In this document: piece by piece, positions 1 to 38,808 of the stretch | Layout of the letters: the number at the start of each line of letters is the position of its first letter | Position numbering within the stretch: position 1 is the stretch's first letter | DNA from: Nostocales cyanobacterium Centralia_MAG_434 | Lineage (GTDB): Bacteria > Cyanobacteriota > Cyanobacteriia > Cyanobacteriales > Nostocaceae | Length of the DNA: 38,808 bases | Assembly: GCA_021324415.1 (NCBI GenBank) | Contig: JAJPJF010000512.1 | Coordinates: 1-38,808 of the forward strand | Direction: 5' to 3' | The notes under the pieces: model-generated | Told to the model about the DNA's origin: nothing | Database searches by the model: none | What the model saw: the letters and a program-made list of their open reading frames with translations, nothing else | Program-made: the position numbers and the translations under genes

Positions 1-25
1 CCCTTGTCCTCCCTGTCCCCCTTCC

Positions 26-472
26 TTAACTTAACTGTCGCTCTAAATTGGCTTCGATTGTGCTTGATAAAAAATGACCAGTCATCATGCCACTGATTAA
101 GCAGTATGTGTTATTGGAAACTCGATGTAGAGTTTCAAATCCACTACGACGTTGATGAGCACCTAGTACCCAGTAATGTTGCACAATAGTCTCTGGCCCA
201 ATCCAACCTTCACCTTCTATCTGCCCTAAAAGATTGTGCTGAAGTAAGAAAGAATATTGACGCTCTCCATGAGCTAGATGTCCTTTATACTGCAAAGCAA
301 TTTCCGGATGTTCGCTATCCGGAAATATTATCTTGGTTGCCATAGTGAACCAGTTATCTCGATTCCAAACAACCAAAGTCATACCTTTGACACGAATTGG
401 TATACCATGACGTTCCAGCCAACTGCCTTGTAAAGTCCAACGTCCTGGTTCGAGTAAAAAAGTATGAGCCAC
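26..472 (-). CDS. Conserved hypothetical protein (148 aa)
   Basis: A 148-residue soluble protein that I cannot assign to a family. It has no signal peptide or membrane segment. It is rich in Trp, Gly and His (for example GRWTLQGSW near the N-terminus and GEGWIGPETIVQHYW near residues 87-101), which suggests a compact beta-rich fold. The start is a GTG at 472 with AGGAA about ten bases upstream. The left edge of the window is only 25 bases past the stop, so its downstream neighbour is unknown. Upstream there is no gene until 1356 on the opposite strand. The reading frame is well formed and codon use looks normal, so I think it is a real gene of unknown function. Confidence 0.6.
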   Translation of the reverse strand: MAHTFLLEPGRWTLQGSWLERHGIPIRVKGMTLVVWNRDNWFTMATKIIFPDSEHPEIALQYKGHLAHGERQYSFLLQHNLLGQIEGEGWIGPETIVQHYWVLGAHQRRSGFETLHRVSNNTYCLISGMMTGHFLSSTIEANLERQLS

Positions 473-664
473 CTTGTATATTCCTTGTTTGAAGCGAATA
501 CCGCCAAGACAACTGATGTCATGCGGCTTGTCTTCGTCCAGTATAGTTCTGTATCAACAGGCGTCACTCCTACAAAATTGCCTCAAAGCAGATTGTATCA
601 ATCGAACCTAATCTTTTTCCTGTTTCCTGTTCCCTCCCCAAAGGGGCTAGGTAAGAAGCAATAA

Positions 665-1355
665 GCTTAGGAAATTTTAATAAACTGGGGTTTTGAGGTT
701 TCTAAATTCTTATACATCAAATAGAAGTGCTATGGCAATCCTAAATCATTCGTTAAAAATGAGAAACCGGGTTTCTGAGACTTTTGATTTTTACAACTCC
801 TAAACGGACTGCTATATATTAGTTGCCTTTAAGCTGAATTTTTACTGTTAATTTTGAATCTTATCTTTACCAAAGAGGCTGACGTATTTTTTCTAAAAAG
901 AAATTCTTAAATTGATTTAAGATGTGTATATTTTAATTTAAAAAGTCTCTACTTCTAAGATTGTTTCACTAAATTGACAATTATCAATGGCGTGTATTAT
1001 AACAAAAATTAAATCTACTTGCTGTATTTTTAAGAGAAATTACTTCTTCGGATAGATATGCTTTAACTATAAGCGACTCTCTTGACAGAGATGCATTTTT
1101 TTTTCTTTTGCTACATCTTAAGATAGCTTGTAAGTAGTCTAAAAAACTTGAAGAAAGTGCTCAAAATCTCCACTTAGGTAAATGTAAGATTGTCAAAAAT
1201 GATGTTACATTGCATACGCATATCTTGTGTTGATTTATGCCGAATTCTTAAATGGTTTTATTTTAGTGCTTTATTTAGTCATTGACTACTTAGAAGGGTA
1301 GACATGAGATATGTAGAAATCTTTATAGCTCTCACAAATTAATCAGGTGAATAAT
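665..1355. other. AT-rich intergenic region, no gene seen
   Basis: About 690 bases without a convincing ORF. It is strongly AT-rich with many short T runs. The only discrete structure I see is a 15-base palindrome at 762-776 (AGAAACC-G-GGTTTCT), related to the GAAACC-containing palindromes at 29560-29621 and 36786-36818. The promoter of the gene at 1356 must lie at its right end, but no clear -35/-10 pair stands out. Confidence 0.5.
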
Positions 1356-1724
1356 ATGGATATTAAGTACAAAAATGTAGTATCAAACCAGACTTTTTAT
1401 CCTGGTCATCAGTCTGTAGTTGAGCTGAATGAAGTTAAACCAAATAGTAGTATACCAACATCCGATTTAATGATGGCTTTTTTCCCAATTGGCTTTGTCA
1501 TTGGTTGGACTGGTTTGTTTCTGATGCTCTCTAAGTTAAGAACGGTTGCAATGGATCGGATGATTGCTACGACAAACTCTTTAAATAAAGTGCAATGTAA
1601 AAACTGTCAATTCTTTTCAAGCAATCGTTATCTCAAGTGTGCGGTCCAACCGTCTCTTGTTCTTACAAAAGAGGCAGAGAGTTGTCCTGACTATTGTCCT
1701 ATTCATCAAAAATGGATTAAATGA
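1356..1724 (+). CDS. Small membrane-anchored Cys-rich protein, unknown function
   Basis: A protein of 122 residues. I chose the ATG at 1356 because AGGTGA (1344-1349) sits as a Shine-Dalgarno sequence about seven bases before it; an in-frame GTG at 1347 lies inside that sequence. There is one hydrophobic segment at about residues 38-59 (FFPIGFVIGWTGLFLML). A soluble C-terminal tail follows with five cysteines in a CxxC...C...C...C pattern (CKNC, then KCAV, then SCPDYC), suggesting a metal-binding or disulfide-bonded module. It is isolated, with a long AT-rich region upstream and a likely terminator at 1808 downstream. I do not recognise the family. Confidence 0.6.
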   Translation: MDIKYKNVVSNQTFYPGHQSVVELNEVKPNSSIPTSDLMMAFFPIGFVIGWTGLFLMLSKLRTVAMDRMIATTNSLNKVQCKNCQFFSSNRYLKCAVQPSLVLTKEAESCPDYCPIHQKWIK

Positions 1725-1806
1725 GATGGTCTTGTTTGTATTTTGAATAGTTCAATAACACAGTTTTTACACTCTTCTTTATTTCTTCATCAATGAATCA
1801 TTAGTC

Positions 1807-1843
1807 AAAAGCGGCACCTTGAGAAAGATACCGCTTTGCTTTT
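1807..1843 (+). terminator. Hairpin terminator between convergent genes
   Basis: AAAGCGG at 1808-1814 pairs with CCGCTTT at 1831-1837 and is followed by TGCTTTTAATT. It lies between the + strand gene ending at 1724 and the - strand gene ending at 1879, so it could serve both directions (A-run on one side, T-run on the other). Confidence 0.55.
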
Positions 1844-1878
1844 AATTAGGATGTATGGGTTTTCACACTCAAGAAAAG

Positions 1879-3537
1879 TTATTGCCAAACAAAAACTTGC
1901 GCTTCATAGGGTCCGATGTCAATCATAATCCCATCATCCCCAGATTCAATGTCATAATTGCCTGTCCACTCATGCCATGTGCCACTAGCAGGGAAGTTAG
2001 GAACCTGATAGCCAGCTAAGAAATTTTCTGAAAAATTAGCTACGACTACAACACGAGAACCTTCATCATTCCATCGGCTGTAAGCAAAAACTCTCGCCTC
2101 TGGATTTTCGTGGATAAAGTCAATATTTTCTGTGTAAAGGGCATGGTTCTGTTTGCGCAGGTGGGTTAAGCCTTTGTAGTATTCAAGCAAGCCACGATTC
2201 AAGTCATTCTTCAACAACGTCCAATCAATTTTTGCTGATTCTTGAGTTTTTGGTTTGTACTCACCAAACTCTTCACCCATCCACATGAGAGGTACACCAA
2301 CAGCTGTCATGAGTATCACAGCGCCCAACTTAGCACGTCTAAAGGCTTCCTCATCAAAAATGTTGCGATCGCCCAACTCTACCATGAGGTGGTTATGGTC
2401 ATGGTTTGTGAGGTAATTCACAACATTAGTTGCACCCAGAAAGCCTTGACGTTTACAATCGATAACATCTTTGAGTTGTTCTAAATCAAAGGCGTCACCG
2501 CAAAGATGTGCAGTCATGGTGTGGTAAAAACTATCATGCCAGCATCCGTCCATTGGTCCATCCACATTAGTAATGCTGGTGGTTTCCGGGATATGTTCGG
2601 CAACGTTGTAAAAAGGCTTCATACCAGCCGTTTTTTTAGCTTCTTGAACAATCCAGTGCATGAAGTCATAGTTAGCAATTTGCCTAGCCGCATCGTAGCG
2701 AATACCGTCAATGTGATATTCCTCTATCCAGAAACGGACTGTATCACCAATAAATCTGCGTGCAGGGTAGGTTTCTAACTTTTCATCGTAGAACTCGTAA
2801 TTAAATTCTGGTCCCCAGCTATTACCTGGGTCACGGGGAGAGTGGTGATACCAATAATCGTGGTCGATTTGTGTTAAAGGACTTGATGCTTCTGAATGAT
2901 TATAAATGCCATCCATGATTACGCGAATTCCTCTGGCATGGCACTCATCAATAAGATTTTTTAACTCAGCAGTTGAACCATAACTTGATTCTGTCGCCAA
3001 GAAGTAACGGGGATTGTAACCCCAACTATAATCGCCAGGATATTCTTTAACTGGCATGAGTTCAATAGCATTGATACCCAGTTCACACAGGTAATCTAGC
3101 TTTTCAACAACGTGTTTGTACTTTCCTCTTGCGTAAGGATCATCTTCACCACCAGAAAAGTCTGCAACATGCAATTCATAAATGACTAATTCGTGGTCTG
3201 CTGGTAAGGGTTTGTCATCATGGTGCCAGACATAGGTATCGACAATTCTTTCCCCATCTTTGATTCGGATAACGCCGTTATCTTTTCCACTTAATTCATC
3301 AATATTAGTGGCGTAGGGATCTGTGACATCAACCCATTGATCTGGTTCAAAAAACCACGATTTTGATTGGACACGAAATTTATATTGATAATCACCATCT
3401 TCTAATTCAACTGTTGTACGAAAATAACCGTCATCGCCTTTTTCCATTGGAATTGGTTCCCAATTTGAAAAAGAACCAATGAGTGCCGCTGCTTTATTGT
3501 AGGGTGCGAATAGATTAAATTCAATTGGCTTTGCCAT
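1879..3537 (-). CDS. GH13 alpha-amylase-family enzyme with N-terminal CBM48 (glucan-branching type)
   Basis: A 552-residue cytoplasmic enzyme of glycoside hydrolase family 13. Residues about 5-60 look like a CBM48/isoamylase N-domain (IGSFSNWEPIPM, then YQYKFRV). The (beta/alpha)8 domain follows with ELHVADFS (121-128), GINAIELMPV (154-163), RVIMDGIYNH (205-214), DGIRYDAA (nucleophile Asp282), NVAEH (acid/base Glu314) and LTNHDHN (Asp380). A C-terminal beta domain covers about 470-552. The domain order matches glucan branching enzymes and glycosyltrehalose hydrolases, but it is shorter than canonical GlgB (over 630 aa). I expect action on alpha-1,4-glucans such as glycogen and cannot fix branching versus hydrolysis. 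It stands alone, with no other glycogen genes nearby. Confidence 0.85.
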   Translation of the reverse strand: MAKPIEFNLFAPYNKAAALIGSFSNWEPIPMEKGDDGYFRTTVELEDGDYQYKFRVQSKSWFFEPDQWVDVTDPYATNIDELSGKDNGVIRIKDGERIVDTYVWHHDDKPLPADHELVIYELHVADFSGGEDDPYARGKYKHVVEKLDYLCELGINAIELMPVKEYPGDYSWGYNPRYFLATESSYGSTAELKNLIDECHARGIRVIMDGIYNHSEASSPLTQIDHDYWYHHSPRDPGNSWGPEFNYEFYDEKLETYPARRFIGDTVRFWIEEYHIDGIRYDAARQIANYDFMHWIVQEAKKTAGMKPFYNVAEHIPETTSITNVDGPMDGCWHDSFYHTMTAHLCGDAFDLEQLKDVIDCKRQGFLGATNVVNYLTNHDHNHLMVELGDRNIFDEEAFRRAKLGAVILMTAVGVPLMWMGEEFGEYKPKTQESAKIDWTLLKNDLNRGLLEYYKGLTHLRKQNHALYTENIDFIHENPEARVFAYSRWNDEGSRVVVVANFSENFLAGYQVPNFPASGTWHEWTGNYDIESGDDGIMIDIGPYEAQVFVWQ

Positions 3538-3809
3538 ATTCTTGTCAAAAGATATAAACTATATAATGCAATAAATAAGCATAGTTTCAAGTCACTTCAT
3601 CACATATCTATTGATAAAATATAGTAACTGGAAGCGATAGCCAATTATCCGTAGAACCGTGAGATTGATATTGAATTATGCTTATCTATTGTTGATTATT
3701 ATCTTTTCAAAGACACAAGTTAGCCAATCGCTCTGTAGAAATAATTTAAAGATGAGTACCTCAGTCTTCGGGAATAAATTGTTATTAAAAAGAGATATTT
3801 TCTCAAGTT

Positions 3810-4184
3810 TCAAAATTTACCACTATTTTGCTGCATGTAACTTAATAACCAATTGGCAGCTGTTGCCCTTCGAGTCTGTCGAGGACCAAATTCACCAATT
3901 TTATAACCTTTGAAACCAAGTTGCTCTTTGAGTAATTGTTTGTTCTCTGGAGGAATCGAACGTGTAAGTTTGACTGTTGCCGGGCGACTATTGATAAAAT
4001 CTGGCGGTTCTGGATACTCGTCTCGCCATTCTTGGGGAACTTCTGTAGTGTTCCACTGTTCATTTGAGGAATCATAGCGATAGCCTAAATAGTACCAGAC
4101 TAATCGGTTCACTGTGGCATCATCAATTTCTTCGTTTAAAATGGCCCAAATTGTTTCTGTTTGAAGTGATGGAAGATTAGTCAT
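3810..4184 (-). CDS. DUF1823-like conserved cyanobacterial protein
   Basis: 124 residues, acidic N-terminal half and basic C-terminal half, with no signal peptide or membrane segment. The sequence ILNEEIDDATVNRLVWYYLGYRYD (quoted in part: EEIDDATVNRLVWYYLGYRY) and the tail GPRQTRRATAANWLLSYM resemble what I remember of the DUF1823 family, which occurs in cyanobacteria and plastid-bearing organisms. No function is established to my knowledge. It follows the esterase gene on the same strand 116 bases downstream; a perfect hairpin lies between them, so co-transcription is uncertain. Confidence 0.65.
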   Translation of the reverse strand: MTNLPSLQTETIWAILNEEIDDATVNRLVWYYLGYRYDSSNEQWNTTEVPQEWRDEYPEPPDFINSRPATVKLTRSIPPENKQLLKEQLGFKGYKIGEFGPRQTRRATAANWLLSYMQQNSGKF

Positions 4185-4208
4185 AAGTCATATTTATGAG
4201 TAATTGCA

Positions 4209-4238
4209 TGACTGTTAACTATCAACAGTTAACAGTCA
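4209..4238. repeat. Perfect inverted repeat between two - strand genes
   Basis: TGACTGTTAAC (4209-4219) and GTTAACAGTCA (4228-4238) form an 11-bp perfect stem with an 8-base loop. It lies after the stop of the esterase gene and 25 bases before the start of the DUF1823-like gene. It could be a transcription terminator for the former without a clear U-tract, or an operator for the latter. Confidence 0.5.
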
Positions 4239-4300
4239 TCGGTCAATAGTCTTATCCAAGAAAAAGGTAACTTTTAAGCATGACAGCTTACCAAACTGGT

Positions 4301-5275
4301 CTAGTCAGGTAAACTATGTCGTTGAAAAAAGTTCCAAGTTGTCCTGCTGGCGTTAAAACCAAGACTTGAGTTAACTCTTTGAGTGGTTGCATCAGTTGAA
4401 GCACCACCAGGCCAAAAATGTCCACCATTGACTACAGATGCTAAGAAGACTTCTGAACCCCCTTTACAACCTGAGTAGCGAGAGATTCTGACTTTGATAT
4501 CATCGCGTGAATCCGAATCTACAATCTGGTGTTGCCCAGATGAGGGACATCCATCATGTTCTCGCCAAAAGCTTACCGTTGCAGGAACAGAAATCAGTGC
4601 TCCTCGCTGATCGCTGCCGTCTCCATGATAAGGTACTGATTGATCATTTGTGCCATTGATCATCAGCATAGATACGGGAGTTCGAGACTGGCAACTGGGT
4701 TTAATGCGTGCCGGAAGAGCACCAGCCACTGATCCGAAAGCAGCTACTTTATTAGGTAACCTACACGCGAGAGCTTGTGCAAGAATTGCACCCTTTGAGA
4801 AGCCAGTAGCATAGATTCTACGACTGTTAATATTTCTAGTTTGTTGAAGATGTTCGATTAGGTTAGAAACAAATGCAACATCATCAACATGTCCTTGAGA
4901 ACTACCTCTGAGACTCCACTCTTGGTTAATGCCATCTGGATAGACTGCAATAAACCCTTTTTGCTCTGCTAAATCGTTAAAGCGAGAAACATGAGCAATG
5001 GAACGACCACTGCCACCATGCCCATGAAACACCATAACCAAGGGCATTGGACGATGAGAACTATAAGATTTTGGAGTATAAAGATAGTAGGTGCGTAACC
5101 TTCCCTGGTCTCTTAATTGTCCTTCCTTGGCTCCATAAGCAATTTTTGTGGTAGTTACATTTCTACCTTCTGCATAATTAACATTACAGGTTGCAACCAA
5201 ATTCATTGAGAATAGGCCAACAAGAAGGTGGGGAAAAAGTCGGAAATTCAAATAGCTTTTCACGGTCGATGTCAT
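4301..5275 (-). CDS. Exported PHB-depolymerase/feruloyl-esterase-type alpha/beta hydrolase
   Basis: 324 residues. An N-terminal signal peptide is likely (residues 1-36, hydrophobic HLLVGLFSMNLVATC). The mature part is an alpha/beta hydrolase of the esterase-PHB depolymerase family (LpqC-like). It shows the oxyanion motif HGHGGSG (84-90), nucleophile Ser160 in GFSKG, Asp211 in INGTNDQSVPYHG and His286 in GGHFWPGG. The substrate is probably a polyester or a feruloyl-type ester outside the cytoplasm; the sequence does not tell which. Cysteines at about 171, 195, 243 and 270 could form disulfides after export. Upstream (5276-5411) is its promoter region, shared with the mutY-fragment side. Confidence 0.8.
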   Translation of the reverse strand: MTSTVKSYLNFRLFPHLLVGLFSMNLVATCNVNYAEGRNVTTTKIAYGAKEGQLRDQGRLRTYYLYTPKSYSSHRPMPLVMVFHGHGGSGRSIAHVSRFNDLAEQKGFIAVYPDGINQEWSLRGSSQGHVDDVAFVSNLIEHLQQTRNINSRRIYATGFSKGAILAQALACRLPNKVAAFGSVAGALPARIKPSCQSRTPVSMLMINGTNDQSVPYHGDGSDQRGALISVPATVSFWREHDGCPSSGQHQIVDSDSRDDIKVRISRYSGCKGGSEVFLASVVNGGHFWPGGASTDATTQRVNSSLGFNASRTTWNFFQRHSLPD

Positions 5276-5529
5276 TAAACCTATCGATATAGTTTTACCT
5301 TGCTGGTTGTTAAAAACCGGGAGAAAATCCTTTATAGTGGTAACTCCAAGATGAGAGGTTAGAACTGCTCTTATACTCTTATGAGTTAAGAACTATAGTT
5401 TGTAGTATCCGATGCGTCCTACCAACCAACCTGCTAGAAGGGAAACCGCTGGGCAGTATGCTGGCGATCGCAATCAAGGCATTATAGCTAAGAGTGCAGT
5501 CATTTGTACTGCCAGAATTGATATTGGAC

Positions 5530-5714
5530 CCAATAGAGGTTTGAGAGTGAATCGTTGTACAACAGAAAAACTCATTGCTTGGTACGACCATCATCATAGA
5601 CTACTGCCTTGGCGTCAAACGAGAGACATCTATCATACCTGGGTATGCGAGATCATGAGTCAACAAACGACTATGGCTGTTGTTGTGCCAAAATTCTCGG
5701 AATTTGTCAAGCAT
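5530..5714 (+). repeat. Left copy of a 185-bp direct repeat (mutY 5' end)
   Basis: This segment matches 6923-7107 at 179 of 185 positions by eye, with no gaps. It starts just before the Shine-Dalgarno sequence GAGGT and covers the GTG start and the first 56 codons of mutY. Four of the six differences are silent; two change an amino acid (Arg/His and Gln/Leu). After 5714 the copies diverge completely. Confidence 0.92.
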
Positions 5715-5735
5715 AAGAGAAAGCAAACGAAATGA
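5547..5735 (+). pseudogene. Truncated 5' fragment of mutY
   Basis: From the GTG at 5547 (preceded by GAGGT at 5536-5540) the frame encodes the first 56 residues of an A/G-specific adenine glycosylase, including WYDHHHRLLPWR and the helix containing the catalytic Glu (CEIMSQQTT). It then runs into six unrelated residues (KRKQTK) and a stop. It lacks the helix-hairpin-helix, the catalytic Asp and the iron-sulphur cluster, so it cannot be a functional glycosylase. The complete gene lies 1.4 kb to the right. The frame is open upstream to 5412, but that part does not look like MutY. I read it as the remnant of the original gene start, cut off when the toxin-antitoxin segment arrived. Confidence 0.85.
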
Positions 5736-6120
5736 GACAATAAATATTAAGCTTTTAAGCGCTGAAAAAGAAGACTTTATCGCCGTTTTGTCGTGTTTAT
5801 ATTTAAAATCTGCATACGAACCTTTGCTTTTCCATGACGGTCTATTTTTGCACTAGCTGCATCACCCGCGACGGTTCATCATCGTATCAGGTGCAAGCTC
5901 ACCGTTGTATAAAAACTTAACACAAAGATGAATGCAGATAATCTAGCAAAGGTGTCAAGCAGGGACACATTAGAGCTTTTTAGGCGTATTCCATGGAACC
6001 AGCGATTGAATTTTCACAAAAGATACTGGTATTTAATCAAAGCAGGCTACTAGAACTGCGAATCACCCTACCATGAAAACAAGTTTTTCTGTTATCGTGT
6101 TACGATATTATGTGTAGACT
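5736..6120. other. Intergenic segment inside the mutY duplication, no gene seen
   Basis: About 390 bases between the mutY fragment and the toxin-antitoxin operon. I find no convincing ORF on either strand and no transposase remnant. It is part of the sequence that separates the two mutY copies and could hold the ends of an old mobile unit. Confidence 0.4.
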
Positions 6121-6139
6121 TGTACAGAAATCCTGTACA
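6121..6139. promoter_or_regulatory. Candidate YefM-type operator (two TGTACA cores)
   Basis: TGTACAG (6121-6127) and CTGTACA (6133-6139) form a perfect 7-bp inverted repeat with a 5-base spacer, 61 bases before the antitoxin start at 6200. The E. coli YefM-YoeB complex is known to bind paired palindromes with a TGTACA core in its own promoter. Each arm here contains exactly that core, 13 bp apart. I infer autoregulation of the operon from this site. Confidence 0.65.
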
Positions 6140-6199
6140 GTTTAGCTAAAAATGTGCTTGATTTCGTTACAGAGTGCAACAAGAGAGTTTCCTATAATT

Positions 6200-6556
6200 A
6201 TGATCTCCGATACTTATACCTACACTCAAGCAAGAAATTGTTTGTCTGAACTATGCAAAAAAGTTACTTCAGAACGTAATTTCGTAGTTATTAAACGGCG
6301 AAATGCTGAAGATGTAGCTTTGCTACCTGCTGATGAACTATCTAGTCTTTTAGAAACTGCCCATCTTTTACGCTCACCACGTAATGCCGCACGTTTACTA
6401 ACCGCTTTGAACCGAGCAAAATCAGGAGTTTTAGAACCACAAAGCATAGAAGATGTTCGTAAGGACTTAGGACTTGACAAAAAAGAAGAACCCCAAAAAC
6501 CAACCAAAAGAAGAAGTTCTCGCAACTCCAAAACGAAAAATGGTGTTCCAACCTGA
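6200..6556 (+). CDS. Phd/YefM-type antitoxin
   Basis: 118 residues from the ATG at 6200 (MISDTYTYTQARNCLSELCKKV). An upstream in-frame ATG at 6152 would add 16 residues that do not look like the family. Residues 1-60 match the Phd/YefM fold: the YTQARNCLSELCKKV helix, then FVVIKRRNAEDVALLPADE, which is the DNA-binding and dimer part. The C-terminal 60 residues are basic and disordered-looking and should wrap the toxin. The tail is longer than in E. coli YefM (83 aa). The gene overlaps the toxin start by 17 bases, the usual layout for translational coupling. Expression is probably controlled through the TGTACA palindrome at 6121. Confidence 0.85.
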   Translation: MISDTYTYTQARNCLSELCKKVTSERNFVVIKRRNAEDVALLPADELSSLLETAHLLRSPRNAARLLTALNRAKSGVLEPQSIEDVRKDLGLDKKEEPQKPTKRRSSRNSKTKNGVPT

Positions 6557-6788
6557 ATTTTTAGAAGACCTAAAATTTTGGGTAGAAACAGATCCAAGAG
6601 TAGCTAAAAAAGCTTTAGATCTTGCTGTTGAGGCTTGTCGAGATCCTTTTAAAGGTAAAGGCAAGCCCGAACCTTTAAAATATATAGATCCTGATACTTG
6701 GTCTCGTCGATTAACACAAGAACACCGAATTGTGTATCTAGTAAAAAATGATGAGATAAATTTTTTGCAAGCTCGTTATCATTATTAA
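6540..6788 (+). CDS. YoeB-type mRNA interferase toxin
   Basis: 82 residues from the ATG at 6540, close to the 84 of E. coli YoeB. A longer frame from 6474 runs inside the antitoxin and would add a lysine-rich tail that I reject. Family features are PEFLEDLKFWVETDPRVAKKALDLAVEA, quoted here only as its core FLEDLKFWVETDP, then PFKGKGKPEPLKY, SRRLTQEHRIVYLV and the C-terminal ARYHY. The Arg in RRLTQEHR and the terminal His-Tyr correspond to catalytic residues of YoeB, a RelE-fold ribonuclease that cuts mRNA in the ribosomal A site. It looks intact. It is encoded with its antitoxin and sits between the two mutY copies. Confidence 0.88.
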   Translation: MVFQPEFLEDLKFWVETDPRVAKKALDLAVEACRDPFKGKGKPEPLKYIDPDTWSRRLTQEHRIVYLVKNDEINFLQARYHY

Positions 6789-6922
6789 ATTTTAAAAAAA
6801 TTTTTACACAAAATCTCCAACCACCATTAATAGTAGGGGAACATAGCCCAAAGGTTAGTCACTTTTTCTACAGGGCTAAAATCGTAGCTAAAATTGCTTC
6901 AATTTAATGTGTTTGACAAGCA

Positions 6923-7107
6923 CCAATAGAGGTTTGAGAGTGAACCATTGTACAACAGAAAAACTCATTGCTTGGTACGACCATCATCATAGACTACTGC
7001 CTTGGCGTCTAACGAGAGATATCTATCATACCTGGGTATGCGAGATCATGAGTCAACAAACGACTATGGCTGTTGTTGTTCCAAAATTCTCAGAATTTGT
7101 CAAGCAT
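6923..7107 (+). repeat. Right copy of the 185-bp direct repeat (mutY 5' end)
   Basis: The partner of 5530-5714. This copy is joined to the rest of mutY and supplies its Shine-Dalgarno sequence (GAGGT, 6929-6933) and GTG start (6940). The bases to the left of 6923 are unrelated to those left of 5530. Confidence 0.92.
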
Positions 7108-8007
7108 CTTCCTACAGTTCATGATCTGGCAGCATGTAACGAGGATAAACTACGGCAACTCTGGTCTGGATTAGGGTATTATGCTCGTGCCCGCAACTTA
7201 AAGAAAGGTGCGCAGTTTATTATTGAGCAACTTAATGGTCGCTTTCCTCAGTCATACCATGAGTGGTTGAAAATACCTGGCTGCGGTCCTTACACAGCGG
7301 CGGTGATTGCCAGCATTTGCTTCAATGAAAAAGTTGCCTGTGTTGATGGTAATGTTGTGCGGGTGGTGAGTCGCTTGCTTGCTCTATCTCAGGATGTTTG
7401 GAGTTCTATAGGCCAATCAGCCATTCAAACTTATGTGAATTGCATGATTCCTGACAAACGTCCTGGGGATTTCAACGAGGCAATGATGGAGTTAGGCGCA
7501 ACTATCTGCCGCAAAACAAACCCTCTTTGTTCTTTGTGTCCCTTGCAAGAACAGTGTTTAGCTTTTGCAAACAATTGTGTCGATATTTGTCCCCCCAAAA
7601 AACCTCGCCGAGAGGCAGTGAATGTAGAGTTATTTGCTCTACTTGTTTGGAGAAAAGCAACTGATACAATCGGTATTATCGAGAGAAAAAAAGGTTTCTT
7701 ATCAAAAACAATAGGGTTTCCATTACTTGCTGAAAATGAAGCTTTAGAAGCAAAAAGGATTTTGACAAATTTACCACAAGTTGAGCTTTCTGAACTACCA
7801 AGTCAATTTTCTCATGCAATCACTCATCATCGTATTTCTGGGAAAGTTCTTGTTGCACAAGAGATTGAAAATTTAAGCAACACCATATGGCAGGAATTTG
7901 GTTTTCCACAGTCCTTTTATTGGATTACAAGAAGTGACATGGCTGCCAAACTCTCTACAGCGCTGGATCATAAGGCTTTCAAACTGTTTCAAAATTTCTA
8001 TAAGTAG
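6940..8007 (+). CDS. mutY: A/G-specific adenine glycosylase MutY
   Basis: A base-excision-repair enzyme that removes adenine mispaired with 8-oxoguanine. I start it at the GTG at 6940, which has GAGGT seven bases upstream, giving 355 residues, normal for MutY; an ATG at 6907 has no ribosome site. Residues (from this start): LPWR near 21-24, catalytic Glu35 in CEIMSQQT, helix-hairpin-helix IPGCGPYTAAVIAS at 112-125, catalytic Asp136 in CVDGNVVRV, and the [4Fe-4S] ligands C190-x6-C197-x2-C200-x5-C206. The C-terminal 120 residues form the NUDIX-like 8-oxoG recognition domain. Its first 56 codons lie in the 185-bp repeat, and the toxin-antitoxin operon is immediately upstream, so its promoter is probably not the ancestral one. 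Confidence 0.93.
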   Translation: MNHCTTEKLIAWYDHHHRLLPWRLTRDIYHTWVCEIMSQQTTMAVVVPKFSEFVKHLPTVHDLAACNEDKLRQLWSGLGYYARARNLKKGAQFIIEQLNGRFPQSYHEWLKIPGCGPYTAAVIASICFNEKVACVDGNVVRVVSRLLALSQDVWSSIGQSAIQTYVNCMIPDKRPGDFNEAMMELGATICRKTNPLCSLCPLQEQCLAFANNCVDICPPKKPRREAVNVELFALLVWRKATDTIGIIERKKGFLSKTIGFPLLAENEALEAKRILTNLPQVELSELPSQFSHAITHHRISGKVLVAQEIENLSNTIWQEFGFPQSFYWITRSDMAAKLSTALDHKAFKLFQNFYK

Positions 8008-8065
8008 GTGAGATGGTGTTCCTCTTCACAATACCCAATTGATTGCAACATTTGAATTGGAATAA

Positions 8066-8149
8066 GTAGTGCGTTCGCGAAGCGTGTGCTTTGCACTCAC
8101 GTCTCGCTCGCGTGATATATCTAGCTAGCGAGCAAGATGCTCGCACTAC
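8066..8149. repeat. Imperfect long inverted repeat
   Basis: GTAGTGCG at 8066-8073 and CGCACTAC at 8142-8149 are perfect complements. Between them lie shorter self-complementary pieces (TTCGCGAA; GCGAGCAAGATGCTCGC). The whole could fold into a branched hairpin behind mutY. GC-rich interspersed repeats of this style are common in cyanobacterial intergenic regions. Confidence 0.6.
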
Positions 8150-8208
8150 CAAATAAATCTGCCAAATCCCGATGCTCCCAATTGGTATAAGGTCTTGTTG
8201 TTCTCACT

Positions 8209-8238
8209 ACTGTACTATATATTTAGTACAGTAGTACA
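8209..8238. promoter_or_regulatory. Overlapping palindromes; candidate LexA-like operator
   Basis: ACTGTACTA (8209-8217) and TAGTACAGT (8224-8232) form a perfect 9-bp inverted repeat with a 6-base spacer. Overlapping it, AGTACAGTAGTACA at 8225-8238 matches 13 of 14 positions of the cyanobacterial LexA consensus RGTACNNNDGTWCB as I remember it; only the last base deviates. It ends 8 bases before the ATG at 8247, where a bound repressor would block transcription or initiation. Confidence 0.45.
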
Positions 8239-8246
8239 AATGAACT

Positions 8247-8471
8247 ATGGAGAACCAATCCGTCTTTAGCGTTAGGCAGAAAGTCTACGTTAGCGACCCC
8301 AGAATGCCCCAATATGGCAGACGGGTGACAATTCGTGGTTTTCTCAATGGACGTAGCTTAGGCATGTTTTTGATTTGCAGAGATGAGCAAGGCAATGAAC
8401 TACTGCTGCGATCAGAGGAGATTTCTGCTTCTAAACCCCAATCAACCAGAGCACAACCAGAATCGGTCTAG
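8247..8471 (+). CDS. Small hypothetical protein (74 aa)
   Basis: 74 residues, starting at the ATG at 8247 with no clear Shine-Dalgarno sequence. The sequence VRQKVYVSDPRMPQYGRRVTIRGF, quoted here as QKVYVSDPRMPQYGRRVTI, followed by a second strand-rich half reads like a small beta-barrel (SH3/KOW-like), but I cannot name a family. There is no membrane segment or signal. It is preceded closely by the palindrome at 8209-8238 and followed by a hairpin at 8491. It is a single-gene unit and, if that palindrome is a LexA box, could be DNA-damage responsive; that is inference. Confidence 0.6.
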   Translation: MENQSVFSVRQKVYVSDPRMPQYGRRVTIRGFLNGRSLGMFLICRDEQGNELLLRSEEISASKPQSTRAQPESV

Positions 8472-8490
8472 TGTCATTAAGCCGTTTCCT

Positions 8491-8521
8491 TGTAGAGACG
8501 TAGCATTGCTACGTCTCTACA
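8491..8521. repeat. 31-bp perfect palindrome (GTAGAGACGT family)
   Basis: TGTAGAGACGTAGCA (8491-8505), one T, then TGCTACGTCTCTACA (8507-8521): a perfect 15-bp stem. A relative occurs at 31179-31206. It may act as a terminator for the gene ending at 8471, although no T-run follows. It looks like a dispersed short interspersed repeat. Confidence 0.75.
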
Positions 8522-8584
8522 TAACCGTGCATTGCATATTCATACTTTGATTCAGCAACGCCATTTTATTTACTATTCTGATCT

Positions 8585-8905
8585 CTACTGAGTCCACAAA
8601 AGTCGGATTCGCCTAGTAAAGCCACCCCGCTCGATCCGTCGTTTTTCTTGCTCTGCTAACACTAAATCTCGATCAATATCACATAGATTCATAATTGTAT
8701 CAATGACCTCATACAGGTCAGCCAATTCTGTCACTAGTTCTTGAGGTTCTGCTGTTGCAGCTTCTTGCGCTTCTTCAAGAAGTTTTTCTCGCAATGCCTG
8801 ATGATACTCGGATTCTGACATTTCCATAAATTCGCATTCACTCCCATGTCTGCGAATAATTTCAGGAATGCGATCGCGCACCAGCTTGTTATACTCTTTA
8901 CGCAT
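8585..8905 (-). CDS. MazG-like NTP pyrophosphohydrolase
   Basis: 106 residues from the ATG at 8905 (MRKEYNKLVRDRIPEII), the hallmark opening of the COG4997 house-cleaning pyrophosphatases of the MazG superfamily. The open frame reaches 8980 but the extra 25 residues are not family-like. The metal-binding helix pair is visible as EKLLEEAQEAATA and ELVTELADLYEVID, that is EExxE and ExxD patterns. The predicted role is hydrolysis of non-canonical nucleoside triphosphates to monophosphate and pyrophosphate. It is transcribed away from the aldo/keto reductase operon; the intervening 170 bases hold the palindrome at 9005-9032. Confidence 0.8.
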   Translation of the reverse strand: MRKEYNKLVRDRIPEIIRRHGSECEFMEMSESEYHQALREKLLEEAQEAATAEPQELVTELADLYEVIDTIMNLCDIDRDLVLAEQEKRRIERGGFTRRIRLLWTQ

Positions 8906-9004
8906 AATGTTTTTCTTTAATATCTCACCAGCACTAGTCTTGTAATTCTCATTTGTCAGGAAATTGCTGTCAACATACATAATTGAATTTGTGAATCAAC
9001 ATAT

Positions 9005-9032
9005 AAATGACAGATATTGATTTTTGTCATTT
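9005..9032. promoter_or_regulatory. Candidate TetR operator upstream of the reductase-regulator operon
   Basis: AAATGACA (9005-9012) and TGTCATTT (9025-9032) are perfect 8-bp inverted repeats with a 12-base spacer, 48 bases before the aldo/keto reductase start. The second gene of the operon encodes a TetR regulator, which usually binds such a site in its own promoter. It also lies about 100 bases upstream of the divergent pyrophosphohydrolase. Confidence 0.5.
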
Positions 9033-9079
9033 GTCTGCTACACTAGATTCATCATAAAAGAAAAAAGAAAAAAATCACT

Positions 9080-10078
9080 ATGTTGTCACGTCAACTAGGT
9101 GCGAACGGACCAACGGTATCGGCAATTGGACTTGGCTGCATGGGCATGTCTGATTTTTATGGTCCAGCTGATCGCACAGAAAGTATTGCGACAATTCATA
9201 CAGCACTGGATGCAGGTATTACCTTGCTCGATACAGGCGATTTCTATGGCATGGGACACAATGAAATGTTGCTGCACGAAGCCCTCAGTGGAAGGCGGCG
9301 GGAAGATGTCTTCATTGCCGTCAAATTTGGGGCGCAGCGATCGCCTGATGGTAGTTTTATTGGCTTTGATGGTCGTCCAGCCGCAGTCAAGACTGCCCTG
9401 GCGTATACCTTGAAACGTTTAGGGACTGATTACATTGACCTTTACCAGCCAGCGCGCGTCGATCCCACAGTGCCGATAGAAGAAACCATTGGAGCGATTA
9501 GTGAAATGGTTAAAGCTGGGTATGTGCGCCACATTGGGTTATCTGAAGCGGGTGTAGATACAATTCGGCGTGCCCATGCAATTCATCCAATCACCTGGCT
9601 ACAAATTGAATACTCGCTTTTGAGCCGGGGAATCGAAGCGGAAATTCTGCCAACAGTCCGCGAACTGGGAATTGCAGTCACGGCGTATGGTGTGCTTTCG
9701 CGGGGGTTGTTGAGTGGTCATTGGTCAAAGGAACGCTCTGAGCAAGCACAGGATTTTCGGGGACATTTGCCGCGTTTTTCTGGAGAGAATTTGGAGCAAA
9801 ACTTGTCACTGGTCGAAGCCTTGCGCCAAATTGCCCAAGAACAGAATGCGACAGTTGCTCAGGTGGCGATCGCCTGGGTGCTATCTCGGGGTAAAGATAT
9901 TATTCCACTGATTGGCGCACGGCGTCGCGAACGATTGCATGAGGCCTTGGGTGCGTTGGATCTGCACTTGAGCGAAGATGAACTTGCTCGGATTGAGACA
10001 GCCGTCCCACCAGATGCAGTCGCTGGCGATCGCTATGATCCAGGGCAAATGGGGATGCTGGATAGTGAGAAAAGGTAA
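9080..10078 (+). CDS. Aldo/keto reductase
   Basis: 332 residues, a TIM-barrel NADPH-dependent oxidoreductase for aldehydes or ketones. The N-terminal strand [13 protein letters not shown] is followed by LLDTGDFYG, giving catalytic Asp51 and Tyr56, and by IAVKFG with Lys82. The fourth member of the usual Asp-Tyr-Lys-His tetrad is missing: the position expected to be His (YLHRVDP type) reads YQPARVDP, that is Ala125. I recall the YQPAR form from a subgroup of bacterial reductases, so it is probably a subgroup trait rather than damage. The C-terminal [13 protein letters not shown] region matches the cofactor-binding loop. Twelve bases separate it from the TetR gene, so they form an operon. Confidence 0.9.
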
Positions 10079-10090
10079 TAGACTGGTAGC

Positions 10091-10723
10091 ATGAGTGATT
10101 CAACGTTGACACCAGAGCGAATTCTAGATGCAGCCGAAGAAGTTTTACGCCGTTACGGTCCAGCAAAAGCGACGGTTGTAGATGTAGCTCGCTTTCTTGA
10201 GGTTAGTCACGGTACAATTTATCGACATTTTCCCAGCAAAGCAGCTTTGCGTGATGCGGTGGCCCAAAGGTGGCTGCATCGGGTTTCTGCACCACTAGCA
10301 GTGATTGCAAAAGAACAAGGTTCTGCTGTTGAACGGTTGCAACGATGGTTTCAAAAACTCATGACCCTCAAGCGTCAAAAAGTGCTGGACGATCCGGAGT
10401 TGTTTGCTACGTATAGTGCGATCGCACACGAAGCGCGAGGGGTGGTTCAAGCTCACGTTGACGAACTGGTGAGTCAACTGGCTATGATCATTGAAAGTGG
10501 TATTTCCAGCCAAGAGTTTCAGGTTGCTGATGCACATGGAGCAGCCAAGGCAATCTTTGATGCAACAATCCGGTTTCATCATCCTGCTCACGCTGCTGAA
10601 TGGAGCAATCCAGATATTAACACCGACTTTGCCCAGGTCTGGCGTTTTGTAATCGCTGGTCTTGTGGTTGGTGATAAACTCTTTAACCCGGATTTCTCAC
10701 CAATCTTGAAGGAGCAATACTAG
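10091..10723 (+). CDS. TetR-family transcriptional regulator
   Basis: 210 residues. The N-terminal TetR helix-turn-helix occupies about residues 8-55 (ILDAAEEVLRRYGPAKATV, then VSHGTIYRHFPSKAALRDAV, recognition helix included). The ligand-binding C-terminal domain is all-alpha. It starts at the ATG at 10091, twelve bases after the aldo/keto reductase. I infer that it represses its own operon through the palindrome at 9005-9032 and is relieved by a small organic ligand, perhaps a substrate of the reductase. The ligand cannot be read from the sequence. Confidence 0.9.
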   Translation: MSDSTLTPERILDAAEEVLRRYGPAKATVVDVARFLEVSHGTIYRHFPSKAALRDAVAQRWLHRVSAPLAVIAKEQGSAVERLQRWFQKLMTLKRQKVLDDPELFATYSAIAHEARGVVQAHVDELVSQLAMIIESGISSQEFQVADAHGAAKAIFDATIRFHHPAHAAEWSNPDINTDFAQVWRFVIAGLVVGDKLFNPDFSPILKEQY

Positions 10724-10762
10724 CAAGTGGAAGTGATGATCCAGACTGGTAGCAGTGCCTAA

Positions 10763-11174
10763 CTACTTATCCAAAAATTCTTGAACAGTCAGAATCTCAA
10801 TACTCCTCCAGGGGTTTAACACTAACAAATCATTAATCTCCGGTAACAACACACTCTGCTTGACCACTCACGGCCAATTCCAAATACTTGTTATCTTTTG
10901 GGTCTCGGCATTCTTCAATCTGTTCATTTACATCAATAAACTGAGCAGTTTCTGTTAACTCTGCTAGCAATTCTTGCCGTCTTTTTCCAATAAAATATTT
11001 ATCAAATTTTGGACGATATAAGACTTCTCTTAACTCTGAGAAGACAGAAATGGAGATTATGAGAATGCCAATATCTTGAGCTTTGTCGAATGCCTGACGT
11101 GGCTTGCTTTGATTAAATAAAAATGCACTAATTAGCACATTAGTATCAAAAACAAACCTTCGATTATTCATCAT
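10763..11174 (-). pseudogene. PIN-domain toxin, frameshifted near the C-terminus
   Basis: The intact frame (11174 to 10833) encodes 113 residues of a PIN ribonuclease toxin: FVFDTNVLISAF (first metal-binding Asp10), SELREVL (Glu), DPKDNKYLELAV (Asp) and VVTGD (last acidic residue), where it stops. In the frame shifted by one base the family C-terminus continues as NDLLVLNPWRSIEILTVQEF and LDK before a stop at 10763. That would give about 137 residues, the normal size of this PIN group. So one extra base at about 10835 removes the last 24 residues. The acidic residues remain, but the final strand and helix are lost. It could be a real mutation or a sequencing error. It overlaps the antitoxin by 11 bases. 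Confidence 0.75.
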
Positions 11175-11412
11175 TACTCAAAATTGATTCTAATATCTCA
11201 GGCGTTAATCCTCGCTCTTGTGCTTCTTGGCTTGCTTTATCCATTGTGTTTCTCAGACGGGCGATCGCCTCTTTTCTTTTCGTTGTGAATTGAGACTGCA
11301 TAATTGCCGCAATCTTGAGTTGCAATTGTTCGCGTTCTTCTTCAGTGGCATTACGGTATGCCTCTGCTACCTCAAAGGGAACTTTGATAGTAATTTCTTC
11401 TTTAGTAATCAT
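11164..11412 (-). CDS. Antitoxin of the PIN module
   Basis: 82 residues, highly charged and helical (MITKEEITIKVPFEVAEAYR, then a long run of Glu/Lys/Arg helices). It looks like a small antitoxin with an N-terminal strand plus helix for DNA binding and a C-terminal tail (EILESILSNDE) for toxin binding. It overlaps the start of the PIN toxin by 11 bases, typical of coupled toxin-antitoxin pairs. Its ATG overlaps the stop of the small upstream ORF as ATGA. I do not recognise a specific named family. It appears intact, whereas its toxin is frameshifted. Confidence 0.72.
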   Translation of the reverse strand: MITKEEITIKVPFEVAEAYRNATEEEREQLQLKIAAIMQSQFTTKRKEAIARLRNTMDKASQEAQERGLTPEILESILSNDE

Positions 11413-11492
11413 GGTCTGTTCCCTTCCATAACAGCACGATAAGACTTCTCACTGCTAGCATCGTATATAGGTAAGATTGTTACTGTTGTCAT
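11409..11492 (-). CDS. 27-aa ORF coupled to the antitoxin (leader or gene remnant)
   Basis: MTTVTILPIYDASSEKSYRA and then VMEGNRP, ending in ATGA shared with the antitoxin start. GGAGG lies six bases before its ATG, the strongest ribosome site in this area, so it is very likely translated. The sequence resembles the opening of small YRA(I/V)AG-type proteins that I recall next to toxin-antitoxin pairs in cyanobacteria, which are longer. It may therefore be a truncated gene that now serves to feed ribosomes into the antitoxin. Confidence 0.5.
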   Translation of the reverse strand: MTTVTILPIYDASSEKSYRAVMEGNRP

Positions 11493-11621
11493 TTAAAACC
11501 TCCACGGGACTCTCACCATATCTGTGCTCAGACTCACTGGTGGATAGTTTACGTTCCACTTTAAAGGCGCTTATTTATTAAATTATAGTGGAATGACACG
11601 CTCGATAAGCGGAAACACCCA

Positions 11622-13541
11622 TCATTTAAGCAGTTTGTAATTGCTGGCTAGCAGTACAGCCTTATATCCCTGGTGCGGGTGATTGAGTTGCTCTGGATAT
11701 TTGAGTTCTAACAAACCTTCGTCCAACATTGGGTTTATGTAATGAGTTCTCAGAGTGTCTGGGCTGCGTTGGACTAGTTCGGCTAATGTTTTAAGAAGTA
11801 AATATTCTTCTAAACAAAGTTTGAGTATAGTAGCCCGCATTAATTCTGGACTAACTCGTTTTTTATTTCTGACTGGAGCGGCTATTTCCAATAATGGCAC
11901 AGTTTTATTATGCTCGGAGCTTGGCTCGTTATGCTCGGAGCTTGGCTCGTTATGCTCGGAGCTTGGCTCGTTATGCTCGGAGCTTGGCTCGTTATGCTCG
12001 GAGCTTGGCTCGTTATGCTCAGAAGGGGTTGATAGTAATGGCAGTAAATGATCTGATTTTTCTTTGTTCGACAAAGTATAATATGTTCCACGAGCACGAC
12101 CAAAACTTTTAAGCCAACCTTGGGTTACCAGATGCTTGAGACATTCACCTATATCTTTTGGATGCTCGTTACGGTAACGTTGAACATCTGTATTGCAAAT
12201 TCTATCTAATTTGTGTGCCAGAACCAGAATAATTCGCTCTATCTCTGTGAGTTGACAATAATTATCACCAACAATTTCTTTTAGTTCTCGCTCCACTTCT
12301 TGAGGAATTAGGCTTACCATCGGTAAAATCACAGATGTTAATTCTATATCTAATTTTTCTGATACTAATGGAATAAACCATTGTTGTTCCCTCCAGGCAC
12401 GAAGAATTCCGCTAAAACCAGAGCCAGCCTTCTCTCCCAACCCAAGCATTTGAAACATTTTTTGTAGATTCGGGTTTCGTGGATCGCTAACACCTCCTTC
12501 ATAGAGTTGATCGATAGAAATTCTCAGACGACCAGGATTAGAAAATAAAAAACTATCAGGAAACTTGACCACTGATAGGGGACGAGATGAAAGATGATCT
12601 GCATGAATTAACGTATTTACTAAAGCTTCGCGCAATGCTTCGTGTACATGAGTTTCTCCTTTTCGCACTGCTTCTTTGTTTAGTTGAAAAGGTATCTCTA
12701 TATCGTTTACTAAACGGTTATATACGCGATAATAAAAATTCAATAAATTTGGTTCCCATTCTCCATCTAAAGTTAACCGGAAAGTCCAACGTGTATCTGG
12801 GTTATGAGATAATCGCTCTTGGTAATCAAGGTGGTAATGAGGAAAGGCATCTAAAATACTACGTTCGCGACCAAACATCAACAGTCCTGCTGTTGTTAGT
12901 CCTTCTTGATTTATTTCGCGATCGCGTCGCCAGCCACCTAGTTGAATTAGTAGTTCTTTATCATCTAATGCTAACCAAGCATGATCAGGTTTCCTAGAAC
13001 GAAAACGCTGACGAAATGACTTGAGCGTATCTGAATCAAGATCATTCAAATCAAATTTATCAAGCATCTGATAGTCTTGGGGCTCAGAACTAGCATCTCT
13101 AAGCATCTGTTGCACTTCTTCCTTTGTGCAACGATAATCTCCTTCATAATTGCGTTTATATGTACCAGTTAGTGGATTACCATTTATATATACAGGTCGC
13201 TGCGACCTTGCTGCTCTCAGCACTTTTATCAGTATTATTTTTTGTCCCTCGATTTCTCTAGCTTCAACATGAGAGTTAGAGCAAATTGGCGTGCTGAGTT
13301 TTTGCTCATTGTTGTGACTATCCCAAAAGGTTTTCAGTATTACATTTAGATTGCGTATACCAGAAACTTCAAATTCATGTTTATTTTGGCTGACACCAAG
13401 TACAATGTAACCTCCGTCAGTATTGGCAAACGCGGATAAGGTTTCCCACACATCTCTTGGGAATCCACCGTTGGCGGCTTTAAACTCAATGTCTTCATCT
13501 TCTCCGAGGTTTATTTTTTGAAGAAGCGTTTCCGCATCCAT
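11622..13541 (-). CDS. AlbA_2/Schlafen-like domain protein with HATPase_c_4 and C-terminal winged helix
   Basis: 639 residues. Residues about 13-140 are an AlbA_2 (Schlafen-like) domain: EDIEFKAANGGFPRDVWETL and FANTDGGYIVLGV. Residues about 295-390 look like the RecG-related HATPase_c_4 segment: HEALREALVNTLIHADH and NPGRLRI, then GLGEKAGSGFSGILRAW. Residues about 435-480 form a winged helix. A low-complexity SSEHNEP repeat covers about 506-544, and a final winged helix (LRTHYINPMLDEGLLEL) ends the protein. Such proteins are usually annotated as ATP-binding, putative regulators or RecG-like helicases, and often sit in defence or toxin-antitoxin regions. The exact role is unknown. It forms a single-gene unit within the island. 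Confidence 0.8.
   Translation of the reverse strand: MDAETLLQKINLGEDEDIEFKAANGGFPRDVWETLSAFANTDGGYIVLGVSQNKHEFEVSGIRNLNVILKTFWDSHNNEQKLSTPICSNSHVEAREIEGQKIILIKVLRAARSQRPVYINGNPLTGTYKRNYEGDYRCTKEEVQQMLRDASSEPQDYQMLDKFDLNDLDSDTLKSFRQRFRSRKPDHAWLALDDKELLIQLGGWRRDREINQEGLTTAGLLMFGRERSILDAFPHYHLDYQERLSHNPDTRWTFRLTLDGEWEPNLLNFYYRVYNRLVNDIEIPFQLNKEAVRKGETHVHEALREALVNTLIHADHLSSRPLSVVKFPDSFLFSNPGRLRISIDQLYEGGVSDPRNPNLQKMFQMLGLGEKAGSGFSGILRAWREQQWFIPLVSEKLDIELTSVILPMVSLIPQEVERELKEIVGDNYCQLTEIERIILVLAHKLDRICNTDVQRYRNEHPKDIGECLKHLVTQGWLKSFGRARGTYYTLSNKEKSDHLLPLLSTPSEHNEPSSEHNEPSSEHNEPSSEHNEPSSEHNEPSSEHNKTVPLLEIAAPVRNKKRVSPELMRATILKLCLEEYLLLKTLAELVQRSPDTLRTHYINPMLDEGLLELKYPEQLNHPHQGYKAVLLASNYKLLK
11908..12026. 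repeat. 21-bp in-frame tandem repeat inside the AlbA_2 gene
   Basis: Five perfect copies of a 21-bp unit (11908-11928, 11929-11949, 11950-11970, 11971-11991 and 11992-12012) plus a partial sixth. On the coding strand the unit encodes SSEHNEP. The copies are identical at DNA level, so they are recent, and the count should vary by slippage without breaking the frame. It links the helicase-like part to the C-terminal winged helix. Confidence 0.95.
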
Positions 13542-13649
13542 TGCTGTATCTCAATGATTTTACTTAGAACTGATATTAATCATAGTAATATTTCACTGAC
13601 TGGCAATTTCTGCCATGATAAGAATGATAAGTTAATCAGGTAACGAGGC

Positions 13650-13760
13650 GTGAAAAGCATAAATATTTCTCTGCCTGACTCTATGCGAGCTTATGTAGAG
13701 GAACAGGTAGCAAGTGGCGGTTACAGCAGCGTTAGTGAGTACTTCCGTTGTCCCGTGTAG
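13650..13760 (+). pseudogene. Truncated ParD/CopG-like antitoxin
   Basis: From the GTG at 13650 the frame reads VKSINISLPDSMRAYVEEQV, then ASGGYSSVSEYFRCPV and a stop. This is the ribbon-helix-helix start of a ParD antitoxin, which normally continues with a toxin-binding tail of about 40-50 residues. Here it ends after 36 residues, in the middle of the second helix. No ParE toxin follows. The break point coincides with the start of the next ORF, so a deletion probably fused it to foreign sequence. An AGG lies seven bases before the GTG. Confidence 0.65.
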
Positions 13761-13966
13761 GAGAACTTTCAGACAGTGAGATTGAAGCCATTATGTTGGC
13801 AAAACCCTTTGAAAAATTCGAGCGCCGTAAATTCGTTAGTCGGTTGAAAGAAATAACAGTTCTGCAATTTGCAAAACCTCTGTGGAAAAGTCTTAACGAA
13901 CAGGATAAGGTAGAACTAGAAAGGTTGGCAGAAGCGGCTTTGCAAAAATATTTCGCAAGAATTTAA
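13748..13966 (+). CDS. Small hypothetical ORF (72 aa) downstream of the ParD remnant
   Basis: An open frame starting at TTG 13748, with a first ATG at 13793. The amino-acid sequence is charged and helical (KPFEKFERRKFVSRLKEI, then WKSLNEQDKVELERLAEAAL) and looks like coding sequence, but I recognise no family. It overlaps the truncated ParD frame by 13 bases in another phase. It may be a genuine small gene or the 3' part of a gene brought next to ParD by deletion. Confidence 0.4.
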   Translation: MSRVGELSDSEIEAIMLAKPFEKFERRKFVSRLKEITVLQFAKPLWKSLNEQDKVELERLAEAALQKYFARI

Positions 13967-13985
13967 CAGTTGTAATATTGCCAAG

Positions 13986-14405
13986 TTAATTGAGGCGAGT
14001 GCTGACTTCAAACGCTAGTTCAGCCCGATAGAAACAAACATCGAACGCTTGAAAGAAATTTGTTTGTCCTAGGATTAATGGTGCATTGCGATCACTCGTC
14101 CAGGCAAAGGCTAAATCGACTGGCTCAAAGTTGGCGATTTGGGCTTTTAGGATGATGGCTTTTGCTTCAGAACTAGCTAAGTTACCACCTAGAGGAATAA
14201 TCAGGTTTTGAGCTTCCCAAGTCAGTCCTAATTCTAGACCTACTTCATAAGGCAAAACATTGACGCTAGCTCCGGTATCAAGTAGACCAACAAGCTCAAG
14301 GGAAGGACTTTGATAAGTTAGCTTGATGGGAATGTAAGCAAAGGCACTAAGCGCCCCCATACGTGAGTCTCTTTCAGTGAAGGGGAATCTAATTTTCTGA
14401 ACCAT
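13986..14405 (-). CDS. Retropepsin-like aspartic protease-domain protein
   Basis: 139 residues with a single pepsin/retropepsin lobe. VGLLDTGASVNVLPYEVG contains the DTGA active-site motif at 43-46. A matching C-terminal segment APLILGQTNFFQAFDVCF supplies the conserved ILG strand. Retropepsins of this size work as homodimers, one Asp per subunit. No signal peptide is seen, so it should be cytoplasmic. It is encoded directly after a 74-aa partner with a 17-base overlap, a toxin-antitoxin-like layout that I have seen for this family in cyanobacterial genomes. The substrate is unknown. Confidence 0.75.
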   Translation of the reverse strand: MVQKIRFPFTERDSRMGALSAFAYIPIKLTYQSPSLELVGLLDTGASVNVLPYEVGLELGLTWEAQNLIIPLGGNLASSEAKAIILKAQIANFEPVDLAFAWTSDRNAPLILGQTNFFQAFDVCFYRAELAFEVSTRLN

Positions 14406-14613
14406 TTTTGCGAGACTGATGCTCTGCTAAAGCTTGGGTCAGAATGGATGCAGCTTCAGCCGATGTCCGTAGTGCAGTAATTTGATCTGGTGGTTGGTTT
14501 TCTCTTGAGGCGGCAGTCTGTCTGGTCTGGAGTCTAGATTGAAAAAGTTTCTGGTCTTCGGGAGAGAGGTTTAGTACCACTTCCACAAGGGAGTTAACAA
14601 GCTCTACATTCAT
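14389..14613 (-). CDS. Small partner protein of the retropepsin-like protein
   Basis: 74 residues: a helical N-terminus (NVELVNSLVEVVLNLSPEDQ) followed by a Gln/Ala-rich basic tail. It starts at the ATG at 14613 and overlaps the retropepsin gene by 17 bases, so the two are translationally coupled. It has no recognisable DNA-binding motif. It could be an antitoxin-like regulator, an inhibitor or a substrate of its neighbour. The function is not known. Confidence 0.55.
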   Translation of the reverse strand: MNVELVNSLVEVVLNLSPEDQKLFQSRLQTRQTAASRENQPPDQITALRTSAEAASILTQALAEHQSRKNGSEN

Positions 14614-14720
14614 GGTTTAGGTGCTGGTTGACTATTCATTTTTATGATTTTTTTGGGAAAACAAAAAAAGAATTTGGTTTCTTTTTTTTACATAATACTT
14701 ATTCTATTCTAGGGCAAGTG

Positions 14721-14916
14721 ATGAAAAAGCCAGTGGTTAGCTTTTCTCATGCTGAAACTAATCCAAGAGTTACTGTTGCAAGGCTGATAATGGATGGGCA
14801 GTATCAAAGGGCGGCTATTTTAGGCTGTCATGTTGCTTTTTAGAGAATTGGTTAAAGAACTTGCAGCTTACAAACAAGGCTACAACTCAGCACTTAACCC
14901 AGACCTAGAGGTCTAA
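14721..14916 (+). pseudogene. Small unknown gene, apparently frameshifted
   Basis: From the ATG at 14721 (AGGG about six bases upstream) the frame reads 40 residues, MKKPVVSFSHAETNPRVTVA through ILGCHVAF, and stops at 14841. If one T is removed from the run of five at 14837-14841, the frame continues RELVKELAAYKQGYNSALNP and ends at 14916, giving a coherent 64-residue protein. I do not know the family. The alternative is that only the 40-residue ORF exists. It lies between two - strand genes. Confidence 0.4.
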
Positions 14917-14919
14917 GTA

Positions 14920-15144
14920 CTAAAAGCGAGTGTCATTCCACACTCGTTTTATTTCCATTTCCAGTGGGGATTCATTCGGATTTTTTGTGGGCTGAGGACG
15001 GCTCCAATTATTGACTTCGCTAAATCCTAAGCTGTACAGTGTGTGAATTATCTTGGAGATTGCTCTGTGAGAACCAGTCAGAGTCAGTTTGACAGACTCA
15101 ATACCTGAAGTGTTTGCAGTAGTAGTCACAATGCTGTTGGACAT
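14920..15144 (-). CDS. Small hypothetical protein (74 aa), divergent from the HNH nuclease gene
   Basis: 74 residues, starting at ATG 15144 with AGGT just upstream. ESVKLTLTGSHRAISKIIHT followed by LYSLGFSEVNNWSRP reads as a small alpha/beta unit without signal or membrane segment. No family recognised. It is divergent from the HTH-HNH gene and shares with it the 115-base control region that holds the palindromes at 15175-15219. Co-regulation with the nuclease is therefore likely, and an accessory or regulatory role is possible but unproven. Confidence 0.55.
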   Translation of the reverse strand: MSNSIVTTTANTSGIESVKLTLTGSHRAISKIIHTLYSLGFSEVNNWSRPQPTKNPNESPLEMEIKRVWNDTRF

Positions 15145-15174
15145 TTGGTTTTACCTATTTGAGCTAAAAAACAA

Positions 15175-15219
15175 AAGTTATCACATATGATAACTTTTTC
15201 TAAAATTAAGTTATCATAT
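15175..15219. promoter_or_regulatory. Three AAGTTATCA half-sites in the divergent promoter
   Basis: AAGTTATCA (15175-15183), TGATAACTT (15188-15196) and AAGTTATCA (15208-15216). The first two form a 9-bp inverted repeat with a 4-base spacer. The second and third form a 12-bp perfect inverted repeat (15185-15196 with 15208-15219) around 11 bases. It lies between the divergent genes starting at 15144 and 15260. It looks like an operator for a dimeric or tetrameric repressor; the HTH domain of the downstream gene is the obvious candidate. Confidence 0.7.
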
Positions 15220-15259
15220 ACAGTAACAGATTTGATACGCGCTTTTTTAGCACATATAT

Positions 15260-16642
15260 ATGGGACAGGCAGGCAAAGCACTTAGACAAGTACTAGAAGC
15301 CTACGGCATTAGTCAGAGCAGTTTAGCAGCAGCATTAGGGGTTGAACGCCCTATTGTATTCCGCTGGTTTCATGAACACACAGATCCCACAGCTGAGACT
15401 GTTGCGGGTATTGTTAAAGTACTTGAACAGATTAATTCAACGGCAGCAAAGGAATTTATCAAACTCTATCTGTGTGATCTAACTCAAGATAGAGAAATTA
15501 GTTTAATAACAGATACACCTTACGAATTGCCCCAGTCTAAAACAGTAAATATTTCTGTACTGTCCGGGTTATTTACAAATACAACAAACTCTTACAAATA
15601 TCTTTTTTTTCTTTCACTTCTTGATATCTTAAAAAGACGAGAATTTGAGATTTTATCTCCTATTAGTTTTAGAGAAATAATCATTGAGATGCTAGCTAAC
15701 GCTTGGTATCCTCATACGTATTTTAAATTATCTTTTGGAACACAAGACAAAATTGCAGAAAAGCTAGACTCTTTGAAACTAGAAATTAGTGAACCTATAT
15801 TAAAATTCACGGACACAGATAAAAAATTATTACGTAAGACGATTGGAAATCAGGATATAGATGATATAATTACCTTTATTAGAAGATATGTACCTTTTCG
15901 ACTGGTTAGACCCTTTTTTGAACAAGAGCTAAGAGGATTAAAGGATAGTGAAGTAGATCAAAAAATTCCCGGTTTATCAAGAGAGCAATTTGAAGTTAAA
16001 AAACCGCTTTACTGTTTTGATGCTAGTCTTTATAAAGATTGTAAATCTATAATACTTCATTCTGAATGGGTTTCATATATAGAAGCTAACTATTCAATTA
16101 TTCGCGCATGGGCATCTTGGGAATGGCTTAAATATATGCAAAAACGTAATCCCAATATTCCTGCTGTTGCTAACAAGCTATTTCCACCTCATGAGCGAGG
16201 GCGACTAAATCAACAAAAATCTTACTGGAAACTGATTCTCACAAAGACTGACATAAAGTGTATTTATTCTAATCAACCTGTGTACGCTGATAGTTTTTCA
16301 CTCGACCACTATTTGCCTTGGTCATTTGTAGCTCACGATCAACCTTGGAATTTAATTCCTACTTTTCCTGAAGTTAATTCATCAAAATCTAATCATATTC
16401 CTAATAATAATTATTTTGATAAATTTGTAAGCCTACAGCATTTAGGGCTTTTTATATTACAAAGAAATCTGAGTAAACAACAATGGAGTAATTATGTAGA
16501 ATCATATATAAATGATTTAAGAATTATTAAGGAGGATAATCTTCTTGACTTACAAATTCTTAAATCAGCTTACGAATTAACCCTCACTCCTTTAATATCT
16601 ATAGCTTTAGGACAAGGGTTTACTAAATGGTCTTATAGATAG
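15260..16642 (+). CDS. XRE-type HTH fused to an HNH endonuclease
   Basis: 460 residues in one frame. Residues about 5-70 are an XRE-like helix-turn-helix: ALRQVLEAYGISQSSLAAAL, then GVERPIVFRWFHEHTDPTAE and IVKVLEQI. Residues about 100-330 are a helical region opening with LSGLFTNTTNSYKYLFFLSL. Residues about 331-380 are the HNH nuclease core: CIYSNQP (a zinc-knuckle position, with Ser instead of a second Cys), DHYLPWSFVAHD (catalytic His350), PWNLIP (Asn364) and NSSKSNHIP. HNH proteins with this middle region are usually annotated as stand-alone endonucleases linked to defence; an N-terminal HTH is unusual. The ATG at 15260 has no Shine-Dalgarno sequence. I infer a self-regulating, DNA-cutting protein. 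It is AT-rich compared with its neighbours, suggesting transfer. Confidence 0.78.
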   Translation: MGQAGKALRQVLEAYGISQSSLAAALGVERPIVFRWFHEHTDPTAETVAGIVKVLEQINSTAAKEFIKLYLCDLTQDREISLITDTPYELPQSKTVNISVLSGLFTNTTNSYKYLFFLSLLDILKRREFEILSPISFREIIIEMLANAWYPHTYFKLSFGTQDKIAEKLDSLKLEISEPILKFTDTDKKLLRKTIGNQDIDDIITFIRRYVPFRLVRPFFEQELRGLKDSEVDQKIPGLSREQFEVKKPLYCFDASLYKDCKSIILHSEWVSYIEANYSIIRAWASWEWLKYMQKRNPNIPAVANKLFPPHERGRLNQQKSYWKLILTKTDIKCIYSNQPVYADSFSLDHYLPWSFVAHDQPWNLIPTFPEVNSSKSNHIPNNNYFDKFVSLQHLGLFILQRNLSKQQWSNYVESYINDLRIIKEDNLLDLQILKSAYELTLTPLISIALGQGFTKWSYR

Positions 16643-17124
16643 TTACCTAGAGAAGATTCATATTTGATTTCCTCTGTTATCAGGACTTAATTTAATGATT
16701 TCAAAATAACCTTTACCTCCTTGCTTACTAAGTCTAACAAGTTCTCATTACCCCAAGGCAAGTGTTCAAGCGATCCTACTCTGTCTGAAATTTAAGGAGG
16801 GACAACTTTGTGTTATCCTCCCTGCTTGACTAAAAAAAGTATGACATCTTCTCCCTACAATTCAATTGTCACTGAAAAAGTAGACTGCTGCACTGAGGTC
16901 CATAGTACAGACTGTCTGCCATGGGTTTCTCTCAAAGCAATATAGCCTACCAAAATAACGACAAATCAAACAGGCAAACTTAGATATGTTGGAATTGTCT
17001 GCAGCGATTGGAAGTGGAGCCGAGACCTAGATTTTTGTTAGATATTTTAAGTCTCGGTGTTTGTTTGCCCCTTTTTCATCAATTCTCTTTAAATGTTAGT
17101 CATCCATTTTGCCTATTCTTCTTT
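16643..17124. other. Intergenic region without a gene; one hairpin
   Basis: About 480 bases. I see no coding frame that looks real on either strand. CCGAGAC (17020-17026) and GTCTCGG (17051-17057) form a 7-bp stem followed by TGTTTGTTTG. An imperfect GGAGG/CCTCC pair lies at about 16796-16827. Either could be a terminator, for the nuclease gene to the left or on the opposite strand for the NDH-2 gene to the right. Confidence 0.4.
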
Positions 17125-18492
17125 TCAGACTCCTATCTCGTAAGCCTTTTGCACTTTTATAGCTGTCGAACTCACGCTAGGGTTAACAGTTGTTGCTTCT
17201 ACAAAAGCTTCTCGACCTGTAATCAGTCGAGAGCGACGATTACGAGTGATATAGTTCCATGCCCACTGAAATACTACTAATAATTTAGTGTCAAACTCGA
17301 TTAAAAAGTAAATGTGAACTACTAGCCAAAATATCCAAGCAAGGAAACCTTGGAGTTTGATGAAGCTTAAATCTACAACAGCTAAATTTTGCCCAATCAT
17401 CGCCAAACTACCTACGTCATTGTAGCGGAATTGTGGAAGTGTTTGACCTTGAAGGCGTTTTTGAATGAGTTTAGCTACATACTCTCCTTCTTGTTTGGCT
17501 ACGGGTGCAACACCAGGTAAGGGTTTCCCATCTTGATGGGAGAAGTTGCCTAAATCTCCGATTACAAAAATGTTTTTATAACCCTTGACCGTCAAGTCTG
17601 GTTCTACCATCACACGTCCAGAGCGATCGCACTCTACACCTGTACGGTTTGCTAAAATTTGCCCCATAGAGGAACCTTTCACACCTGCTGCCCATAATAT
17701 AGTTTTTGAGGCAATTTCTTGAACTTCATCACCTTGCTTAAAAGTAACGATATCATTTTCAATATTCGTCACTCTAGTATTAGTTTGGGTAACCACACCC
17801 AACTTTTGCAAAGATACTTCTGCTACTTTTGATAACTTTGGTGCCATATGAGGGAGGATGCGATCGCCCCCTTGTAATAATAAAATCTTAGTTTCTGAGG
17901 TATCGATGTTGCGGAAATCGTCTTTGAGAGTTTTGTAAGCCAGTTCTGAGATTGCACCTGCTAATTCTACACCGGTGGGACCAGCTCCTACAATTACAAA
18001 AGTCAACCAAGCACGACGTAATTCTGGATCAGTTTCTTTTTCTGCTGCTTCAAATGCCGAAAATATCCGGCGACGTATTTCTATGGCGTCTTCAACAGTT
18101 TTCAAGCCTGGAGCCATTGGCCTCCAGTTATCATGACCATAGTACGAATGGTTAGCACCTGTGGCAACAACTAATGTATCGTAGGGTACTGTTCTATCAC
18201 CCAAGATAACTTGTTGGGATTCTGGATCAATATCGTTTACTTCTCCCAACAGCACTTTCGTATTCTTGCTTTTTCTGAATACAGCTCGTAATGGTGAGGA
18301 AATATCAGAGGGTGATAACGTACCTGTCGCAACTTGATATAAAAGCGGCTGAAATAAATGAAAGTTACGTTTATCGATAAGAGTAACATTGACATTCGCG
18401 TTGGCAAGAGTCTTTGCTGTATACAGTCCACCAAAGCCACCACCAATGATGACAACGTGATGTAGTGCATTATTCTCATGTACAACTACCAT
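17125..18492 (-). CDS. ndh: Type II NADH dehydrogenase (NDH-2)
   Basis: 455 residues, a peripheral-membrane flavoprotein that passes electrons from NAD(P)H to quinone without proton pumping. An FAD-binding Rossmann motif VVIIGGGFGGLY lies at 13-24. HLFQPLLYQVATGTL is characteristic of NDH-2. An NAD(P)-binding motif VIVGAGPTGVELAG lies at 167-180 and the FAD-contacting VIGDLGNF near 316. The C-terminal part has hydrophobic amphipathic segments (GFLAWIFWLVVHIYFLIEF) that fit membrane attachment. The length is typical. In cyanobacteria NDH-2 proteins are thought to sense or adjust the redox state of the plastoquinone pool. It is a single-gene unit. Confidence 0.93.
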   Translation of the reverse strand: MVVVHENNALHHVVIIGGGFGGLYTAKTLANANVNVTLIDKRNFHLFQPLLYQVATGTLSPSDISSPLRAVFRKSKNTKVLLGEVNDIDPESQQVILGDRTVPYDTLVVATGANHSYYGHDNWRPMAPGLKTVEDAIEIRRRIFSAFEAAEKETDPELRRAWLTFVIVGAGPTGVELAGAISELAYKTLKDDFRNIDTSETKILLLQGGDRILPHMAPKLSKVAEVSLQKLGVVTQTNTRVTNIENDIVTFKQGDEVQEIASKTILWAAGVKGSSMGQILANRTGVECDRSGRVMVEPDLTVKGYKNIFVIGDLGNFSHQDGKPLPGVAPVAKQEGEYVAKLIQKRLQGQTLPQFRYNDVGSLAMIGQNLAVVDLSFIKLQGFLAWIFWLVVHIYFLIEFDTKLLVVFQWAWNYITRNRRSRLITGREAFVEATTVNPSVSSTAIKVQKAYEIGV

Positions 18493-18620
18493 AAGAACTA
18501 TTTCCTTTTGTTAAGAGAGTTGTAACTTTTCTTAACAAAGATCTAACAAAAGTATGATCAAAATTGCCGTTTATTTAGAACAATTGAAAAAAACACAAAA
18601 GTAGTCAAAGTTACTATGTA

Positions 18621-19160
18621 TTATGCTGCATAATTTAAAATCAAATGCTGTATTAGAGTAATCATTGCCTCAGCAACAGACTCACGTTGTGTTGGATCGA
18701 CCTTGATCATAGGAGGTCGGTGAAACTTATTCAGGTAGCCAATTGCAATATACACATCTTCAACAGACCAAGCTCCTGGACAATCGGTATGTGTAAGACC
18801 AATGACCATAGGAATATGTACACGCTCTTCCATAAAGTTAACAATTTTATGCGCTTGGCGGAATTCTCTAGGTCGATGAGCCCCTACCAGTAAGATATAG
18901 GCGTGAGCCTTGCGAATCAACATATCCCACATAAAATCAAAGCGAGACTGACCAGGTGTACCATGAAGATGTAGTACCATGTCTGGACCAAATTGCAGAC
19001 GACCAAAGTCGAAAGCCACAGTTGTTCTTGGTTTTAGTAATGCTGTTTCGTCAGTTGCACGTGTATCTGTATCTACAACTTTAATCTCACTGATAGAACG
19101 GATGAAAGTTGATTTACCAGCGCCTACTGTTCCCGTGACAACTAGTCGCATTATTTCCAT
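18621..19160 (-). CDS. Small Ras-like GTPase (MglA/COG2229 type)
   Basis: 179 residues. P-loop GTVGAGKS at 10-17, switch region TDETALLKPRTTVAFDFG, G3 motif GTPGQ at 67-71, and LTHTD at 122-126 in the place of the NKxD base-specificity motif. This is the prokaryotic Ras-like group with TPGQ and a degenerate G4, related to MglA. In cyanobacteria such GTPases are often linked to motility or signalling, but no partner is visible here. The start at 19160 adds MEI before a second ATG at 19151 that overlaps the upstream stop as TAATG; translational coupling favours either. It forms an operon with the 59-aa ORF. Confidence 0.82.
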   Translation of the reverse strand: MEIMRLVVTGTVGAGKSTFIRSISEIKVVDTDTRATDETALLKPRTTVAFDFGRLQFGPDMVLHLHGTPGQSRFDFMWDMLIRKAHAYILLVGAHRPREFRQAHKIVNFMEERVHIPMVIGLTHTDCPGAWSVEDVYIAIGYLNKFHRPPMIKVDPTQRESVAEAMITLIQHLILNYAA

Positions 19161-19330
19161 GTTGATTTACTCCCTACTCTTCTGCTAGTTTTACCGCGCG
19201 AACAACCTGCTTTGGTTAAGGCGATCGCATAAGCCTTATGTCTGATGACCTCTTCCATACCTAAAATTGCTACTTTAAAGCAGAGAATACTATTAAAATT
19301 GCTTAGTTCTTGTCGCAATACATGTGGCAT
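19151..19330 (-). CDS. 59-aa ORF upstream of and overlapping the GTPase
   Basis: MPHVLRQELSNFNSILCFKV, then AILGMEEVIRHKAYAIALTK, then a basic tail. It is too short for most gene finders, but it has GAGG seven bases before its ATG and its stop overlaps a GTPase ATG as TAATG. The first 45 residues look protein-like (amphipathic helices). The last 14 (SRGKTSRRVGSKSTWK region) do not: in another frame the sequence reads LAEE and stop, so a small frameshift near 19195 is possible. No family recognised. Confidence 0.5.
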   Translation of the reverse strand: MPHVLRQELSNFNSILCFKVAILGMEEVIRHKAYAIALTKAGCSRGKTSRRVGSKSTWK

Positions 19331-20455
19331 ATCTCAACCTCAACTTGTAGTTTGATAACTAGAGTCTGGCAACCCAATTCTAAAAAATACAATCTCTAGA
19401 TGGATACGCCAAAATCCAATTTTCAAACTATGTTTTCATTCACGTTCCAGTCAGAAGGGAACTCCATAATATAGATTCTTATCTAAACCTTCCTCTTTTA
19501 CTAAATTATGTTTGACTAAAAGAAATGGCATACCGAGAAATCACTGATTTTTTCTTATTGGTTATATAAGGTAAGCAGATATTTTAAGATAAATATATCT
19601 TTTGTAAGATAAATGTATATTTATTACTAACAACATGTATTTACTATGAACCTAACTTAAAAATTACTATATCTAACCACAGACCATGCTGTTCTCACAG
19701 TCTGGTCTTATATATTTAGAAATTCTTTAAAGACAATTTGTAGGGTTTACCGTACTAAAAAATATCAACTTCTACACCTAAAAATACACTCACTTTCTGG
19801 GTCGGTAATCATCATTTTAATTGTACTCAAAACAGAATTTACACCTTTTTAGGTAATAACTAATATGAGATTAAAGCAAGCAATTAAACTCTGAATTAAA
19901 CAAGATAAGACAAAGGATCAATTTTTGTACAGTGGATACACCAAATTGCTTGACTTAATTTGTCAGTCATGTCACCGATTGAGCCAACAAGACAGCTTTC
20001 TTGCCAAAAATGGCATGATCCAGTAGCTCTGGATGACAACTAACGCCGTTGTTACAAGCAATCCAACGAGTAAGCCTGCTGTTAATTGGGGTTTCATCTG
20101 GGGCAATTATAATGACACCAGAGATTACATCGGTGCAGATGTGTGGTGGTTTAGCTTCATTATAGGTAAGTGCCTTGCTTTACTAAGCTCAAGGATTTCC
20201 GGACTGATTGATTTTTAAAAGATCATATGACATAATGCTTAACGATAAACTTAATATACTATAAACCTATCGACTTAAAGTACTTAATGAGGTGATGAAA
20301 ATTTATTGGATTGGTTTTCTCACATTGGTTTCAGCAGAAAACTACCCCACTGACTTATCCTCCCAATCACTTGATTCCCCATTGAGCAAATGTTTGCCTT
20401 GACCAGTTCATAACCTCGTTTGTTCACCCTAATTTATGAGTTTGGAGAACTTTGT
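19331..20455. other. 1.1-kb AT-rich intergenic region before groES
   Basis: No convincing gene. A 61-aa frame at 20033-20218 (start MTTNAVVTSNPTSKPAVNWG) is the only one with a protein-like sequence; it has no good ribosome site and I leave it unassigned. TTTTAAGATAAATATATC and TTTGTAAGATAAATGTATAT near 19580-19620 are near-direct repeats. I looked for a CIRCE element (TTAGCACTC-N9-GAGTGCTAA) upstream of groES and did not find one. Confidence 0.45.
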
Positions 20456-20767
20456 ATGACAGCCATAACATTAAGCGTATCTACTGTTAAGCCTCTGGGC
20501 GATCGCGTCTTCATTAAGGTCAGTGAATCTGAGGAGAAAACAGTGGGCGGCATTCTTCTACCTGATAGCGCTAAGGAGAAGCCGCAGGTCGGTGAAATTG
20601 TTGCCGTGGGTCCTGGCAAGCGCAATGATGACGGCACCCGTCAAGAGATTGATATTGCAGTTGGCAATCAGGTCCTCTACTCCAAGTATGCTGGCACCGA
20701 TATCAAGCTTGGTACGCAGGAGTATGTGCTGTTGTCTGAAAAGGACATTCTGGCAATTGTTTCATAG
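20456..20767 (+). CDS. groES: Co-chaperonin GroES
   Basis: 103 residues from the ATG at 20456, with TTGGAG about ten bases upstream; the open frame begins earlier at 20420 but those residues are not GroES. It is the heptameric lid of the GroEL folding chamber. The core [20 protein letters not shown] holds the start of the mobile loop, and [20 protein letters not shown] and [20 protein letters not shown] follow as in other cyanobacterial GroES. Groel follows 55 bases downstream, so the pair is an operon. No CIRCE is seen upstream, so HrcA control is unlikely. Confidence 0.96.
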
Positions 20768-20783
20768 TTGATTGCCGTATTAA

Positions 20784-22463
<1,680 letters not shown>

Positions 22464-22508
22464 AGCCATCTTTGTAACGGCGAAAGTTTTTGCATTTTTA
22501 CTTAATTT

Positions 22509-22550
22509 GAAGGGGTGATCTTAACATTTGGGATGATCACCTCTTCTTTC
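22509..22550 (+). terminator. Rho-independent terminator after groEL
   Basis: GAAGGGGTGATC (22509-22520) pairs with GATCACCTCTTC (22535-22546) as a 12-bp stem with a single G-T wobble, followed by TTTCTTATTTT. It would separate the groESL transcript from the genes starting at 22831. Confidence 0.8.
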
Positions 22551-22830
22551 TTATTTTCAAGTTTTTCTGCATGAGTACTGTGACTTAATCTGGCTTGTAA
22601 GTAGTTATCAACAACACCTTAAGCAGTGGTGAAAAAATCTACCTTATAGAATATTGAATTGAGAGTTGCAGTTGATCTCCTGATAGAGAAGAAGGCTGAG
22701 TTGTTGAGCTAGCCTTACTTCTATAAACTTACTTGTATTACTCTGTTAACTGCCAAATTATACGGTTATTACTTAATAAACAAAAAGAATTCTTTTAAAA
22801 AAGATACATTTTGATAGGAGTTTATTGATA

Positions 22831-22977
22831 ATGGAAGTTCCAAATGCACTCTTAAATCTAGTTTTAGACTACTTATTGCGTCAAGCCGATACTGGTGATC
22901 AAGAAGCAGAAGCATTGCTGGATGAATTAAACGAATTGAATATACCTATACAGGCAAAAGAATTGACATCAAGGTAG
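22831..22977 (+). CDS. 48-aa ORF between groEL and the site-2 protease
   Basis: MEVPNALLNLVLDYLLRQAD, then TGDQEAEALLDELNELNIPI and QAKELTSR. ATAGGAG lies about ten bases before its ATG and the stop is six bases before the protease ATG, so it is very likely translated together with it. The peptide is acidic and predicted helical, with no membrane segment. It is too short for most gene finders. I know no family. It may be a regulator or adaptor of the protease operon. Confidence 0.6.
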   Translation: MEVPNALLNLVLDYLLRQADTGDQEAEALLDELNELNIPIQAKELTSR

Positions 22978-22983
22978 GTCATT

Positions 22984-24114
22984 ATGCAAGGCTTTCGGTT
23001 AGGTTCTATTTTTGGTTTTGAGATCCGGGTTGACCTGTCTTGGTTCATTATTTTCTTTCTTATACTCTGGACTTTAACAGTCAACATATTTCCATACGAC
23101 TTTCCAGGATTGTCTAACAGCACTTATATTCTCATGGGTATAGCAGGAACACTGCTGTTCTTCATATCGCTGATATTGCATGAACTGTCCCACTCTCTAG
23201 TTGCACAAACTAAGGGAATCCCAGTGGAAGGCATCACCTTGTTTGCCTTTGGTGGAGTATCACACACACGCATGGATGCTGAGACTCCTGGTGATGAATT
23301 TCAGATTGCTGTTGTCGGACCATTGACAAGTTTATTGCTTGCTGCTTTTTTCAGTCTGCTTTGGTGGATTGGCTCCAATGCAGGGTGGAGTGTGGCTATA
23401 ACAGGAGTAGCTGCTTATCTTTCCTCCATCAATGTTATTCTGGCAGGCTTTAATCTGCTGCCTGGTTTTCCTCTCGATGGGGGTCGGCTGTTCCGTTCAA
23501 TTGTTTGGAAAGTAACTGGCAATCTTACTAAAGCTACCCGCCTTGCCACAACTGGTGGCAGAGTGTTGGGTTACCTGCTAATTGGTTTGGGTATCTGGCA
23601 GGTTTTTGGGACAAATCTGCTTGGCGGACTTTGGTTTATCTTAATTGGTTGGTTCTTGAACAATGCTGCAGAATTCAGCTATCAAGAACTTATTCTGCGC
23701 AAAGGCTTAGCGGGTTTGCATGCTCAACAACTGATGACTCCAAGACCAGAAACAGTACCCTCTAATCTCAAACTCCAAGAGTTTGTCGATGAGTATTTGC
23801 TGAAACGTCACTATCAAGCATTTCCCGTGACTCAAGACGGTCATCCGATTGGGATCATCACCCTCAATCAGGTTAAGGACGTGCCGCGACAAGAGTGGAT
23901 ACAACACACAGTTGAGGAGACTATGACTCCCACACAACCAGGCATCACCGCTCGTCCAGAAGAGGATATGTCTCAGGTATTGCAAAAGATGCAAGAATCA
24001 GGGTCAAGTCGGGTACTTGTAACATCTAACGGAAAACTAGAGGGCATCATCACGGCTAGCGATATTGCAAACTGGCTGCAACGCAGACAGGATTTGGGGA
24101 TGCAGGAAGGGTGA
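22984..24114 (+). CDS. Membrane site-2 protease (M50) with CBS domain pair
   Basis: 376 residues. The N-terminal 220 are polytopic, with the zinc-binding HELSH at 66-70 inside a membrane helix (FFISLILHELSHSLVAQ) and the second metal motif NLLPGFPLDGG at 158-168 (Asp165). This is the Rip3-like group. The C-terminal 130 residues are two CBS repeats (LMTPRPETVPSNLKLQEFVD and EETMTPTQPGITARPEEDMS), which usually bind adenosyl nucleotides and gate the protease. The likely role is cleavage of membrane proteins or anti-sigma factors under stress. It lies six bases behind the 48-aa ORF and 33 before the HtrA gene, so the three form an operon. Confidence 0.92.
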   Translation: MQGFRLGSIFGFEIRVDLSWFIIFFLILWTLTVNIFPYDFPGLSNSTYILMGIAGTLLFFISLILHELSHSLVAQTKGIPVEGITLFAFGGVSHTRMDAETPGDEFQIAVVGPLTSLLLAAFFSLLWWIGSNAGWSVAITGVAAYLSSINVILAGFNLLPGFPLDGGRLFRSIVWKVTGNLTKATRLATTGGRVLGYLLIGLGIWQVFGTNLLGGLWFILIGWFLNNAAEFSYQELILRKGLAGLHAQQLMTPRPETVPSNLKLQEFVDEYLLKRHYQAFPVTQDGHPIGIITLNQVKDVPRQEWIQHTVEETMTPTQPGITARPEEDMSQVLQKMQESGSSRVLVTSNGKLEGIITASDIANWLQRRQDLGMQEG

Positions 24115-24147
24115 TCAAAGGATTTATAAAGTAATCAAATCATCAGA

Positions 24148-25377
24148 ATGGAATCAAAGACTATGTGTAGCCAGAGCAATCCCACAAATCTGAGTTTAAA
24201 TCATTACCAGTTTCCCACAACAGTTAGTAAATGTTGGTGGCAGAGGTTTGCAAAGTGCTTGTTCATCCTGTTAATGAGCATAAGTATTGGGCTGGTTAAT
24301 GGTTGGTCAATCTCCGCTCAAGCCTTGCCATTTCAGCAGAGGTTAACTCCTAAAAGTGAGGCTAGCGCGGAAGCTAACTTTGTCACCAAAGCTGTGAATG
24401 ATGTGGAGGGTGCTGTTGTTCAGGTGAATGTATCCCGCACCTTAACAGAAGATGTGCCAGCTTTTTTAAAGCCTTTCTTAGGTGGAGGACAACCATTGCC
24501 ACCCTCTACCCCCGTTTTACGTGGTATTGGCTCTGGTTTTGTTATCGATCCGTCTGGGCTGATTCTTACGAATGCTCATGTGGTAGACAAAGCAGATACA
24601 GTAACAGTATCTTTTCAAAATGGTCATATTTTACGAGGTAAAGTTCTAGGAAAAGATCCAGTGACGGATGTGGCAGTGATTCAGGTGCCAGCAAAAAACT
24701 TGCCTACAGTAACGATTGGAAATTCTGACCAAGTTAGGCAGGGACAATGGGCGATCGCAATTGGAAATCCCTTGGGTTTACAGGAAACTGTGACAGTCGG
24801 CGTCATTAGCGGTACTGACCGTTCCAGCCTAGCGATTGGTATACCCGATAAACGCATAGGCTTTCTTCAAACTGATGCCGCAATTAACCCTGGTAATTCT
24901 GGCGGACCTTTGTTAAATGCAAAAGGAGAAGTCATCGGTATCAACACGGCTATTATTGGAGGAGCACAAGGGCTTGGCTTTGCCATTCCCATCAATACGG
25001 CACAACACATTGCACAACAGATCATTACAAAAGGATGGGTTGAACATCCTTACATTGGGATTCAGATGGTTGCCCTCAATCCTCAAGTCAAGCAGTTTAT
25101 CAACTCTTCTCCTAATAGTGGCATGCAGGTTGAGGAAGACGAAGGAATCTTGGTAGTTCAAGTTGGAAGAGACTCACCAGCTGCTAAAGCCGGATTACGC
25201 CCAGGTGATGTCATTGAGGCGATCAATAATCAACGGGTAACCAACGCCAATAAAGTTCAGCAGCTTGTAGATCAGGCTGGTGTTGGTAGCCAGTTACAGG
25301 TGAAAGTGCGGCGAAATGGGCGGACTGCATCAGTTGCGCTCAAACCAGAACAACTTCCCGAAATTTCAACCCGCTAG
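24148..25377 (+). CDS. HtrA/Deg-type serine protease with PDZ domain
   Basis: 409 residues. The N-terminus is long, with a hydrophobic signal or anchor at about 37-58 (KCLFILLMSISIGLVNG). A trypsin-like domain follows with catalytic His144 in TNAHVV, Asp174 in DVAVI and Ser251 in INPGNSGGPL. One PDZ domain covers about 300-400 (GIQMVALNPQ through GLRPGDVIEAINNQ). One PDZ is normal for the cyanobacterial HhoA/HhoB/HtrA set. It degrades or refolds damaged exported proteins in the periplasm or thylakoid lumen. The gene follows the site-2 protease and precedes thioredoxin reductase with only 22 bases between. Confidence 0.93.
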   Translation: MESKTMCSQSNPTNLSLNHYQFPTTVSKCWWQRFAKCLFILLMSISIGLVNGWSISAQALPFQQRLTPKSEASAEANFVTKAVNDVEGAVVQVNVSRTLTEDVPAFLKPFLGGGQPLPPSTPVLRGIGSGFVIDPSGLILTNAHVVDKADTVTVSFQNGHILRGKVLGKDPVTDVAVIQVPAKNLPTVTIGNSDQVRQGQWAIAIGNPLGLQETVTVGVISGTDRSSLAIGIPDKRIGFLQTDAAINPGNSGGPLLNAKGEVIGINTAIIGGAQGLGFAIPINTAQHIAQQIITKGWVEHPYIGIQMVALNPQVKQFINSSPNSGMQVEEDEGILVVQVGRDSPAAKAGLRPGDVIEAINNQRVTNANKVQQLVDQAGVGSQLQVKVRRNGRTASVALKPEQLPEISTR

Positions 25378-25399
25378 CTTGACCGAAAAGGAGCTTTTT

Positions 25400-26443
25400 A
25401 TGGGGCAATCGGGTAAATACTCCACGCGCAATAGTTCTGCTCCTTCTACTTTAGAAGGAATGGATTTTTCCAATGCTGAGCATCGCCTGGTTGTTATTAT
25501 CGGTGCTGGGCCAGCGGGATTCACTGCTGCTATCTATACAGCACGAGCCAATCTCGCTCCACTGCTATTACGAGGACCTATACCAGGGGGGCAGTTAGTA
25601 TTGACTACAGATGTAGAAAACTATCCAGGTTTTGCGAGTGGCGTTTTGGGTCCTGAACTAATGCAAATATTTGAGGCGCAAGCTGTTCGATTTGGCACAG
25701 ATTTACGAGATGGCACTGTGACATCTGTAGATTTTTCGCAACGACCATTTCGTCTATGCATAGATAACAAGCAACCTTTAGTCGCTGATGCTGTCATTAT
25801 CGCAACGGGTGCGACAGCAAAATCACTTGGGTTGGCAAATGAACTGCGTTTGAGGGGTCGAGGTGTATCCTCTTGTGCAACTTGCGATGGTGCTTTCTTC
25901 CGAAATCAGGAAGTTGCTGTTGTTGGTGGTGGAGATACAGCTGTGGAAGATGCACTCTTCTTGGTACGTTTTGCTGAACGAGTTTATGTAATTCACCGTC
26001 GAAACCAACTACGAGCCTCAAAAATTTTGCAACAGCGAGCGTTTGCCAAGGAAAAGATTACTTTTATTTGGAACACTGTGGTGGACGATGTGCTAGGAGA
26101 CAATGAAGTTGAGGGATTAATCTTGAAAAATGTGACTACTGAAGAAACATCGACTCTAGACGTCAAGGGATTGTTCGTAGCGATTAGCTATCAACCTAAT
26201 ACAGAAATTTTCAAGGGATGGCTAGAGATGAACAAGCTGGGATATATCCGGACTCGGTGTGATTCAACATATACTAGCATTGATGGTGTCTTTGCGTGTG
26301 GAGATGCACAGGATCATGTATATCGACAAGCCATCACAGCAGCTGGCACGGGTTGTATGGCAGCGATTGATGCTGAGCGTTGGTTGACTCGAGAATCTCA
26401 AGGAGAGGAAATTGTGACCGAACAAAAATACACTTGTGGGTGA
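25400..26443 (+). CDS. trxB: NADPH-thioredoxin reductase
   Basis: 347 residues from the ATG at 25400, which has AAAGGAG (25387-25393) seven bases upstream; a longer frame from 25316 overlaps htrA and is rejected. An N-terminal extension of about 28 residues precedes the FAD motif VVIIGAGPAGFTAA (31-44). IPGGQL, ENYPGF, the redox-active CATC at 159-162, the NADPH site VVGGGDTAVEDALFL and the 2'-phosphate motif HRRNQLRAS follow, then FACGDAQD. It passes electrons from NADPH to thioredoxin. It lacks the fused thioredoxin domain of the NTRC type. It is the last gene of the 22831-26443 operon and runs convergent to the catalase. Confidence 0.93.
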   Translation: MGQSGKYSTRNSSAPSTLEGMDFSNAEHRLVVIIGAGPAGFTAAIYTARANLAPLLLRGPIPGGQLVLTTDVENYPGFASGVLGPELMQIFEAQAVRFGTDLRDGTVTSVDFSQRPFRLCIDNKQPLVADAVIIATGATAKSLGLANELRLRGRGVSSCATCDGAFFRNQEVAVVGGGDTAVEDALFLVRFAERVYVIHRRNQLRASKILQQRAFAKEKITFIWNTVVDDVLGDNEVEGLILKNVTTEETSTLDVKGLFVAISYQPNTEIFKGWLEMNKLGYIRTRCDSTYTSIDGVFACGDAQDHVYRQAITAAGTGCMAAIDAERWLTRESQGEEIVTEQKYTCG

Positions 26444-26489
26444 TGTCAAAATTGAGAATGGTTTGATACGCTTAACCCAATCCATTGGC

Positions 26490-26511
26490 GTCCCCCCTTT
26501 CCAGAGGGGAC
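26490..26511. terminator. Hairpin between convergent trxB and catalase
   Basis: GTCCCC (26490-26495) and GGGGAC (26506-26511) with a 10-base loop lie between the two stops. There is no T-run, so this is a weak terminator call; the location fits. Confidence 0.4.
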
Positions 26512-26548
26512 TAGAAGGAGTTCTATGAAAGCCAATTGCGGCTGAGAC

Positions 26549-28039
26549 TTATGCTCCCACAGGTTGAACAGATGTTGGGAGCATGGATGGGTCGATCGCA
26601 ATTCCCAAGCCTTCTGCTACACGGCGACCGTAGTTCACATCTGCTCGGAAGAAATGGCAGAGTTGACGCATTTGAATATCAGATCGTGCCTGACTCAAAC
26701 TGCCCACAATGTTTTTGATGAGACGCTCCTGTTGATCGGGTGTCATCAGCCGATACAGCTCTCCCGCTTGGGTGTAATCGTCATTTCCTGCACGGTGATC
26801 ATAGCGATCAACTTTGACATTGCCTAAATCCAAAGCTGGCTCTGCATATGCAGGATTTTGCTTGGGTGTGTCCTCATAGCTGTTGGGTTCATAGTTGGGT
26901 GTATTGCCTCCGTTGGTACCTAATGCCATAGCACCATCACGCTGGTAGTGCATCACAGGGCACTTTGGTTGATTGACAGGTAATTGCTGATAATTTGCAC
27001 CGATACGATAGCGGTGAGCATCAGGATAAGATAGGATGCGAGCTTGTAATACTTTATCGGGAGAGAAGCCAATACCAGGAACGATGTTAGAAGGAGAAAA
27101 AGCAGCTTGCTCAACTTCAGCAAAGTAGTTTTGAGGATTCCGGTTGAGTTCGAGAATACCTACGTCAATCAATGGATATTCTGAGTGTTTCCAAACCTTC
27201 GTTAAGTCAAACGGATTATCCCGATGGCGCGCTGCCTGTTCCTCAGTCATGACCTGAATACAGACTCTCCATTGAGGATAGTCTTGACGCTCAATCGCTT
27301 CAAACAAGTCACGGGTTGCATGGTCAGGATCTTCACCTTTAACTCGGACTGCTTCTTCTGCTGTAAAATTTTCAATACCCTGACGGGTTTTGAAATGGAA
27401 TTTGCACCACACTCGTTCTCCTTGAGCATTGATTAGGCTAAACGTGTGACTACCGTAGCCGTTCATGTGTCGATAGCTTTTGGGAGTACCGCGATCGGAA
27501 AACAGAATTGTGACCTGATGCAAAGCCTCTGGACTCAGTGACCAGAAATCCCATATGGCATTGGGATCTTTATAATTTGTCTGCGGATTGCGTTTTTGCG
27601 TGTGAATGAAATCCGGAAACTTGAGGGGATCACGAATAAAGAAAACCGGCGTATTGTTGCCTGTCAAATCCCAGTTGCCTTCTTCAGTATAGAACTTAAC
27701 AGCAAATCCTCTAGGGTCACGCTCAGCGTCAGCTGAACCTTTTTCTCCTCCCACAGTAGAGAACCGTAACAGAACTGGGGTTTCTTTCCCAATCTCTGAA
27801 AAAACTTTGGCCTTACTGTAACGAGTAATGTCGTGAGTGACAGTGAACTTGCCAAACGCAGCGGCTCCTTTTGCATGAACAACACGCTCAGGAATCCGTT
27901 CCCGGTTGAAGTGAGCTAGTTTCTCTATCAGGTGAAAATCCTGCATCAGCACTGGACCACGATCACCTGCTGTTAACGAGTTCTGATTATCTGCAACCGG
28001 AATTCCATCAGCAGTCGTCAATGTTTTAGGGTCTGCCAT
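26549..28039 (-). CDS. katA: Haem catalase (monofunctional, small-subunit)
   Basis: 496 residues, typical for a small-subunit (clade 3-like) catalase that disproportionates hydrogen peroxide. Distal His55 lies in [12 protein letters not shown], the distal Asn is at 128-129 in [11 protein letters not shown], and the proximal haem ligand Tyr338 is in [12 protein letters not shown]. The NADPH-binding region and the [11 protein letters not shown] loop are present. There is no export signal. It converges with trxB and belongs functionally with the stress genes to the left. A nested palindrome upstream (28101-28142) may be its operator. Symbol katA or katE is a naming choice; the family is sure. 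Confidence 0.95.
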
Positions 28040-28455
28040 AGTGGTGCTTTCTCCATCAATTTACTGAGATGTTGTCATGACTGCTCAGTAGGTCGAGCTT
28101 AAACTCATGAATAACAATATTATTCATAGTCGTTATGAGTTTACTTTAATATCGTAGTCGAAATGACTTTGAGATAGCAGGCTCTAAACAAAGACTGTAA
28201 TAAATTGTAATATTTGCTCCAGGTCTAAAAAAAAGCTAGCGCAACTAGTATCTGCTAGACAATGGTAGAAACAATTCTGAAAGGGGAATAATTTTTCGTA
28301 ACGCACAAAATATTAGTGGGCTAAGTGCATGACAATTAAGATCTTACTTACATCATTAGTCAAGTGTGCCTAGCCCTCGCCACATCTACATCATAGGTTC
28401 TAGTAGATAGGTAAAATTCTTCTAGCACGTAACCACACCTGAGGTGCGGAGTCGT
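28040..28455. other. Intergenic region upstream of the catalase
   Basis: About 415 bases with no gene. It holds the catalase promoter with the nested palindrome at 28101-28142, and near 28436-28449 a small hairpin (CACCTGAGGTG) just after the methyltransferase stop. Nothing else stands out. Confidence 0.5.
28101..28142. promoter_or_regulatory. Nested palindrome in the catalase promoter
   Basis: Inner arms ATGAATAA (28107-28114) and TTATTCAT (28120-28127) around 5 bases; outer arms AAACTCAT (28101-28108) and ATGAGTTT (28135-28142). It lies about 70-100 bases before the catalase start. A peroxide regulator of the Fur/PerR family is a natural guess, but the sequence is not a clear match to the known PerR or Fur boxes. 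Confidence 0.5.
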
Positions 28456-29355
28456 TTACCAATTATTGCTATATGCGCTGTAACCATAGGCTAAAGTTTC
28501 TTTCATCGTGGCTGATGGTTTGAGGCTTCTATTGATGGTTGTAGCAAAAGGCACAGGAATTCCTTTAATTTTCTGCGGTAAGATTGCATACTCTTGTGTT
28601 GGTTCAACAGTATATTGTGGACACTTGGTTGTGATTCCAGAAGCAGTTAACATTGCTTTGATTTCATCTGCCGAATATTGCTTTAGATAAACTGGATTTT
28701 GCTTGACTGGATTTAGCCTTCTCACAAAATTATGGATCTGATGAGAAGGACAAGATTTATTGTGGAAAGAATGATTAAAAATAAAAATACCACCTGGCTT
28801 AAGAACACGTGATATTTCCACTAAGAGGTTTCTAATTTGTGCATCTGGTATGTGCATAAATACACAGTTAGAAATCACCAAGTCTATAGAATTATCTTCT
28901 ATAGGTAGTAGTTCTGCGGAAGCACAGATGACATGAAATTCCGCACCAGGGAAAAAATCGTATTCTTGCTTACACTTAAGTAATCGACGCAACAGAGATT
29001 CAGAAATATCAATACCATAATATCTCTGACAGCGCAGATTTTTGTCTTTAGAAAGAAATAAAGGAATCCTACCGTAACCACAGCCAATTTCAAGAATAGA
29101 ATCAACCGATTTGTTGACAGGAAATTTAAGCCAAGTGCCACCCGGTCTGCCAGTTAAAAGTGTATAGTCTTGTTTTATTGGTGATGTTTCTGCAGCTTGC
29201 TCAATCTTTTGAGAGCCATAGTATGTCTTGCCGATTTTGTCCCATCGTTGCTTTTGTTCAGTACTGTTCAACTGTTGATAGTCTTTCGGAAAATAAATGC
29301 CATCCCGAAGCAGAAAGTCATTCAGACTGATTTTGGTGTTAAATAGCGAACTCAT
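28456..29355 (-). CDS. Class I SAM-dependent methyltransferase
   Basis: 299 residues, Rossmann-like. Motif I is ILEIGCGYGRIP at 87-98, the second strand-acidic motif is YYGIDISESLLRRLL, the post-II motif VISNCVFMHIP at about 160-170, and RVLKPGGIFIFNH marks motif III. It has no membrane segments or export signal. The 80-residue N-terminal extension (LSLNDFLLRDGIYFP-like start) and the C-terminal 100 residues are specific to this protein. The substrate is unknown. It is divergent from the flavoprotein gene at 29668 with about 310 bases between, including an inverted repeat. Confidence 0.82.
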   Translation of the reverse strand: MSSLFNTKISLNDFLLRDGIYFPKDYQQLNSTEQKQRWDKIGKTYYGSQKIEQAAETSPIKQDYTLLTGRPGGTWLKFPVNKSVDSILEIGCGYGRIPLFLSKDKNLRCQRYYGIDISESLLRRLLKCKQEYDFFPGAEFHVICASAELLPIEDNSIDLVISNCVFMHIPDAQIRNLLVEISRVLKPGGIFIFNHSFHNKSCPSHQIHNFVRRLNPVKQNPVYLKQYSADEIKAMLTASGITTKCPQYTVEPTQEYAILPQKIKGIPVPFATTINRSLKPSATMKETLAYGYSAYSNNW

Positions 29356-29559
29356 GAAATGATTCCTGATGAAGAGCGAAGTCTATTTTACTTGTTCTAA
29401 GTTATACTCCGAACTCAAGATTAACCGCAAGTGTTCCATGAGTGGGTTGAAAATTTAATGAGACTAAACACCAGGTAAACAACCTAGCGATAAGACTATT
29501 TGTTGCTTCGAGTGCTTTTATGGTTAAATAGTTAATTATTATAGATTTAACTATTTCAA

Positions 29560-29621
29560 AAACTCGGTTTCCGCATGGGTTTTGGGTTGAAACCAGATCT
29601 ATTGTCGCAGAAACCGAGTTT
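29560..29621. repeat. Nested inverted repeat with AAACTCGGTTTC arms
   Basis: AAACTCGGTTTC (29560-29571) and GAAACCGAGTTT (29610-29621) are perfect 12-bp complements. Inside are GGTTT and AAACC arms. It lies just upstream of the flavoprotein start at 29668. Similar GAAACC palindromes at 762-776 and 36786-36818 suggest a dispersed repeat family. Confidence 0.7.
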
Positions 29622-29667
29622 GTTTGTGCTAGTCCTATTTGTAGTGGAACGAAAACCTGAGGCTGAT

Positions 29668-31179
29668 ATGTCGGAAGTGTCACAAGGGAAACGAGTGGTA
29701 GTTGTGGGTGCTGGTTGGGCTGGTTTAGGAGCATCCTACCATTTGGCAAAACAAGGTTACGATGTGACACTTCTAGAAGCAGGTTCCTATCCTGGTGGAT
29801 TAGTAGCAGGCTGGAAAACATCTGCAGGACGTTCTGTAGAAGCAGGTATTCATGGTTTTTGGTTTCCTTATAGAAACATTTTTTCTCTAATAAATGAATT
29901 AGGAATTAGTCCTTTCACGACTTGGACTCGTTCCGCTCAATATTCTCCTTTAGGGTTGGAAGTTGAATCACCCATTTTTCAGAACTTGCCACGACTCCCA
30001 ACACCTTTGGGGACTTTTCTCTACACCCAGTTTAAGCGCCTACCATTGGTTGACCGTCTTAGCGCCCTGCCTTTACTTTATGCCGTTATTGATTTTGACA
30101 ATTCCAGTGAAGCTTGGCGACGTTATGACTTTGTAACTGCACGGGAATTGTTCAAAGATTTTGGTGTATCTGCACGATTGTATCGTGACTCTTTCGAGCC
30201 AATGTTACTGGTAGGCTTGTTTGCCCCTGGAGAACAGTGTTCTGCAGCGGCTGCGTTAGGGATGCTTTATTTTTTCATTCTGGCGCACCAACATGATTTT
30301 GATGTAGTTTGGTGTCGAGGAACCGTAGGAGAAAAAATCTTTCGTCCTTGGTTGGAACGCATTGAAAAAGCTGGAGCAAGAGTTTTTACAAACCATAGAG
30401 TTACTGATTTGATTGTTGGTAGTGATAATCAGGTAACAGGGGTCGTCTGTGGTAGTGAAGTGTTTGATGCTGATGCAGTGATTTTTGCAGTTGGCATCAC
30501 TGCCATGAAAAAGATTTTATTCGGCAGTCCCAGCTTACAAAGCCGGAATGAGTTTCGTGATTTGAGTAATTTGGGAGCAATTGACGTTCTGGCGACTCGG
30601 TTATGGTTTGACCGTAAAGTTCATATTCCTCGTCCCTCTAATGCTTGTTTTGGCTTTGATCAAACCACAGGATGGACATTTTTTGATTTAAACACGCTGC
30701 ACGATGAATATCAGCATGAACCAGGAACAGTTGTGGAGGCCGATTTTTATCACGCCAACCAATTTATACATCTTGATGATGTGCAGATTGTGTCAATTAT
30801 CCAGCGCTATTTAGCAAGTTGTGTACCAGAGTTCCGATATGCAAAAGTCATTGACCGTAGCGTGATTCGTTTACCGCAGGCAGTATCTCACTTTGCGCCT
30901 GGTAGCTATCGTTATATGTTGCCAGGAAAAACCAGTTTTAAAAATGTCTTTATGAGTGGAGACTGGATTGCCAACCACCATGGGTCATGGTCACAAGAAA
31001 AGGCTTATTTGACTGGCTTAGAAGCAGCAAATTTAGTTATTTCTCATTTAGGAAAAGGGTCGCCAGCAAAAATTTTACCTGTTGAAACAGATGAAATGCA
31101 TATTCAATTTGCACGGATGTTAAATACAACCGTACGCCAGCTTGGAAAATCTATCGTGCCTGATTTTTGGTTGCCCTAG
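29668..31179 (+). CDS. FAD-dependent desaturase/isomerase-like oxidoreductase
   Basis: 503 residues from the ATG at 29668, with TGAGG five bases upstream. An FAD Rossmann motif VVVVGAGWAGLGASYHLA is followed by LLEAGSYPGGLVAGW, which is the carotenoid desaturase and amine-oxidase signature. EAGIHGFWFPYRNIF and the C-terminal FMSGDWIANHHGSWSQEKAY carry the second FAD contact. The family resembles zeta-carotene and phytoene desaturases (CrtQ/CrtP-like), but I cannot name the substrate. No signal or membrane span is seen. It is a single gene, divergent from a methyltransferase, with the palindrome at 31179 immediately at its stop. Confidence 0.82.
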   Translation: MSEVSQGKRVVVVGAGWAGLGASYHLAKQGYDVTLLEAGSYPGGLVAGWKTSAGRSVEAGIHGFWFPYRNIFSLINELGISPFTTWTRSAQYSPLGLEVESPIFQNLPRLPTPLGTFLYTQFKRLPLVDRLSALPLLYAVIDFDNSSEAWRRYDFVTARELFKDFGVSARLYRDSFEPMLLVGLFAPGEQCSAAAALGMLYFFILAHQHDFDVVWCRGTVGEKIFRPWLERIEKAGARVFTNHRVTDLIVGSDNQVTGVVCGSEVFDADAVIFAVGITAMKKILFGSPSLQSRNEFRDLSNLGAIDVLATRLWFDRKVHIPRPSNACFGFDQTTGWTFFDLNTLHDEYQHEPGTVVEADFYHANQFIHLDDVQIVSIIQRYLASCVPEFRYAKVIDRSVIRLPQAVSHFAPGSYRYMLPGKTSFKNVFMSGDWIANHHGSWSQEKAYLTGLEAANLVISHLGKGSPAKILPVETDEMHIQFARMLNTTVRQLGKSIVPDFWLP

Positions 31180-31206
31180 TGGAGACGTTGCATGCAACGT
31201 CTCCAC
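31179..31206. terminator. 28-bp perfect palindrome at the flavoprotein stop
   Basis: GTGGAGACGTTGCA (31179-31192) followed directly by its reverse complement TGCAACGTCTCCAC (31193-31206). It begins at the last base of the stop codon of the flavoprotein gene and lies 12 bases before the convergent gene's stop, so it could terminate both. It is related to the GTAGAGACGT palindrome at 8491-8521. There is no T-run. Confidence 0.6.
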
Positions 31207-31217
31207 ACCTACATGAT

Positions 31218-31652
31218 TTATCTTCGTTTGGGATGTAATGCATCGAGTCCTTGCTTTATCCAACACAAGCACTCATATTCTGATTTAAATAATTTTGGTG
31301 GTGCAATATTGTTCAATGAGTCAGGTGGATAATGATCGTAAAAATATTTACCATCCTGTCGGAAGAGAATTATCAAATTATTGTTGTAGATGTAGCGGAA
31401 CTTAAAATTATCCTTTTGACTAACAAATTCTGCATGTTTGTCAATATGTTCTTTAGCAATATCAATGATATTATCGATACTACTGCCGCAAATTCCCGCT
31501 GGGTTTTCTGCTTTATGAAAACGGCTTTGACGTCCGATTTCAGATAGCAATTTGTACGAATAAATTTCGTAGCTATCAACTTTCCCAAAAACAAACGGAA
31601 CAATGAGATACCCCTGATATGAAACGGAGTGTTCGTAAAGATGACGACTCAT
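31218..31652 (-). CDS. Hypothetical protein (144 aa) behind a perfect palindrome
   Basis: 144 residues from the ATG at 31652, with GGAG five bases upstream; an in-frame start at 31682 lies next to the palindrome and has no ribosome site. It is soluble, rich in Tyr, Phe and Lys (YLIVPFVFGKVDSYEIYSYK; FRYIYNNNLIILFRQDGKYF), with one Cys near the centre (GICGSS) and one late. No family recognised. The 25-bp palindrome at 31681-31705 immediately upstream suggests tight regulation. Confidence 0.55.
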   Translation of the reverse strand: MSRHLYEHSVSYQGYLIVPFVFGKVDSYEIYSYKLLSEIGRQSRFHKAENPAGICGSSIDNIIDIAKEHIDKHAEFVSQKDNFKFRYIYNNNLIILFRQDGKYFYDHYPPDSLNNIAPPKLFKSEYECLCWIKQGLDALHPKRR

Positions 31653-31680
31653 CTTATCTCCTTTAGTTGTAGTACAAAAC

Positions 31681-31705
31681 ATTATTCTGTCATTGACAGA
31701 ATAAT
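31681..31705. promoter_or_regulatory. 25-bp perfect palindrome upstream of an unknown gene
   Basis: ATTATTCTGTCA (31681-31692), one T, then TGACAGAATAAT (31694-31705): perfect 12-bp arms. It ends 29 bases before the ATG at 31652 (transcription right to left). Probably an operator or a 5' leader hairpin. Confidence 0.6.
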
Positions 31706-31987
31706 ATGCGGATTTAATAACTTCATGAGACTATTTGAGAAGCAACATACCTAGTTAGGAGAGGCATTTTTAAGAAGAAGCCGGAAATTTGATCTAGTAA
31801 GCTTACTTCTTAGTTGCTTATAGCTTCTTTTTATCAGCTTAGCATAACTCGTTAAATAACAAAACTCTTCCTATTATTACGTTTATTTCCGTAAGGTTAC
31901 AACTTAGTTAAAAACCTCGAATTGTCTATTTAAATTATAGTTTATTTAAATATGTCTAACATTTGGCTCAAAAAACACTACCCTTAC
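31706..31987. other. Intergenic region, nothing recognised
   Basis: About 280 AT-rich bases between the unknown gene and the DUF72 gene. I see no ORF or RNA-like structure here. Confidence 0.4.
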
Positions 31988-32842
31988 TTACCACAGACTG
32001 AGTTGCTGAGGAGGGTTGTTAAGATCATTCCAAGGTAGAGAAGGAACTGCTACACCACTCTGTTCTAACAAATTTTGAAAGTAACGGGCTGTATTGGGCG
32101 ATCGCTCTTCTAGAGGACAGTGAACAAAGAAGTATATCTGCGTTCCCTGGCGTAACCACTGCTGAATGTGATTCACCCACTCTTCCATAAAAGGCTGATT
32201 CACAGACAAATTAGGATGAGAAATAAAGCGAATTAAGCTAAAAGGCGCTGTGACGCTGAATTTTACTGGCAATTTGGGTTTGCGTCGCTCAGATTGTAAT
32301 TGAGGATCATCATCTCCAGTATAAATCGGACGGGAGTCTAGCAAGACTCTGCCAACACTGAGCTTTTCTAAAAGTGCTGTCAACTCACTAGCATAGGGCT
32401 CTGTAAACCAGTTTTGATGACGAACTTCTAAAGCCAAAGGAGCTTGATTTTGTGGCCAAGCTTCAAGAAACGCCGTCAGATCGTCTATTGATGTAGGTGC
32501 ATAACTAGGCGGTAGCTGAGCAAAGATAGGTCCAAGACGATTACCCAAAGGACTCATCCCTTGTAGAAATTGCAAAGCGTCAGGTATACAAGGTTGAAGT
32601 TTTCCCTTGTGGGTGATATCTCGTGGCAATTTCAGGCAAAATTTAAAACCTGATGGTGTCTCAGCCGCCCAACGGGTGACAGTCTCCTGATTAGGTACAG
32701 CATAAAACGTGGTGTTGCCTTCAACTGTAGAGAAGCGTCGGCTATAAAGATGCAAAAAGTCCGCAGAACGAGTCCCTTGGGGATAAAGTTCGCCTACCCA
32801 ACCTTTGTATGCCCAAACAGCACAACCAATAAAAAAGCTCAC
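31988..32842 (-). CDS. DUF72 (YecE-like) TIM-barrel protein
   Basis: 284 residues. GCAVWAYKGWVGELYPQGTR at the start, FSTVEGNTTFYAVPN (about 37-51), GFKFCLKLPRDITH, and ALEVRHQNWF with a late YFFVHCPLEERSPNTA are the conserved blocks of DUF72/YecE. The fold is a TIM barrel of unknown biochemical role. There is no export signal. It is divergent from the ABC exporter operon with a 131-base gap. Confidence 0.88.
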   Translation of the reverse strand: MSFFIGCAVWAYKGWVGELYPQGTRSADFLHLYSRRFSTVEGNTTFYAVPNQETVTRWAAETPSGFKFCLKLPRDITHKGKLQPCIPDALQFLQGMSPLGNRLGPIFAQLPPSYAPTSIDDLTAFLEAWPQNQAPLALEVRHQNWFTEPYASELTALLEKLSVGRVLLDSRPIYTGDDDPQLQSERRKPKLPVKFSVTAPFSLIRFISHPNLSVNQPFMEEWVNHIQQWLRQGTQIYFFVHCPLEERSPNTARYFQNLLEQSGVAVPSLPWNDLNNPPQQLSLW

Positions 32843-32973
32843 AACTATTCATCCCAATAAGTGTTCATTCTTCAATGATGAACGCTTTAGAGAGATTTTT
32901 ACTAGTCTAGTGGATATATTGTATGGGATACTAATTGTTAGACTAGCTAATTATCAGGTGCAAATTTGAATCC

Positions 32974-33822
32974 ATGAAGGAACTGATACAACAGGACGGA
33001 TCTCAACAACTCACTACTGAGAGAGCCGTTGCGTTAGAGGTAAACTCACTTACTCGCCACTATGGGAAGGTGACAGCAGTAGATGCTTTAAGCTTTACTG
33101 TAGAACGTGGTGAGGTGTTTGGCTTACTCGGACCCAACGGTGCAGGCAAGAGTACGGTCATTAAAATGCTGACAACCCTACTGCCTCCAAGTTCTGGACA
33201 GGCAGTGATTGCCGGATTTGATGTCACTCATCAAGCAACAAGAGTAAGACGTATTATTGGCTATATTCCTCAAGCACTTTCTGCGGATGGTAGTCTGACT
33301 GGTTATGAAAATCTGCTGATTTTTGCCAAGTTATACGATATTCCCCGATCCAAGCGGGAGCAGCGTATCCGGGAGGCTCTAATCTTTATGGGTCTACAGG
33401 ATGCAGCAGATAGATTGGTACGAAATTACTCAGGGGGAATGATTCGAAAGTTGGAAATTGCACAGTCCATTTTGCATTACCCTCAGATTCTGTTTCTTGA
33501 TGAGCCAACTGTGGGTTTAGACCCAATAGCACGTAGTCAGGTATGGGAGCTTGTGCAACAACTGCGTACGGAATATGGCACTACTGTACTTTTAACCACT
33601 CATTTTTTAGACGAAGCAGACAGTTTGTGTCATCGAGTGGCAATTATGCATCGGGGTAAGCTTGTAGTGACTGGTACACCAACAGAATTGAAAGCTTCCT
33701 TAGATAATACTCATGCCACGTTGGATGACGTTTTTATCAAATATACAGGTGATCTACTAACATCAGGAGCCAGTTACCGTGAGACATCAAAAATCAGACG
33801 TGCTGCTCGCCGATTGGGTTAA
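32974..33822 (+). CDS. ABC exporter ATP-binding subunit (DrrA type)
   Basis: 282 residues. Walker A GPNGAGKST at 53-61, Q-loop Gln100 (GYIPQ), signature YSGGM at 152-156, Walker B ILFLDEP at 172-178, and the switch His210 in TTHFLDEAD. The DrrA-like group pairs with ABC-2 permeases for drug or lipid export. The C-terminal tail after about 240 is short. It overlaps the permease gene by 44 bases in another frame, so the two are translationally coupled. Confidence 0.93.
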   Translation: MKELIQQDGSQQLTTERAVALEVNSLTRHYGKVTAVDALSFTVERGEVFGLLGPNGAGKSTVIKMLTTLLPPSSGQAVIAGFDVTHQATRVRRIIGYIPQALSADGSLTGYENLLIFAKLYDIPRSKREQRIREALIFMGLQDAADRLVRNYSGGMIRKLEIAQSILHYPQILFLDEPTVGLDPIARSQVWELVQQLRTEYGTTVLLTTHFLDEADSLCHRVAIMHRGKLVVTGTPTELKASLDNTHATLDDVFIKYTGDLLTSGASYRETSKIRRAARRLG

Positions 33823-34633
33823 CAGGCGACCAACTTATTTTGCAAGTTTGCTAGTTGCAATCTCAGAGTTGATAAAAAAGACGGGTGTCATTGTTGAGTT
33901 AGAAGTACGTAAGTTACTCCATGATCCCAGTGACATATTATTACGTACTGCACAACCAGTGCTATGGCTGCTGATTTTTGGACAAGTGTTTACTCGGGTG
34001 CGTGCTATTCCTACGAATGGGATACCCTACCTAGACTTCATGTCTGCCGGAATTCTGGCTCAGAGTGTGCTATTCATGGCAATTTTCACTGGTGGTATGT
34101 CGATTATTTGGGAGCGCGACTTAGGAATTGTCCACAAACTCATGGCGAGTCCGACTCCTCGTGTAGCACTCATTCTAGGCAAATCTATTGCCTCTGGAAT
34201 CCGAAGCTTATTTCAGGTCATCATTGTCTATGGGCTATCGCTACTATTAGGTGTGAAGTTGAATTTTCATCCCTTATCCCTGTTGGCTGTGATCTTGATT
34301 GTCCTTCTGGGAGCACTTTGTTTCTCAACTTTTTCAATGATCATTGCCTGTCTGGTGAAGACACGCGATCGCTTTACAGGAATTGGGCAGTTATTAACCA
34401 TGCCATTGTTTTTTGCGAGTAACGCAATCTATCCTATTTCATTAATGCCAGGATGGTTAAAAGTGGTTTCACATCTCAATCCTTTAACATACCAGGTTGA
34501 TGCTCTGCGAGGTACGATGCTGACAAATGGGCATAGTACATATGGGTTGTCTGTGGACTTTGCAGTTTTGTTATTTGTGGTAGTCGTTCTAACTCTCATC
34601 TGTGGACGACTTTATCCACGAGTAGCGATGTAA
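33779..34633 (+). CDS. ABC-2 type permease (DrrB type)
   Basis: 284 residues from the GTG at 33779, with AGGAG (33765-33769) nine bases before it; the start lies inside the ATPase gene. Six membrane segments are visible: VLWLLIFGQVF; AGILAQSVLFMAIFTGGMSI; SLFQVIIVYGLSLLLG; LSLLAVILIVLLGALCF; TMPLFFASNAIYPISL; and FAVLLFVVVVLTLICG. The region IVHKLMASPTPRVALILGKS is the typical ABC-2 cytoplasmic loop. It forms an exporter with the preceding ATPase. The cargo is unknown; many cyanobacterial DrrAB homologues export lipids or hydrophobic compounds. Confidence 0.92.
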   Translation: MRHQKSDVLLADWVNRRPTYFASLLVAISELIKKTGVIVELEVRKLLHDPSDILLRTAQPVLWLLIFGQVFTRVRAIPTNGIPYLDFMSAGILAQSVLFMAIFTGGMSIIWERDLGIVHKLMASPTPRVALILGKSIASGIRSLFQVIIVYGLSLLLGVKLNFHPLSLLAVILIVLLGALCFSTFSMIIACLVKTRDRFTGIGQLLTMPLFFASNAIYPISLMPGWLKVVSHLNPLTYQVDALRGTMLTNGHSTYGLSVDFAVLLFVVVVLTLICGRLYPRVAM

Positions 34634-34663
34634 TATTAAGCGTTTTTTAGTCTGTTAATAGAA

Positions 34664-34695
34664 TCACAAATGTTTTTTCTTTGTGACTTTTCTGT
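34664..34695 (+). terminator. Candidate terminator after the ABC operon
   Basis: TCACAAA (34664-34670) and TTTGTGA (34680-34686) form a 7-bp stem with a T-rich loop, followed by CTTTTCTGTT, about 30 bases after the permease stop. Confidence 0.5.
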
Positions 34696-35097
34696 TAGTT
34701 TTTGTTAATTGAAAAGTAAGGGTACAAAAACTGTACTCTTATTTTTTTGAAGCATGTTCTTATGATTTTGTCTATTTATTAATAGATGTTTTTACATAAA
34801 ATTTATAATGCTTTTACACAATGTTTTTATTTTAGAATAAATCGCGTATTTAAACAAAAATTAACCTTTCTTTAAGCACTCCTTTACTGTTTAAATATTA
34901 GTTTTGTATTATTTTTTGTATTGTTCTACTCTTGATGAAACAATCATTTTCATCTAAGTAAAGCAAAAATATTAAATCTTGAAAAGAGTTATTAACTAAC
35001 ACAAAAAAAGTGTTAATAGGCTTAACAGTAAGATGTTTCTTTTATAGGAAAAGCCTTTTGCTAATAATTCTTTTGAATCGGAGTATTATTGATTGAC
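34696..35097. other. AT-rich intergenic region upstream of the phosphodiesterase
   Basis: About 400 very AT-rich bases with no ORF. It is likely to hold the promoter of the gene at 35098; CTAATAATTC near 35060-35069 is one possible -10 area. No palindrome of note. Confidence 0.4.
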
Positions 35098-36753
35098 ATG
35101 AAAGACATCAGGTTTCCCAAATTAACTCTGCAAGTTATACCAGCTTTGGTCAGTTTCCTGTTAGTAAATGCTTTAAGTATTAGTGGATTAACAACTAATC
35201 AACGAGCTTATGCTAAAGATTCTGAGTCTCACGATCAGCCCAACAATAAGCATGTACTGATACTTTCAATTGATGGGCTGCATCAAGCAGATTTAGAGGA
35301 CTCTAAACTAGCAGGAGACTTTAGCAATATTTTTGCTCTGGCTCGTCGTGGGATCTCTTACACGAATGCTTCTACTAGCGAACCATCAGATTCTTTTCCT
35401 GGAACTCTGGCGTACTTAACAGGTGCTGGTCCGAAAACCACAGGTGTTTACTACGATGACAGCTATGCTCGCAACTTGATTGCACCAGGAGGTAATACAA
35501 ACACACCTCCAGGTACAGAAGCCCAATTTGCTGAGAATATTGATAAGAACTCGGATCTACTAAGTGGCGGTGGAGATTTTAGTGTTGGCAGCATTGACCC
35601 AGCTAAGTTACCACTAGATAGCAATGGCAATCCTGTATATCCTCACCAATACCTCAAGGTCAATACAATCTTTAATGTTGCTCACGATGCGGGTTTGTAC
35701 ACAGCTTTCTCCGATAAGCATCCAGCTTACGACATTGCCAATGGTCCTAGTGGCAATGGAATAGATGATTTCTATGCCCCAGAAATCAACGCCCTAGTAG
35801 CACTCGAAGATGGCAAGTTGGTTGATAAATCTACAGCCAAAGACCCCAGCAAGCTGACTTTCAAGACAACGACTAACGATTACAAACTGACTGAAGCTTA
35901 CGATGATCTGAAGGTCAATGCAATCATCAACGAAATTAACGGTTTGAACTCCAAAGGCACATCTGCTAAGGTCGTACCTGCTATCTTTGCAATGAACTTC
36001 CAAGCAGTCAGTGTTGCACAGAAGGACTTAGCAAATGGGGGTATTGCATCGGATGGTACTCCTTCAACTGAGTTGGAAGATGCCATTAAGCACACCGATA
36101 CCAGCATTGGTAAGATTATCAATGCACTCAAACAAAGACATCTACTAGACTCAACCTTAGTCATATTAACCGCTAAACATGGTCAAAGTCCCCGTATAGG
36201 TGCAGCGACTCTGATCAAGGACAATATTTATACAGATCCACTCACTCAAGCAGGTATCAAAGTAGCACAGGCAACACAGGATGATGTAGCGTTGCTGTGG
36301 TTAGACAAATCCAGTCAAGCAAATGATGCCGCCAAGATTCTCAACTCTCTCAAAGATTCCAACCCTAACTCAGGAATTGACACTGTTTTAGTAGGCGACG
36401 CTTTGCGGACAGCAGGTTTTGGTGATCCTAGTGATGGACGGACACCAGACTTAATTGTGAAACTCAAGCCAGGGTTTGTGCTAGTTGGTAATCCCGCTAC
36501 ATCCAACAAACGAGCAGAGCATGGTGGTTTATCAGAAGATGATACCCATGTGCCATTGATCATCAGTGGAGACAATCTGACCAAAAAACTGCAAGGAACG
36601 ACGCAAACACAACCAGTGAAGACAACTCAAATTGCAGTAACAGTACTCGAAGCACTAGGGTTAGACCCTGACAATCTACAAGGTGCAGTGGCAGAAAGTA
36701 CCCGACCACTACCAGGCCTAAAGATCAAGGAATCACGTAAATATAGTTGGTAA
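35098..36753 (+). CDS. Secreted type I phosphodiesterase/nucleotide pyrophosphatase-like protein
   Basis: 551 residues from the ATG at 35098; a TTG at 35089 has better spacing to GGAG (35080-35083) and would add three residues. There is an N-terminal signal peptide (VIPALVSFLLVNALSISGL, ending near AYA). The alkaline-phosphatase-superfamily core follows: VLILSIDGLH (metal-binding Asp), EPSDSFPGTLAYLTGAGPKT (nucleophile Ser in the SFPG position where many relatives have TFPN), ILTAKHGQSP in the place of TSDHG, and RAEHGGLSEDDTHVP with the second metal His. Lys before HGQ instead of Asp is a subgroup feature. It probably hydrolyses phosphodiesters outside the cell. It is a single gene followed by a strong hairpin. 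Confidence 0.85.
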   Translation: MKDIRFPKLTLQVIPALVSFLLVNALSISGLTTNQRAYAKDSESHDQPNNKHVLILSIDGLHQADLEDSKLAGDFSNIFALARRGISYTNASTSEPSDSFPGTLAYLTGAGPKTTGVYYDDSYARNLIAPGGNTNTPPGTEAQFAENIDKNSDLLSGGGDFSVGSIDPAKLPLDSNGNPVYPHQYLKVNTIFNVAHDAGLYTAFSDKHPAYDIANGPSGNGIDDFYAPEINALVALEDGKLVDKSTAKDPSKLTFKTTTNDYKLTEAYDDLKVNAIINEINGLNSKGTSAKVVPAIFAMNFQAVSVAQKDLANGGIASDGTPSTELEDAIKHTDTSIGKIINALKQRHLLDSTLVILTAKHGQSPRIGAATLIKDNIYTDPLTQAGIKVAQATQDDVALLWLDKSSQANDAAKILNSLKDSNPNSGIDTVLVGDALRTAGFGDPSDGRTPDLIVKLKPGFVLVGNPATSNKRAEHGGLSEDDTHVPLIISGDNLTKKLQGTTQTQPVKTTQIAVTVLEALGLDPDNLQGAVAESTRPLPGLKIKESRKYSW

Positions 36754-36785
36754 AAAAGATATCTTTAATACCACCACACTAGCAA

Positions 36786-36818
36786 AGAACCCCAGTTTCT
36801 TCAAGAAACCGGGGTTCT
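36786..36818 (+). terminator. Hairpin terminator after the phosphodiesterase
   Basis: AGAACCCCAGTTTCTT (36786-36801), one C, then AAGAAACCGGGGTTCT (36803-36818): a 16-bp stem with one mismatch. No T-run, but it is placed 33 bases after the stop and carries the GAAACC core of the dispersed repeats. Confidence 0.6.
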
Positions 36819-36866
36819 GACTAATTTCTGAGAGAATCCTTCCTTTTGCCATAAAAACTTAATCTT

Positions 36867-37202
36867 TTATGATCTTGTATTCAGTTTTGCTGTATTCCTA
36901 AAGTTTTGCTCCTTTTTCCAAGTGTCAGATAAACGTGGTGGCAATGTAGTGCTAGCAGCACTAGTATCTGAAATCTTCCCATCTACTGAGCTAGAGTTAT
37001 TGCTGTTAGAAGTCGCAGGTTTTTTCTTCTCTATATAAAATGCTTCTTGTGGTGGAACCGATATCACTTCAACCTTAGGAGCCGATTCAGCATTTGCTCG
37101 AGTGTAACCTCCAACTAAAAGCAAGAGTGTCAATGTGATTAGACTCAGCTTGAGAAAGTTATAAGGATTGAATTTAAGGTGAATTGGCATAAAGGTGTTC
37201 AT
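36867..37202 (-). CDS. Small exported hypothetical protein (111 aa)
   Basis: 111 residues with a signal peptide or N-terminal anchor at about 16-37 (LKLSLITLTLLLLVGGY, then ANAES, a plausible signal peptidase I site). The mature part is low-complexity: VEVISVPPQEAFYIEKKKPA, then a Ser/Asn stretch and a basic tail. No family recognised. It is convergent with the phosphodiesterase. The exported, disordered character fits a small envelope or extracellular protein; nothing more can be said. Confidence 0.6.
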   Translation of the reverse strand: MNTFMPIHLKFNPYNFLKLSLITLTLLLLVGGYTRANAESAPKVEVISVPPQEAFYIEKKKPATSNSNNSSSVDGKISDTSAASTTLPPRLSDTWKKEQNFRNTAKLNTRS

Positions 37203-37566
37203 AGCAGATAGGATTAGAGTTTATAAAGATAGAGAAAAAGTGATTCAGTAATTTATTCAATTAAATCCCAGTCTTTATAGATCCACACTGGAAGTTACGG
37301 TTAATTCGGATAAAACATAGAAAGTTCATCTTTAGTATGTAAGAACTTAACACTGTCCGTTGGACGAGCACCTCACGTGTTAGCTACAAGTCTATAAGTT
37401 GCTTTTGTGGTTATCATTTATTTTTTTAATGTCAAGACAACTTGCTAGTCTGTAACATTTTTGTTATCCTCTTTTACATAAGTTAATATTTAAAAAACTG
37501 TTTTTTAAAGTACTGCTGCTGTATAGCTGCTAATCCACAACTATCTAACTTGCCTAGTATTTTTAT
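37203..37566. other. Intergenic region upstream of the candidate sRNA
   Basis: About 360 AT-rich bases without an ORF. GTAACATTTTTGTTAT near 37453-37468 is a palindrome-like stretch and GTATAGCTGCTAAT at 37521-37534 is a degenerate relative of the NtcA consensus GTA-N8-TAC, 20 bases before TAGTAT (37555-37560). Confidence 0.35.
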
Positions 37567-37620
37567 TAGCATTTAGGTTTCTCCCAACACTTACCTCGGT
37601 TCACTGCACCGAGGTTTTTT
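37567..37620 (+). ncRNA. Candidate short sRNA ending in a strong terminator
   Basis: CCTCGGT (37594-37600), a 7-base loop, ACCGAGG (37608-37614) and six T: a textbook rho-independent terminator with no + strand gene in the preceding 840 bases. A -10-like TAGTAT at 37555-37560 would start a transcript near 37567, giving about 54 bases with an unpaired C-rich stretch (TTTCTCCCAACAC). That is the architecture of short cyanobacterial sRNAs such as Yfr1 or NsiR4, but I cannot confirm a family by eye. Confidence 0.5.
37594..37620 (+). terminator. Strong rho-independent terminator
   Basis: Perfect 7-bp GC-rich stem CCTCGGT/ACCGAGG followed by TTTTTT. No coding gene on the + strand ends nearby; see the candidate sRNA. 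Confidence 0.85.
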
Positions 37621-38001
37621 GTTACTGTTTCTGTGGGAAGCTTAGAATCTCAGACGATTTTACCCTCGATCTCATGAACAGGTGCGTTACCCTGAAGAAG
37701 AGCCATTGTGGATCTTAAGCGTGTCTGAGAGAAACTAGCATGAGAAGGGCACTTCCTCATCTCAGTTTCTTTAACGGCAATTGCTTCAACAGAGGAAACT
37801 CCGCAAAGCATAAACTTCCTGTTGAGGAAAGTGTCTGTGGTATCTATTGTCTGTGTGGCTCGCTACCTTGAAAAACTCGCTGCTGTCCTCGCCTTGAACA
37901 AAGTAAGGTGGGATAGTTTATGTATTGATCTTTGGGGTAGAATTTCCAACTTGCACATTTACAAATTGCAGTGAAATAAGATAAAGAAAAGTAATAACCA
38001 A
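37621..38001. other. Intergenic region with several imperfect hairpins, no gene seen
   Basis: About 380 bases. AGAAACT and AGTTTCT (near 37730 and 37762), GAG...CTC pairs inside them, and TCAACAG (37786-37792) with CTGTTGA (37819-37825) can form stacked hairpins. They may belong to the leader of the marR gene at 38002 or be a repeat. A - strand frame at 37844-38074 is not protein-like. Confidence 0.4.
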
Positions 38002-38469
38002 ATGCGCTTAGACCAACCTTCTCAAAGAAAAACTTCTCAGGATTGTGCCGCGAGGCTGATGGAAACAATCCCATTAGTCATGAGAGTGATCCGGGCGGAT
38101 ATGCGTGCTCAAGGTGCTTCTACAATGTCTGTTCCACAATTTCGAGCACTAGCATTTCTTGATCGTCATCCTGGCGCTTCACTCTCTGAGGTTGCAGAAC
38201 ACGTAGGAGTCACACGTGCTACTGCATCAGCAACAATTGAACGACTTGTACAGCGAGATTTTGTGCATCGTAGTCATGACCCTCAAGAGCGACGGCGCGT
38301 TGTTCTCAGTCTAACTGAAGCAGGTCAGCATCATCTTCAGCAAGCTCGGGAGCATACTCGTACTCACATTGCTTACCTTCTCAAAAATCTTACAGAAGAA
38401 CAGATCCTCTTAGTAGAAGAAGGATTAACTCTGTTAAAGCAAGTTTTTGAACCGATTAGTCATTCGTAA
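38002..38469 (+). CDS. MarR-family transcriptional regulator
   Basis: 155 residues. A winged helix-turn-helix with flanking dimer helices: SVPQFRALAFLDRHPGASLS, then EVAEHVGVTRATASATIERL (recognition helix), then the wing RSHDPQERRRVVLSLTEAG with the conserved Asp-x-x-x-Arg-Arg pattern. MarR proteins repress drug, oxidant or phenolic-stress genes and release DNA on ligand binding or cysteine oxidation. The only cysteine lies near residue 15, outside the usual sensor sites. No operon partner: it converges with the hopene cyclase gene and lies alone after a long intergenic region. Confidence 0.9.
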   Translation: MRLDQPSQRKTSQDCAARLMETIPLVMRVIRADMRAQGASTMSVPQFRALAFLDRHPGASLSEVAEHVGVTRATASATIERLVQRDFVHRSHDPQERRRVVLSLTEAGQHHLQQAREHTRTHIAYLLKNLTEEQILLVEEGLTLLKQVFEPISHS

Positions 38470-38503
38470 CTCGTAATCAGCAACGCAATTACGAGTTATG
38501 AAT
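38462..38503. terminator. Bidirectional hairpin between marR and the hopene cyclase gene
   Basis: ATTCGTAACTCGTAAT (38462-38477) pairs with ATTACGAGTTATGAAT (38488-38503), 16 bp with one G-T wobble. It overlaps the last codons of the regulator and lies seven bases before the stop of the convergent gene. Confidence 0.65.
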
Positions 38504-38509
38504 TAACAA

Positions 38510-38808
38510 TTAGGCATTATTTAGGGCTTGATAACGACCAAGTGCTATTAAAGGAAAGTACTGTTGATAGAGGTGATACTTCAGGTAAAAATGACTGGGA
38601 AAGCCAGTACCTGTGAATTCTACCTCGTTCCAACTACCATCTGAGTGTTGGGTTTCTAACAGGTAATCAACACCTCGTTCAATAGCAAGCTTTGCCAATT
38701 TGCCAGTTGCTTTACCTGCATCCATCAAGCCGATTAAAGCCCATGCTGTTTGAGATGCAGTACTCGGTCCTTGTCCTTTGAGGGTTGGATCATCATAGCT
38801 TCGGCAAG
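38510..38808 (-). CDS. shc: Squalene-hopene cyclase, C-terminal part (runs off the window)
   Basis: About 98 residues of the C-terminus; the start lies beyond the right edge. From the edge: CRSYDDPTLKGQGPSTASQT, AWALIGLMDAGKA, then DGSWNEVEFTGTGFPSHFYL and KYHLYQQYFPLIALGRYQ. QTAWAL and DGSW are the last QW repeats and GTGFPSHFYLKYHLYQ is the conserved end of prokaryotic squalene-hopene cyclases. These membrane-bound enzymes fold squalene into hopene or diplopterol, hopanoid lipids that order membranes. An internal ATG at 38728 is not a real start. Confidence 0.93.
   Translation of the reverse strand, partial: CRSYDDPTLKGQGPSTASQTAWALIGLMDAGKATGKLAKLAIERGVDYLLETQHSDGSWNEVEFTGTGFPSHFYLKYHLYQQYFPLIALGRYQALNNA

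Follow-up and report, generated by a model that had tools for sequence, protein, structure and literature searches.

The fused gene and its surroundings

The window, the whole stretch of 38,808 nucleotides analysed from the Nostocales cyanobacterium Centralia_MAG_434, carries on its forward strand an uninterrupted ORF (15260–16642) encoding a protein of 460 amino acids. According to Pfam, alignments and an AlphaFold model, it joins an XRE helix-turn-helix (HTH) domain, a flexible linker, a helical domain resembling sulfur-binding domains (SBDs) and an HNH_4 nuclease. The full-length model (mean pLDDT 82.7, pTM 0.57) distinguishes the HTH (residues 1–72), a disordered linker and a folded core. 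The N-terminal HTH domain (15260–15475) has a significant profile hit, with HTH_3 matched at residues 8–55 (E 1.6e-6, 28.5 bits against a cut-off of 23); one relative (L040) scores 19.6, below this cut-off. The fold is that of XRE proteins, many of which occur among the structural matches, such as ClgR (Z 9.8) and C.Esp1396I (Z 9.0, rmsd 2.4, 73 aligned residues), and the recognition helix lies near residues 28–39 (VERPIVFRWFHE). The linker (residues 73–89, 15476–15526) has pLDDT <50 at residues 73–88 and is poorly conserved, with 18–47% identity to the five relatives compared. The folded core starts at LP (residues 90–91), and most aligned unfused relatives start within a few residues of this point.

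The core comprises the helical middle domain (residues 90–312, 15527–16195), with a candidate pocket at Y112, K113, Y150 and P151 and its best structural match in the SBD of ScoMcrA, and the HNH_4 core (D349–H350, N364, N373) with C-terminal helices (16196–16639), assigned by Pfam, alignment and profile search. HNH_4 is matched at residues 334–381 (E 2.5e-9, 37.4 bits against a cut-off of 22). All 34 aligned family members share residues D349, H350, N364, N373 and K376, which argues against a nuclease site that is inactive across the family. A Pfam scan of the fused protein at E up to 1 gave no DUF262 match. The preliminary description of this DNA, which placed an XRE HTH, a helical middle and an HNH core in one frame, is borne out: both Pfam domains score above their cut-offs and the middle is helical in the models. 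It was also right that the gene is AT-rich (34% GC in both 1-kb bins of 15–17 kb), but this says little, because other bins of the window are equally low (33.7–34.9% at 1–2, 19–20 and 31–32 kb, in a range reaching 49.4%).

Two neighbours on the reverse strand deserve mention. The gene at 11622–13541 encodes a Schlafen/AlbA_2 protein whose C-terminal part is RecG-like; the protein contains five SEHNEPS repeats and matches a PADLOC pAgo model (4.7e-16). A possible aspartyl-protease-like gene (13986–14613), with a Pfam E of 1.3e-4 just below the cut-off, overlaps a 74-aa upstream gene. The toxin–antitoxin neighbours are not needed to explain the fused gene.

The operator and probable self-control

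The sequence AAGTTATCA occurs at 15175–15183 (+), 15188–15196 (−) and 15208–15216 (+), with one more copy at 17830; four copies in the window compare with 0.55 expected, and none of 100 shuffles reaches four. The promoter had been described as three half-sites in alternating orientation. These three copies are present, but the architecture is that of two palindromes, the fourth half-site being degenerate. Palindrome 1 (GTTATCACATATGATAAC, 15177–15194), detected by a palindrome scan and recurring in relatives, is nearly perfect (8/9 pairs). Downstream, palindrome 2 (GTTATCATATACAGTAAC, 15210–15227) is degenerate (6/9 pairs). They lie 33 bp apart, start to start, and palindrome 1 is the conserved one. 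A weak promoter-like pair on the forward strand (TTATCA, 17 nt, TAAAAT; 15178–15206) falls on palindrome 1 and between the palindromes, in a region where the promoter scan performs at chance level (10 such sites against 7.7 expected).

The operator recurs with the fused gene. The pattern GTTATCAN4TGATAAC, with at most two mismatches and within 200 bp upstream, is found at 25 of 30 fused genes (some of them close relatives) and at none of 16 unfused genes, while only five contain it among 19,193 random windows from the same loci; L037, from the same organism as L036, and the genome-search copies L003–L031 were left out of this count. The recognition helix is altered in four of the five fused genes without the pattern (L053, L055, L056 and L058); the fifth (L044) keeps the usual helix but has an upstream region unlike the others. 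Across the 8.4-Mb host genome, the exact operator has a single site, the promoter of the fused gene itself; one mismatch adds two sites, and a reversed-pattern control gives more.

A broader survey relates helices to half-sites. Upstream of 33 of 54 HTH genes (23/30 fused and 10/24 stand-alone) lies a palindrome in which at least 6 of the 7 outer pairs match, whereas such palindromes occur in 3.9% of shuffled regions. Once the 10 genes without a palindrome of score ≥5 were dropped, the remaining 44 reduced to 32 distinct pairs, among which recognition-helix distance correlates with half-site distance (Mantel r 0.44, p 0.0002); without the GTTATC class, the correlation persists over 22 pairs (r 0.35, p 0.0004), shared ancestry being uncontrolled in both cases. 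This co-variation is the strongest evidence, at the level of sequence, that the HTH reads the operator. Because the operator recurs with fused but not with the 16 unfused genes, and half-sites co-vary with the helix, it is most likely that the fused HTH regulates the promoter of its own gene; the earlier suggestion of a nuclease able to bind its own promoter gains support accordingly in sequence terms.

The divergent small gene and the stand-alone HTH

Across the promoter lies, as previously described, a divergent gene of 74 amino acids (14920–15144, reverse strand). Its relatives occur at loci of the stand-alone HTH and across from several fused genes; in other fused loci, the gene upstream on the opposite strand encodes 90 aa, 70 aa or a LAGLIDADG endonuclease. 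The last arrangement occurs in eight distinct fused loci (nine matches, since L003 and L035 are one contig), with the assignment resting on PF03161 (2.9e-35); a weak ROS/MUCR-like stretch is seen in examples such as L038 (4942–5895) and L095 (10684–11637). The LAGLIDADG endonuclease may mobilise the cassette.

Stand-alone HTH genes of the same family encode about 80 amino acids and are 37–62%, mostly 47–62%, identical to the fused domain. Twenty such regions from 13 genomes were hand-picked from the better-scoring matches. Relatives of the small gene, of a 74- or 73-aa type, adjoin 17 of these 20 loci (32–55% identity over 33–58 aa in tblastn). DndC or DndD adjoins the HTH in nine of the 20, a sample that is not random, and in eight of these nine the HTH lies between the two. 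In these eight (L079 and L081–L087), palindromes are located between divergent genes; the divergent 74-aa gene is present in seven, and in L079 DndD itself is divergent. Many stand-alone genes have palindromes at about −89 and −53, nearly the same places as in fused genes, with other half-sites: GTTACC or GTTACA with helix TGRPNVHRWVNE, GTTCG with VNRSSVFGWVNE and GTAC with IARSSINGWVNQ. No clear palindrome was found upstream of several others, for example the tandem copies in L077. The genome concerned (G147; L077, L080 and L088) has 13 matches to the HTH, some in tandem.

Since stand-alone HTH genes share the palindrome positions and the divergent small gene, HTH, paired operators and small gene look like an older cassette that a nuclease joined later. 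In another locus (L092, 1942–2823), an HTH of this family, again with a divergent 74-aa gene, is joined to a PD-(D/E)XK domain (PDLC01472, PADLOC 3.1e-29), by its sequence a second nuclease fusion of the HTH regulator.

A middle domain resembling sulfur-binding domains

With the full-length model, Foldseek found nothing at E ≤0.001. As its structural matches were filled by the HTH, the middle domain was folded alone (pLDDT 90.6, pTM 0.89). This model also lacks a Foldseek match at E 0.001 or better, with no SBD among the best 50 listed, and an SBD ranked first only after the Foldseek candidates had been re-aligned. The best of 653 re-aligned candidates is then the ScoMcrA SBD with PT (phosphorothioate) DNA (5zmo_A, rmsd 3.1, 124 aligned residues in a chain of 158) with Z 6.9, followed by full ScoMcrA (5zmm_C) with Z 6.4, both below the value of 8 under which Z can reflect a common helical arrangement; the next candidates are unrelated (Z 3.5 or less). 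This structural match is independent of gene context.

Sequence profiles do not confirm it. Alignment of SBD and middle-domain profiles is not significant (hhalign probability 1.35 and 1.71), the best hit in a PDB profile search is unrelated (E 0.29), and a Pfam scan of 29 members returned four weak, unrelated families (best E 0.016). The published SBD pockets comprise H116-R117-Y164-P165-A168, whose P165 is among the two most conserved pocket residues in known SBDs (PMC6224610, PMC7461809), and Y31-Q32-Y78-P79-A82 (PMC7470945). The candidate counterparts here, whose equivalence rests on a weak alignment, are Y112, K113 and Y150, present in 34 of 34 members, and P151, which is not invariant (27 of 34 members and, in a more diverse set, 11 of 13). 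By motif-diagonal score, the Y-K motif ranks 12th of 31,616, and the Y-P motif 71st of 34,185 as the best of four shifts, the shift itself being a choice. A sulfur-binding fold is therefore likely from the models, yet kept as unsettled because the profiles do not confirm it.

Distribution and evolution of the family

The fused form, unfamiliar to the author of the preliminary description, proves not to be rare: matches begin at residue 1 in 28 of 43 loci (two from the same organism) and in 16 of 31 carrier genomes. In a sample of 386 genomes from the phylum, the nuclease is matched at E 1e-30 in 27, nine of them from residue 1 onwards. The fused form is also carried by plasmid pSYSM of Synechocystis PCC 6803 (SGL_RS00075). 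Fused and unfused states changed eight times on a tree of 42 rows, at least six changes being forced by supported branches; the tree leaves out L037 (same organism as L036) and the genome-search copies L003–L031 except L014. None of 16 pattern matches in viral contigs is a relative, and 50,697 phage records contain a single partial match (25.8% identity, E 1e-23).

On a Leptolyngbya plasmid (L097, 7691–9131), an XRE gene with TTTCTAGAAA-type repeats upstream stands just before an unfused nuclease gene and an SspA-like gene. This arrangement was considered as a split form of the fusion and ruled out, the HTH being a different XRE protein. The presence of an unrelated XRE gene at this place suggests repeated acquisition of HTH control.

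Phosphorothioation genes around the relatives

Relatives of the nuclease, fused or unfused alike, lie among genes of Ssp phosphorothioation, namely SspB (DUF4007), SspC, SspD and SspA, with a helicase and a GHKL ATPase. With flanks of up to 6 kb, some contigs being shorter and a few matches covering <40 aa, SspB, SspC or SspD lies near 27 of 43 named loci, and any of SspA–D or a fragment near 36; nine of the 36 have an SspA-like gene or fragment alone, which could be an ordinary cysteine desulfurase. SspA fragments of 35–196 aa adjoin the nuclease genes in L035, L036, L053, L055 and L062. In L066, the PADLOC models of SspB (2.4e-125), SspC (0) and SspD (5.4e-110) are matched, and unfused copies follow SspD in L066, L073 and L074, with the order SspD–nuclease–helicase in L066 and L073. 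PADLOC on 120 neighbours from 17 loci found SspB models in up to 17, SspA in at least 11 and SspC in at least nine, in a scan limited to the 25 commonest families and to ORFs of up to 1000 aa, which undercounts SspC and says nothing on SspE. Gene lists inspected by eye show PT genes and no recurrent methyltransferase.

At the genome level, 31 of 149 genomes, host included, have the nuclease core and 33 have SspC, 15 having both (Fisher p 2.2e-4). The two genes are ≤3.3 kb apart in 14 of these 15 and on different contigs in one. The other 16 carriers lack an SspC match; the gene is uninterrupted to the C-terminus in 12 of these 16, against 15 of 15 with SspC (p 0.10). Of nine annotated plasmid regions, four contain Ssp genes (Synechocystis pSYSM, Leptolyngbya, Hymenobacter and Geminocystis), the Bacteroidota plasmid of Hymenobacter showing the same Ssp neighbours of the nuclease, and five do not (Allochromatium, Calothrix, Sinorhizobium, Segatella and Nostoc CENA543). 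No Ssp genes lie near a Lachnospiraceae relative (L072) either. In the 15 genomes with both genes, two PADLOC models of SspE (PDLC02785 and PDLC02789) found no match at the nuclease locus. Elsewhere, PDLC02785 matched one of 16 genomes, on another contig and over its N-terminal part only, and none of 14 controls. PDLC02789 matched 12 of 16, mostly over the N-terminal DUF262 part, with two ORFs of one genome (G101) matched at both ends; it is considered unspecific since it also matches six of 14 controls.

The situation differs for the window copy. No Ssp remnants were found at 11.6–20.5 kb around the fused gene (best E 0.15), and neither SspC, in a search with a working control, nor SspD, in a search without one, has a match in the host draft genome. 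Cysteine desulfurases are found there, and another contig encodes DndC, DndD and a DndB-like gene; the HTH of the fused family was not found at these Dnd genes. The same contig carries a GmrSD-type gene (L116, 113–1243; GmrSD_C 1e-24). The window copy is an orphan in a genome with Dnd genes and without a match to SspC or SspD. The earlier idea of a compact defence gene is in this way upheld in part: the relatives adjoin Ssp genes, and for that reason the nuclease resembles a component of a PT system made up of several genes, even though the window copy, like other orphans, does stand alone.

A proposed self-regulated effector and its alternatives

Because its relatives often sit inside PT defence islands, the fused protein is probably a defence nuclease controlling its own expression. 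More specifically, it may be a PT-sensing HNH nuclease effector that regulates its own expression, a reading to which we give slightly less than even odds (a probability of about 0.47). The N-terminal XRE domain would bind the two tandem palindromes at its own promoter and limit, most likely repress, transcription of the fused gene, and perhaps that of its divergent 74-aa neighbour. The helical middle would be a divergent SBD reading PT marks in DNA, and the HNH domain would nick or cut DNA. The native setting would be an Ssp-type island (SspB-SspC-SspD, SspA, helicase and GHKL ATPase) in which the nuclease takes the place held elsewhere by SspE, reading self PT marks and attacking DNA without them. 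This SspE-like role is preferred since the family sits with PT genes and the two SspE models find no SspE there. The domains, the conserved residues of the active site, the operator with its co-variation with the HTH and the PT setting of the family are computed results, whereas the direction of regulation, PT sensing, cleavage and phage defence are what we infer in this scheme. That orphans remain intact suggests that cells survive the nuclease without Ssp protection; this would fit a PT-stimulated activity (as in SspE and DndI), PT-directed cutting or tight self-repression.

The PT-directed cutting just mentioned is the core of the most serious alternative, judged clearly less probable, in which the protein is type IV-like: the SBD would direct the HNH domain to cut PT DNA, orphans would defend against DNA marked by the PT system of another strain, and copies in Ssp islands would differ in sequence preference or be kept silent by the HTH. 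Known SBD-HNH proteins do cut PT DNA (PMC7461809, PMC6224610), and orphans are often intact, as in the 12 of 16 carriers mentioned above. A PT-DNA cutter inside a PT island would, however, risk attacking self, and the host of the window copy has Dnd genes of its own. The literature is divided on whether such enzymes keep company with PT genes: in one survey, <3.6% of predicted PT-dependent SBD-HNH enzymes are possibly associated with dnd clusters (PMC7461809), whereas another counts 698 taxa whose Dnd loci encode a wHTH(SBD)+SAD+HNH protein (PMC10853773), so that SBD-type HNH enzymes can live with PT genes. This division keeps the alternative serious.

An improbable explanation is that of a selfish or addictive cassette: an HNH gene under its own control that would accompany PT islands and outlast them for its own spread or maintenance, while playing no part in PT immunity. 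The SspA fragments beside five nuclease genes (L035, L036, L053, L055 and L062), the LAGLIDADG genes upstream on the opposite strand in eight distinct loci and the six or more changes between fused and unfused states would all suit such an element. The unfused copies in SspD–nuclease–helicase order (L066 and L073) are without such features, and the SBD-like fold would have to be a coincidence.

About equally improbable is the boldest reading, a PT-coupled switch in which one chain binds the operator and senses sulfur, so that promoter occupancy and nuclease dose follow the amount of PT-marked DNA; if PT marks were lost or unmarked DNA came in, repression would be lifted and cutting activated. 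If true, it would provide the restriction half for cyanobacterial PT systems, and would make the HTH and 74-aa cassette a common controller of Dnd and Ssp systems.

Two further readings are very unlikely. The preliminary description had proposed that the HTH may guide the cut to a DNA site; a promoter-type palindrome in mobile elements would be an example of a specific one. HTH and nuclease do form one chain and operators are specific, but this suggestion is not supported, given that the single exact site in the genome is the gene's own promoter, the linker is flexible, HTHs of the same family stand alone in Dnd loci, and unfused relatives, including L066 and L073 in their SspD–nuclease–helicase order, are without this HTH. 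A transcription factor with a nuclease remnant would draw on autoregulation, the best supported function here, but HNH residues invariant in 34 of 34 members and unfused copies devoid of this regulator domain speak against it.

Comparison with known systems

Over the HNH part, the fused protein resembles the PADLOC candidate PDC-M01B weakly (best model 7.7e-7, residues 315–440); the HTH and most of the middle domain are unmatched. By profile, the nearest solved HNH is the Cas9 HNH domain (6o56_A, E 6.6e-5), again for the HNH part only. The SBD-HNH type IV enzymes ScoMcrA, SprMcrA and EcoWI have a helical domain of apparently similar fold followed by HNH, with Tyr/basic...Tyr-Pro residues for which the middle domain of the fused family has candidate counterparts (PMC6224610, PMC7461809, PMC7470945), but lack significant profile similarity to it, and the nuclease here is HNH_4; three SBDHga1-like plasmid proteins that were scanned have HNH_2 and no HTH match.

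HNH nucleases encoded beside PT genes have already been described as likely restriction components (PMC10853773, PMC12839542). These occur in Dnd and BREX neighbourhoods and include wHTH(SBD)+SAD+HNH proteins; like the present family they lie beside PT genes, but differ in domain make-up and in their Dnd rather than Ssp setting, and XRE-fused HNH_4 is unmentioned in the available text of both papers. SspE (in SspABCD-SspE) and DndI (in IscS-DndBCDE-DndI) are PT-sensing nuclease partners of PT modification that couple sensing to NTP hydrolysis (PMC9646914, PMC11662687). SspE combines a DUF262/GTPase N-domain with an HNH C-domain, whereas the fused protein has no DUF262 match and carries its own HTH.

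In the literature searched, mostly available without subscription, no description of an XRE-HNH_4 fusion or its operator was found. One study reports that dnd genes are enriched in Nostocales but that PT restriction systems are absent from cyanobacteria (PMC8569181). A widespread HNH family beside cyanobacterial Ssp genes, with a middle domain like a sulfur reader, is a concrete candidate effector. Its presence in the model strain Synechocystis PCC 6803 means that the gene can be knocked out and assayed. The HTH and 74-aa cassette, many copies of which have a predicted operator, is in turn a testable candidate for one controller acting in both Dnd and Ssp loci.

C proteins are XRE-type controllers. 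In C protein–REase fusions such as CR.NsoJS138I, the nuclease is fused in frame to the controller, as it is to the HTH here, and the fused gene controls its own promoter, as is likely here (PMC3850674); the same source notes cyanobacterial fusions of this kind that have some 25 additional residues in the linker. A paired operator upstream is a further common feature, here with two palindromes 33 bp apart of which the first is conserved. The differences concern the nuclease, HNH_4 here against a PvuII-type REase in CR.NsoJS138I, and the setting, the relatives here adjoining PT (Ssp) genes. The fused gene is arranged like a C protein–REase fusion, a likeness that need not imply descent of its HTH from C proteins.
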